Shown here: one piece after another, positions 1-64,000 of the stretch
Layout of the letters: every line of letters starts with the position of its first letter
Position numbering within the stretch: the first letter of the stretch is position 1
Assembly (NCBI GenBank): GCA_028753945.1
Contig: JAPNXP010000006.1
Location: forward strand, 3,100,001-3,164,000
DNA: 64,000 nucleotides
Source: Hexactinellida sp. DTS-2022
Taxonomy: Eukaryota > Porifera > Hexactinellida
Direction of reading: 5' to 3'
The notes under the pieces: generated by a model
What the model saw: the letters and a program-made list of their open reading frames with translations, nothing else
What the model was told of the DNA's origin: nothing
Database searches by the model: none
Made by a program: the position numbers and the translations under genes

Positions 1-238
1 TTGTGTATTATAATTGAGTTCTCCCCAGACGACATCTTCACATTCTCCCCTTCTGAATCGGTGTGTATCGGAGAGACAGTAACTCTCACTTGCTATGTGT
101 ACCCCCCTGTAGGGGAAGCTTTCGGTTCCTTTGCTCTTCTCTCCTTCAACGGATCTTCTCCTCGTGCCATTGGCATGGTTACCTCCCGAAACACAATTGT
201 GAAATGGTTTGACACCTCTGTAGTGAAGATGACATACC
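1..238 (+). CDS. Receptor gene, Ig-like exon (partial)
   Basis: This is the first visible exon of a plus-strand receptor gene whose 5' part lies outside the window. Frame 1 encodes an immunoglobulin-like strand pattern: the GETVTLTC motif with the first domain Cys, then a hydrophobic strand ending in SFNGSS, which is a possible N-glycosylation site. A candidate acceptor (ctccccag) lies near position 30. No second Ig cysteine is visible before the transposon sequence begins at about 239, and I found no donor that gives a compatible phase with the next exon. The Ig domain therefore looks truncated by the insertion, or its remainder was lost. Assignment to the same gene as the exons from 4225 on rests on strand, order and domain logic. 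Confidence 0.5.
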
Positions 239-991
239 AAAAAAATCTAAAATCACTGCTGTGCAGATACAGCAGTAATTTCTTTTTTCTTTTGGAGGCA
301 CTACCACTCACCCAACCACCAAATTTCTAGTGCCTCTGTTGCAGGCCATATGCGTTTCCAGGCGAAACGCGTTTCGCCTAGGCCAAACGCGTTTCGCCTG
401 AGAAAAGACGCCAAACGCGTTTCGCCTAGGCCAATCGCGTTTCCATTTTAATATAATCCTCATGGGTGTCTATTATTAGATATTGAAATCACTATATGCT
501 ATTTATCGTTGATGTGGTAATTAGAGGCTATTATTAAGCAGTTAATTAAGATCATCCAAGCTCTTCCTTTTCATTCATAGACGTATTTAATTATTAATTA
601 TTTATTTATACGAATTAACCTAACCTTCGTTATAGTATAGTATTTTATTATTATAATTCATTATTAATTAAGGATCAATACAATTTACACAAATTTTAAT
701 ACTGAGTACTGTGAGTAGCGAATTTTTATATCTAAGTGGCCGATGTGACTTATTTGACTTATGTAGCATTACTATTACATACTGACAACTAATTTTAAGT
801 GTTGCATATCATCCCAATATTATACATTTCTATCACTTTAGTCTTTGTTTAGTAACTATGTTTTTCCTCCATCAAAAATGCCACGGAAAATGGACTTAGA
901 GAGATGGCATAAGATGATGCTAGTGAAATAGATTTGTAAGTAATATATGTAGTTATTGTAGCGATTCTATAGTTTTCAACATGATACTGTG

Positions 992-1193
992 CAGGCTTTC
1001 ATCCAGGAAAAATTACCCCGCTCCTAGATTTTGTTAGAGCTCGTTCAGTTTTCATTTAGTACGCCTAGATTAGTCAACTTGTATTAAGTCTATGGGAGGA
1101 ACTCTCGATATTGTACGCCTAGATAAAAATCCTGCCAAATTAAGCTCCTTTGGGCGCACGCAGCACGCCTGGATAACACCCTGATACTGTGTC
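992..1193. mobile_element. hAT-like MITE
   Basis: A 202-bp element that begins CAGGCTTTCATCCAGG and ends CCTGGATAACACCCTG, so its termini are imperfect inverted repeats. It is flanked by an exact 8-bp duplication, ATACTGTG (984-991 and 1194-1201), as expected for hAT transposition. Related copies lie at 6891-7082 and, partly, at 42062-42210, sharing 'tacgcctaga' and 'cgctcctgg' internal motifs. Confidence 0.8.
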
Positions 1194-1324
1194 AGCTGTT
1201 AGGATATGGGATAATTGCTGTCGGGAGGACATCTGTGTTTGTTATTCGCATTGTATTAAAGCGTTAGGAGAATAGAAACCGAATTTAAATTGGAGATATA
1301 ACTAACTTCCAAAAGTTAAATAAG

Positions 1325-1440
1325 GTAAACAAGTACAGTCAGCTGCAGTATTCACTAAGATCGATCTTAACTAAGATCGGTCTTAAGACTTAAGATCGAT
1401 CTTAAGATTAATCAACTTAGTAAACATATATTGTCGACTG
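1325..1440. repeat. PIF-type 'gtattcactaagat' palindromic fragment
   Basis: A short stretch of overlapping palindromes (AAGATCGATCTTAA type) led by 'gtattcactaagat', the same terminal wording as the PIF/Harbinger elements at 44001 and 45979. It is probably a decayed relative. Only one end is clear. Confidence 0.35.
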
Positions 1441-1973
1441 AATGAACTCTGAGGCGGTTTCCTATTTATGAGACAGTCCGTAACTTATACAACATAATGC
1501 TATCATAGATTACACCAAACAATCTATATTTTGCACATGCTATTATAAACGAAGATAGGAGGAATATTCTGGGCTAGCCCAGTTTAACCCCTGGGGTACA
1601 AACTAGGCTAGGCTAGTTATACACCGGATATATTCTGGTGGGGGTATAATCTGGGATGCTACACAGGGCGATGATCCGCTTTGAATCATGGTTGCGTTAG
1701 TTGTGTATCCAGAACACAGCTATTAGATAGGTCTCATAGTACACCAGTGGCGTAGCCAGACCTTGAGGTCAACCTGGGCACACACATGGGGCACTCACCC
1801 ATGCGTATCCAGAAGAAAATCTAGGGGGGTCAAAATTTTATCGCAGCGAGCGTAGCGAGCGATCTAGAGTGGGCTTGGGGGTGTGACCCTAACCCCCCGT
1901 AAAATCTTTCATAGAGTTTATGTGAAAAACCAGGGCATTATTGTTCTTGCTGCTACTAGTCATACAATCATTC

Positions 1974-2156
<183 letters not shown>

Positions 2157-2520
2157 GGGGATACGGCATCCCATACAACAAAGTATTTTAACTATAATAT
2201 TATATAATACTAGCGTACAACGCTTGCTCGGTCGCTTCGACACATCTAATTTCCACAGAGCAACCGCTTCACGTATGTTCTGTGGTACTAATCTCAACAA
2301 TTCTCGTAGATAGTATGCCATTGTTCTAGATACAATAATTACCTTCCATTATTAAGCACAATCTCATACAGGCTCATAGCAAGGAAATTATTATTGGTGC
2401 GGCGAAGTGACGTCGAGTTATTGAATCTCAGTTTGACTCAAAATGGTACCCGAATATTGATGCGGCTTTCTAAAATATTGTTGCAGTCAAGGCCACACCT
2501 GCCGCACCTGCTCCTGCAGG

Positions 2521-3083
2521 CAAGGCTGGATTCGGTTAACGGTTAGAGATTTTATTAACCAGTTAGCCGGTCTGTTGAATATCAGCAGAGTTATTGGGAA
2601 ATTAATGTATAAAGTATTAAATCTTTTTGAATTTTATCAGAATATGTAGTCCAAAATCTATTCTCATCACCACTTATAAATTTTCTTAGAAAACATTGAT
2701 TTAAATTTACCTAAAGCACGAAATGTATCAGTTATTATACTTATGCGGTTATACTATACAGGGTTGCATACAGGTTTTTAGGTCAGGGGGGGCAAATGGG
2801 GTTGGTTAAGGAAATAAAGGGGGCGAAGCCCATCCAACTAAGGGGGAAAAATGCAGCCCAGGGGGGGAAAAAGGAAACCCAGGGGGGGCGAAAGCCCCCC
2901 CCCGCCCCCCCCTAAATGCAGCCCAGCTATATACAGCTGAGCCTGAGCTGAGTCTTATTCTGCAGTATAATCAAAATTTATAAAGGATTTATAGTATTGA
3001 GTAGGATGGGCGGTTTACCAGTTAACCGTGGCGAGAAATCGAATTGTAACCGTAGCCTCATCGGTTAACCAACCCCACCCTTG
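2521..3083. mobile_element. Nested element with CAAGG..GGTTAAC ends; G-rich core
   Basis: The left end CAAGGCTGGATTCGGTTAAC is matched by an inverted right end, GGTTAACCAACCCCACCCTTG. A related piece lies at 5490-5668 and a further copy at 40080-40456, each with the 'accgaatccagccttg' terminus and the 'caacagaccgg..aactggttaa' block. Between about 2770 and 2925 the plus strand carries many runs of 5-8 G and then a run of C, a candidate G-quadruplex region. No coding capacity was seen. Confidence 0.6.
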
Positions 3084-4224
3084 TGCGAGCCTTTAGCTAA
3101 TTGTATGATTTCATTCGACAGCAAATCTATAATTAAAATTCAGAATTTATCGGCGGCGGACGAATACTTTTGGTAGGGCACTGTACATAGTTCGGATAAT
3201 AGAGGTTGCACACTTTTGAAAAGAAAAGCTCGAGAAAGTATGAGATTAATTAGATTTTGAACGAGAGTATTTGGTTTGAACAATAATAGGACAGTAAAGT
3301 AACGGTATCCACGAAGAATATGTTTCCTTGTCCTAGATGCGCCTTTGCAGCAGGCCCTGACTATGTATTTCAGCAGCGTCCCAGGATTGAAATCCTGAGC
3401 CGGTCGGGCCCCAAGCCTCAACCGCGCTAACCGGGGCCTGGCCCCGTCTGGCCCCTCCCTGGCTACGCCACTGTTGTACACCCATTAAATGTCATACTGT
3501 TGACAAAGAAATTACTTGAGGAGACACCTTACAATAAATATTCCTACAATTAGTTTTTAACTTAGTCACTTTAAATTTGTGCCACCTGTGCCACAAGTGG
3601 AACATGGTAGGAATATGCAGGCCACTTTTGAAATGTCGACGGCCCCAATTGCCCCAAACATTTAGCATAACAAGCAATCAACCAAACTTGGAAAATTAAT
3701 AAGTTAATAAGTCACATAAGATACTAATCACAAAATCGGCCACTTAGATATAAAAATTCGCTACTCACAGTACTCAGTATTAAAATTTGTGTAAATTGTA
3801 TTGATCCTTAATTAATAATGAATTATAATAATAAAATACTATACTATAACGAAGGTTAGGTTAATTCGTATAAATAAATAATAATTAAATACGTGTATGA
3901 ATGAAAAGGAAGAGCTTGGATGATCTTAATTAACTGCTTAATAATAGCCTCTAATTACCACATCAACGATAAATAGCATATAGTGATTTCAATATCTAAT
4001 AATAGACACCCATGAGGATTATATTAAAATGGAAACGCGATTGGCCTAGGCGAAACGCGTTTGGCGTCTTTTCTCAGGCGAAACGCGTTTGGCCTAGGCG
4101 AAACGCGTTTCGCCTGGAAACGCATTTGGCCTGCAACACCTCCAAGGGAACATGCTGTCGGCACAGCTGTAATTTTAGATTTTTCTTGTTGATGTTTAAT
4201 TCTATCTCCAAAAATTTTTTGTAG

Positions 4225-4295
4225 GTTATTCATTGATTAACTCTCCTTTGTATCTCTCATATGACAAGTCGACTAGCATGCTAACTGTTGATTGG
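4225..4295 (+). CDS. Receptor gene, FN3-like exon part 1
   Basis: The acceptor is ttttttgtag (ends 4224) and the donor is GTAAGT (4296). Read from its third base, the exon encodes YSLINSPLYLSYDKS followed by TSMLTVDW. The Pro-x-x-Leu and terminal Trp pattern matches the first strands of a fibronectin type III fold. It joins the next exon in phase 0. The following intron is only 61 bp and carries a (GTT)n run. Confidence 0.65.
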
Positions 4296-4300
4296 GTAAG

Positions 4301-4335
<35 letters not shown>

Positions 4336-4356
4336 CCTATGTTACTTTACTGACAG

Positions 4357-4624
4357 GGTTTGGTTCCAGGGAATGAGCCTCTCCTCCTTGTCTACTCGCT
4401 ACAGCTTAACTATTCCCATTCTCAGTATGGGACTACTAACCAGTTTGCTAACTCAACTTCTTTCTCCCTTATCTCTGACACCAGTATCTATTCCGTACAA
4501 CTCACTCCCCATAGCTTCCCTACATCAGACGGAGTAGTGACTAACATCACAGCTTGCATTACTATAGCTAGCCAGTGTGGCACTTCATTCAGTGGAAATA
4601 TGATATGTGGATTATTTAACTCAG
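4357..4624 (+). CDS. Receptor gene, FN3-like exon part 2
   Basis: The exon lies between acceptor actgacag and donor GTAGCT. It encodes about 89 residues in the frame set by the previous exon. Features visible are EPLLLVYSLQL (strand with conserved Tyr), several N-x-S/T glycosylation sites, YSVQLTPHSF, and ITACITIASQCG, which resembles the final strands of FN3 domains ('v.a.n..G'). Three cysteines are present. It ends in phase 1, matching the remaining exons. This is an extracellular adhesion or recognition segment. The family beyond FN3-like is not recognised. Confidence 0.7.
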
Positions 4625-4744
4625 GTAGCTTAATAAAGCAAAATTTTGTAAAAAAATAAAATTCTAATAAAGCAAAATTTTGTGGCTTTTATTTTTGTGG
4701 CCCGAGGCTTTTATTTCCAAAGATTTTGATAAGTTTATTTACAG

Positions 4745-4822
4745 AGAATCCTCCTACTACTACTCAGCCCACTACTCCTACCGTTAATGAGATAACGAGT
4801 TCACCTGCTATAGTAACCACAG
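4745..4822 (+). CDS. Receptor gene, Thr/Pro-rich stalk exon (donor disrupted)
   Basis: After acceptor tttatttacag the exon encodes ENPPTTTQPTTPT and then a Ser/Thr-rich stretch ending VTT, a typical O-glycosylated stalk before a membrane segment. The native end should be CCACAG|GTAAGG. A 1.84 kb element has inserted exactly there, so the left copy now reads CCACAGGCAGGG with no GT donor, while the original donor sits at 6671. Reading through gives a stop at about 4867. Confidence 0.7.
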
Positions 4823-4823
4823 G

Positions 4824-6664
4824 CAGGGACTTCTCTAATATAGGGACTGTAAACTTCGTTTTACGGTAAAATTAGCGTAGGCCTAAAACAGTATTGTTAC
4901 TTATTGATATCCCGTAATCCGCTAATGCTAGACACAGGAAATGTATTATTGTCGTATAGGAAGTCATATTTTGGGAGTCCAACGGTAATATTGGTTTATC
5001 GAAAATATTTGTGGAATGTAAGTTATGCGATTTTCACACCCTTCCATATATGGTAATATTGTTAAAATCTCGAGATTACTTAACTTTATACATATGAAAT
5101 GTATCATTTTCGTACAGGAATTCATATTTTGGGAGTCTAACGGTCATATTGGTTTATCGAAAATATTTGTGGAATGTAAGTTATGCGATTCTCACACCTT
5201 TCCATATATGGTAATATTGTTAAAATCTCGAGATTAGTTAGTTTTATACATATGAAGTATATTATTGGCGAATGGGAAATGGGAATTCATATTTAGGGAC
5301 TCAGTAGATCACATTGATTTACCTAAGGCGTTCCCCTTAGCCTATATTATTATTTTGGCATTCTCTACTGGAGGATTGCCCCGACCCTGTTTTGTAGTTT
5401 TGCTAATTCTTACATTATTAAAAAATCTTGATAAGTTTCTTTCAAATCTATATTTAAATCAATGTTGTCCAATAAAATGTATTAAATGGTGATGAGAAAT
5501 GGATTTAGGACTACATATTCTGATAAAATTCAAAAAGATTTAATACTTTATACATTAATTTCCCAATAACTCTACTGTTATTCAACAGACCGGCTAACTG
5601 GTTAATAAAATCTCTAATCGTTAACCGATGTCAGCAACGGTAACCGGTTAACCGAATCCAGCCTTGTTGTTTTTTAATAAACAACATAATGACAGATATC
5701 TGATATGTAAGTATTAGCTAAACTACAAAACAGGGTCGGGGCAATCCTCCTGTGGAGAGTGCCAAAATAATAATATAGGCTAAGGCCACATAAAATAAAT
5801 TACTTGTTTATCATCCATATTTTTCGAGAAAATTGGGACGGCGGACGGGATTTTATTTTTATTTTTTATTCCCATTAATATGCAAATAACATTATCCTAT
5901 GCCAAAAAATAAATATACATATTGAATTTATTATAAATCAGAAAATAACATGACAATGCCCAAATAATTAAAGTAATGCTCTAAAATATAGGACTTATTA
6001 AAAATTCAGGCATAGTAGGTACTTTACACAAGTTTATAGCTTATATTTTGTACGATTATGTTCATAAGATAATAATAAAATAGATCCGGACGGATAGTAA
6101 AAATTGGGGCGGGCGGGGATGATAAACAAGTTATTTATTTTATACGGCCTAAGGGGAACGCCTTAGGTAAATCAATGTGATCTACTGAGTCCCTAATATG
6201 AATTCCCATTTCCCATTCGCCAATAATATACTTCATATGTATAAAACTAACTAATCTCGAGATTTTAACAATATTACCATATATGGAAAGGTGTGAGAAT
6301 CGCATAACTTACATTCCACAAATATTTTCGATAAACCAATATGACCGTTAGACTCCCAAAATATGAATTCCTGTACGAAAATGATACATTTCATATGTAT
6401 AAAGTTAAGTAATCTCGAGATTTTAACAATATTACCATATATGGAAGGGTGTGAAAATCGCATAACTTACATTCCACAAATATTTTCGATAAACCAATAT
6501 TACCGTTGGACTCCCAAAATATGACTTCCTATACGACAATAATACATTTCCTGTGTCTAGCATTAGCGGATTACGGGATATCAATAAGTAACAATACTGT
6601 TTTAGGCCTACGCTAATTTTACCGTAAAACGAAGTTTACAGTCCCTATATTAAAGAAGTCCCTG
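4824..6664. mobile_element. Palindromic (foldback) DNA element inserted at a splice donor
   Basis: The ends CAGGGACTTCT and AGAAGTCCCTG are inverted repeats, and the flanks duplicate CCACAGG (4817-4823 and 6665-6671). The 7-bp match, or 8 bp with a mismatch, together with CAGGG ends suggests a hAT-type element. The two arms are almost identical for at least 600 bp and are symmetric about position 5744, so the same 70-codon open frame appears on both strands; it is not a convincing gene. The centre holds a fragment of the CAAGG..GGTTAAC family and a further inverted pair around 5330-5400 and 5714-5785. Confidence 0.85.
5490..5668. repeat. Partial copy of the CAAGG..GGTTAAC element
   Basis: Matches 2500-2680 in inverted orientation, ending 'ggttaaccgaatccagccttg'. 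It lies in the loop of the 4824-6664 palindrome, so it entered after the arms formed or was carried with them. Confidence 0.6.
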
Positions 6665-6762
6665 CCACAGGTAAGGTCAATCCTATTATTATTCAATTCC
6701 AATGTTTGAGTAGGTGGTAGTGAGGAGCTATATTAACTCTGTTATTGTTATTGTTTGTTTAG

Positions 6763-6822
6763 ATGCTAGTCGGCCTAGTCAACCTCCTCAAACTAATCCA
6801 CCCACTGAAGCGCTCCCTGTTG
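6763..6822 (+). CDS. Receptor gene, juxtamembrane stalk exon
   Basis: A 60-nt exon between acceptor tgtttag and donor GTGAGT, phase 1 on both sides. It encodes a Pro/Ser/Gln-rich peptide beginning ASRPSQPPQT and continues the stalk into the transmembrane exon. Confidence 0.7.
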
Positions 6823-6890
6823 GTGAGTTTATTATATTTGATATCCAATAACTCTACTCCTGTAACAGTATTCATAAACTGTGATACAAG

Positions 6891-7082
6891 CAGGGTATTA
6901 TACAGGACTCAAATTGAACGCTCCTAATTGCCCTAAGGCCACTATAGTAGGAATTTTGTACGCCTAAAAGGTTAGTTTTGTATTACTCTTGGGGACTTTA
7001 GGCAGTTTTCGCGCTCCTAAACGAAAACATATCCCAATTTATACGCCTCTAGGCGTATGGCGCGCTCCTGGGTAAAACCCTG
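6891..7082. mobile_element. hAT-like MITE (intronic)
   Basis: Starts CAGGGTATTATACAGGA and ends TCCTGGGTAAAACCCTG. The flanks GATACAAG and GATATAAA are a degraded 8-bp duplication (6 of 8). Same family as 992-1193. Confidence 0.65.
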
Positions 7083-7187
7083 GATATAAAGCCTTGTCAT
7101 ATCTTTAGATTTTGGGACAATGATTACATAAGTCACTCGTATATTATCTCTATTTTACATTATTATTGTTGTTATTATTGTTTGTAG

Positions 7188-7292
7188 GTATAATAGGACT
7201 AACAGTAGTAGGAGGGACTGTAGTACTATTCATATTAATTATAATCCTTGTTGTTGTTATGCTGTGTATCTGTTGTGGTATGAAATCCAAAG
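7188..7292 (+). CDS. Receptor gene, transmembrane exon
   Basis: A 105-nt exon between acceptor gtttgtag and donor GTGAGT, phase 1 on both sides. It encodes GIIGLTVVGG and then an uninterrupted run of Val, Leu, Ile and Phe, followed by MLCICCG and Lys residues. This is a textbook single-pass transmembrane helix with juxtamembrane cysteines (possible palmitoylation) and a basic stop-transfer end. It establishes type I topology, with the Ig/FN3 part outside and the tail from 9396 inside. Confidence 0.88.
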
Positions 7293-7416
7293 GTGAGTAG
7301 TTATCGTTTTATGCGTTTCTACTGTTACATTTAATACAGTAGAACTCGGTTGGGAATAAGTACGTACTAACCGAGTTTACCCTACATAGAAATACATACT
7401 GCTTTATATATTAGTA

Positions 7417-9340
7417 CAGTGGATGCCGGTTATAAGCACATCGTCGGGAACTGCATATAATGTTCTTATAACCGACATAAATTACACTGGACAACAGCAT
7501 TTTTACACAAAGTTTCCCATTGATTTTTTCAAATTAATTCCTAGCCACTGAGGCCAAAAACACCATCGATTAATGCCCATCACGTCAAGATCTTTTTATT
7601 TCGGAAATTTGAATTTTCTACTAAAAATTTATCTGTCCTAATCTTCTCAAGTTCTAATAAAATAATTTGTGGCTGAAATTGTTACATTCACTATTGAACT
7701 CTATACGACATTCAAAGACTTCGTTTAGCTTGGTTTTTAATGATAATTGTGCATTTATCTATTTCAATAACATGTATTTATATTTTAGCGTAATTTTTTA
7801 TGGCAACTTCAAGGAGGAGGAAATGTTCTAATGATCCAAATAGTTTCTGCTATATTTGTGGAGAGTTAACATTCCCAACTCAGAAACGGGAGATAAATGA
7901 AACAGTTTACAATTTATACCATGCATATTTGGGATGCAATTGGGCGACCAAGATAAACAGTGGTCACCACATATAGTTTGTCAGAAATGCTATATTAATC
8001 TAAATAACTGGTCACGTAACAAACTAAAGTCTTTGCCATTTGGAGTTCCTATGATATGGAGGGAACCGACAAATCACTTTGATGATTGCTACTTCTGTAT
8101 GGTCAAAGCAGTATTAGGTTTCAATCAAAGAAAAAATAGAGAATACTGCATCCCTCTATACTGTCCGCAATAAGGCCGGTTCAACATTGTGATGAAATTC
8201 CGGTTTCAGTTTTTTAAAAACCAACAATTGAACCCGTAATAACTGATTTTTATCAATTTTTACCTGCCCGGATTTAGAAATTAGTGATGAAGTGGAGTCA
8301 CCAGATGAGAGTAGAGATGAAGACTGTCAAATCGAAACCACTTCAAACATTTAACCAGGAAGAGTTAAATGACTTGGTTCGTGACCTTGCTTTATCAAAG
8401 GCTGCATCCGAGTTACTAGCATCTAGGCTTCACCAGAAGAAAAGAATTTGTTGTCTCCACTCACCAAGATTACATATTATCGTGATAGAGATCAGGAGTT
8501 CCTACCATATTTTGCTCAACGTGAAAATTGTGTCTACTGTTGTGACATTGAGGGCCTGTTGAAAGAGCTTGGTCTGAAAACATATGATGCTAATGAATGG
8601 AGGCTCTTTATTGATAGGGAATAGAAAGGACTATAATTACGCGAATTTGGTCAATTGTATACTTGAAAGCTTTCATAAGTTGGGATGTAACATGAGCATC
8701 AAAGGTTCATTTTTTGCATAGCCACTTAGATGAATTCCCAGCAAACCTTGGATCTCACTCGTCTAGGATGAGCAGGGAGAACGATTTCATCAGGACATTC
8801 AAACAATGGAACAGCGCACCAAGGAAGGTATGACACAAATATGTTGGCTGACTACTGTTGGAGCCTGAAACGGGATTGTATTGATGTTCAATACACTAGA
8901 AAATCTCTTAAGAGAAGATTTGGAGTCCTAATATAGTTTCTCATGAATATTTGTAGATAACACATTATATACTGTATGTTTGTCATTTCCTATGTGGAAG
9001 TATGCACTAACAAGAAATGATATATTTAATTATATTTACACCTATAATTTAATGTTGGGAACAGTAAATTTAATCACTTTAATTAATCACAAAATGGATT
9101 TTTCTAAAACTACTTATGTCAATAATTTAAAATCCTGACGTGAAGGCCATAAATGGATGCGTTTTTCAACCTCAGCACGAAAGGTTGTGTACAATATGTT
9201 GGATAACTCAGTTTGTGTACGGAAATAATATAATTATGTAGCCCTGTGTTATATAGGGTATATGGCAACCGTTTTCATACCTAGTGTTCTTATATCCGAT
9301 ATGTTCTTATAACCGGTGTGCTTATATCCGACATCTACTG
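7417..9340. mobile_element. Tc1/pogo-like element with TA target duplication
   Basis: The termini CAGTGGATGCCGGTTATAAG and CTTATATCCGACATCTACTG are inverted, with TA on both sides (7415-7416, 9341-9342). The motif 'cttata(a/t)ccg' is repeated inside each end. A related terminus occurs at about 40027. The only coding content is the pseudogene at 7799-8936, which does not look like a pogo transposase. Confidence 0.75.
7799..8936 (+). pseudogene. Decayed transposon-borne Cys-rich protein gene
   Basis: The reading starts MATSRRRKCSND, with FCYICGEL giving a CxxC. It then shows GDQDKQWSPHIVCQKCY, WREPTNH and DDCYFC, and later ELNDLVRDLALSKAASELL, EWRLFID, LGCNMSIK, HLDEFPANLG, DEQGERFHQDI and ADYCWSLKRD. 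I recognise this as a protein family multiplied in many invertebrate genomes and carried by transposons; I do not have a reliable family name. The gene is broken. A missing T near 7931 shifts the frame before MQLGDQDK. Further shifts occur near 8165 and 8450. The central part between EWRLFID and NYANLVNC (some 200+ codons in relatives) is deleted, and the GEACW-side frame shifts again near 8840. It is non-functional here. Confidence 0.75.
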
Positions 9341-9395
9341 TATGTACAGATCCAGGTACGTTATAACCGAGTTATACTGTGATATAATCTTATAG

Positions 9396-9634
9396 AGCAT
9401 CCCTCGACTGTACAAAAGCAACCAATTCACATCTATGATGAGATTAATGAGACGCCGCCTGTTCACTACGACTATATAGATATTGATACTCTTTCTAACA
9501 AGAATACTACCACACATAAACCTCCGTTAGCTAAACTGAAACCTGGAGATACTCATACATACGCACACATGAATCCAGTCACAAGTGATCAAATGGTTTT
9601 ACCTTCTCCTTATGAAAATCTAGCTCCTAGCTAG
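9396..9634 (+). CDS. Receptor gene, cytoplasmic tail exon with tyrosine motifs
   Basis: The acceptor cttatag joins in phase 1 to the transmembrane exon. The exon encodes a 79-residue tail ending at TAG (9632-9634). Tyr motifs by tail position are IYDEI (Y14), VHYDYI (Y25, fitting the ITIM pattern V/I/L/S-x-Y-x-x-I/V/L), YIDI (Y27), YAHM (Y56, YxxM, the PI3K p85 SH2-docking form) and SPYENL (Y73, fits both ITIM S-x-Y-x-x-L and the Grb2 YxN form). A Pro/Lys stretch (HKPPLAKLKP) lies between them. No kinase domain follows. The protein is therefore predicted to signal by recruiting SH2 proteins after phosphorylation by a separate kinase; this is inference from motifs. Confidence 0.82.
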
Positions 9635-9734
9635 TAATATGTATTATATGAAATGTACATTTTAAATGCTTGTTTAATTCTGTATATAATTTGTTTTTTT
9701 AAAAGATTGGACATTTGCTTTTATAAATATTTGC

Positions 9735-9740
9735 AATAAA
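9735..9740 (+). terminator. Poly(A) signal AATAAA of the receptor gene
   Basis: AATAAA lies about 100 bp after the stop codon and is followed by a T-rich and GT-rich stretch (ttgttgtttgtttgtttg), the usual downstream element. Confidence 0.75.
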
Positions 9741-9889
9741 TTTCTAGTTTCTATTATAATACTCGATTGTTGTTTGTTTGTTTGTTCGGATTATATTAAA
9801 GTGATGGGGGAATAAAAACAGCATTATAATCATAAACAAAGAAAAATAATTTAATTTATTGCTTTGTGAGAATAAATTCGAGAAGTAAC

Positions 9890-10160
9890 TTTGAGTGTTA
9901 AAAAAAAACCCTCACAGACGGGATGGGAGTGTGCTCCTTCTGATTGCACTTCCCCAATGTTTAATTTAACTAGAATTTCAATATTAAAATTACATTTCAT
10001 CTTAGTGTAATATGATTTAATTAATGTTTGAATTGTGAAGACTTCAAATGTTTAAATTAATTAAAGATTAATTATTACAAATAGAATTAGGAATACGTTG
10101 TAGTATTTACGTTACTATTTGAATAATAGAATTCATTATTGACATAATCATCAACTTGTA
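9890..10160. repeat. Dispersed repeat R, copy 1
   Basis: From 'ccctcacagacgggatggg' through 'cttcaaatgtttaaattaatt' to 'catcaacttgtaaa' this matches 44873-45510 in order. Copy 1 lacks the hAT MITE found in copy 2 and so shows the empty target site (tttcaatatt, about 9975). The first hairpin of the large array begins directly at its right edge. Confidence 0.8.
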
Positions 10161-10280
10161 AAATCCAAAATTGCAGCTGTGTCGACGCATGTTCCTTTGG
10201 TGGCACTATATTTTGGTGGTTGTTCATTGATAGTGCCTCCAAAGGAACATGCTGTCGGCACAGGCTGCAATTTTGTATTT
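10161..10280. repeat. Hairpin H, copy 1
   Basis: Arms of about 52 bp fold on each other around a ~20-nt loop. The left arm lacks a GC relative to the right (gcagctgtgtcgac against gtcggcacaggctgc). Confidence 0.85.
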
Positions 10281-11016
10281 TTTTTTCGCCCAGTCATCAA
10301 CGTCCAAGGTGTGAAGAACCATTTGTTAATTGGTCGGAGTCACAAGGAACGATTGTTGAATTTGAAGTTTTTTTCTATTATAAACCATCTAGAGTTTAAT
10401 GCTATTCATTCATTATGTATTGATAATAAATTATAATATTAGATATATATTTTAGCAATGTTATCCACGGTGAGTTGAGTAAAGTCAACAAATTCCGTAT
10501 ATAAATTAATTTAATTTAATCCATTGTATAGTAATGCTACAATTAAATAGAAGCCAGCTGGAATTATAAGTTAAATCAATATAATTATCGCAAGTTGAAT
10601 CACTAGAGTAGGATTTAACAAGTTAAATCAATATAATTATTACAAGTTTAAACAATAGAATTAGATTTAACACTTTACTGAAATTGAAGTGTGATTAAAC
10701 AAAGAAATTTCAACCCCCATTTATGGCAGAAATTGACCCCTTTATTGAAGAATATCTTCTCCCATTAGACGCAGAATTTTAATGTGAATCCAAATATGAA
10801 ATAAAATTTGGGGGTTTAGTAAAACAATTTTTAAGTTATGGACCAGACAAAATTTGAAAGGTGTTAAAGATGTGTCAAAAATTTCTTAATCAAAAATCGT
10901 AACCCCAGGTGCAAATTAGACGGTCCCATCGCACCTACATGCCAAGTTTCAGCCCATCAACTATAAAGCTCTGGCCAGGGCACCGTCTACGGAGAAAATA
11001 ATAATAATAATAATAA

Positions 11017-11140
11017 AAAATCAAAAATTGCACCCTGTGCCGACGCATGTTCCTTTGGTGGCACTATATTTTGTTGGTTGTTTATTGATAGTGCCTCCAA
11101 AGGAACATGCTGTCGGCGCAGGCTGCAATTTTTGATTTTT
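11017..11140. repeat. Hairpin H, copy 2
   Basis: Both arms share the variant TCAAAAATTG / CAATTTTTGA, so the change is matched across the stem. It follows a short (TAA)n tract. Confidence 0.85.
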
Positions 11141-11865
11141 TTTTCCAAGTCATCAACGCCCAAGGTGTGAAGAAGCATTTGTTAATTGGTCCGAGTCACA
11201 AGGAACGGTATATAAATTTGAAGTTTGTTTCTATCTTAAACCATCTTGAGTTTGATGCCATTCATTCATTATGTATTGATATTAAATTATATTATTAGTT
11301 ATTTATATTAGCATTGTTATCCACGGTTGAGTTGAATTAAGTCAACAAATTCCTTATATTATATTATTTTATTTATTCCATTGTATGGTAAATTAAATAG
11401 AAGCCAGCAGGAATTTATAAGTTAAATCAATTTAATTATCGCAAGTTGAATCAATAGAGTAAGATTTAACAAGTTAAATCAATATAATTATTGCAAGTTG
11501 AAACAATGGAATTAGATTTAACAGTTATACTGAAACTGAAGTGTGAGTAAACAAAGAAATTTCAACCCCCATTTATGGCAGAAATAAAACTCTTTATTGA
11601 AAGTTTTCTTCTCCCATCAGACGCAGAGTTTTATGGTGAATCCAAATATGAAATAAAATTTAGGGGTTTAGTAAAACATATTTTGTGTTATGGACCAGAC
11701 AAATTTTGAAAGGTGTTAAAGATGTGTCAAAAATTTGTTAATCAAAAATCGTAACCCCAGGTGCAAATTAGACGGTCCCATCGCACCTACATGCCAAGTT
11801 TCAGCCCATCAACTATAAAGCTCAGGCCAGGGCACCGTCTACGGAGAAAAATAAAATAAATAAAA

Positions 11866-11988
11866 AAATCCAAAATTGCAGCCTGTGCCGTCGCATGTTC
11901 CTTTGGTGGCACTATATTTTGATTGTGGTTTATTGATAGTGCCTCCAAAGGAATATGCTGTCGGCACAGGCTGCAATTTTGGATTTTT
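11866..11988. repeat. Hairpin H, copy 3
   Basis: Near-consensus arms; the loop reads 'ttttgattgtggtttatt'. Confidence 0.85.
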
Positions 11989-12240
11989 TTTCACCAAGTC
12001 AATCAACGCCTCAAGGCGTCAAGAACCATTGTTAATTGGACCTAGTCACAAGGAACGGTAGATAAATTTGAAGTTTGTTTCTTTCATAAACCATCTTGAG
12101 TTTAATGCCTTTCATTCATTATGTAATGATAATAAACAATATTATTAGTTATTTATTTCAGCAATGTTATCCACGGTGAGTTGAGGAAATTCAACAAATT
12201 CCTTATTTAATTAATTTAATTTAATCCATTGTATAGTAAT

Positions 12241-13126
12241 TAGAGCTGTACCGGATTAGAGATTCTCTACTCCGGCCGGATCCGGATATCCGGTGCTCAG
12301 TTATCCGGTTATCCGGCCGTATATCCGGCTAAATATGTATTTGACAAATGATATCATAATATCACATTAAGAACAAGTTCTGCTTATTCTTGATTTATTT
12401 GTACATATACTAAGCTTGAGTTTTTTTAGGGAGGCTTCTAAAATAATTTATGTGATTCCACAATTGATAGAGTATATGAATATGCTTTCAATCGCATTCA
12501 CCTTTGGTAAATAAGATCTTTTCAATAACATATTTACTTTCGATTCCTATATTTGTGATCGCTTTTCCTATTAGCTTGAATGGTTGCATTTTTTAATCAA
12601 TCCCAGCATGAGTGAAATTTGGCATTTTTCTCACTGTCTAAGAACAATTCTTTCAGAGCACTCTGTAATGAATGTGATGCCAATACATATATCACGTGGT
12701 AAAAGTCCTAAATATATAGCACGTCACCACCGTGGAACCACATAAAACATTCACATCCAGAAATTTACAAAAATAAATAAATGAATGAAAATCCTCTTGT
12801 AGAAATTCATAACAAGGTGATCATAGTATTTTTCAATCAACTAGTTCTGCTTTTACACATTATCTAAATTTTACTCCAACAATATCTATACAAGAAAACC
12901 TGTACCAGACATTAGAATAACAGAAGAAATGGACAGTTAATGACCCTAGAGCTATGGAAATTCACTTTATATTCGGAGAGATAGTTATTCTTTAATTCAT
13001 ACACAAATACAATTGGAACCGTTATCCGGCCGGATAGTTGTTCATATCCGGTTCCGGCCGGATATTCGGTAACTGACCGGATACAGCCGGATACCGGATT
13101 AGAACAGGATATCCGGTACAGCCCTA
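12241..13126. mobile_element. hAT-like element with CCGGAT-rich ends
   Basis: An 886-bp insertion into an array module. The termini TAGAGCTGTACCGGAT and ATCCGGTACAGCCCTA are inverted, and an exact 8-bp duplication ATAGTAAT flanks it (12233-12240, 13127-13134). Other array copies show the uninterrupted site (ccattgtatagtaatactac). Multiple 'tatccgg(c/t)cgga' repeats lie at both ends. No transposase was seen. Confidence 0.85.
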
Positions 13127-13514
13127 ATAGTAATACTACAATTAAATAGAAGCCAGCTCGAATTCACAAGTTAAATCAATATATTTATCCCAAGTTGAAA
13201 CAATAGAAAAAGATTAAACAAGTCAAATCAATATAATTATTACAAGTTGAAACAATAGGATTAGATTTAACAGTTTTCCTGAAATTGAAGTGTGAGTAAA
13301 CAAAGAAATTTCAACCCCCACCAGTGGCATGAATTAAATCCATTATAAAAACGCAGAATCTTATGGTGAATCCAATGGTGTAATAAAAAGTGGGGGTTTA
13401 GTATAACATTTTTTGAGTTATGGACCAGAAAATCTTTGAAAGGTGTTAAAAATGTGTCCAAAATTTGTTAATCAAAAATCGTAACCCCAGGTGCAAATTA
13501 GACGGTAACACCGC

Positions 13515-13912
13515 ACCTACACTAACCAGCCAAAAGTATTTGAACAATTGGAATTTTATTGCAGACACAATAGTCGTCTGGTAACTTATTAACGGCTGTT
13601 TAAACTACTCTGAAATGATTATAAATATCTTGCTATAGTTATAAATTACAAAATATTTTGAATTGACGTCATTATAGTCAATATCCATCAAGTGGCATAA
13701 GTGTATCTGCCACGTGCCACTTGTGGCACAAGTGGAAGAAATGGGAACGTGGCTGTATTTCAGTAGAAAATGAACATAATGATTTGAAATTATGCACCGA
13801 GAGTAATTCGACCATGTGGAATTCAAATCTGCAATCAGAACTTCTATATTCTCATTAAATCTTGATGATCAGAAATTATATATTTAATTAACTAATTATA
13901 TAGTTAATGAGT
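13515..13912. other. Non-array insert, possibly a Tc1-like remnant
   Basis: An interruption of the array beginning 'ccagccaaaagtatttgaacaattgg', wording often seen at Tc1-like transposon ends. It includes 'gccacttgtggcacaagtgg', similar to 3580-3602. No matching right end and no gene were identified. Confidence 0.3.
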
Positions 13913-13916
13913 TTAA

Positions 13917-13967
13917 CACCTCCAAAGGAACATGCTGTCGGCACAGGCTGCAATTTTTGATTTTTTT
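13917..13967. repeat. Half hairpin H (right arm only), copy 4
   Basis: Only 'cctccaaaggaacatgctg' to 'caatttttgattttttt' remains. The left arm and loop are absent. Confidence 0.8.
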
Positions 13968-14224
13968 CCGCCAAGTCATCAACGCCCAGGGTGTCAAGAA
14001 CCATTTGTTAATTGTTTCGAGTCACAAGGAACGGTAGATTAATTTGAAGTTTGTTTCTATAATAAACCATCTTGAGTTTAATGGCATTCATTTATTATGT
14101 ATTGATAATAAATTATATTATTAGTTATTTATTTTAGCAATGTTATCCACGGTGAGTTGAGTGAAGTCAACAAATTTCATATATTATTTTAATTTTATTT
14201 AATCCATTGTATAGTAATACTGTT

Positions 14225-14360
14225 GCAGTGTATATGCACTTTTGGTGTACATGCATGTACACCAGTGCACATGCATGTACACTGATATGTTGGTGTACAT
14301 GCATGTACACCGGTGTATATGCACTTTATGGACTATATTGTCTACAAGTGTATATACACC
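14225..14360. repeat. Cluster of GTGTACATGCATGTACAC palindromes
   Basis: The perfect 20-bp palindrome GGTGTACATGCATGTACACC occurs at 14247 and 14293, with shorter relatives (gtgcacatgcatgtacac, gtgtatatgcac, gtgtatatacac) around them. These form an inverted, tandemly arranged cruciform-prone stretch of alternating purine-pyrimidine sequence. Confidence 0.85.
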
Positions 14361-14707
14361 AGTGTATTCGCACTTTTATCCATTTTTAATGTCAATGGGT
14401 CCTTATGAATTTAAACTAGTATATTGTGAATTCCTGTGTATCTAAGTTATGATACAACATTGATTCTGAAATTGTACATATATTCCCTCGATGTAATATA
14501 GCTAATATTATACATACGTATGTTATAATTATGACATACGGCGCGCGTAAATTACTTTGATAAAATAGCAATCGATTATATTTTCACACATGCAATTGTA
14601 GGATGCATTGCTGGGAATATAATTATAATTAACTTCAAAGAATTTGTGTTAATGAAATGAATTGCATTATTATAATTGTATCTTATCAATTAGAATCAAA
14701 TGTTATA

Positions 14708-14855
14708 CAGTCGAAACCGGTTTATTCTAAACAATTCATTTCATGGAAATAAAGTAAGAAAAATCCGATAGTTAGAATAAACCGATTGAAGATAAAACAA
14801 AATTGGAATTTCTTACACATTTAAAATAAATAGAAAACGATTAGTTACGAAGAAA
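14708..14855. mobile_element. pogo-like terminal remnant
   Basis: CAGTCGAAACCGGTTTATTCTAA after a TA is matched by an inverted 'tagaataaaccgattg' about 60 bp later. The remainder is unassigned. Confidence 0.4.
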
Positions 14856-14859
14856 CACC

Positions 14860-14912
14860 GTGCCTCCAAAGGAACATGCTGTCGGCACAGGCTGCAATTT
14901 TGGATTTTTTTT
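14860..14912. repeat. Half hairpin H (right arm only), copy 5
   Basis: Runs from 'gtgcctccaaagg' to 'caattttggattt'. It is followed by a B2 module, so the array resumes here. Confidence 0.8.
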
Positions 14913-16018
14913 TCCGCCATGTCATCATCACCATGAAGTGTTAAATTATTTCAGAAAGGTGTTTCAAAAGGCATCGACCCTTAGAGTGGTGGAAGTTTCC
15001 ATTTAGTTCACTTCATTTTAGAGATATTCAAGTTTGAGTAGAATATATTAGCTGATGACTCAGCATTTTTTATGTGAGTGTTGGGTCTTCACCCAACATC
15101 AACTAACCCATTTTAAATATCGAATTAACAAAATTGTAAAAACACATTTTTTAACGATGTCATCGTCACCTCAAGGTGTCAAGACCCACTTGTATAGATT
15201 GCACGTGCCATAAGGACCAATTGATAAATTGAAAGTTAGTTTCTATCTTCTATGATCTCTGAGATTTATGATATTAATTAATTAGTATAAATAATTATTT
15301 ATATTATTTATAATTTAACACCAATTTCAATGTCAACTTATATTTATTAAGTTTAATTATTTTGTCGTAAATAATTAATTAATTAATTTGGCTATCAAAT
15401 TTCAATTCCGCACAATCGATAACCCCTAATAAACAAATTGGGAGCATCTATATAAGTCATATACTGACTGAATTAATTATAATTAATTACGTCAATGTAT
15501 TAACTGGTGAAGAGTATTCTTGCAGAAGTAAATATAATCACATAATCTGTCGTTGTTATGAAATATATAATCTTTTTTTTCAATTGAAAATTAGAAGCCT
15601 ACTCGATCTCACAAGTTGAATCAATATAATAATAACGAGTTGAAACAATATAATTTGATTTAACACTTTTAATAGAACTGAAGTGTTAGTAAACAAATAA
15701 ATTTAAACCCCCACTTGTGGCATGAATTAAACCCATTATAAAAAATTTTCTTCTCCCATTAGACGCAGAATTTTATGGTGAACCAAATGTGAAATACAAT
15801 TTGGGGGTTTAGTAAAACATATTTTGAGTTATGGATCAGACAAATTTTGAAAGGTGTTAAAGATGTGTCAAAAATTTGTTAATCAAAAATCGTAACCCCA
15901 GGTGCAAATTAGACGTTAACTCCGAACCTACATAACAAGTTTCAGCCCTTTATGTATATAGGTGTGGCCAGGGCACCGTCTACGGAGAAAAAATAATAAT
16001 AAAGGCAGTAAGATTAGA

Positions 16019-16122
16019 ACTGGGCCACTATACTATCGTATAGTCGGTACAGTAATAAAAATAATAATAAAGGCAGTAAGATTAGAACTGGGCCACTATA
16101 CTATAGTATAGTCGGCACAGTA
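16019..16122. repeat. 35-bp palindrome cluster, 2 units
   Basis: Each unit is an imperfect palindrome with ACTGGGCC and GGCACAGT ends and a CTATACTATAGTATAG core, joined by 'aataataaaggcagtaagatt'. The first unit has a base change in the core (tatcgtatag). Confidence 0.9.
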
Positions 16123-16249
16123 AAAATCCAAAATTGCAGCCTGTGCCGACGCATGTTCCTTTGGTGGCACTATATTTTGTTGGTTGTTTATTGATAGTGC
16201 CTCCAAAAGAACATGCTGTCGGCGCAGGCTGCAATTTTTGATTTTTTTT
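16122..16249. repeat. Hairpin H, copy 6
   Basis: The right arm reads 'caatttttgatt', unlike the left 'aatccaaaattg', so this change is not matched. Confidence 0.85.
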
Positions 16250-16978
16250 GCCAAGTCATCAACGCCCAAGGTGTGAAGAAGCATTTGTTAATTGGTCCGA
16301 GTCACAAGGAACGGTATATAAATTTGAAGTTTGTTTCTATCTTAAACCATCTTGAGTTTGATGCCATTCATTCATTATGTATTGATATTAAATTATATTA
16401 TTAGTTATTTATATTAGCATTGTTATCCACGGTTGAGTTGAATTAAGTCAACAAATTCCTTATATTATATTATTTTATATATTCCATTGTATGGTAAATT
16501 AAATAGAAGCCAGCAGGAATTTATAAGTTAAATCAATTTAATTATCGCAAGTTGAATCAATAGAGTAAGATTTAACAAGTTAAATCAATATAATTATTAC
16601 AAGTTGAAACAATGGAATTAGATTTAACAGTTATACTGAAACTGAAGTGTGAGTAAACAAAGAAATTTCAACCCCAATTTATGGCAGAAATAAAACTCTT
16701 TATTGAAAGTTTTCTTCTCCCATCAGACGCAGAGTTTTATGGTGAATCCAAATATGAAATAAAATTTAGGGGTTTAGTAAAACATATTTTGTGTTATGGA
16801 CCAGACAAATTTTGAAAGGTGTTAAAGATGTGTCAAAAATTTGTTAATCAAAAATCGTAACCCCAGGTGCAAATTAGACGGTCCCATCGCACCTACATGC
16901 CAAGTTTCAGCCCATCAACTATAAAGCTCAGGCCAGGGCACCGTCTACGGAGAAAAATAAAATAAAAATAAAAATAAT

Positions 16979-17104
16979 AAATCCAAAATTGCAGCCTGTG
17001 CCGACGCATGTTCCTTTGGTGGCACTATATTTTGTTGGTTGTTTATTGATAGTGCCTCCAAAGGAACATGCTGTCGGCGCAGGCTGCAATTTTGGATTTT
17101 TTTT
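16979..17104. repeat. Hairpin H, copy 7
   Basis: Near-consensus. Followed by a B2 module. Confidence 0.85.
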
Positions 17105-18400
17105 CGCCATGTCATCATCACTATGAAGGTGTTAAATTATTTCAAAAAGGTGTTACAGAAGGCATCGACCCTTAGAGTGGTGGAAGTTTCCATTTAGTTC
17201 ATATAATTTTAGAGATATTCAAGTTTGAGTAGAATATAATAGCTGATGACTCAGCATTTTTTATGTGTGTGTTGGGTCATCACCCAACATCAACTAACCC
17301 ATTTTAAATATCGAATTAACAAAATTGTAAAAATACATTTTTTTGACGATGTCATGATCACCTCAAGGTGTCAAGACCCACTTGTATAGGTGGTACCTGG
17401 CATAAGGACCAATTGATAAATTGAAAGTTTGTTTCTATCTTGTATCATCTCTGAGATTAATGAAATTTATCTAATTAGTATAAATATTTAATTTATTTAT
17501 ATATTATTTAACACGATTATTATATACAGCAAAATAAATTAAGTTCAATTATTTGCAATTATTATTAATTTAAATTGAATTTCACTATAATATTTGAATT
17601 CCACGCACTCGATAACCCCAATAATCTATTAGGAACCGTCTATAAGTTAAATACAAAATGAATTAATTATAATTAATTAAGTCAGTCATTAATTGTGCAA
17701 GAATATTCTCGCCGAAATAAATATAATCACTTAATCTGTCGTTGTTGTGGAATGTAAAATCTTAACGGTTCTATCATAAACCATCTTTAGTTTAATGCCA
17801 TTCATTCATTATGTATTGATAATAAATTATATTATTAGTTATTTATTTTAGCAATGTTATCCATGGTTGGTTGAGTTGAGTCAACAAATTCCTTATATTA
17901 TTATATTATATTCAATCCATTGTATAGAAATACTAGAATTAAATAGAAGCCAGCTGGAATTTATAAGTTGAATCAATTTAATTATCGCAAGTTGAAACAA
18001 TAGTGAGAGATTTAACAAGTTCAATCAATATAATTATTACAAGTTGAAACAATGGAATTAGATTTCACAGTTTTATTGAAATTGAAGTGTTGAGTAAACA
18101 AAGGAATTTCAACCCCCATTTATGGCAGAAATTAAACCAATTTTAACAAATTTTCTTCTCCCATCAGACGCAGAATTTTAAGATGAATCCAAATATTAAA
18201 TAAAATTTTGGGGTTTATTAAAACATATTTTGAGTTATGGAGCAGACAAATTTTGAAAGGTGTTAAAGATGTGTCAAAAATTTGTTAATCAAAAATCGTA
18301 ACCCCAGGTGCAAATTAGACGGTCCCATCGCACCCACATGCCAAGTTTCAGCCCATCAACTATAAAGCTAAGTCCAGGGCACCGTCTACGGAGAAAAAAT

Positions 18401-18527
18401 AAAATCCAAAATTGCAGCCTGTGCCGACGCATGTTCCTTTGGTGGAACTACATTTTGTTGGTTGTTTATTTATAGTGCCTCCAAAAGAACATTCTGTCGG
18501 CGCAGGCTGCAATTTTGGATTTTTTTT
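18401..18527. repeat. Hairpin H, copy 8
   Basis: Right-arm change 'aacattctgtcgg' and left-arm 'ggaactacat'; these substitutions weaken the stem slightly. Confidence 0.85.
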
Positions 18528-19856
18528 CGCCATGTCATCATCACTATGAAGGTGTTAAATTATTTCAAAAAGGTGTTACAGAAGGCATCGACCCTTAGAG
18601 TGGTGGAAGTTTCCATTTAGTTCATATAATTTTAGAGATATTCAAGTTTGAGTAGAATATAATAGCTGATGACTCAGCATTTTTTATGTGTGTGTTGGGT
18701 CATCACCCAACATCAACTAACCCATTTTAAATATCGAATTAAAAAAATTGTAAAAGTACATTTTTTTGACGATGTCATAATCACCTCAAGGTGTCAAGAC
18801 CCACTTGTATAGGTGGTACCTGGCATAAGGACCAATTGATAAATTGAAAGTTTGTTTCTATCTTGTATCATCTCTGAGATTAATGAAATTTAGCTAATTA
18901 GTATAAATATTTAATTAATTTATTAATTATTTAACACCATTATTATATACAGCAAAATAAATTAAGTTCAATTATTTGCAATTATTATTAATTTAAATTG
19001 AATTTCACTATAATATTTGAATTCCACGCACTCGATAACCCCAATAATCTATTTTGAACCATCTCTATACGGTAAACACAGAGCGAATTAATTAGAATTA
19101 AATATGTCAGTACATTAATTGTGCAAGAATATTCTCGCCGAAATAAATATAATCACTTAATCTGTCGTTGTTGTGGAATGTAAAATCTTAACGGTTCTAT
19201 CATAAACCATCTTTAGTTTAATGCCATTCATTCATTATGTATTGATAATAAATTATATTATTAGTTATTTATTTTAGCAATGTTATCCATGGTTGGTTGA
19301 GTTGAGTCAACAAATTCCTTATATTATATTATTTAATTTAATCAATTGTATAGTAATACTAAAATTAAATAGAAGCCAGCTGGAATTTATAAGTTAAATC
19401 AATTTAATTATCGCAAGTTGAATCAATAGAGTAAGATTTAACAAGTTAAATCAATATAATTATTACAAGTTGAAACAATGGAATTTGATTTAACAGTTAT
19501 ACTGAAACTGAAGTGTGAGTAAACAAAGAAATTTCAACCCCCATTTATGGCAGAAATAGAACTCTTTATTGAAAGTTTTCTTCTCCCATCAGACGCAGAA
19601 TTTTATGGCGAATCCAAATGTGAAATAAAATTTTGGGGTTTAGTAAAACATTTTTTGAGTTATGGACCAGACAAATTTTGAAAGGTGTTAAAGATGTGTC
19701 AAAAATTTGTTAATACAAAATCGTAACCCCAGGTGCAAATTAGACGTCGACTCCGAATCTACATGCCAAGTTTCAGCCCTCTATGTATACAGGTGTGGCC
19801 AGGGCACCTGCTACGGAGAAATAATAATAATATAAATAAAGGCAGTGATTCTAATA

Positions 19857-20018
19857 CTGGGCCACTATACTATAGTATAGTCGGCACAGTAAAAATAATA
19901 AAAATAAAGGCAGTGATTCTAATACTGGGCCACTATACTATAGTATAGTCGGCACAGTAATAATAAAGGCAGTAAGATTAGAACTGGGCCACTATACTAT
20001 AGTATAGTCGGCACAGTA
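19857..20018. repeat. 35-bp palindrome cluster, 3 units
   Basis: Three near-identical units with 'aaggcagtgattctaat' or 'gcagtaagattagaa' linkers, sitting between module A and hairpin copy 9. Confidence 0.9.
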
Positions 20019-20145
20019 AAAATCCAAAATTGCAGCCTGTGCCGACGCATGTTCCTTTGGTGGCACTATATTTTGTTGGTTGTTTATTGATAGTGCCTCC
20101 AAAAGAACATGCTGTCGGCGCAGGCTGCAATTTTGGATTTTTTTT
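20018..20145. repeat. Hairpin H, copy 9
   Basis: Near-consensus; right arm 'ccaaaagaacatg'. Confidence 0.85.
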
Positions 20146-21444
20146 CGCCATGTCATCATCACTATGAAGGTGTTAAATTATTTCAAAAAGGTGTTACAGA
20201 AGGCATCGACCCTTAGAGTGGTGGAAGTTTCCATTTAGTTCATATAATTTTAGAGATATTCAAGTTTGAGTAGAATATAATAGCTGATGACTCAGCATTT
20301 TTTATGTGAGTGTTGGGTCATCACCCAACATCAACTAACCCATTTTAAATATCGAATTCACAAAATTGTAAAAATACATTTTTTTGACGATGTCATCATC
20401 ACCTCAAGGTGTCAAGACCCACTTGTATAGGTGGTACCTGGCATAAGGACCAATTGATAAATTGAAAGTTTGTTTCTATCTTGTATCATCTCTGAGATTA
20501 ATGAAATTTACCTAATTAGTATAAATATTTAATTAATAAATTAATAATTTAACACCATTATTATGTACAGCAAAATAAATAAAGTTCAATTATTTGCACT
20601 TATTATTAATTTAAATCGAATTTCACTATCATATTTGAATTCAGCGCACTCGATAACCCCAATAATCGAATTGGAAAATTCTATAAGTTAAATACAAAAG
20701 GAATTAATTATCATAAATTACGTCAGTACATTAATTGTGCAAAAAGAATATTCTCACCGAAATAAATATAATCACTTAATCTGTCGTTGTTGTGGAATGT
20801 AAAATCTTAACGGTTCAATAATAAACCATCTTTAGTTAAATGCCATTCATTCATTACTTATTGATAATAAATAAAATTATTAGTTATTTATTTTAGCAAT
20901 GTTATCCACGGTGAGTTGAGAAAAGTCAACAAATTCCTTATATAAATTAATTTAATTTAATTCATTGTATAGTAATGCTACAATTAAATAGAAGCCAGCT
21001 GGAATTTATAAGTTGAATCAATATATTTATCTCAAGTTGAAACAATAGAGTAAGATTTAACAAGTTAAATCAATATAATTATTACAAGTTAAAACAATGG
21101 AATTAGATTTAACACTTTTACAGAAATTGAAGTGTGAGTACACAAATAAATTTCAACCCCCATTTATGGCAAAAATTAAACCCATTTTTAAAAGTTTTCT
21201 TCTCCCAACAGACGCAAAATTTTAAGATGAATCTAAATATGAAATAAAATTTCGGAGTTTAGTAAAACAACTTTTGAGTTATGGACCAGACAAAATTTGA
21301 AAGGTGTTAAAGATGTGTCAAAAATTTGTTAATAAAAAATCGTAACCCCAGGTGCAAATTAGACGTCGACTCCGAACCTACATGCCAAGTTTCAGCCCAT
21401 CAACCATAAAGCTCTGGCCAGGGCACCGTCTACGGAGAAAAAAT

Positions 21445-21568
21445 AAAATCCAAAATTGCAGCCTGTGCCGACGCATGTTCCTTGGTGGCACTATATTTTG
21501 GTGTGGTTTATTGATAGTGCCTCCAAAGGAACGTGCTGTCGACACAGGCTGCAATTTTGGATTTTTTT
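21445..21568. repeat. Hairpin H, copy 10
   Basis: The left arm has lost one T (ttccttggtgg). The right arm reads 'gtgctgtcgacacagg'. Confidence 0.85.
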
Positions 21569-22636
21569 CCGCCATGTCATCATCACTATGAAGGTGTTAA
21601 ATTATTACAGAAAGGTGTTTCAGTAGGCAACGACCCTTAGAGTGGTGGAAGTTTCGTTTTTGCTCACTACATTTCTAAGATATTCAAGTTTCAGTAGAAT
21701 ATAATAGCTGATGACTCAGCATTTTTTATGTGAGTGTTGGGTCATCACCCAAAATCAACTAACCCATTTTAAATATCGAACTACCAAAAATGTAAAACAC
21801 ATTTATTTGATGATGTCATCATCACCTCAAGGTGTCAAGACCCATTTGTAGAGGTGTTACGTGGCATAAGGATCAATTGATAAATTGGAAGTAAGTTTCT
21901 ATCTTATTTGTTTTCTGAGATTTATGATATTTAATTAATTAGTATAAATAATAATTAATATTATATATAATTTAACACCAATTTCAATGTCAACTTACAA
22001 TTATTAAGTTAAATTATTCTGTCATGAATAATTAATTAATTAATTTGGATATCAAATTTCAATTCCGCACTCTCGATAACCCCTAATAAACAAATTATAA
22101 GCATCCTTATAAGTAATATACTGACTGAATTAATTATAATTAATTACGTCAGTATATTAACAGTGCAATAATATTCTCGCAGAATAAATATAATCACATA
22201 ATCTGTCGTTGTTGTGAAATATATAATCTTAGTTTTCAATTGGAAAATAGAAGCCTACTCGATCTCACAAGTTGAATCAATATAATAATAACGCGTTGAA
22301 ACAATAGTATTAGATTTAACACTTTCAATTGAACTGAAGTGTTAGTAAACAAAGGAAACTTGCAACTCAATTGTGGTACAAACTAAGTACAATTTGAAAA
22401 TTCGTGCACTGTGAAAAGGTGTAGAATTTAATTCTCTATCGAATGCATATAAATTTAATTTTCGGGTACTATTTATTGTTCCTGTTTCAATAATAAACAG
22501 GTGCAAAAATGTGTCCAAAAAAATGTAATAAAAAATCGTGACCCCAGGTGCACATCTGTAACCCATGAGACACATATCCTGAAAATTTGGGCTCTTAGTT
22601 AATAAAACTCTGTTCTGTGGAGAGGATACGGACTAA

Positions 22637-22766
22637 TAAAAATCCAAAATTGCAGCCTGTGCCGACGCATGTTCATTTGGTGGCACTATATTTTGGTGGT
22701 GGTCTATTGATAGTGCCTCCAATGGAACATGCTGTCGGCACAGGCTGCAATTTTGGATTTTTTTTT
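22637..22766. repeat. Hairpin H, copy 11
   Basis: The substitutions 'ttcatttggtgg' and 'cctccaatggaac' fall at neighbouring stem positions. Confidence 0.85.
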
Positions 22767-23834
22767 CACCAAGTCATCATCACTATAAAGGTGTTAAATT
22801 ATTTCAGAAAGGTGTTTCAGAAGGCTACCACCCTTAGAGTGGTGGAAGTTTCCATTTTGCTCACTTCGTTTCAAAGATATTCAAGTTTCAGTAGAATATA
22901 ATAAGTGATGAATCAGCATTTTTTATGTGAGTGTTGGGTCATCACCCAACTCCAACTAACCCATTTTAATAATATAATTCACAAAATTGTAAAAATACAT
23001 TTTTTTGACGATGTCATCATCACCTCAAGGTGTCAAGATCCACTTGTATAGGTAGTACGTGCCATAAGGACCAATTGATAAATTTAAAGTTTGTTTCTAT
23101 CTTGTATCATTTCTGAGATTAATGAAATTTAGATAATTAGTATAAATATTTAATTAATCTAAGATAATTTAACACCAATATTATTTACATCAAAATAAAT
23201 TAAGTTCAATTATTTGCACTTATTATTAATTTAAATCGAATTTCAATATCATATTTGAATTCAGCGCACTTGATAACCCCAATAATCCAATTGGAACCGT
23301 CTATAAGTTAAACACAGAGCGAATTAATTAGAATTAAATATCTCATGTATCCATTGTTCAAGAATATTCTGAGCAGAAATAAATATAATCACATAATCTG
23401 TTGTTGTTATGGAATGTAAAATCTTAGTTTTCAATTAGAAAATAGAAGCCTACTCGATCTCACAAGTTGAATCAATGTAATTATCACAAGTTGAAACAAT
23501 AGAATTCGATTTAACACTTCAATTGAACTGAAGTGTTAGTAAACAAAGGAAACTTGCAACTCAATTGTGGCACAAACGAAACTCAATTTAAAAATTCGTG
23601 CACTGTGAAAAGGTGTAGAATTTAATTCTCGATCGAATGCATATAAATTAAATATTTGTGCACTATTTATTGTTCTTTTTCTAATATTAAACAGGTGCAA
23701 AAATGTGTCCAAAAAAATGTAGTAAAAAATCGTGACCCCAGGTGCACATCTGTAACCCATGAGACACCTGTCCTGAAATTTTGGGTTCTTAGTTAATTAA
23801 ACTCTGTTCAGTGGACGATCTACGGACCAAAAAT

Positions 23835-23964
23835 AAAAAATCCAAAATTGCAGCCTGTGCCGACGCATGTTCCTTTGGTGGCACTATATTTTGTTGGATG
23901 TTTATTGATAGTGCCTCCAAAGAAACATGCTGTCGGCACATGCTGCAATTTTGGATTTTTTTTT
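23835..23964. repeat. Hairpin H, copy 12
   Basis: Right arm 'gtcggcacatgctgc' has one change against the left arm. Confidence 0.85.
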
Positions 23965-25047
23965 CGCCAAGTCATCATCACTTTGAAGGTGTTAAATTAT
24001 TTCAGAAAGGTGTTTCAGAAGGCTACGACCCTTAGAGTGGTGGAAGTTTCCATTTAGCTCACTTCATTTGAGAGATATTCAAGTTTCAGTAGAATATAAT
24101 AGCTGATGACTCAGCATTTTTTATGTGAGTGTTGGGTCATCACCCAACATCAACTAACCCATTATAAATATCGAATTAACAAAATTGTAAAAACACATTT
24201 TTTTAACGATGTCATCATCACCTCAAGGTGTCAATACCCACTTGTATAGGTGGCACGTACCATAAGGACCAATTGATAAATTGGAAGTTTGTTTCTATCT
24301 TATTTGAATTCTGAGATTTATGATATTTAATTAATTAGTATAAATAATTATTAATATTATTTATAATATAACACCAATTTCAATGTCAACTTACAATATT
24401 TAAGTTAATTATTTTGTCATAAATAATTAATTAATTAATTTGGTAATCAAATTTAAATTCCGCACACTCGATAACCCCTAATACACAAATTGGAAGCATC
24501 TATATAAGTCATATACTGACTGAATTAATTATAATTAATTACGTCAGTCTATTAACAGTGCAAGAATATTCTCGCAGAAATAAATATAATCACTTAATCT
24601 GTCGTTGTTGTGGAATGTAAAATCTTAGGTTTAATTAGAAAATAGAAGCCTACTCGATCTCACAAGTTGAATCAATATAATTATTACAAGTTGAAACAAT
24701 AGAATTCGATTTAACACTTCAATTGAACTGAAGTGTTAGTAAACAAAGGAAACTTGCAACTCAATTGTGGCACAAACGAAGCGCAATTTGAAAATTCGTG
24801 CACTGTGAAAAGGTGTAAAATTTAATTCTCTATCGAATGCATATAAATTGAATATTCTCGCACAATTTATTGTTCTTTTTCTAATATTAAACAGGTGCAA
24901 AAATGTGTCCAAAAAAATGTAATAAAAAATCGTGACCCCAGGTGCACATCTGTAACTCATGAGACACATATCCTGAAAATTTCAGTTCTTAGTTACTAAA
25001 ACTCTGTTCTGTGGAGGATCTACGGACCAATAATAACCAAAGCACTA

Positions 25048-25284
25048 AGACCAATACTGGGCCACTATACTATAGTATAGTCGGCACAGTAATAATAACT
25101 AACCAAGGCAGTAAGATTAGAACTGGGCCACTATACTATAGTATAGTCGGCACAGTAATAACTAACCAAAGCACTAAGATTAGAACTGGGCCACTATACT
25201 ATAGTATAGTCGGCACAGTAATAACTAACCAAAGCACTAAGATTAGAACTGGGCCACTATACTATAGTATAGTCGGCACAGTAA
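25048..25284. repeat. 35-bp palindrome cluster, 4 units
   Basis: Four units with 'aataactaaccaaagcactaag' linkers (period about 60 bp). Unlike most clusters it is followed directly by 'actacaattatatagaagcc' of module A, with no hairpin. Confidence 0.9.
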
Positions 25285-25781
25285 TACTACAATTATATAG
25301 AAGCCAGCTGGAATATATAAGTTAAATCAATATAATTATCGCGAGTTTAATCAATAGAGTAAGATTTAACAAGTTAAATCAATATAATTATTACAAGTTG
25401 AAACAATAGAATTAGATTCAATATAATTATTACAAGTTGAAACAATAGAATTAGATTTAACAGTTTTACTGAATCTCAAGTGTGAGGAAACACAGGAGAT
25501 TGGCACCCCAATTATGGCACAAAGCTATGCTAAGTTGAACATTCGTGAATTGCCAAAAGGTGTAGAAATTAATTCTATATCCGTATATGTAAATTTTATC
25601 AAGCTCAATATTAATTATTTCATGTTATGAGCCATAATTAGTTTAAATAGGTGTTAAAATTATTTGATCAAAAATCGTAACCCCAGGTGCAAATTAGACG
25701 GTCACTCCGCACCTGCATGCCAAGTTTCAGAACTCAATGTATACAGGTGTGGCCAGGGCGCCTGCTACGGAGAAATAATAA

Positions 25782-25908
25782 AAAAATCCAAAATTGCAGC
25801 CTGTGCCGATGCATGTTCCTTTGGTGGCACTATATTTTGTTGGTTGTTTATTGATAGTGCCTCCAAAAGAACATGCTGTCGGCGCAGGCTGCAATTTTGG
25901 ATTTTTTT
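25782..25908. repeat. Hairpin H, copy 13
   Basis: Left arm 'gccgatgcatg'; otherwise near-consensus. Confidence 0.85.
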
Positions 25909-27211
25909 GTCGCCATGTCATCATCACTATGAAGGTGTTAAATTATTTCAAAAAGGTGTTACAGAAGGCATCGACCCTTAGAGTGGTGGAAGTTTCCATT
26001 TAGTTCATATAATTTTAGAGATATTCAAGTTTGAGTAGAATATAATCGCTGATGACTCAGCATTTTTTATGTGAGTGTTGGGTCATCACCCAACATCAAC
26101 TAACCCATTTTAAATATCGAATTAACAAAATTGTAAAAATACATTTTTTTGACGATGTCATCATCACCTCAAGGTGTCAAGATCCACTTGTATAGGTGGT
26201 ACCTGCCATAAGGATCAATTGATAAATTGAAAGTTTGTTTCTATCTTGTATCATCTCTGAGATTAATGAAATTTACCTAATTAGTATAAATATTTAATTA
26301 ATAAATTAATAATTTAACACCATTATTATGTACAGCAAAATAATAAAGTTCAATTATTTGCACTTATTATTAATTTAAATCGAATTTCACTATCATATTT
26401 GAATTCAGCGCACTCGATAACCCCAATAATCCAATTGGAAAATTCTATAAGTTAAATACAAAAGGAATTAATTATAATAAATTACGTCAGTACATTAATT
26501 GTGCAAAAAGAATATTCTCGCCGAAATAAATATAATCACTCAATCTGTCGTTGTTGTGGAATGTAAAATCTTAACGGTTCTATCATAAACCATCTTTAGT
26601 TAAATGCCATTCATTCATTACTTATTGATAATAAATAAAATTATTAGTTATTTATTTTAGCAATGTTATCCACGGTGAGTTGAGTAAAGTCAACAAATTC
26701 CTTATATAAATTAATTTAATTTAATAGAAGCCAGCTGGAATTTATAAGTTGAATCAATTTAATTATCTCAAGTTGAATCAATAGAGTAAGATTTAACAAG
26801 TTAAATCAATATAATTATTACAAGTTGAAACAATGGAATTAGATTTCACAGTTTTACTGAAATTGAAGTGTGAGTAAACAAAGAAGTTTAAAGCCCCATT
26901 TATGGCAGAAATTAAACCCTTTATGCGAAACTTTCTTGTCCCATCAGACGCAGAATTTTATGGCGAGTCCAAATGTGAAATAAAATTTGGGGGTTTAGTA
27001 AAACAACTTTTGAGTTATGGACCAGACAAAATTTGAAAGGTGTTAAAGATGTGTCAAAAATTTGTTAATAAAAAATCGTAACCCCAGGTGCAAATTAGAC
27101 GGTCCCACCGCACCTACATGCCAAGTTTCAGCCCATCAACTATAGAGCTCTGGCCAGGGTACCGTCTACGGAGAAAAAAATAAAAATAAAATAAAGGCAG
27201 TGAGATTAGAA

Positions 27212-27246
27212 CTGGGCCACTATACTATAGTATAGTCGGCACAGTA
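27212..27246. repeat. 35-bp palindrome, single unit
   Basis: One unit between module A and hairpin copy 14. Confidence 0.85.
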
Positions 27247-27251
27247 AAAAT

Positions 27252-27379
27252 AAAAATCCAAAATTGCACCCTGTGCCGACGCATGTTCCTTTGGTGGCAC
27301 TATATTTTGTTGGTTGTTTATTGATAGTGCCTCCAAAGGAACATGCTGTCGGCGCAGGCTGCAATTTTGGATTTTTTTT
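27252..27379. repeat. Hairpin H, copy 14
   Basis: The left arm reads 'gcaccctg' and the right arm 'caggctgc'; followed by a B1 module. Confidence 0.85.
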
Positions 27380-28179
27380 CGCCAAGTCATCAACGCCCAA
27401 GGTGTGAAGAAGCATTTGTTAATTGGTCCGAGTCACAAGGAACGGTAGATAAATTTGAAGTTTGTTTCTATCTTAAACCATCTTGAGTTTGATGCCATTC
27501 ATTCATTATGTATTGATAATAAATTATATTATTAGTTATTTATCTTAGCATTGTTATCCACGGTTGAGTTGAATTAAGTCAACAAATTCCTTATATTATA
27601 TTATTTTATTTAATCCATTGTATGGTAAATTAAATAGAAGCCAGCTGGAATTTATAAGTTAAATCAATATAATTATCGCAAGTTGAATCACTAGAGTAGG
27701 ATTTAACAAGTTAAATCAATATAATTATCGCAAGTTGAATCACTAGAGTAGGATTTAACAAGTTAAATCAATATAATTATTACAAGTTGAAACAATAGAA
27801 TTAGATTTAACACTTTACTGAAATTGAAGTGTGAGTAAACAAAGAAATCTCAACCCCCATTTATGGCAGAAATTGACCCCTTTATTGGAAAGTTTATTCT
27901 CCCATCAGACGCAGAATTTTATGGCGAATCCAAATATGAAATAAAATTTGGGGGTTTAGTAAAACATATTTTGAGTTATGGACCAGACAAATTTTGAAAG
28001 GTGTTAAAAATGTGTGCAAAATTTCGTAATCAAAAATCGTAACCCCAGGTGCAAATTAGAAGGGCACTTCGCATCTACATGGCAAGTTTCAGCCCTCAAT
28101 GTATAAAGGTGTAGCCAGGGTACCGTCTACGGAGAAAAAATAAAAATAATAATAATATAAATAAAGGCAGTGATTCCAA

Positions 28180-28276
28180 TACTGGGCCACTATACTATAG
28201 TATAGTCGGCACAGTAATAATAAAGGCAGTGATTCCAATACTGGGCCACTATACTATAGTATAGTCGGCACAGTAA
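28180..28276. repeat. 35-bp palindrome cluster, 2 units
   Basis: Two units with 'aataataaaggcagtgattcc' linkers. Confidence 0.9.
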
Positions 28277-28277
28277 T

Positions 28278-28405
28278 AAAATCCAAAATTGCATCCTGTG
28301 CCGACGCATGTTCCTTGGGTGGCACTATATTTTGTTGGTGGTTTATTGATAGTGCCTCCAATGGAACATGCTGTCGGCACAGGATGCAATTTTGGATTTT
28401 TTTTT
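28278..28405. repeat. Hairpin H, copy 15
   Basis: Both arms changed together: GCATCCTG on the left and CAGGATGC on the right. Confidence 0.88.
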
Positions 28406-29690
28406 CGCCAAGTCATCATCACTATAAAGGTGTTAAATCATTTCAAAAAGGTGTTACAGAAGGCATCGACCCTTAGAGTGGTGGAAGTTTCGTTTTAGTT
28501 CACTTCCTTTTAGCGATATTCAAGTTTGAGTAGAATATAACAACTGATGACTCAGCATTTTTTATGTGAGTGTTGGGTCATCACCCAACATGAACTAACC
28601 CATTTTTAATATTGAATTAACAAAATTGTAAAAACACATTTTTTTAACGATGTCATAATCACCTCAAGGTGTCAAGACCCACTTGTATAGGTGGCACGTG
28701 CCATAAGGACCAATTGATAAATTGAAAGTTTGTTTCTATCTTCTATGATCTCTGAGATTTATGATATTTAATTAATTAGTATATATAATTATTAATATTA
28801 TTTATAATTTAACACCAATTTCAATGTCAACTTATATTTATTAAGTTTAATTATTTTGTCATAAATAATAAATAAATTAATTTGTCCTTCAAATTTCAAT
28901 TCCGCACACTCGATAACCCCTAATAAACAAATTGGAAGCATCTCTATATGTCATATACTGACTGAATTAATTATAATTAATTACGTCAGTATATTAACAG
29001 TGCAATAATATTAACGCAGAAGTAAATATAATCACATACACTGTCGTTGTTGTGGTATGTAAAATCTTAACGGTTCTATCATAAACCATCTTTAGTTTAA
29101 TGCCATTCATTCATTACTTATTGATAATAAATTAAATTATTAGTTATTTATTTTAGCAATGTTATCCACGGTGATTTGAGTTTAGTCAACAAATTCCTTA
29201 TATCATTATATTTTATTTAAATTAAATAGAAGCCAGCTGGAATTTATAAGTTGAATCAATATATTTATCTCAAGTTGAAACAATAGAGTAAGATTTAACA
29301 AGTTAAATCAATATAATTATTACAAGTTGAAACAATAGAATTAGATTTAACACTTTTACTGAAATTGAAGTGTGAGTAAACAAAGAAATTTCAACCCCCA
29401 TTAATGGCAGGAATAAAACCTTTTTTGAAGGTTTTCTTCTCCCATCAGACGCAGAATTTTATGGGGAATCCAAATATGAAATAAAATTTTCGGGTTTAGT
29501 AAAACATATTTTGAGTTATGGACCAGACAAAATCTGAAAGGTGTTAAAGATGTGTCAAAAATTTCTTAATAAAAAATCGTAACCCCAGGTGCAAATTAGA
29601 CGGTCCCACCGCACCTACATGCCAAGTTTCAGCCCATCAACTATAGAGCTCTGGACAGGGTACCGTCTACGGAAAAAAAAAAAAAAAAAA

Positions 29691-29814
29691 ATACATAATT
29701 GCAGCTGTGCCGACGCATGTTCCTTTGGTGGCACTATATTTTGGTGGTTGTTTATTGATAGTGCCTCCAAAGGAACATGCTGTCGGCACAGCTGCAATTT
29801 TGGATTTTTTTTTT
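29691..29814. repeat. Hairpin H, copy 16
   Basis: Both arms lack the same dinucleotide: GCAGCTGTGCC on the left and GGCACAGCTGC on the right. A matched deletion across the stem. Confidence 0.88.
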
Positions 29815-31118
29815 CGCCTAGTCATCATCACTATGAAGGTGTTAAAATATTTCAGAAAGGTGTTTCAGTATGCAACGACCCTTAGAGTGGTGGAAGTTTC
29901 CATTTAGCTCACTTCATTTGAGAGATATTCAAGTTTCAGTAGAATATAATCTGTGATGACTCAGCATTTTTAAAGTGCGTGTTGGGTATTCACCCAACTC
30001 CAACCAACCCATGCGAATTATTTAATTCACAAAATTGTGAAAATACATTTTTTTGACGATGTCATCATCACCTCAAGGTGTCAAGACCCACTTGTATAGG
30101 TGGTACCTGGCATAAGGACCAATTGATAAATTGAAAGTTTGTTTCTATCTTGTATCATCTCTGAGATTAATGAAATTTACCTAATTAGTATAAATATTTA
30201 ATTAATAAATTAATAATTTAACACCATTATTATGTACAGCAAAATAAATAAAGTTCAATTATTTGCACTTATTATTAATTTAAATCGAATTTCACTATCA
30301 TATATGAATTCAGCGCACTCGATAACCCCAATAATCCAATTGGAAAATTCTATAAGTTAAATACAAAAGGAATTAATTATAATAAATTACGTCAGTACAT
30401 TAATTGTGCAAAAAGAATATTCTCGCCGAAATAAATATAATCACTTAATCTGTCGTTGTTGTGGAATGTAAAATCTTAACGGTTCTATCATAAACCATCT
30501 TTAGTTTAATGCCATTCATTCATTACTTATTGATAATAAATTAATTTATTAGTTATTTATTTTAGCAATGTTATCCACGGTGAGTTGAGTAAAGTCAACA
30601 AATTCCTTATATAAATTAATTTAATTTAATCCATTGTATAGTAATGCTACAATTAAATAGAAGCCAGCTGGAATTTATAAGTTGAATCAATATAATTATC
30701 GCAAGTTGAATCACTAGAGTAGGATTTAACAAGTTAAATCAATATAATTATTACAAGTTGAAACAATGGAATTAGATTTAACACTTTTACTGAAATTGAA
30801 GTGTGAGTAAACAAAGAAATTTCAACCCCCATTTATGGCAGAAATTAAACCATTTATTGAAAATTTTCTTCACCCATCAGACGCAGAATTTTATGGTGAA
30901 TCCAAATATGAAATAAAATTTGGGGGTTTAGTAAAACAATTTTTGAGTTATGGACCAGACAAAATTTGAAAGGTGTTAAAGATGTGTCAAAAATTTCTTA
31001 ATCAGAAATCGTTACCCCAGGTGCAAATTAGACGGTCCCATCGCACCTACATGCAAAGTTTAAGCCCATCAACTATAAAGCTGTGGCCAGGGCACCGTCT
31101 ACGGAGAAAAAAAAAAAA

Positions 31119-31243
31119 AAATCCAAAATTGCACCCTGTGCCGACGCATGTTCCTTTGGTGGCACTATATTTTATTGGTTGGTTATTGACAGTGCCTCCA
31201 AAGGAGCATGCTGTCAGACAGGGTGCAATTTTGGATTTTTTTT
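31119..31243. repeat. Hairpin H, copy 17
   Basis: Matched change GCACCCTG / CAGGGTGC. The right arm also has a local rearrangement (ctgtcagaca). Confidence 0.85.
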
Positions 31244-32400
31244 CGCCCAGTCATCATCACTATGAAGGTGTTAAATTATTTCAGAAAGGTGTTTCAGAAG
31301 GCAACGACCCTTTAGAGTGGTGGAAGTTTCCATTCAGCTCACTTCATTAAAGAGATATTCTAGTTTCAGTAGAATATAATCTGTAATGACTCAGCATTTT
31401 TTAAGTGGGTGTTGGGTCATCAACCAACATTAACTAACCCATTTTAAATATCGAATTAACAAAATTGTAAAAACACATTTTTTTAACGATGTCATCATCA
31501 CCTAAAGGTGTCAAGACCCACTTGTATAGGTGGCACGTGTCATAAGGACCAATTGATATATTGAAAGTTTGTTTCTATCTTCTATGATCTCTGAGATTTA
31601 TGATATTTAATTAATTAGTATAAATAATTATTAATATTATTTATAATATGACACCAATTTCAATGTCAACATACAATTATTAAGTTCAATTATTTTGTCA
31701 TAAATAATTAATTAATTAATTTATCTATCAAATTTCAATTCCGCACACTCGATAACCTCTAATATACAAATTGGAAGCTTCTATATAAGTTAAATACAAA
31801 CTGAATTATTTATAATTAATTACGTCAGTATATTAACAGTGCAATTATATTCTCGCAGAAGTAAATATAATCACATAATATGTCGTTGTTATGAAATATA
31901 TAATCTTAATTTTCAATTGCAAAATAGAAGCCAGCTTGAATTCACAAGTTAAATCAATATAATTATAGCAAGTTGAATCACTAGAGTAGGATTTAACAAG
32001 TTAAATCAATATAATTATTACAAGTTGAAACAATGGAATTAGATTTAACACTTTACTGAAACTGAAGTGTGAGTAAACAAAGAAATTTAAGCCCCCATTT
32101 GTGGCAGAAATTAAACCCCTTATTGAAAGATTTCTTCTCCCATCAGACGCAGAATTTTACGGTGAATCCAAATATGAAATAAAATTTGCGGGTTTAGTAA
32201 AACATATTTTGAGTTATGGACCAGACAAATTTTGAAAGGTGTTAAAGATGTGTCCAAAATTTGTTAATAAAAAATCGTAACCCCAGGTGCAAATTAGACG
32301 GTCCCATCGCACCTACATGCCAAGTTTCAGCCCATCAACAATTAAGCTCTGGCCATTGCACCGTCTACGGAGAAAAAAAAAAAAAATAATAAAAATAATA

Positions 32401-33783
32401 ATTTGCACCTGGGGTTACGATTTTTGATTAACAAATTTTTGACACATCTTTAACACCTTTCAAAATTTGTCTGGTCCATAACACAAAATATGTTTTACTA
32501 AACCCCCAAATTTTATTTCACATTTGGATTCACCATAAAATTCTGCGTCTGATGGGAGAAGAAAACTTTCAATAAAGAGTTTTATTTCTGCCATAAATGG
32601 GGGTTGAAATTTCTTTGTTTACTCACACTTCAGTTTCAGTATAACTGTTAAATCTAATTCCATTGTTTCAACTTGTAATAATTATATTGATTTAACTTGT
32701 TAAATCTTACTCTATTGATTCAACTTGCGATAATTAAATTGATTTAACTTATAAATTGCAGCTGGCTTCTATTTAATTTACCATACAATGGATTAAATAA
32801 AATAATATAATATAAGGAATTTGTTGACTTAATTTAACTCAACCGTGGATAACAATGCTAATATAAATAACTAATAATATAATTTCTTATCAATACATAA
32901 TGAATGAATGGCATCAAACTGAAGATGGTTTAAGATAGAAACAAACTTCAAATTTATCTACCGTTCCTTGTGACTCGGACCAATTAACAAATGCTTCTTC
33001 ACACCTTGGGCGTTGATGACTTGGCGAAAAAAAATCCAAAATTGCACCCTGTGCCGACGCATGTTCCTTTGGTGGCACTATATTTTGTTGGTTGTTTATT
33101 GATAGTGCCTCCAAAGGAACATGCTGTCGGCGCAGGCTGCAATTTTGGATTTTTTTTCGCCAAGTCATCAACGCCCAAGGTGTGAAGAAGCATTTGTTAA
33201 TTGGTCCGAGTCACAAGGAACGGTAGATAAATTTGAAGTTTGTTTCTATCTTAAACCATCTTCAGTTTGATGCCATTCATTCATTATGTATTGATAAGAA
33301 ATTATATTATTAGTTATTTATATTAGCATTGTTATCCACGGTTGAGTTAAATTAAGTCAACAAATTCCTTATATTATATTATTTTATTTAATCCATTGTA
33401 TGGTAAATTAAATAGAAGCCAGCTGCAATTTATAAGTTAAATCAATTTAATTATCGCAAGTTGAATCAATAGAGTAAGATTTAACAAGTTAAATCAATAT
33501 AATTATTACAAGTTGAAACAATGGAATTAGATTTAACAGTTATACTGAAACTGAAGTGTGAGTAAACAAAGAAATTTCAACCCCCATTTATGGCAGAAAT
33601 AAAACTCTTTATTGAAAGTTTTCTTCTCCCATCAGACGCAGAATTTTATGGTGAATCCAAATGTGAAATAAAATTTGGGGGTTTAGTAAAACATATTTTG
33701 TGTTATGGACCAGACAAATTTTGAAAGGTGTTAAAGATGTGTCAAAAATTTGTTAATCAAAAATCGTAACCCCAGGTGCAAAT
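32401..33783. repeat. 1.38 kb palindrome with hairpin H at its centre
   Basis: From 'atttgcacctggggttacg' (32401) to its reverse complement ending 33783, the arms are near-identical inverted copies of module A plus B1, symmetric about 33092. The centre is hairpin copy 18. This is the only place where module A runs in the reverse direction. Confidence 0.9.
33035..33158. repeat. Hairpin H, copy 18 (centre of palindrome)
   Basis: Left arm 'gcaccctgtgccgacgc', right arm 'gtcggcgcaggctgc'. The flanks on both sides read 'cttggcgaaaaaaaatcc' or its complement. Confidence 0.88.
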
Positions 33784-33900
33784 TAGACGGTCCCATCGCA
33801 CCTACATGCCAAGTTTCAGCCCATCAACTATAAAGCTCAGGCCAGGGCACCGTCTACGGAGAAAAAAAAAAAAAATAATAATAAAGGCAGTGATTCTAAT

Positions 33901-34375
33901 ACTGGGCCACTATACTATAGTATAGTCGGCACAGTAATAATAATAAAGGCAGTGATTCCAATACTGGGCCACTATACTATAGTATAGTCGGCACAGTAAT
34001 AATAATAAAAATAATAAAGGCAGTGATTCTAATACTGGGCCACTATACTATAGTATAGTCGGCACAGTAAAAATAAAGGCAGTGAGATTAGAACTGGGCC
34101 ACTATACTATAGTATAGTCGGCACAGTAATAATATAAATAATAAAGGCAGTGATTCCAATACTGGGCCACTATACTATAGTATAGTCGGCACAGTAATAA
34201 TAAAGGCAGTGATTCCAATACTGGGCCACTATACTATAGTATAGTCGGCACAGTAATAACTAACCAAGGCACTGAGATTAGAACTGGGCCACTATACTAT
34301 ACTATAGTCGGCACAGTAATAAAGGCAGTGATTCCAATACTGGGCCACTATACTATAGTATAGTCGGCACAGTAA
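33901..34375. repeat. 35-bp palindrome cluster, 8 units
   Basis: The largest cluster. One unit near 34283 has an altered core (ctatactatactatag). It ends the array. Confidence 0.9.
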
Positions 34376-34378
34376 AAA

Positions 34379-35281
34379 CTATAATCGCCAAAGCTGCTAT
34401 TCGAGAAAATACGCCAACTCACAAGCCATTAGAGTTAGAAGTTTTAATACAAATTGTATTACTATAATACCTATATATTGAAGAAACCATATCATCATTG
34501 TTGTCACTGATTATATTATCGAATGATTACATAATCATTACTTTTGACAACTTTGATCTTTTATTGATAATTTTAAGTCGCGAAGCGACCTAGCAAGCGA
34601 TGCACGCTAGTGTATGTTATGATGCTGTTACGAATTAAGTAAAATGTAATAAAGTATATTGTAATGAAATACTATTTAAGTTCGATGACTATATGTAGTA
34701 CTTCAAGAGTACCATAACCAGTATCGACTAAGTAGTATGTTCGCTATGGTTGGCTAATAATAAGACTGTTACTTATCATAACAATGAATGCCAAAAGGTT
34801 TCCAGGACAAATACAGAAAAAATGCAGAATCCACATCGAAAAAAACTAATCGTGAAGAAAGATATTGTTGAAATGATCTCGAATTACGAAAATTTTGTTA
34901 TATATATTCTAATAGTTACAAAGTGCCGAGCAAAGTATACAAAAAAGGAATGAAGCGAACTAGTAAGCGGGGAGAGCGAGTAATAGCAAAAAAATCGGGG
35001 AAAATTGGAAATAGTACATAAATATAACAATAAATATGGTATGACCTTTAACGGTCCCTTACCATAATAAATATAGACAAAAAAACAAGCATACAAGAAG
35101 AAATAAAGGTTCACAGAAAAAAGTTGGGTAAGTTTGGGTATGCGTTCAATTTCACTAAATCTTCAGAAGGCTCTTCAGGGATTGAATTTTGAGAAGGCAA
35201 GGAGGTGCCAAGTTGGTATAATGAAACCTGGGAACGAAGAGATGAAATCTCTTCATTCTGCCTATCACATCGATCATTGAG
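34379..35281. other. AT-rich unassigned DNA
   Basis: No gene is recognised. The dispersed motif 'gcgaagcgacctagcaagcg' occurs at about 34578. Short open frames on both strands lack similarity to anything I know. Confidence 0.5.
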
Positions 35282-35836
35282 TTATTTAATATGTAGAGTC
35301 AATGTCTCCTGAAGAATAAGAGATATATTGTCTCTAACCTCTCTAGCTAAAGTCTGTTGTATTTCCTCACGCATCTCCTGTCTAAAGGTATCCCACTCAG
35401 TCTTCAAAGGAAGATTACTAGGACAGAGTGTAGAAAATGAGTGATCAGAATTTGACAAATCAACAGGAATGTCAGAAATTGAAGTTGCATGCTCGCATTT
35501 GTTCAGAGAGGAGATACTCAAATCCTCTTCAGAACAGCCCTGTAAAAGTACAGCATCAATAGAGGAGGAATTAAATCCTGAACTAGATCAATAATAGGGA
35601 ATGAATAGACTTTATCATCATAATCATCAGGAACCGTTAAATTAGGAGAAAGTGGGCCAACAAATGTAAGCTGTGTGGCATAGAGGGTAGTTGGTAAAAT
35701 AACATCTTGACTTGAACCGTGCAACAGGACAGACATAATAGCTTAGAATATTTTCAAACAAATTATAACAAGTTTCATATGTGAGTATGAATGGAATTCC
35801 AGTGGATGTGGAGCTACGACTATTAAGATTTAGCAT
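35282..35836 (-). CDS. Unrecognised minus-strand coding fragment
   Basis: Minus-strand reading gives two compositionally protein-like blocks in different frames. The first contains LYATQLTFVGPLSPNLTVPD and DDYDDKVYSFPIIDLVQDL. The second reads FNSSSIDAVLLQGCSEEDLS and continues to KTEWDTFRQEMREEIQQTL, AREVRDNISLILQETL and a stop near 35285. The second block's end looks helical or coiled. A candidate acceptor (ctagttcag) precedes the second block, so the frame change could be a splice or a frameshift. I do not recognise the family; it could be a host gene fragment or a retroelement ORF. Confidence 0.3.
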
Positions 35837-35991
35837 AGTTAGAGAAATAATTTTTAAAAATAATGAAATTCGTTTAAATAGAGATTAAATAAATATGGCA
35901 GTTTTTAAAAGAAATATGAAAACAGAGTTGAGTTCAATTAGTTTGAAAGTATTATGTACAAGTGCTTGTAATAAATGAATAGTACATAAGT

Positions 35992-36154
35992 CTGCGATTC
36001 CAACCTTTTTCAACCGTTGACCCCTATAGCATACATTAGATATACTGTGGACCGCCTCCCATTGACCATAATGCAAATTTTGAGATCTCGTGGACCCCTT
36101 ACTGTCGTCCGTGCATCCGCAAGGGATCCATGGACCACAGGTTGGGAACCACTA
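35992..36154. mobile_element. hAT (Charlie-type ends) MITE
   Basis: The right end 'ggttgggaaccacta' is the complement of the widespread CAGTGGTTCCCAACC terminus, and the left end 'ctgcgattccaacc' is its degraded partner. The flanks ACATAAGT and ACTTAAGT are an 8-bp duplication with one mismatch. Confidence 0.65.
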
Positions 36155-36162
36155 ACTTAAGT

Positions 36163-37511
36163 AGAAAAGGATTCAAGTAGTATGGTACTTAAGCCCAACC
36201 ATGAATTATAAATAAAATTACACTAATTAAGGATGCAATTGGAGGTAGAAAAAAATATTAAGGGTGAAAATCAAAGAATATGCGTACATAAAATACTATT
36301 CATTCGAAACGGATGAATGGGTCGCTGGTGTCACATATTCCATCCAAAGATGGCTCTAAATTAAAATGTGAAATACTGCTGTGAGCGTTTTTCGAGGATA
36401 CACCAAATTCCAACAAGCAACAGTCAAAAAATACCACCGCATAGAAATGACTCCACAAATATGAATCAATGATATGAATTCGAGCAGTACACCCTCACTA
36501 ATCCGAACAAACATCATGTAATTCATATTTACACACATAAAAATATTATACTATCTATAACAAACCATAATAAGATACTAAAGATATAACAGGAACCTCC
36601 GAAACTCGCCAAACCGAACAAAACATTGCTACGCAGTAACGATTTGAATTCAATTGAAACAAAAATAATGGTTAGATAGCCCGTTGGGATTAGCGAGGCT
36701 GTACATACAATGGAACCGGCTTAATCAACACCCCTATATAACGACTACTTGCACATACAGCTACCTAAATTAACTCACATAGACACGATTTAAAATAGAA
36801 ATATACCTTTCCAATAGTGCCAATCTGTACATAACGGACACTTTTCCCAAGTGCCTCGGGTGGCCGTTACATGCAAGTTTCACTGTATCATGTGGAATAG
36901 TGGGATAGCATAGGGAAACAAATAAGTGACTTCAAATTTACCCGGCAATATGAGGTAGAGCCCTTAGAAAATAATATACATTGGAAACAATGAGGAAGGT
37001 CATATGGGATAAAAACAACAAAGATGGTGCAACAAACAACATAAACGTGATAGATTGAGGAACCCTTAACGGTCCCTTACCCCTTTTCGGGCCAAAGGTC
37101 AACCCTTCATTACGACGCCTCTGTACCTGGGCTCTAGTTTAAACTTCTAAAACGCATAACTTGTTATAGAAATTTATCTCACGTTCTGACGGCCGTGTCC
37201 GGGAGGAATAAAAATATCAAAAAAAGGCAACAATCTCACAGTAAAGACAAAAATCAATGTTACATGCAGTGCTTAGTGTGTGTATATATATACGTAGTAT
37301 ATAGATTCTATAAATAATTGGATCAATTCATCAAAATTCGATAACAAGAAACTAACAATTACAAATTCTAAACGATAAATGGCAATGTGAAGACCTTAAC
37401 GTCCGCACTAAGGAGGTATCATTAACAATTCCGAAGCTCTGCACCTTTATCAAAGTACTACAAACAAACAAAAGATAAATTAATTAAAACATCGTGAATA
37501 ACAAAAAGTAA
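36163..37511. other. AT-rich unassigned DNA
   Basis: No gene or transposon end is recognised. 'ttaacggtcccttac' occurs here (about 37068) and at about 35048, suggesting a shared dispersed fragment. Confidence 0.45.
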
Positions 37512-38084
37512 ACTAAACGTTAGAGGAATCCGAATATGTAAGTAAACATTCGGGGTAAACGCGATCGTTGCAATTTATGGCAAGCGTTTTATAACCAGAA
37601 GGGTGATCCCCAGATACGGTGTCGAATCTCGCGGTGTCGAACTTGCACCAGCATACTGGATATACGGGGGAACGATTAATGATCGATCACAAGGCAGATG
37701 AACAACATTACCTGTCATGACTCTAACCTGGAGAATACATTTAAGTTGGTCCTTGGCAATGTGAATGAATAAGAATTGCTATGTCGCACATCATAAGAGA
37801 AATAGAGTGCACGCCCCATAGACCTTCATTTGCATACCGGTAGTCGATACCATCCATAGTGGAGACAATTTTGTCTGGAATTATAGCTCCACAGCCATAA
37901 AACAAAGTTTCTTCATCAGGCTCCTCATTTTGAACTAAAACCGTTTGTAAAGTTGGTGATAATTAAACCAGAGAATCTTATTTTGGATACGTTCTACGGT
38001 TATTAAATTGATTCGCCCCCCGTTTGAATGATTGCTGCACGCTTGCCCACTCCGCTGAACCTGGATCAACTGTTCCCAACAATA
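37512..38084 (-). pseudogene. PARP (ADP-ribosyltransferase) catalytic-domain pseudogene
   Basis: The minus strand, read across several frames, shows the landmarks of a PARP catalytic domain in order: GSAEWASVQQSFKR, VERIQNKILWFNYHQLYKR, DEETLFYG, GIDYRYANEGLWG, RALYFSYDVRHSNSYSF, QVRVMTGNV, LPCDRSLIVPP, RFDTVSGDHPSGYKTL and VYPECLLTYSDSS, then a stop. Active PARPs transfer ADP-ribose from NAD+. Here the first catalytic residue, His of the usual LFHG, reads Tyr (LFYG). At least four 1-2 nt frame changes separate the blocks, for example a lost base in 'tggggcgtgca' between WG and RALYF. It is therefore inactive. The wording (EWxxV..F, then IxRIQN.xLW) is closest to the macro/WWE-type PARP10/14/TIPARP group as I remember them. 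Confidence 0.8.
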
Positions 38085-38169
38085 CATCACCATCAAATTA
38101 TGTCCATAAATATGGGTATTTATGAAAGGACACAGTTTCCACAAACTAGAAGAGTATAAAAGTATCATT

Positions 38170-39404
38170 TCTATTTAGAGAAATAACCTAAGCTTATGTG
38201 TTAACTTAACTAGGATAAATGTGTTTCTGTACTATGTTCGCAATTTGAAAAGCTTCAATTGGCTAAAAAGATAGCAAATACATTTGGGGTAGGAGAGAAG
38301 TTAGGCTTCAAACGAATATTCGTAATAGTATAATGAACGAATTGTAAACAAATAAATTTTCGACAGAAAGTGCTACACTTGCTTGCAAGGTCGCTGCGCG
38401 ACGTGTTGCACATTTTGTATTAAGTTGAATTCGCTTATCATGAGCTCTCTCTATTATGAACACAATCTTTGGTCCCATAAATGTTCATACTAAATAGCCT
38501 GACTGTACAAATGTATTTTGAAATCTTAAGCTGACAAAAATCTGCATCTAAATGGGGTTTAAAAAAATCAAACGAATAGTCGTTCAATAATTTTTTGAAC
38601 GAATATTCAAGGATCGTTTTAGCCCAACGAAAAATAACATTTTATAAGGAAACCATGTTTAAATAATACAAGCTCGTACTCAATTACGAATATAGACGAT
38701 AATGAATTTCAAGTGTCATTTAGCCTACTCGATGAAACGCATTAATAAAAAGTGTTTTTCTTATTATAATTCACAAATTTCCCTTTCATCACGTTTCGAC
38801 GGTTTCAAAACAATATTCAAACAAAAATATAAATGCTGTGTTTTAGTCATGAAAAATTAAAAGCGAATTGATTGAGTAAATGGTACGAGGCAAGAATTTT
38901 TGCATGGGGTGGGGAATGGCGTGTCTAGAACAAGTTTGAACATCTTAATCTTAAGAGATACGTGTTAAATATTTGTTATTGTTTACATGACATATTAAGT
39001 AAACAAATGGTTTAAAATGTCAAAGCCGCTTGCTTCAACAAAATATATGGGGTAACTAATTGCGAATAGTCGAAACACATCCTCAACATGATGATGATTA
39101 TTTTGAAATCAAATCATAATTAATAGCGTATAAGCATACAATAACAGCGAAGCGTTTGTTGTATTCGCTACGCGTCGCGTAGCAACCTAGCAAGAATAGC
39201 AGCTACTTTTCTAAGAATAAATAATATTCAAATTTACTAAATTTAATAATTAATCGTATCATTTAATCACCGAATATTATTCGTTGATTAGTACAGATAG
39301 GAATCCGATGGGCGCTCTCTGCCCTCTGCGGGTACCAAATCTTCTCAGCCGCGCGCAGGGGGCACCACCGAAGCGTCCTTTTAGTTGGAATTTCTTTGTT
39401 TGTT
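38170..39404. other. AT-rich unassigned DNA
   Basis: No gene is recognised. Two 'gcgaagcg/cgctacgcgtcgcgtagcaacctagcaag'-type motifs lie at about 38385 and 39146, and a GC-rich patch at about 39308-39380. Confidence 0.45.
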
Positions 39405-41611
39405 AGTACTGTTGTATGAGATTTCTACTACCATGAGATTCTTACTACTTTGAATACAAGGACCATGGATGACAAATTGCTATGAGATTCTTACTACCTT
39501 TGTTATACTTTCTCACCTGTTTTCTCACGATCTATTCTCAATATAATTAAGTGTTAACCACAAGAATAACGAATTTATAGAGGAATATCAAGAATTTAAT
39601 TGTGATATTGTAATGGAATAAATTCCATTTGCTAATAGAATTAGTATTATTTAGTTACTAACTAATTTCTAAAAAGATTACAAAAGAGTTTTTATTGCAA
39701 ATATATACATTACTAAAACTGTAATTCGTAAAAATATTAAGGTTAACGACTATTTATGAGATCAGTAACAGGCTGAAAATGGTGATCCAAATTTTCTAAC
39801 GAGCATATTGCTTGGTTTTTGTTTTCTCCACGTTTTCGTTACTATATTGAAATTATAATTAGCACGAATCATCCACTAATTGTATATCGGTTGCCAAAAT
39901 CTGATTAGAATCCATTTGAGAATTCAGAAGATATTCTGTTGATGATTGTCCACTAACTTGACTTCCAAGTAACGCAAATAAATTCAGCTCCTTGTGTTCC
40001 AATGAATCGGTATTTCTTTATATAGTACAGTAGATGTTGTATATAAGAACGCCGGTTATAAGAACATTAACCGTTCTTAAGCTACGGTTGTGATTCGATT
40101 TCTCGACATGGTTAACCGATTAATCGCCCATGCTACTCAATACAACTAATCATATCCTCTAGAAAATCCAGATTATACTACGAATAAGACTCAGCTTTAA
40201 AAAGTATTACCCAAAAATAGTACATTAATTGATGCATTTCATATTTTGGGTAAGTTAAAAATAAAATATATTATTTGGTGATGCCGTGATGGGAAATGGA
40301 TTTATGATATAATTATCTAACACAATTCTGATAATTTTAATTATTTATACAATAATTTCCAAGTAATACTGCTGATTTTCAACAGACCGGAAAACTGGTT
40401 AACGAATTCTGTAACCGCTAACCGATATTAGCAACGGTTTACCGAATCCAGCCTTGATATGCAGTTCCCGACGAAGTTCTTATAAGCGGCATGTATTTTC
40501 CGAATATAGCAGATATTGCTAGGAAAAAAAAAACAGTTCCCATGTGGTTCAATAGGCTCAGGGCGAGTGGAATAAACATTGCCATTTATTGCTGGATTTA
40601 AAAATCGAGTAGGTTGCATTTTGATATTTGTCACTATAGTTACTGGAAAGTTGGAATGGAAGTTAGAGAAGTAGTAGACAGCCAGTTTTTTCTGCTACAG
40701 TGTTTGTACAATATATTTCGAATATAAATATCGAAAGGGCAAGAGAAAGTAGAATTCAATTACAATATCTGGTAGAACGAACTATAACCAGTGCAGTGCC
40801 ACGTTTTTATTTACTGTTTACTGATAATACTGGAGGTTGTAAGTTGTAACATTTAGGTAACTCTATACCAGACTCAGCTATAATCTTTTTTCCTAGTACG
40901 TAGTTAGATAGCGATATTAATTGTCTAAATTGTCCCTTGAGGTCTGTAAGAGGTAGTTGCACGATTGTCAACTTGAAGATATTATGATAATATTTTAATT
41001 CCTATAAAGTTAGTATATATTATAATTATATGATTGCATAATGTCAAAGTATTGTGTCCTAGGCCATGTATAATTGGTAAATTCATGTCAACATAGTTGA
41101 TTACCCTATTATAGCTGTTGAAAACAACTTTATACGAAAACTTTAACATTTTGATAATAGATTGACACATAAGTTTTTGGAAAAATTACCTAAATATATT
41201 TTGGATAGATAATATTTTTCTATGAAATTGTTCTCATTTCTTAGCCTATCTAAGTAGTTGCAAACAAACAAATATATACAAATACACATAACAAACGATT
41301 TAAAATTAAATTGATACTGTATAATACAATAAATATTGAGCAATAATTATAATAGCAAATTGAGATATTGTAATGGAATTTATTCCATTACAATTAACAA
41401 TTAAATTCTTGCTATTCCTTTATAAATTGGTTATTCTTGTGGTTAACACGCAATTATATTGAGAATAGATCTTGAGAAAACAGGTGAGAAAGAATAACAA
41501 AGGTAGTAAGAATCTCATGGTAGTAAGAATCTCATAGCAATTTGTCATCCATGGTCAGTGTATTCAAAGTAGTAAGAATCTCATGGTAGTAGAAATCTCA
41601 TACAACAGTAC
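39405..41611. mobile_element. 2.2 kb element with ~200-bp inverted ends
   Basis: The left arm (39405-39650) begins GTACTGTTGTATGAGATTTC and contains the repeated phrase 'atgagattcttactac'. The right arm (about 41345-41611) is its reverse complement, including 'taatggaat(t)tattccatta'. No transposase was found in the interior, which holds a pogo-like end (about 40027) and a CAAGG..GGTTAAC element. The superfamily is not assigned. Confidence 0.7.
40080..40456. mobile_element. CAAGG..GGTTAAC element, third copy
   Basis: Runs from 'gattcgatttctcgacatgg' to 'taccgaatccagccttg', matching 2521-3083 in inverted orientation. It splits a pogo-like sequence ('ccggttataagaacatt' before it, 'gttcccgacgaagttcttataag' after it). 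Confidence 0.6.
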
Positions 41612-41789
41612 GAACACAAATTTGGAATCCTTCAAAGGATATTTAATACCAGTGACACCGGTTAAATTATTAAACAAATTTTGACGGTCCCTTAGTGTTC
41701 GTATCAACAGGGTTCTACAGTAGTTAATACTAACCAATATATTCAGGAAATGTAGGTCAAACAATGTGTTGATTGTGACAGAAATTATA

Positions 41790-42070
41790 ATAATTATAAT
41801 TATAAGGGTTTCAGAGATATTTTTAACTTGGGGGAATCTGCCCCTTGAAATTTTGAAAATGTCAACTACAGTGAACTGTCGTTAGTCGTTCATTTTTAAT
41901 TTTGTCGTTCATTTTTAATTTGTACGCCTAATAATTATAATTATAAGGGTTTCAGAGATATTTTTAACTTGGGGGAATCTGCCCCTTGAAATTTTGAAAA
42001 TGTCAGCTACAGTGAACTGTCGTTAGTCGTTCATTTTTAATTTCGTCGTTCATTTTTAATTTTGTACGCC
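41790..42070. repeat. Direct tandem duplication, period 141 bp
   Basis: Two consecutive copies of 'aagggtttcagagatatttttaac...cgttcatttttaattt..gtacgcctaa', nearly identical. It abuts the hAT-like fragment ending at 42210. Confidence 0.85.
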
Positions 42071-42210
42071 TAAATTACTAATTATGTATTAAGTCTATCG
42101 GAGCATCTCTCAATATTTTAGGCCTAGACTCAATTTTTGTACGCCTAGATTTAAATCCTCCTAAAATTACGCGCCTCCAGGCGCGCTCAGCACGCCTGGA
42201 TAACACCCTG
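42062..42210. mobile_element. hAT-like MITE fragment (right part)
   Basis: Carries 'gtacgcctag' motifs and ends 'cacgcctggataacaccctg', as the right end of 992-1193 does. The left terminus is obscured by the adjoining duplication. Confidence 0.55.
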
Positions 42211-42631
42211 GTTCTGGGATGTGATAAAAACTTGAATAACACACTTTAATTAACACGTTTACAATTTTTGTCTAGACCATAACTAAACAGTGATACAAAG
42301 ACCCATTGTTTATTTGATTCAGTTTGATAAATCTATTTAGATGTGGGCTAAATTATTTCATAATTTAAAATGGATACAATAAACTTTGGAGTCAACGACA
42401 CTCGTTTGGGCAGGCTGTGTATACTACTTAATCGCGTTGTTAAAAACTACTAGCTTGGTTTAGTCTAGATTCGATATTCAAACTGCTATTACATATCAAT
42501 TAAACCAACATACTAACCAAATTTCGGGGGTAACTAATAATAATTATAATGAGAAATCACATATTGATAGTACATTCCGTTGAATACGCGAAATGATCCA
42601 GCTCCAAAGGGAGTTAGCGAGACGACATCAA

Positions 42632-43581
42632 CAGTGCTGCCAACCTAAAATATCCCAAAAGTTGGACCTGTGGCAGGAGTTTCATCTAAAAGCGGGAGGT
42701 TGATACTCTAAAAGCGGGAGAAAAAGCGGGAGGTCAGTATTTAGTTAAATTTGCAAGAATACCTGAATAAAAGGCATTATAAAAACATTTATCTACCTAT
42801 CAATTAGTTTCTACCCTCTCATATTGAAATATAAGGTAGCAGTGAGCATTTAATTATTATAATAAAATATTTAAATAAATAAAAATTTCCTAAATGATGT
42901 TTAGAGGCTCAGCCATAGATAAAAAGAGAATATTGAAAAGATAAAATAACTAAATATTCAGAATGGAAAATTGGAAATACAAGATAATATACAGAATTAT
43001 GGTATTTTAAAAGAGACAAATTTGTTTCTGGGGTTAGAGTAAATTAGTTAAGGCCACTGTTTGTTGGAATCTTGTTTCAGCTCCACCGCCCGCGTCAGAT
43101 TTCACTCCCGCACGAATATTGTCATTATTGTCATTATTCCCATTATTACACCTACATTTCAAAGTAAGGACACTGTTCGTTGGCAATTTTATTGTAGGAC
43201 ACACTCTAAAATAGCCATAATTAGCTAGTATCAAAATCAGAAACTATAACAAGCATTATTACCCAACGATTGAATATTTATCAATAAACACTCACAAATT
43301 TGAATATTTGCTCAGATAATTATTAACTATGTCGTCATCAAATAATGAGATAATGATAATGAGATGCCGCCCGCCCGCATCCTCTAATATACTTCGTGTG
43401 GAGCTGAAACAATAATACCATTAACACTGGCCTAAGTGAAGACTTCTAAAATATATTGCTTGTAAATATAAAATTCAGATTCTAATATTTACATATACAA
43501 TCATCCAAAAAGCGGGAGGTTTGAGAGGGGAGGCGGGAGAGCGGGAGGAAACATCAAAAATCGGGAGGGTTGGCAGCACTG
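42632..43581. mobile_element. hAT-like element, CAGTGCTGCCAACC ends
   Basis: The ends CAGTGCTGCCAACC and GGGTTGGCAGCACTG are inverted, with 'agcgggagg' repeated inside both. No clear 8-bp duplication and no transposase are visible. On its left flank the minus strand reads VDVVSLTPFGAGSFRVFNGM, which may be a further exon of the gene at 43659-44858. Confidence 0.65.
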
Positions 43582-43658
43582 CATTAATTTAATCAATTAT
43601 TCTAACGTGGAGAACAATGTTTAATTAAAGAAAGAGAATTATTACAAATAGAGCTAAC

Positions 43659-43970
43659 CTCAGTGTCCAGGATAAATTTTGTGGATATATGGTGCATATC
43701 CAAATGCTTGACTAAAAGGTGCAAGACCTTTTCCACATCATTCAATAAACATCCGCGAATCCTGGTAAAATGTGGGTACGTGCTGGTTAAAAGTTTGTAC
43801 GAATTTTCCAAAGATTTGAGGAAGTCTCTAGGTAAATGATATTGCAAATATAAAAAACCTGCATTAGTATATGATACTTGATATTCAAATGGTCGATTAA
43901 TAACTTGGCAAACTTCATCGACTTGAGATGATGGAACGCAACTCATAGGAGTAGAGCTGTTGATCATTTC
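43659..43970 (-). CDS. Unrecognised gene, internal exon
   Basis: On the minus strand, acceptor catcag|GAA opens a 104-codon exon containing EMINSSTPMSC, SQVDEVCQVINRPFEYQVSY, FLYLQYHLPRDFLKSLENSY and DVEKVLHLLVKHLDMHHIST. It ends GACACTGAG with donor GTTAGC. Phase is 0 at both ends. The composition is globular and mostly helical. No family is recognised. It joins in phase with the exon at 44637-44858; the intron between them holds a PIF-type MITE. Confidence 0.5.
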
Positions 43971-44000
43971 CTGATGAATGCTAAAAATATATAGCAGCAG

Positions 44001-44620
44001 GGCCCGTATTCACTAAGAAGTTAAGTACGTACTTAAGTACGTACTTAGTACTTAAGTACTAAGTATGTACTTAAGTCGTATTCACTAAGATTGGTATTCA
44101 CTAAGATTTAAGTGTGTACTTAAGTACATACTTAAGTACAAAACTTAAGTAACCTACTAAGTTGACTTAACTTATAAGAATTTTCTTTTATTGACTCTTT
44201 AGACGTTGGTGTTTAATTAGAACATTGTATTAGATTTCTAGTAGTACTTGCTTTACTTTAGGGGAAGTTTATGATTCTATTTTCAACATTTATTACAATT
44301 GGTTGTTGTTTTCTAAAAGTCTGTTTTTTCTCAAGCACAAAAATCACAGGAACTTCATTGAGAATATTCTTTTTAAAGTTAAAAGAATACAGCAAGCTAT
44401 TACAATAGCATTCCATACACTAATATGCTATGCTATTAAATATAATTCAATAAATATAATTCAATTTCGTACTTAAGTACGTACTTAGTTAAGTATGTAC
44501 TTAAGTACAACAATATTTCTTAGTGAATACGACTTAAGTATGTACTTAACTAAGTACGTACTTAGTACTTAAGTATATACTTAGTACTTAAGTACTAAGT
44601 AATCTTAGTGAATACGGGCC
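44001..44620. mobile_element. PIF/Harbinger MITE with CAG target duplication
   Basis: The ends GGCCCGTATTCACTAAG and CTTAGTGAATACGGGCC are inverted, flanked by CAG (43998-44000 and 44621-44623), which fits the CWG target of PIF elements. The subterminal sequence is dense in 'aagtacgtacttaagtac' palindromes. Removing it and one CAG leaves a 43-bp intron. Confidence 0.85.
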
Positions 44621-44636
44621 CAGGTATAGAATTAAC

Positions 44637-44858
44637 TTTCAAAAAATGTATATAAGAGGGAAATAAATCCCGGTGATAGGAAGGAAAGAGAATCCTCGAA
44701 TGACTCTCAATAATTATTTGGATACAATTCCTCAGGGCCATACAATCTTCTAAACTCAATCTAGAGTTTAAGATATAGGCATTCCTTTCGAATTGAACCG
44801 CGGTCTCGGGTAGATAGTATTTTCGAGTAGTGGAAAATAAAGAAAAATATACATTCAT
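44637..44858 (-). CDS. Unrecognised gene, upstream exon
   Basis: The minus-strand frame from an ATG at 44858 gives 74 codons containing NVYFSLFSTTRKYYLPET, LSLEDCMALRNCIQIIIESH and SYHRDLFPSYIHFLK, ending at donor GTTAAT in phase 0. The sequence just upstream is dispersed repeat R, so an earlier exon could lie further away, or this ATG may be the start. The function is unknown. The protein-like composition and the phase match to the next exon support it being real. Confidence 0.45.
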
Positions 44859-44872
44859 GACCCTTAAACAAA

Positions 44873-45510
44873 AAGCCCCTCACAGACGGGATGGGAGTGT
44901 GCTCCTTCTGATTGCACTTCCCCAATGTTAGATTTAACTAGAATTTCAATCAGTGGCGGCGGAATGAAATTTTTCTTAGGGGGGCTGAAAATCGTAACAG
45001 AAAAATAATAGGTAATATTAGTGATTGTTTGTATATAATTATACTAAGGGCTTCTTAATAGTAAGACATAAAGTGGAATTTACTACTTAAAGTCGAATTT
45101 ACTACTTAAAGTGAAAATGAAATTAGGACAGCCTTCACAGGCAATAAACAGTATTTCTTGATTTGATGTGTAAATACAAAATTTGCTTTTAGCCAGGTAT
45201 AGATTAAACAAGTATATTACAGTACTTGACCTATAATCCTATCAAGCCTGAATTTTAGGGGGGCTAAGCCCCCCTATAATTATCTTCAGGGGGGCTATAG
45301 CCCCCGTAGCCCCCGTGATTCCGCCGCCACTGATTTCAATATTCAACTTACATTTCATCTTAGTGTAATATAATTTAATTAATGTTTGAATTGTGAGACT
45401 TCAAATGTTTAAATTAATTACAGATTAATTATTACAAATAGAAATAGGAATATGTCTAGTATTTACGTTACTATTTTGAATAATAGAATTGACATCATCA
45501 TCAACTTATA
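44873..45510. repeat. Dispersed repeat R, copy 2 (interrupted)
   Basis: Matches 9890-10160 on both sides of the MITE at 44951-45332. Confidence 0.8.
44951..45332. mobile_element. hAT MITE with exact 8-bp duplication
   Basis: The ends CAGTGGCGGCGGAAT and ATTCCGCCGCCACTG are inverted, flanked by ATTTCAAT (44943-44950 and 45333-45340). G/C-tract hairpins (aggggggctaagccccccta) lie near the right end. The paralogous repeat at about 9975 shows the site before insertion. Confidence 0.92.
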
Positions 45511-46304
45511 AATGTTCCAACTTCCAAGTGTTTTCATTGCACTTATGAAACACATATTGGTACACTTACAATCAGGGGCGCCGAACTTTTAAAAAAGTCC
45601 AAAACTGAGGGGGGGCTCGAAACCTTTAATAAAACTTTATAGAAGTTTTAATAACAACAATGCATAATCGATGCTAAGACTAAAATTATGGACTGTATTT
45701 TTCTTCAAATAATAACCGGGAACATCATTGATTTTCCGAGGGTATTGATCATTCATAGGATACAGCTATAAATGCTAAATACTGTGAGATATAAACGCTG
45801 AAAAATTCATAAAATAATAAATGATATACATATTAACAAATCAGCATACTCAAGTTTTGAATTAAAAAAGTTCACAAAATGAGAATTTGCCAATTTGTTT
45901 ATTTAAAATTCCTTAAAATTTTCCAAGGAGTTTTGGGTTAATTGTCAAAGTTAGTTGCTCCTCCAGCAGGGTAACCAGGGGCCGTATTCACTAAGAAGTT
46001 AAGCACTAAGTTTGAACTTAAGTCTTAAGTTCGAACTTAAGTCTTAAGTTCAAACTTAGTTAAGTTCGAACTTAAGTCGTATTCACTAAGAGTTAAGTTC
46101 AAACTTAAGTTCAAACTTAGTTAAGTTTGAACTTAAGTATGAACTTTTTTACTTTTAATTTTATTTCACTCAATTTCTATTCTCTTGGAGTTTGGAATCG
46201 GCCTCAAATAATAATATAGTTAAATATACCTAAATATTTACATAAATATTTGTTGGCTACAATGTTTTGTGAATCTCTTATTTATTAAAGAATGGCTACA
46301 TAAT

Positions 46305-46445
46305 ATGGCTATAGTTTGGAAGCAACCAATGCTGGACGATTCGCCTATTGACCAACTTATGGATGAACCAATTGTAATTGAAGAATTGGGACACTGGGCT
46401 GCTAAGCATTACAGAGACCAATTTGCTATTCATAATTTTGATTGA
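46305..46445 (+). pseudogene. Probable C-terminal remnant of a Harbinger transposase
   Basis: A 47-codon frame ends GHWAAKHYRDQFAIHNFD then TGA. The 'G..aR..i...F' ending resembles the last residues of PIF/Harbinger DDE transposases. An acceptor-like 'atggctatag' precedes TTTGGAAGC, so it may have been a last exon. The catalytic part is absent. Assignment rests on position in the element and this weak similarity. Confidence 0.4.
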
Positions 46446-46583
46446 ATTTATATATGTAAATGAAGATAATTAGTTGTAGTATATTTAATTAATTCAAAAA
46501 AGAAATATACTACTCTGGTATGTAGACAAGTACTTCCTAAGAACATTTAGAGGAGTGTCTACGTACGTCAGTCTGTCGAAACG

Positions 46584-46698
46584 TGAAACAGTTAAGTTCT
46601 CTATACATGAAACAGTAAAGTTCTCTATACATGAAACAGTAAAGTTCTCTATATATGAAACAGTTAAGTTATCTATATATGAAACAGTTAAGTTCTCT
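46584..46698. repeat. 24-bp minisatellite, about 5 units
   Basis: Units of 'gaaacagtaaagttctctat' plus 'acat', with small variation, just upstream of the Myb-like gene. Confidence 0.9.
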
Positions 46699-46829
46699 AT
46701 TCATATACAAAGTAGCTTTGATGCCAAAATAACAAATGCATATAATTCCATTGAAGATTAATTTTCATGATCAATGTTTTTTCTCCCATTTGTATAAATT
46801 GCAGTTGAACAAAACCAATTCTAAACGGA

Positions 46830-47573
46830 ATGGAAAAATCCAGGAAGATAAATTGGACTAAGGAAGAAGAGTGCGCGCTCATTGGTGAAATTGAATCTGC
46901 TGGCGACTTATTGAGAGGTTCAGGAAACAGCGCTGACCTCAATAAGAAGAAGAAGGAACTGTGGAAAACCATTACAGGCAAAGTCAACGCTGTATATGGA
47001 AATAATAGAGGGGTAGAAGACTTAAGAAAGAAATGGAATAACCTGAAGTTAGCTTCCAAGTCAAAAGTTGATGCTAGCTTTAGGGAATCTAGAATAACCG
47101 GAGGGGGCTCAAACTCCGCTGGGATTGTCGAAGACGAAGATATATTAATTTTAGCTGCAGATAGGAGTATAAATAACTCTGATAGAATTAGAGAGATGTT
47201 TGAGAACACCCCAGCTTTTATCGGAATCTCAGGTGCTGTCGATAATTTCGTACCACCAGCAACAGCAACCAGCAGCGAACAGATTCCTCAGCTAGGTACT
47301 GTAGACGATACGTCAATTTTTTATGCTCCCGAAGAACCCAACATTAACGTTAATCGTAATGGGAAGAAAAGTAGGAAGCGAAGACGTGATCCAACAGATT
47401 ATCTACGTACAACGGAGTCCCAGCAGCAGCCGGAAATGAAGGTAGCGGACTTACTCCCTTTACAGCAAGAAGTGCTGCTACAACAGATGGCTGTATTCGC
47501 AGCACAACTTAAGCTAATTGAAGAGCAGAGGGAGTACTACAGGCTGAAACGTCAGAAGCTGTTAGAAAAATGA
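46830..47573 (+). CDS. Myb/SANT-like DNA-binding protein of the PIF/Harbinger element
   Basis: A complete 247-codon frame, ATG to TGA. Residues 7-80 form a Myb/SANT-like trihelix domain: INWTKEEECALI, then KKKKELWKTITGKVNAV, then DLRKKWNNLK, with the three spaced Trp at residues 9, 45 and 69. The pattern resembles the Myb_DNA-bind_5 / NAIF1-type domain. An acidic middle is followed by a strong basic nuclear-localisation stretch (GKKSRKRRRD, near residue 180). A Gln-rich coiled coil (LLPLQQEVLLQQMAVFAAQL) and a basic C-terminus end the protein. In PIF/Harbinger systems the Myb-like protein binds the transposase, carries it to the nucleus and binds the element ends. The frame is intact although the transposase is lost, so it may act in trans or be a recent deletion product. 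Confidence 0.82.
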   Translation: MEKSRKINWTKEEECALIGEIESAGDLLRGSGNSADLNKKKKELWKTITGKVNAVYGNNRGVEDLRKKWNNLKLASKSKVDASFRESRITGGGSNSAGIVEDEDILILAADRSINNSDRIREMFENTPAFIGISGAVDNFVPPATATSSEQIPQLGTVDDTSIFYAPEEPNINVNRNGKKSRKRRRDPTDYLRTTESQQQPEMKVADLLPLQQEVLLQQMAVFAAQLKLIEEQREYYRLKRQKLLEK

Positions 47574-48001
47574 TTAAATTAGTTACTAGCTAGACTAGAT
47601 AGTGTGCAGAAATATAACGATTTTACTTGTATTATGTCAACCAAATTAGAGAGTAGCATAAAAGTATACTATTATTATTACGAATCCGAAGAAATTCTTA
47701 ATTTAGTCTAATACAAAATTACTTAAGCAACCTCCCTAGCTTGCTTAAAGTTCGTACTTAAGTTCGAACTTAAGTACGAACTAAAATCTTAGTGAATACC
47801 AATCTTAGTGAATACGACTTAAGTTCGAACTTAAGTACGAACTAAAATCTTAGTGAATACGACTTAAGTTCGAACTTAGTACTTAAGTCTTAAGTTCGAA
47901 CTTAAGTTCGAACTTAACTTCTTAGTGAATACGGCCCCTGATGACTACTTTCAAAGAAGGACACGTTTAAAATTACAGAGATCGCAGGTTGAGAAACCCA
48001 G

Positions 48002-48332
48002 TATGTTACGAGATGAGGCCACGTCCTAGTATCGAAGACTAGCTGCTCTAGCTGACCCCATCCCGTAAGGATGTTACGTGTGTGGTTTCGTCCCATTGCA
48101 GAGACTCATCAGGAGGGTAACCCTCGACCACCATGCGTACTGTCGCACCTCTCGCTCCAGCCCGCAGCTCCTGCGAGTGCCGTACTGCCCATGTACTCCA
48201 TAGTCCTAAACTATGGTTACCAGTCGTACTGCCGGCCTGTGAATACTCACTTACCTATGAGTCTGCCCGTACTGCCACCTATAGTCTTTCCCAAGGACTA
48301 TACTCCTGAAGGCTACAGGTGATATCTATAAC
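48002..48332 (-). repeat. Hammerhead-bearing repeat, copy A
   Basis: A 331-bp repeat, near-identical to 48506-48836 and in the same orientation. It contains several short inverted pairs (ccatagtcctaaactatgg, actatagtc..gactatagt types), so the RNA would be highly structured. The open frame across it is a by-product of this. Confidence 0.9.
48082..48131 (-). ncRNA. Hammerhead ribozyme (type I), copy A
   Basis: The minus strand reads GUGGUC|GAGGG-UUA-CCCUC, CUGAUGAG, UCUC-UGCAAU-GGGA, CGAAACCAC. All core elements are present: CUGAUGA, GAAA and the GUC cleavage triplet. Stem I (GAGGG/CCCUC), stem II (GUCUC/GGGAC with one G-U) and a 4-bp stem III (GUGG/CCAC) form. Predicted self-cleavage is 3' of the GUC. 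Confidence 0.9.
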
Positions 48333-48505
48333 ATCACCTTCCCTTTTTAGCCTTCCACACAACCTGCAGCCGCGCCGTAACTGTTGCGCCCGACGCCACA
48401 GGTGCCACCAGTCAACCATGTCTTCAGCCGCCTCCGAGCCCTACGCTCCTGAGCAACTGTCGACTGGTCGACCGTAACATAAGTACTGCTCATATGAGGA
48501 GTACT

Positions 48506-48836
48506 TATGTTACGAGATGAGGCCACGTCCTAGTATCGAAGACTAGCCGCTCTAGCTGACCCCATCCCGTAAGGATGTTACGTGTGTGGTTTCGTCCCAT
48601 TGCAGAGACTCATCAGGAGGGTAACCCTCGACCACCATGCGTACTGTCGCACCTCTCGCTCCAGCCCGCAGCTCCTGCGAGTGCCGTACTGCCCATGTAC
48701 TCCATAGTCCTAAACTATGGTTACCAGTCGTACTGCCGGCCTGTGAATACTCACTTACCTATGAGTCTGCCCGTACTGCCACCTATAGTCTTTCCCAAGG
48801 ACTATACTCCTGAAGGCTACAGGTGATATCTATAAC
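48506..48836 (-). repeat. Hammerhead-bearing repeat, copy B
   Basis: Direct tandem partner of copy A with a period of exactly 504 bp; one difference noted (agctgctc in A, agccgctc in B). The 173-bp spacer ends in a hairpin, GTAACATAAGTACT against AGTACTTATGTTAC, immediately before copy B. Confidence 0.9.
48586..48635 (-). ncRNA. Hammerhead ribozyme (type I), copy B
   Basis: Same core and stems as copy A. Cleavage at both copies in one transcript would release a 504-nt monomer. Confidence 0.9.
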
Positions 48837-49613
48837 AAGTAGAGTAGAACATTTGAGAATAAAGGCTTTTGTACAAGGACATGGGCTAGTATACTTTAAT
48901 AATTCTGAGTATGGTTAAACAACAAAGGTATTTAGACAGGTAGAGGAGTGGATTATCAGACTGAACAGACTGTAAACAATTTTTAAAAAGATACAAAAGG
49001 ACACAGTGTAAGAAAGCAGTTAGCATGACTGCCTGAGAAGGACTGTCATTCTAAAAATAGGACATTTGGACACCCTGCTCGTCAGGTCCTTTGGCCAAAA
49101 CCCTCCACCCCCCTGGCCCACCCTCGCGAGACCCCCTGGCCCCCCCTCGCCCCCCGGGTTTGACACGAGGGGGGGCTAGGGCCCCCCTGCCCCCCCCGGG
49201 TTCGGCGCCTATGCTTACAATAACATTATCTAGCAGATAGTAGGCTTATGCAATATGTCTATAGTATTCAGTATACTATAGAGTAATTACAATATGCAGA
49301 AGATGGCTGATTTACATAAAAAACCGTTAATAAAACGTAGAATTGATTAGCGCCTAATAAATTTAATTGATATATAGAAAGAACATCCTTAGGAGAATAC
49401 AACCTCTATATTTTCAATAACTAATTCGAATTATTAAAGAGTCACTGGACCAGAATACAAATTTCGATATAACTGACGGACAAAAGCGAAATTGAGAAAT
49501 CGGGCTTCGAGGTGATCATCTCCAGGAAATTATATATCTCCTGTCCAAATTTTAAATCTCTATCACCAATGGTTTAGTCAGTCCATCGCGTACGCCCGGC
49601 CGGGTACTATAGG

Positions 49614-49861
49614 CAAGGCCGGCGATAGGGGGGGGGCTGTCGGGACAAAATTCCCAGGGCCCGGGACCTCCAAGGGGCCCGGCCGCGTCGCCGGTAGCGA
49701 CGTCAGTCTCTGATAACTGTTAATGTAAAAATTTACATAATAAACGTGCTAAAATATCTTCAAGATATCACTCAGAAATTTAACGAAATTCACACAAATT
49801 TAGAGAAGTGGGCCCGTGTACATGTCCGTCCTGGGCCCGTGTATGGCTATCGCCGGCCTTG
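49614..49861. mobile_element. hAT-like MITE with exact 8-bp duplication
   Basis: The ends CAAGGCCGGCGATAG and CTATCGCCGGCCTTG (with 'ggc' inside) are inverted. ACTATAGG flanks it at 49606-49613 and 49862-49869. The interior is GC-rich at the left and AT-rich at the right. Confidence 0.85.
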
Positions 49862-50498
49862 ACTATAGGTCACTTCGTACCCAACACCCTTTCGTACCTT
49901 AATCACGACAACTTCGTACCCAATACTCTTTCGTACTCAACACTTTTTCGTACCCGATACTATTCCGTACTTGACATTATTACATTTAGGTATAAATAAA
50001 GTTTAAGTATTAATAGTGTACTTCTAAATCTAAATCATTAAATTCTCTATCAAAGTCAAGTTAGTCAACACAGCATATTTATCCTGAAAGAGGTCCGTTC
50101 AATGGCCGAATGCTCTTAGTAATTGGGACGTGGAGATCTCGTTGTCCTGATAGCGTCGCCAATTTCAAATATCTTTCCCTGAAGTTTTCTGTGTTGTGTC
50201 CGTTGATGTCGCCGCAGTTTCCTTTCTGAAATTAGCCGAAGATGGAGCTCACAGTTAACGACTCGAAGTATAGAAGTGGGATTAAAACATACAGCTGCAG
50301 ATTTCCGTTATCTACAGCTTTGGAGTTCAATCGACGGTGGTAACCTTCTAAATCATTGTTCGTTCTTATGCCCTGTGTAGTATCGGGGCCGGGTTAGTGT
50401 TGTGATGGAGACACACCCCGGCAGGAGGCACGAGTGTCGTGATGGAGACACCGTGGCAATAAGGAAGCGTGACCACCCACAGGCGTGAGTGGAGTCAT

Positions 50499-50548
50499 GG
50501 GGTCGAGGGTCACCCTCCTGATGAGTTCCTGTAATGGAACGAAACCCC
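50499..50548 (+). ncRNA. Hammerhead ribozyme (type I), copy C, diverged
   Basis: GGGGUC|GAGGG-UCA-CCCUC, CUGAUGAG, UUCC-UGUAAU-GGAA, CGAAACCCC. Stem III is GGGG/CCCC instead of GUGG/CCAC, and stem II is GUUCC/GGAAC instead of GUCCC/GGGAC, so both helices changed on both sides while the core is unchanged. The surrounding ~200 bp (repeated 'gtgatggagacac') is unlike copies A, B, D and E. Confidence 0.88.
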
Positions 50549-51260
50549 ACTAGTAGGTTATGTACGCTACTAGTCTACAGTTGCCCATCGTCGTAGTCTC
50601 CGTTACTACACCCTGCATGAATACACACCAGTTTGAAGGTTTAAACACCGTTGAAAGAATCCATGTATTCTCTACATACTGGAATAGGGGCTGAATATGT
50701 GTTGTGGCTTTTCCTTAAGTGTATTGAACACAGGGATTATTCTTTGACAATTTTCTTGCATACGATGCATAGGTCACTCATAATTATTGATTAAGAGTAT
50801 TTAAAACAGTATTTATACTCAAACATTTGTTTCGTCGACAAACCTAAGAAGGACACTTTTTTCGTGAATACATAAACAACTGTCACTGCATTGATAACAC
50901 TTATGATTATTTACCAAAAACAATTAGCCATTAGTCAACAAATTCGCACCACAAAGACACTTTGGTCACATTAAATAATACATGTTAACATTGGGCCCGA
51001 AATTATGATGGGTACGAAATTGTGTTAGGTACGAAATTGCAATTTAGTGCGAAATGGCAGGAGTAGAAATTGTTTTGTAGCGAAATGACTTGTATTCCGG
51101 CCGCCCGGCCGGAAGTCTGGCAGAGGTAAATTCAATAGTGTGCACTTATAGTATAAAACTATAGTAGGACCCTACTATAACGTTTTTTACTAGAAGAAGC
51201 ACACTAAAAAATTAATAAAATAAGCCTCCAATAATGTGGTTTATAATTTTGACATTTAGT

Positions 51261-53028
51261 CATAGACTACTTTAATAGAAGGACTAGTATCTGACAATCT
51301 GGGATTGCGGAACTTGGGTCCCAAGTTCAATTTGGATCCCATCATATCTTGGGTTGTACACATGCTAGAGCCTTCATCTTGATGTCAAACATGGGATTTT
51401 GAGGGATGAGAAATTAATTAATTACGCTTTTGACATTTTACCACGTCACCTAAAGGTCATTTTAACACAAATAGTCTTTGTAAATATGTATATATTTCTA
51501 TGTTCAGAGTTGATTGAATAAACAAGAAGACCCACGGGGCTGATTTTTGGCATGCAGGGGTATTTTGGGTCTGGCTCGGACAAGTTCGAGTCTTGAACCA
51601 AAATTCACACCTACCATAGATTTATGACGTCATTGTCACCTTTTCCAAAATGTGAAAATCCACCTATTAGCTTATAACTCACGCTCCATGAGAGATAGAA
51701 ACGTGAAAATTTAATACAATATGTATATTAATAGCACCTACATATCTCCCACCAAAATCACAAATATGCTTCCTCATTTTCCAATCACAAGTATTTCTAA
51801 TTATTACGTCATCATGATAATGCAAAAGAAATTGGAAAATGAGGAAGCATATTTGTGATTTTGGTGGGAGATATGTAGGTGCTATTAATATACATATTGT
51901 ATTAAATTTTCACGTTTCTATCTCTCATGGAGCGTGAGTTATAAGCTAATAGGTGGATTTTCACATTTTGGAAAAGGTGACAATGACGTCATAATTCCAT
52001 GGTAGGTGTGAATTTTGGTTCAAGACTCAACTTGTCCGAACCAGACCCAAAATACCCCTGCATGCCAAAAATCAGCCCCGTGGGTCTTCTTGTTTATTCA
52101 ATCAACTCTGAACATAGAAATATATACATATTTACAAAGACTATTTGTGTTAAAATGACCTTTAGGTGACGTGGTAAAAGGTCAAAAGTGTAATTAATTA
52201 ATTTCTCATCCCTCAAAATCCCATGTTTGACACCAAGATGAAGGTTCTAGCATGTGTACAACCCAATATATGATGGGACCCAAATTGAACTTGGGACTGT
52301 CACGCCAAAATTGGTCCGGGTAAAAAGTGGTCCGGCCGGACCACTTTTGACTGCCAAAACTGGTCCGGGACCAATTTTGGCCGGCCATAAATGGTCCGGT
52401 CGGACTAGCTTTGGTCGCCAAAAATGGTCCGGCCGGACCAGTTTTGGTCGCCAAAGGCGGTCCCCATTGGCCAAAGGTGGTCCCCGCCGGACCAGTTTTT
52501 GGCAGCCATTCCAAGACAATAATCATAGAGCTTTTTATCATTCATCAATACAAGAATACATAGAGATGCAAATGTTTTCACAATAGTCAATAATACACAA
52601 TTACAAAGTTGATTCTTTACACCGTAACTCCATGTCTCCATATATCACAATTACAAAACCAATTCTTTTCACTATTATTAATGCCTTCATACATACTTAC
52701 AAGCGACTCCTTTTTCCCCTGATCCATAGTAGACAATTAGAAAAAGATACTTTTTCAATTTAATAATTGATCGTCCTATACAATTTCGCACTAGTGAGAG
52801 GTTTGTTATAGCAACTTTAGTGCGATCTAGCAAAAAGTTTAGGTCGGACCTATTTTAGCAAGCTAGGACCATTTATGGCAGGCCAAAATTGGTCCCGGAC
52901 CATTTTTGGCCGAGCCAAAATTGGTCCGACCGGACCAGTTTTGGCCCGGACCAATTTTTTCGTGACAGGACCCAAGTTCCGCAATCCCAGATTGTCAGAT
53001 ACTAGTCCTTCTATTAAAGGAGTCTATG
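51261..53028. mobile_element. Palindromic (foldback) element with 8-bp duplication
   Basis: Arms of about 520 bp diverge from a 50-bp loop near 51808. The ends CATAGACT.CTTTAATAGAAGG are inverted. CATTTAGT flanks both sides (51253-51260, 53029-53036), a hAT-sized duplication. The right arm is split by the element at 52297-52968. A diverged piece of the same arm lies at about 53355-53500. Confidence 0.88.
52297..52968. mobile_element. Nested element rich in GGTCCGGCCGGACC palindromes
   Basis: The ends CTGTCACG and CGTGACAG are inverted, followed inside by 'ccaaaattggtccgg' blocks. Comparison with the intact left arm (cttgggtcccaag) shows an insertion that duplicated GA (52295-52296, 52969-52970). 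Open frames through it on both strands read the palindromes and are not genes. Confidence 0.8.
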
Positions 53029-53036
53029 CATTTAGT

Positions 53037-53520
53037 ATATACCGGAAATAGGCACCAAAATTGACAAATTTGACAATTCGAAATCTTAATGAATACGTCA
53101 ACATATGGTAACGAGTAAGCACATTGGACAATATGGTGATAATTATAAACATGTCCACAACATTAATGTTCTATTAAATATACAAATTTTATCTCGCATA
53201 GTGTGCGAATTATGTGCGATTAAGTGAATTCTCCCAATTTTGTATTATTATTATTATTATGACATAGTAATTTAAAACAAATAAGTACAGTATATTCATG
53301 ATATTCCGAATGAAATAAGTAGGCACTATAAATATACACAATATCACTATTAATGTGACAAATTTTCACGTTTCTATCTCAGAAGGAATGTGAATTATGA
53401 GCAAATAGGTCGATTTTCACACATTCAAAAACTGCGACAATTACATCAAATGGTAGGTGGGAATTTCGCGCAAGACTCAAACTTGTCTGAGGCAGACCCA
53501 AATAACTGAGAAAATATTCT
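53037..53520. other. Unassigned DNA with an old foldback-arm fragment
   Basis: From about 53355 ('ttttcacgtttctatctcag') to 53505 the sequence is a diverged copy of 51895-52060. The rest shows nothing recognisable. Confidence 0.55.
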
Positions 53521-53837
53521 GATTTGTGGAGGTATTTAAAAGTACTGAGCGCATGGGCCTACGGTACTAAGCGCATGCGGCTACGGTACTGAGCGCATGC
53601 GCCTATCGTACTGAGCGCATGCGCCTCTATATTTAATTTACATATCAAAACAGCATATATTAAAAAGTACAATACGCATGTCCCTTTTAGATATCGTGGG
53701 TGTCAGTTAGTAATAGGCATTCTAGTAGGAATTCTAACGCTGGCGATAGCTGTATATTTACCAGGATATGCGTTAATCTGTATTTTACATTTAAAACTTC
53801 ATTCTGCAAACCTTATTTATTTATTTATTATGTGACG

Positions 53838-54155
53838 AGTATCACCTAGAGCCTTCAGGAGTAGTGTCCTTGGGAAAGGCACTAGGTGGAAGTACGGGAC
53901 ACTACATGAGTAGTCTGTAGATAGTCCGGCAGTACGACTGGTAACCATAGTCTAGGACTATGGATACATGGGAAGTACGGCACTCGCAGGAGCCACGGGC
54001 TGGAGCGAGAGGTGCGGCAGTACGCATGGTGGTCGAGGGTTACCCTCCTGATGAGTCCCTGCAATGGGACGAAACCACACACGTAACATCCCTATGGGAT
54101 GGGGTCAGCTAGAGCGTCTAGTCCTCATACTAGTACGTGGCCTCATCTCATAACA
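53838..54155 (+). repeat. Hammerhead-bearing repeat, copy D
   Basis: About 85% similar by eye to copies A/B, opposite orientation, inserted just inside the left inverted repeat of the 7.5 kb transposon. Confidence 0.85.
54029..54078 (+). ncRNA. Hammerhead ribozyme (type I), copy D
   Basis: GUGGUC|GAGGG-UUA-CCCUC, CUGAUGAG, UCCC-UGCAAU-GGGA, CGAAACCAC. All three stems are perfectly paired, making it the best-formed copy. Confidence 0.92.
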
Positions 54156-54236
54156 ATTATATAAAACTATTCTGCCTTTAATTAAGGCACATGCTGAATT
54201 GTACTTTTCCAAAACATGATTTAGAAATACTGGTAG

Positions 54237-56320
54237 TTGCATAAGGAGATGCCTCTATTCACAAAAGGAAACTCAAGAGAAAGACTCACACGAACTCTAA
54301 AACTTTTTACTGAGGTGACTGGTGAAAGTTTTGGAGTGATATTTACTTGGCAGGGTGAGCTCTCCATTATCGGCAGTGAAAGCTTCAAAAATTTCATTGC
54401 TGAACACAGTAATGAGATTTGGTAGTCCATTGGGTGTCAGACCAAGGCACAAGGGCGTGGTGCAAATGTCTCGAAGCCAGAACATGAAGAACATTTGTTA
54501 GAACTTGTAAATAGCGATGGTTATTTGTACTGCACAGTGTGTAAACTTAGAAAAATTGTTGCATTGATCACTCAAAAGGAAGTTGGTATGTTAATTAATT
54601 AAATTTCTAAGTATTTTTAATACAGTAAGTTCTCCATTATGCAACACTCCTCTAACGGTCAATGTTCTCTAATAGTCCACCTGAGACACCTTGTCCACTT
54701 GTAGTAAACTATTAAAGAGAACAAACCTTACCTGTTTTTGGTCTAGCTGTAACCTTACTTCTGTTCGATATAGTCTATACTACTTCTATTAATTAATTAA
54801 ATTGAGCTTGCAGGTACGTGTACCTTGTATTAGATTTGAGTCACAAACTACTATTACATTAGCCGACTTAGATGACCAAAAAAACTTGTACTGAATGCAA
54901 TATAAATGATTTATATTTGATTTATATATAGGCAAGATGCGTGATTATTGGGGAGAAGAAAAGTTCAAACCTCTGTGGTGGCCCGAGGAAATCACTTTCA
55001 ACAAATTGAAGTTAAAACCACAAAAGGACCTGCTGTTGATAATAGAGTCCTACAAGGCCTTTCTCTCACCTGACTTGGGAAGTTATTCCTCAACTCGTGG
55101 TCGTGACAGGTCACCAATAATGGAGAGGAATACATATGGCGATAACAACAAGTTAGAAACCCATAAATCCGTCGTTATTCAAGGTGAAGTAACAGATATC
55201 GATACTTCAAACGACTCTTTCTTTCCTACTATTCCAATACTGCAACCTGATCTTACTTCATTCACTAATCAGAGAGAAACGCTTGCTATTTTATCGAATG
55301 CGAAACCACTCCTCCCCATTTATCAATCAATTTGCATTGATGACCCTGTAGTTGTCACATAAATAGGAGATCGTGCACATGTAGAACCTCCAAAGATACT
55401 AACTGAAGAGGTTAGGAGAAAGTGTATCCAAGAGCTCTCTAATTCCAATACATTTTTAAGCGATACAACTATCAACGTGTTTAGTGTGAGTTATATTAAG
55501 TAATTCTCGTTGAATCGATTATTCCAGTATAATTTATTAATTGAACTAAATATCTGTAGGACATTTTAAAGAATAGTTTCCCGAACATCTTGGGACTCCA
55601 GGATACGATTCTCTCTCAGGTGCGTTTATGTTTACAAGTTGATTATTTTTAACTATCAAAATAATTGAATTTTCACATCCACATGATAAGATACAAATAA
55701 TTAGTATTTAGGAAGTTTATCTTACTACTTTTAGAACCGCGCCTTCGTGAAAGCTCCTTTGAATTCTATACAAATTCACCATAATGGAGCCTTGCACTGG
55801 ATTTGTTCGACAATAGACACTTACCGAAAAGTGTTTGTTTATGACTCACTGTTCCATAAACATACCACGGAAGAGATTGATACCCAGTTAGCTCTTCTAT
55901 ACGGCAAAGATAAAGGCAACTTAAGTGTTACAGTTGTGCCGATTCAACAACAGAGAGGGCCATCAGATTGTGGGTATTCGCTTCTGCTGTTTGCACCGCC
56001 CTTGCAGCAGGAGAAGACCCAACACTTTTGCGTTGGCGCCAGGACAAGATGCGCGCACATATGATAAGATGCCTAGAATCTGAAATAGTAACTCCATTTC
56101 CAACAATTCAATCGCAAAGATTAAGAACGAGATAACCCTAAATGTAGAACACATTTTTGTAGTTAAGCTTTGGTGTTACTGTAGACTACCGACCTACTCG
56201 TACAAATTTATGGTAGAGTGTCAACAGTGCAAAGGCTGGTTTCACAAGCCTTGCATAGGATTACCAGACACCGATATAACTGTGAACGTATTCATTTGCA
56301 ATACATGTACTCATTTGTAG
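54237..56320 (+). pseudogene. Transposon-borne Ulp1-like cysteine protease with PHD finger
   Basis: A multi-exon plus-strand gene. Upstream blocks include RLTRTLKLFTEVTGESFGV, LLELVNSDGYLYCTVCK and RDYWGEEKF..LWWPEEITF. The Ulp1 (C48) domain begins TFLSDTTINVF, continues DILKNSFPNILGLQDTILSQ, and has ALHWICS (catalytic His), VYDSL (Asp) and PIQQQRGPSDCG (Gln and Cys), then AVCTALAAGEDPTLLRW and MRAHMIRCLESE. A final exon (about 56164-56320) encodes a C4HC3 PHD finger: WCYCRLP, CQQCKGWFHKPC, FICNTC, stop. Such proteases remove SUMO from targets, and PHD fingers read histone tails. Damage: an in-frame TAA near 55360, a missing G after the DCG codons (about 55968) that shifts the frame, and frame changes near 54420. 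Introns at 55490-55560 and 55624-55734 have usable sites. Confidence 0.75.
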
Positions 56321-56436
56321 TTCATACTTGTGGTTTATTTAATATTTATTTTCATATATAAAACATTATTTTGTAATGATATATGTAGATTAGTAATATT
56401 TATTATATAACTGCAAAATAGTAAACATATGATGAA

Positions 56437-58086
56437 CTAACTGTTTTTGTTAATCTCTGTCCTAAGGTTCCAACAAGCGATAAAATACCTAGTATTATAA
56501 AACACATTGTCAATATTCATGTAAGTAATTTGAGTTGATATCCTTCGCAATGATGAAAAGAACTGTTCACAAATCTGAGAGTTGAGAGTATCAAATTCCT
56601 CCATGTGTATTGAGATCATCTTATAGGAACTATTGCATCGATGGTTATTCATGTGAAAACGGTCAATGAGGAATGTCGTTTTTCGAAATAATTTTGGGTT
56701 TGTTTGGGTTATGTTTTAAAATCTGCATTTTTTGAAAGATTGTTCCCAAATCTTTTCTAGGTCTTGCATTTCCTTCAGATAATAAAACGACTGTACTAAG
56801 TTCAACCTTAGTTAATAGAGAGAATTGAAATAATCCTGTTATAGACTCTTGATGGCAAAAATGTTCTATCACTCGCTTTACAAGAGGATAATCTTGATCG
56901 ATTATTACTCTTTGCCCATCAGTACTGCTACTAAAAGTAACATAATCTGCGAACTCTCTAACATCGAGTGAAGTTACAGTATTATGAAAAACACGATTAC
57001 TCAAACCTCCTTGACAATATTCAATTAGCTGTTTTCTCGAATCTGTATTTTGTATAAAGACCCGTTCTGAAATTGGAATTGGTTCATAGATTTGACCTTC
57101 ATCATATTGGTTGAAATACTCTGGTATGTTTTTAACAGTCCCCATCATAATTCCATCCATAATAATTACATCTGGGTTGTCTTTGCATTTAGGACAAGTA
57201 AATGTTTTCGGGTAATCAATTTCAATCATCCTTAAGTAGGAATTCCAGCCATGCCGCACAATATGATATAGAAACCTCAGTGGTATCCCCATCCTTGAAA
57301 ATTTGCTATTCTTCGCCACATACATAAAATATTTCAAAACATATAAAGGAATTAGTAGGACCATGTAATGTTCTTTTTGTGTCACAGGTATATTTAATAA
57401 TGTATTCATTAGTTTGACTTGATCAGTTAGTATACACTCTAATTACCTTAAATAGCTGTGAAGAGGATTTCGCGAAAGAGTCATAAGCTCGCTATATTCA
57501 TAAAGCATCGCATAATGTATGAAATAGCAGTTGTTAATGTTTAGCAATAGAAATCGTTGGCCTTCGAAAACTTGTTGACATTCACAGGGTCCAATACATC
57601 GTGAACGGTAAACTATGTAGAAAGTAAGTAATAAATGCTGCAGATTGTAATACATATTAAAATAAAGCATTTTATTGAATGAGAGTTAGTTTCAATATAT
57701 GTTTAATTAGTAAAATATATTACCTTTATGGTCTTTAAGATCATGAATATCATTATCCATGTAAATGATGATGCCTTTTCGCTCCAATTTGAAATTGTTC
57801 AAAGCAAAACCATTACTGCAAAATCTAGCTTCAGGGTAAATATCGATTGGTAAATGAAGACCATTGGTGAGCTGTTGACGATAGACTGAAGCTAATGATT
57901 CATCTAATGTGTTTGGAATAGGTAACGTTGATATGGTGGAGTATTCATCAGTGATTGTTCTATTTTGGGAGAGGTCTCTACGTCCAGTTGAGATGATATT
58001 TCTTTAACTAAGGAGAAGTACTTGCATTTATTCTCGCAACTAGCACAGTTCCAAATATTCTCCCTGAAAATGAAACAATGGTACAC
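56437..58086 (-). pseudogene. Cys-cluster transposase-like gene (KDZ/CxC, HMGXB3-like)
   Basis: The minus strand from 58086 reads IWNCASCENKCKYF (Cys cluster), ESLASVYRQQLTNGLHLPID, YPEARFCSNGFALNNF, MDNDIHDLKDHK (donor GTAATA). It continues SRCIGPCECQQVFEGQRFLL, SRNPLHSYLR, FLYHIVRHGWNSYLRMIEID, TFTCPKCKDNPDVIIMDGI and VVLLSEGNARPRKDLGTIF. After a frame change near 56690 come TFLIDRFHMNNHRCNSSYK and LNSQICEQFFSSLRRISTQI. The CPxC...DG block, the FxIDRFHxxNHxC block and the terminal EQFFSSLRRI helix are the order I associate with KDZ-type transposases and the related vertebrate gene HMGXB3. The frame changes at about 57925 and 56690 indicate decay unless introns remove them. The exact family is uncertain. 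Confidence 0.55.
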
Positions 58087-58484
58087 GACATCGTCTGTTA
58101 AGAAAATAGTTTACGATCAATCGTGTAATAGGAGACATTTTCTTTCTGGCGTGGCAAAGTTGATTCTAGAGAGGTTTCTGAGCAGTATTCGAATGCCTTA
58201 TAGTGATAACATTCATTTGTAAAGCACTGTAAGCATTGTTTCTCGCGCGTATTAATCACTATTTTCTTTTTGGAGATTGATAGTTTTCCTGAATTAATTA
58301 ATTAAGATAAAATAATGTCAAGTTCGTATGCATAAAATCATGTCGAATTAATAATTACGAGCCCTTCGGTCTCGGTCGCTTTGCGACAGATCGGTGCTAC
58401 GCACCTCAAGTTAACGGCCGCTGAGCGGCCTTACTCCTCACATTTTCTACCATGGAAATGGTAGATAGCTACAGTATCTAATTT

Positions 58485-60195
58485 TCATTAATTTGTTTAC
58501 CTATTTTGTGTAAACAACAACAACAAATATTCATATTAGAAAATTTTAACCGCGAAAATCGTGTTCAGCACACTTGTTTACTTATAATACCTATTGAAAG
58601 TTAACTTCTAGGTTGATTTTGAATTTTCATTAAATTGTTTAGCTATTTTGAGTAAACAACAACAACAACAACAACAAATATTCATATTAGAAAATTTTAA
58701 ACGCGAAATTCGTGTTCAGCATACTTGTTTACCTATAATACCCGTTGAAAACTAACTTCTAGGTTGATTCTGAATTTTCATTAATTTGTTTACCTATTTT
58801 GTGTAAACAACAACAACAAATATTCATATTAGAAAATTTTAACCGCGAAAATCGTGTTCAGCATACTTGTTTACCTATAATACTCGTTGAAAGCTAACTT
58901 CTAGGTTGATTTTGAAATTTCATTAATTTGTTTACCTATTTTGGGTAAACAAAACAATAAATATTCATATTAGAAATTTGTAAATGCGAAATTCGTGTTC
59001 AGCATACTTGTTTACCTATAATACTCGTTGAAAGCTAACTTCTAGGTTGATTTTGAAATTTCATTAATTTGTTTACCTATTTTGTGTAAACAACAACAAC
59101 AACTACAAATATTCATATTACAAATTTAAAAATGCGAAATTTGTGTTCAGCATACTTGTTTACCTATAATACTCGTTGAAAGCTAACTTCTAGGTTGATT
59201 TTGAATTTTCATTAATTTGTTTACCTATTTTGTGTAAACAACAACAACAACTACAAATATTCATATTACAAATTTAAAAATGCGAAATTTGTGTTCAGCA
59301 TACTTGTTTACCTATAATACTCGTTGAAAGCTAACTTCTAGGTTGATTTTGAATTTTCATTAATTTGTTTACCTATTTTGTGTAAACAACAACAACAACT
59401 ACAAATATTCATATTACAAATTTAAAAATGCGAAATTTGTGTTCAGCATACTTGTTTACCTATAATACTCGTTGAAAGCTAACTTCTAGGTTGATTTTGA
59501 AATTTCATTAATTTGTTTACCTATTTTGGGTAAACAAAACAATAAATATTCATATTAGAAATTTGTAAATGCGAAATTCGTGTTCAGCATACTTGTTTAC
59601 CTATAATACTCGTTGAAAGCTAACTTCTAGGTTGATTTTGAAATTTCATTAATTTGTTTACCTATTTTGTGTAAACAACAACAACAACTACAAATATTCA
59701 TATTACAAATTTAAAAATGCCAAAATCGTGTTCAGCATACTTGTTTACCTATAATACTCGTTGAAAGCTAACTTCTAGGTTGATTTTGAAATTTCATTAA
59801 TTTGTTTACCTATTTTGTGTAAACAACAACAACAACTACAAATATTCATATTACAAATTTAAAAATGCTAAAATCGTGTTCAGCATACTTGTTTACCTAT
59901 AATACTCGTTGAAAGCTAACTTCTAGGTTGATTTTGAAATTTCATTAATTTGTTTACCTATTTTGTGTAAACAACAACAACAACTACAAATATTCATATT
60001 ACAAATTTAAAAATGCTAAAATCGTGTTCAGCATACTTGTTTACCTATAATACTCGTTGAAAGCTAACTTCTAGGTTGATTTTGAATTTTCATTAATTTG
60101 TTTACCTATTTTGTGTAAACAACAACAACAAATATTCATATTAGAAATTTATAAACGCGAAATTCGTGTTCAGCATACTTGTTTACCTATTATAA
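58485..60195. repeat. Minisatellite, about 12 units of 140-150 bp
   Basis: Units contain 'gtttacctattttgtgtaaac' (an inverted pair), 'caacaacaac', 'aatattcatatta', 'tgttcagcatacttgtttacc' and 'gctaacttctaggttgattt'. The middle units are nearly identical, suggesting recent amplification. It lies inside the 7.5 kb transposon between the transposase-like gene and the MADF-like exon. Confidence 0.92.
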
Positions 60196-60287
60196 CATTT
60201 GTTTACCTATTATAACATTTGAAAGTTAGTTTATATCCCAATATTAATTTCGGTTTCTATTCCCCCATCACTTTAATACAATCCGGA

Positions 60288-60410
60288 CAAACACACACAC
60301 ACACACACAACAATCGAGATTTAATAATATAGATATAAGTTATATAAATTATATAAGTTATATAAGTTATATAAGTTATATAAGTTATATAAGTTATATA
60401 ATATATATGA
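60288..60410. repeat. (AC)n and 'ttatataagt' microsatellites
   Basis: An (AC)n run of about 20 bp is followed by seven or more units of 'ttatataag', ending at the exon at 60417. Confidence 0.9.
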
Positions 60411-60416
60411 TATCCC

Positions 60417-60773
60417 TTACTTACCCTCACGGATTTTATAATCAGCGATCAAGGCAAAAACTGAACACTCTAGATTCCATACTGCGGGTTTTTCCATTAG
60501 TAGGTGGATATATTGATCGATTAGTGGGATTTGAATTGTAATTGTGTTAAATTCTTCATCGACATCTCCACCAACATCTTCGAGCAAGATTTCTCTGGAG
60601 TTTAAAGGATTTTTTTTAGGATTGAAATTGATATTTTCTTCGAAGACTTCTTCATTCGTAGAACATCTACTAGCTTCAATTTTTAAAGTAGAAATGGCTA
60701 GAGTAGCTGGTTCATCTTCTTCCACGATTTTCCGCTTCTTTGGTTTATTGATTTCTATAGTGGTAATTTCCAT
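60417..60773 (-). CDS. MADF-like first exon in the 7.5 kb transposon
   Basis: The minus-strand frame starts at ATG 60773. A basic stretch (NKPKKRKIVEEDEP) may be a nuclear signal. A Glu/Asn-rich region follows. The end reads PLIDQYIHLLMEKPAVWNLE then ADYKIREG, which resembles the start of a MADF or related Myb/SANT DNA-binding domain ('lI..v...P.lW'). The exon stops at a good donor, GTAAGT, near 60424, so the domain should continue downstream past the minisatellite. I suspect it is the 5' exon of the minus-strand transposase-like gene, but no joining exon was located. Confidence 0.45.
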   Translation of the reverse strand: MEITTIEINKPKKRKIVEEDEPATLAISTLKIEASRCSTNEEVFEENINFNPKKNPLNSREILLEDVGGDVDEEFNTITIQIPLIDQYIHLLMEKPAVWNLECSVFALIADYKIREGK

Positions 60774-61189
60774 TCCTAATTGTATATTTCGGATGATAAC
60801 ACTAATATATGATGATGATAATAATATAGAAAATAATGTATAATAGAGATTAACGCATATCCTGGTAAATATACATATATCGCCAGCGTTAGAAACCCTA
60901 CTAGAATGCCTATTATTTTGATATGTGAATTAAATATAGAGGCGCATGCGCTCAGTACGATAGGCGTATGCGCTCAGTACCGTAGACGCATCCGCTCAGT
61001 ACTTTTAAATATATGGATTTGTGAGTGCTTATTGACAAATAAGCAATCTTTGTGTAGTAATGGTTGGCATAGTTTTTGATTTTGTTAACAGCTAATTAAA
61101 GCTATTTAGAGTGTTTTAATAGTCAGAATTGGCATCAAAAAAGTGGACTTACTTTGAAATGTAGGTGGAATAATGGAAATGTTTTGAAT

Positions 61190-61466
61190 GAGCATCACTA
61201 TGACCTTCAGGAGTAGTGTACTTGGGAAAGGCACTATGTGGCAGTACGGGCAGACTGACTACGGGTCTTAGTATTCACATGCCGGCAGTACGACTGGTAA
61301 TCTAGTAGTGACACTAGGTTGCGAGGCGCAATAAGAGTCGTCGAGGATTACCCTCCTGATGAGTCCCTGCGATGGGACGAAACCACTGACATATCATCCC
61401 TATGAGGTGGGTGCCTATGGACGACTAATCTCCATACTAGGTCGTGGCCTCATCTCATATCATCAG
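61190..61466 (+). repeat. Hammerhead-bearing repeat, copy E
   Basis: Begins 'gagcatcactatgaccttcagg' and ends 'ggtcgtggcctcatctcata'. It is shorter and more diverged than A, B and D. Confidence 0.8.
61337..61386 (+). ncRNA. Hammerhead ribozyme, copy E (degenerate)
   Basis: The core CUGAUGAG, GAAAC and GUC is kept and stem II (GUCCC/GGGAC) is perfect. Stem III (GUCG/CCAC) has one mismatch and stem I (GAGGA/CCCUC) another, so activity is doubtful. Confidence 0.7.
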
Positions 61467-61690
61467 TACCCATTCATTAATGAGGGAGTACTGATGATAT
61501 GAGATGAGGCCACGACCTAGTATGGAGACGAGTCGTCAATAGGCCCCCAACTCATAGGGATGATATGGTGCGCGCTACGCTGCACTGCTCATGGACGTAG
61601 GGTCCGGAGCCGGTGAGCGTGAGCATAACCAGCAGGTGGATCCCGAGCTAGAGGAAGACCTGGCGCGGCAGGAGTGAAGTGATATCTGTT
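61440..61690. repeat. Inverted junction and partial hammerhead repeat F
   Basis: 'atctcatatcatcagtac' and 'gtactgatgatatgagatg' form a hairpin joining copy E to an inverted partial copy F (matching the first ~70 bp of copy A, then diverging). The diverged part contains a 27-codon frame starting MDVGSGAGEREHNQQ and a doubled 'gaagtgatatctg'. No ribozyme core occurs in F. Confidence 0.7.
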
Positions 61691-61867
61691 CGGAAGTGAT
61701 ATCTGAACCGAGCGATGGAGCTAAAACAAGATTAAAACTAACTGTTGCCATAGTAGTATAGATAATACTGGTGACAAATAGGCACCATCTCCTACACAGG
61801 CAGAAAATGTGACCAAAAGATGAAAACAGTTAAAGCCTTCCATTTATGTAGGTGTTGTGAGTATCAC

Positions 61868-62060
61868 AAGGGATCACTGAGTGCCTTCAGGAGTACATGA
61901 GGTTGGGAGCCTTGTGTATGTGGCAGTACGGCAGTGGTTCCCAATCTGGGGTGCATGAACCCCTTGGGGGTGCACGGGAAACGTCTCGGGGGTGCATGGG
62001 ACAAGGAGTGGAATGAATATTGTTCATTTTAAATTAAGTTTTTAATTAATATATAGTTTT
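61868..62060. repeat. Truncated hammerhead repeat G and a hAT end
   Basis: 'atcactgagtgccttcaggag' to 'ggcagtacgg' is the first ~60 bp of the hammerhead repeat. It is followed at 61932 by CAGTGGTTCCCAATCTGGGG, a Charlie-type hAT terminus with 'gggggtgca' repeats. The other hAT end was not found. Confidence 0.6.
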
Positions 62061-62214
62061 AGTGAATACGGCCGCAGATCACCAATATGCTTACTCATTA
62101 TCGCGTGATGACGTAAATTGACCTATTTTAGGCCTATTTACGCTTTATAATCAACGTTAGAAGTGTATAAACCACAAACCAACCGCAAAGTGGTTGGTGT
62201 GTGGTTCTGTTCTG

Positions 62215-62260
62215 CCGCGAAGCGACCTAGCAAGCGAAGCGCGCTAGTATATATGTATAT
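62215..62260. repeat. Dispersed motif 'gcgaagcgacctagcaagcg'
   Basis: Related copies are at about 2206 (inverted), 34578, 38385, 39146 and 58365, each in AT-rich context. Probably the terminus of a repeat family. Confidence 0.55.
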
Positions 62261-62399
62261 ATATTAGGTTTCAATTATCAAGGAAAGGAAAGTTTATTTT
62301 GTGTAGATATTGTGCAAGGATTATTAGCTGAGGACTTATTTTGCTTTAAATTGACATTTATCTCTTAAAGATATCTGACTATAATAACTGAATCATTCC

Positions 62400-64000
62400 A
62401 GGCGCACCATAACATCTCGTAAATTCTCTTCAAATGAAATTTTCCGGGACAAGTTTTCTCTAAACTTACGAAGATATTTGTTGCAAGCTTCGAGGGCTTC
62501 CTCTGAAAACACTTTAAAGACCATGGCCATTGTTGTAGCCACTTATTACCTCATTACATGCGCCAACAGCTTATATAAAGTTGGTGTTATACTTGCCCAT
62601 GGGTAGTTTGAAATAATGTATTCGTAAGTACTTTACAGTGAAAATCAAGATGACGGGTGTCAACTTTTAAGCTAGAGTTCAGACTCGCAAAGTTACTGCT
62701 AGATTTTGATTAATAATAGCAATAAAATCGCGATCATGCTCTTCAAGAAGTGTAAGGATCCAAAATAGAAAATCATGTTGGTTATCTTCATGACGAATAA
62801 AACATGATCGAGCAATATTTCCAGTGGTGCTGGTACCTCCTTGGCTGTTAGGATAAACTATCTTCAGTCCTGTATGTTCTCATACAAATTTTTTCGATTT
62901 TTCTACATTGGGATGACTTGGCGACCACTCCTTTTTATGTTCAGCGTGCAAATGATATATTAATGTCATAAACCAACCAAAGACCCTTAAGTAACTATGG
63001 AGTGGCGAAACTGGAAGAATATCATGTTGTGAAGTAAACTTTTGTGTAATTCCGAAACGTTGTTCAGATGAAAGGGATAAAAAATCATCAATATCCACTT
63101 CTTCAAATATTTGTTCTGCACTTTGAATAGTTCTGTTTATTGGGAAACCATTCCTGATAAAAGATAGATATTTTAAATTGGATTTAGTCGTAGTTCATAA
63201 TTGACATGCAGCTCCTCCAGCGCCATCAATCATTGATCGAACTATCTTAATATACATTTTTTTCTGATTCACATCGATACTCACTTTCTCAAGTAACTCT
63301 GCTTCTTGGTTGATAATGTTGTCCATGATCAAATTTACATTCTCATATGAGTATTCTCTAGAGCGAGCAAGGCGATAGGTCTCAATACAAAGGGAGAATT
63401 TGGCTTAAGATTCGTCCAGCAAATTTGTGGTATGTCGGACGAGTCAGTGATAGAGATAATTTTGAAACCAAATAATATGAAGTTTTTTGTACTAATTTCA
63501 GGGTGTGGTGGAAGTTTATTATACGTAGAGTCGATGGCAACCAGATCCATCCAAACCATCCAAACCATCACATATCTCTATCTTAAGAAGGAAACCCCAT
63601 AAGTTATTTTCGGGTATGCTTACAAGTAACCTGGTTGTTGTTTGGATTAAAATCTACCGATAAGAGATAGCTAGACCGATTGGACTAAGAACTTTTTATA
63701 CTGAATATAGTAAACTCACTCACTAGCCCAACATCATGACGATGCTTAGTCAACTTTCAAAATGAAGTAAAAGTTATGTTTTCAGTGAGACAAAGACGAC
63801 GGATTTCAGTATATTTACTCCGGCCAATTTCTAACATATCAACCAAGTACGAGGCTTTGTCAAATGGTAATACATTTGAAGTTCTAGAAAATCCTCCATG
63901 TTCAATATTGGGCTAGATTAGCAGCATTGTACTCATGATCTTCATTGGCAATTAGATGTGATGTATACGCAGCGAGAGCTTTAGGCGATATGTTTTCAAG
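62400..64000 (-). pseudogene. Decayed transposase-like gene, runs off the window
   Basis: The minus strand from 64000 downward gives, in shifting frames: YLVDMLEIGRSKYTEIRRLC, RPIALLALENTH, VNLIMDNIINQEAELLEKVS, SMIDGAGGAACQL then a stop, GFPINRTIQSAEQIFEEVDI, DDFLSLSSEQRFG, LPVSPLHSYLRVFGWFMTLI, GLKIVYPNSQGGTSTTGNIA, LLEEHDRDFIAIINQN, and VFSEEALEACNKYLRKFREN. The blocks SPLH, GGTSTTGNxAR and SEEAxEAxNKxxRxFR are hallmarks, as I remember them, of a transposase-like family seen in Hydra, sponges and arthropods whose name I cannot give with confidence. In-frame stops and several frameshifts make it non-functional. The N-terminal part lies beyond 64000. Confidence 0.7.

Follow-up and report, generated by a model that had tools for sequence, protein, structure and literature searches.

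A probable LTR retrozyme in a sponge genome

The window, a 64,000-nt stretch of contig JAPNXP010000006.1 from the sponge Hexactinellida sp. DTS-2022, harbored an element that its sequence places with the LTR retrozymes, given its LTRs, type III hammerheads, polypurine tract, 4-bp target duplications, and dispersed solo copies. We consider it likely that this is a young, non-autonomous LTR retrozyme, the putative RNA circle of which would be copied via a self-priming Ty3/gypsy helper, with a hairpin at the LTR/internal junction as the proposed primer.

An initial sequence-only reading of this region had described two near-identical 331-bp direct repeats spaced 504 bp apart. The repeats were real, with 332 bp matched (about 331-332) between 48002-48333 and 48506-48837, one mismatch (offset 42) and the 504-bp spacing, although the exact LTRs were 330 bp in length, located at 48004-48333 and 48508-48837. 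Both LTRs had TG...CA ends and the whole element was enclosed by a 4-bp AGTA duplication (Table 1). The proposal of a retrozyme-like, non-coding, dimeric hammerhead retroelement, with double cleavage predicted to release a 504-nt RNA, was upheld by the RF00008 matches, the repeats and their spacing. The same was true of the hairpin reported to close the spacer, an inverted repeat (48473-48493/48494-48514) with 95% complementarity, and of the statement that the element has no protein of its own, in that it contained no ORF of at least 200 aa and no stop-to-stop frame of at least 110 aa. The predicted 504-nt monomer had a G+C content of 54%, and 67% of its bases were paired in the predicted fold. 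For a rotation of the 504-nt monomer the fold z was -6.9, and 0 of 100 shuffles were that low.

Table 1. Coordinates of the retrozyme and related hammerhead copies, as positions in the window.
Feature	Position	Strand	Basis or remark
Target site duplication, 5′ side (element sense)	48838..48841	-	AGTA on +, TACT on -
5′ LTR, 330 bp, TGTTATAG...CTCGTAACA (minus sense)	48508..48837	-	Ends backed by 4-bp duplications around solo copies
Type III hammerhead in 5′ LTR; predicted cut at 48630/48629, 3′ of GUC	48584..48637	-	RF00008, 53.7 bits
Junction hairpin (proposed self-primer), at the usual primer-binding-site position	48473..48514	-	Inverted repeat
Internal region, 174 bp	48334..48507	-	No stop-to-stop frame of at least 110 aa
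Predicted hairpin around the polypurine tract/3′ LTR junction	48308..48355	-	Fold; recurs in monomer folds
Polypurine tract AAAAAGGGAAGGTGA, abuts 3′ LTR	48334..48348	-	Sequence
3′ LTR, 330 bp, one mismatch to 5′ LTR	48004..48333	-	Repeat comparison
Type III hammerhead in 3′ LTR; predicted cut at 48126/48125	48080..48133	-	RF00008, 53.7 bits
Target site duplication, 3′ side (AGTA on +)	48000..48003	-	Sequence
Predicted 504-nt monomer RNA	48126..48629	-	Between predicted cleavage sites
Solo LTR, family B, 235 bp; hammerhead 50497-50550	50376..50610	+	5-bp duplication CCCTG, 50371-50375/50611-50615
Solo LTR, 325 bp, close relative of main element (L020); hammerhead 54027-54080	53831..54155	+	Duplication ATTA, 53827-53830/54156-54159
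Hammerhead 61335-61388, then palindrome 61390-61567 (91%) centred on a junction-type hairpin	61335..61567	+	Remnant of inverted structure

Other repeats were noted in the window. A block of ~24 kb (10280-34385) comprised many copies of repeat units spaced ~0.85-2.4 kb apart, within which lay a palindromic ACTGGGCCACTATACTATAGTATAGTCGGCACAGT module and a perfect inverted repeat of 660 bp (32399-33785). A 148-bp satellite in ~12 copies (93% matches) was located at 58483-60194. Beside the element (47748-47932) were palindromic ACTTAAGTTCGAACTTAAGT arrays, and comparable arrays were located at 44021-44609 and 46007-46146. Additionally, the product of a 247-aa ORF (46830-47573), with 53 homologues, contained a DNA-binding domain of the Myb/SANT-like type (PF13873) and may serve a DNA transposon as an accessory protein. 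As for the host, a sugar transporter encoded beside copy L011 had two proteins of Oopsacas minuta, a glass sponge, as its closest named relatives (57% and 51% identity); the remaining named hits among the 120 listed of 145 fell below 31%, and hits without a species name reached up to 83%. On this one protein, the host is probably a glass sponge; a search of the assembly for COX1 yielded no match.

Type III hammerheads in the LTRs and core matches across the genome

A complete minus-strand hammerhead was present in each repeat, as originally noted; both passed the gathering score of Rfam RF00008 (Hammerhead_3) at 53.7 bits (E 4.4e-9 each), far beyond chance. Their designation as type I did not hold, because loops close helices I (GAGGGUUACCCUC) and II and helix III is open, making them type III; RF00008 is the type III hammerhead model. 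Cleavage positions were predicted from the known chemistry of the hammerhead family. Three further type III hammerheads were identified with RF00008 on the plus strand of the window (Table 1), and the exact hammerhead core pattern occurred 230 times in the genome (116 + 114), as compared to 0 times when read backwards as a control.

The hammerhead helices covaried in 38 distinct copies (0.172 versus a shuffled mean of 0.082, with 0 of 500 shuffles as high), selected by core motif such that core invariance is by construction. Seven pairs were altered on both sides, a number reached by 5 of 500 shuffles, in a control that leaves relatedness in. The core was lost in two fetched LTR copies, L032 and L037. 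A 66-nt piece containing a single hammerhead folded no better than shuffles (z -0.52), and single-hammerhead folds were set aside as uninformative.

Copies, families, and target duplications

A DNA search of 112.4 Mb in 18 contigs, in which 40 of 373 candidates were scored, recovered at least 60 matches to the 504-bp unit, most of them inside the repeat part. The 230 core matches were spread over several LTR families, in which solo LTRs predominated and two-LTR elements were few. Perfect 4-bp duplications flanked 14 of the 15 solo LTRs of the window's family that had both ends intact, the exception being L026. This count pertains to the loci fetched, among them 30 of the 60 matches of the 504-bp-unit search, and leaves out the window element (L009, L010), copies joined to internal sequence or in the array (L004 = L031, L016-L018, L024, L025), and those in which an end was lost, altered, or broken up (L019, L032, L034-L038). 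L019, which is split by another insertion, carried ATAG on both sides. Since solo copies bear 4-bp duplications of their own, we consider the repeats to be LTRs moved by an integrase, not Penelope-like pseudo-LTRs.

In a second family, B, the LTRs measured 222-238 bp and the duplications 5 bp. Specifically, its two-LTR elements L072, L080, and L082 were flanked by ACATG, ACATG, and GTTAC, respectively, while among four solo LTRs a perfect 5-bp duplication was present in one (that in the window), L045 and L005 had one mismatch, and L061 had none. In all three two-LTR elements TGGCGACGAAGGTGGGAT followed the 5′ LTR and complemented the 3′ end plus CCA of a tRNA-Ser(GCT) gene of the genome, and GAGAGGAG preceded the 3′ LTR. 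The pattern of LTR end plus primer site was found at four places in the genome, each adjoining at least one hammerhead. Family B thus fits the plant retrozyme definition except in its tRNA, duplication length, and host. A tRNA primer site like that of family B was absent from the window's family (A) and from its relatives, families C and E.

Several loci had unusual arrangements. The two family B LTRs of L080 (G000:C11:12237839-12238251) were only 87% alike and had different hammerhead loops, with the 5-bp duplication intact, so that L080 looks like a mosaic arising from template switching. In L047 (G000:C1:4511057-4511327), two family C LTRs were positioned head to tail with almost no centre and hammerheads 238 bp apart, an arrangement that appears similar to a 2-LTR junction. 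An inverted pair of family B LTRs, L085 (G000:C18:1605700-1606700), had TGGTGCATTGGCCGGGAA after the plus-strand LTR, which resembles a tRNA-Gly primer site more than the tRNA-Ser one.

A hairpin at the primer-binding-site position

In the window's family a TGG-type tRNA primer site was absent after the 5′ LTR, and the junction hairpin stands there instead. Its 15-bp stem comprised 7 nt of the LTR 3′ end and 8 nt of internal sequence, followed by a 12-nt loop and then their complement. We compared nine such hairpins, hand-picked from 51 contexts, leaving out L043 (a short palindrome), L069, and duplicate arms; four of them (the 61335 copy, L040, L070, and L071) come from inverted structures. 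Across these nine elements the hairpin covaried: the arms paired in 133 of 135 cells, with both sides altered in at least 9 of 15 columns, whereas only 834 of 1080 cells paired when arms were swapped between the elements. All cells (75/75) paired in the five elements that run into internal sequence (the window element, L004, L016, L036, and L084). Moreover, the LTR-derived share of the downstream arm was exactly 7 nt in six of six internal-leading elements, among them L087, which had lost the other arm. The junction hairpin was present in 14 rows of the 51 contexts, some of which represent the same locus, and most of the others were solo LTRs. It was absent from two contexts that enter internal sequence, the third unit of L016 and the minus-strand LTR of L004. 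Snap-back copying could yield the arm match without selection, and should the arm have originated as a copy of the LTR, part of the agreement would likewise need none.

Candidate Ty3/gypsy helpers

Three elements chosen for their long ORFs out of 150 listed matches (L089, L090, and L091) were assigned to Ty3/gypsy based on their domain order of RVT_1, RNase H, H2C2, and rve. Their 4-bp duplications were GTAG (L089), ATAG (L091), and ATAC (L090, for which the LTR end was set by eye), and a natural empty site with a single GTAG was present in L019. A purine tract abutted TGTTATA, TGTTAGG, or TGTCATG in the three elements, and a TGG-type primer site was found in none of them. The internal start complemented the element's own LTR over 11 (L089), 12 (L091), and 14 nt (L090), which was matched by 1, 0, and 0 of 500 shuffles, respectively, and such a complement occurred at 0 of 4310, 4479, and 4259 other internal starts. 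In Tf1-type self-priming, pairing takes place between the primer site and the transcript's 5′ end, and an 11-nt rule applies in Tf1. The complement between LTR and internal start in the three Ty3/gypsy elements is a sequence mark of putative self-priming of this type.

For the window LTR, the complement to its own internal start extended over 7 nt only, a length equaled in 46 of 500 shuffles and hence not significant, so that any parallel to the helpers depends on the hairpin. The family C retrozyme L071 and L090 had TGTCATGAT in common, and the likeness between retrozyme and helper LTRs was limited to short terminal boxes, judged by eye in three elements and without statistics.

Two other sources of the copying machinery were considered and rejected. 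In the case of an autonomous element with hammerhead LTRs, 0 of the 150 integrase matches listed (150 scored of 706 candidates) were flanked on both sides by same-strand hammerheads, and 2 of 209 hammerheads were within 8 kb of such a match, using 209 of the 230 hammerhead places. A Copia helper of the GalEa kind was considered for the conserved hairpin site of GalEa; the genome had one Copia reverse transcriptase match (PF07727), which contained a stop.

Under the mechanism we favor, transcription would start from an LTR, the two ribozymes would cut the transcript to yield the 504-nt RNA, and this RNA would be ligated into a circle, with reverse transcription and integration being performed by a self-priming-type Ty3/gypsy helper of the same genome. 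The hairpin is proposed as the primer because an RNA circle would lack a 5′ end to act as a Tf1-type self-primer. The junction hairpin would carry the primer complement in cis, replacing the 5′ end of the transcript, and its 3′ arm, after a nick, would serve as the starting point of minus-strand DNA synthesis leading directly into the LTR. We infer that the retrozyme may carry its own self-primer, such that a closed RNA circle could be reverse transcribed.

Multimers and inverted structures

Among the 209 of 230 hammerhead places listed, 21 neighboring pairs were within 700 bp of each other, of which 11 were on the same strand, eight had U5 ends facing, and two had U3 ends facing. Both outer ends of the inverted structures L070, L071, and L084 were U3, and their duplications, read by eye, were ATAT, CGTA, and ATAC. 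The join point was exactly at the junction hairpin in L071, and at the hairpin plus an extra inverted segment in L070. L084 (G000:C15:1806300-1807300) was a composite of LTR, hairpin, internal region, and partial second LTR, then the opposite strand, all within the one ATAC duplication. In L086, from family B, the U5 ends were outside, with a clean 5-bp duplication (GATTA); as this structure is joined at the U3 side, inversion does not need the junction hairpin. The generalization that inverted pairs are always U5-facing was discarded as wrong, as it held for 8 of 10 pairs only and L086 had the opposite orientation with a clean duplication.

A five-LTR array (C1:7627723-7629906, 2184 bp) had two LTRs oriented one way and three the opposite way inside a single CTAT duplication. 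L069 had no clear outer ends, and L085 and L083 had no clean single duplication, L083 appearing as separate or truncated insertions. At L031 (G000:C13:697087-697619), convergent hammerhead LTRs belonged to two different families. The hammerheads of inverted structures were positioned on both strands. Integration of multimeric cDNA, which repeated copying of a circle would be expected to generate, can account for the array; unequal crossing over would suffice just for its tandem part. Inverted dimers and the five-LTR array, being inside single duplications, fit copying from a self-primed circle.

Alternative explanations

A non-LTR animal retrozyme, driven by Penelope or LINE machinery and with type I hammerheads in pseudo-LTRs, would suit the animal host and has known animal counterparts (PMC7229834), yet it is highly improbable given the type III topology, the TG...CA LTRs with 4-bp duplications, the G+C content of 54%, the polypurine tract, and the lack of an ORF of at least 200 aa; the 4-bp duplications around solo LTRs in themselves speak against it. 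The parallel to Penelope pseudo-LTRs drawn in the sequence-only reading was abandoned on similar grounds, since TG...CA LTRs, 4-bp duplications, a polypurine tract, and type III hammerheads are traits of plant LTR retrozymes; additionally, a Penelope-like ORF with reverse transcriptase was absent between the repeats, where the 174-bp centre is non-coding. We also regard as improbable, albeit less so, a decayed TRIM-like element in which the hammerheads are inactive passengers. The preponderance of solo LTRs over two-LTR elements and the loss of the hammerhead core from L032 and L037 are in line with decay, but the helices covary in the 38 distinct copies and the window LTRs differ at just 1 of 330 positions.

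Other readings accept the same LTR retrozyme and differ on the hairpin or on the multimers. It is possible, though we think it rather unlikely, that the junction hairpin functions in packaging, dimerisation, or RNA stability and that priming relies on some other RNA or on a tRNA that matches partially or atypically. The monomer is highly structured as a whole and has a second predicted hairpin at the polypurine side, and PMC5445492 draws a parallel from such hairpins both to the dimer initiation site of retroviruses and to primer sites. Against this, the window's family is without a TGG-type site, yet family B carries one in the same genome, and three Ty3/gypsy elements whose duplications are likewise 4 bp long look self-priming by sequence. 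Similarly doubtful is the idea that the inverted structures and arrays reflect later DNA rearrangement (unequal crossing over, inversion, or nested insertion) and are thus uninformative on copying. L031 joins different families, L083 looks separate or truncated, and L085 lacks a clean duplication, all as rearrangement would have it, and unequal crossing over would preserve the outer duplications; however, L070, L071, L084, L086, and the five-LTR array are each inside one target duplication and U5 ends face each other in 8 of 10 inverted pairs.

Relationship to known elements

The plant LTR retrozymes of Cervera et al. 2016 (PMC4918200) are alike in having type III hammerheads in ~350-bp LTRs, a non-coding centre, 4-bp duplications, a polypurine tract, mostly isolated LTRs, a highly paired RNA, and a proposed Ty3/gypsy helper. 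The window element differs from them in its animal host and in its unit of 504 nt, as opposed to 600-1000 nt in plants, and, where the plant elements have a tRNA-Met primer site, its family has the hairpin, and family B a tRNA-Ser site together with 5-bp duplications. It would thus work like an LTR retrozyme, failing the plant definition at one feature, the tRNA primer binding site. The inverted dimers seen here were not mentioned in the sections of PMC4918200 considered. Metazoan non-LTR retrozymes (PMC7229834) share an animal host and hammerhead repeats a few hundred bp apart, but are described therein as having type I hammerheads, a G+C content below 50%, larger duplications, and no LTR, PBS, or PPT.

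In terms of priming, self-priming LTR elements (Tf1 and relatives, PMC6934838; hairpin-priming chromoviruses, PMC3601003) are described as being, like the window's family, without a tRNA primer site. As in Tf1-type elements, an LTR stretch complements the internal start in the three sponge Ty3/gypsy elements, whereas the retrozyme complement is a hairpin in cis and is not at the RNA 5′ end. The Conserved Hairpin Site of fungal GalEa (PMC5445492) likewise replaces the primer site with a hairpin near the LTR end, although GalEa is a Copia element with 5-bp duplications. Bivalve TRIMs (PMC6934838) are also short, non-autonomous animal LTR elements with no clear primer site and an inner-domain hairpin; they differ in that no ribozyme is mentioned, the word having 0 occurrences there. 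Because stem-loops around the PPT are reported in other LTR elements (PMC3601003), the hairpin at the polypurine side is not new in kind.

As presented in excerpts of PMC7229834, PMC7761336, PMC11722881, and PMC6155905, animals have type I non-LTR retrozymes and plants type III LTR retrozymes, with complete elements identified in dicots only (PMC11722881). In PMC4918200, metazoan hammerhead repeats are said to have no PBS or PPT, apart from tRNA-Gln in schistosome repeats. Speaking against a strict division between animals and plants, type III hammerheads have been described in insect elements, and type III variants in HDV-like RNAs of animals (both PMC7761336), while mammalian Clec2 genes contain an atypical type III hammerhead (PMC6155905). 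According to a passage in PMC11721086, all retrozymes described contain one ribozyme. Among the open-licence papers that the literature searches listed (no preprints), no title or abstract opening reported an LTR retrozyme in a sponge.

Implications

We tentatively envisage, as a speculative extension, circular-RNA retroelements that have their own hairpin primer and are adapted to a self-priming Ty3/gypsy helper. Snap-back at the hairpin might then produce inverted dimers that integrate via two identical LTR ends, and transcripts of either strand of these would carry a hammerhead, which may provide a DNA-borne route to ribozyme RNAs of both polarities, as in hammerhead viroids. If the favored explanation is true, LTR retrozymes would reach from plants to an early animal lineage, which bears on ancient origin versus transfer, and it would become testable how a closed RNA circle, which lacks a 5′ end, is primed for reverse transcription. 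A self-priming helper, a retrozyme with a hairpin in cis, and integrated multimers and inverted dimers, together in one genome, would offer a concrete model.
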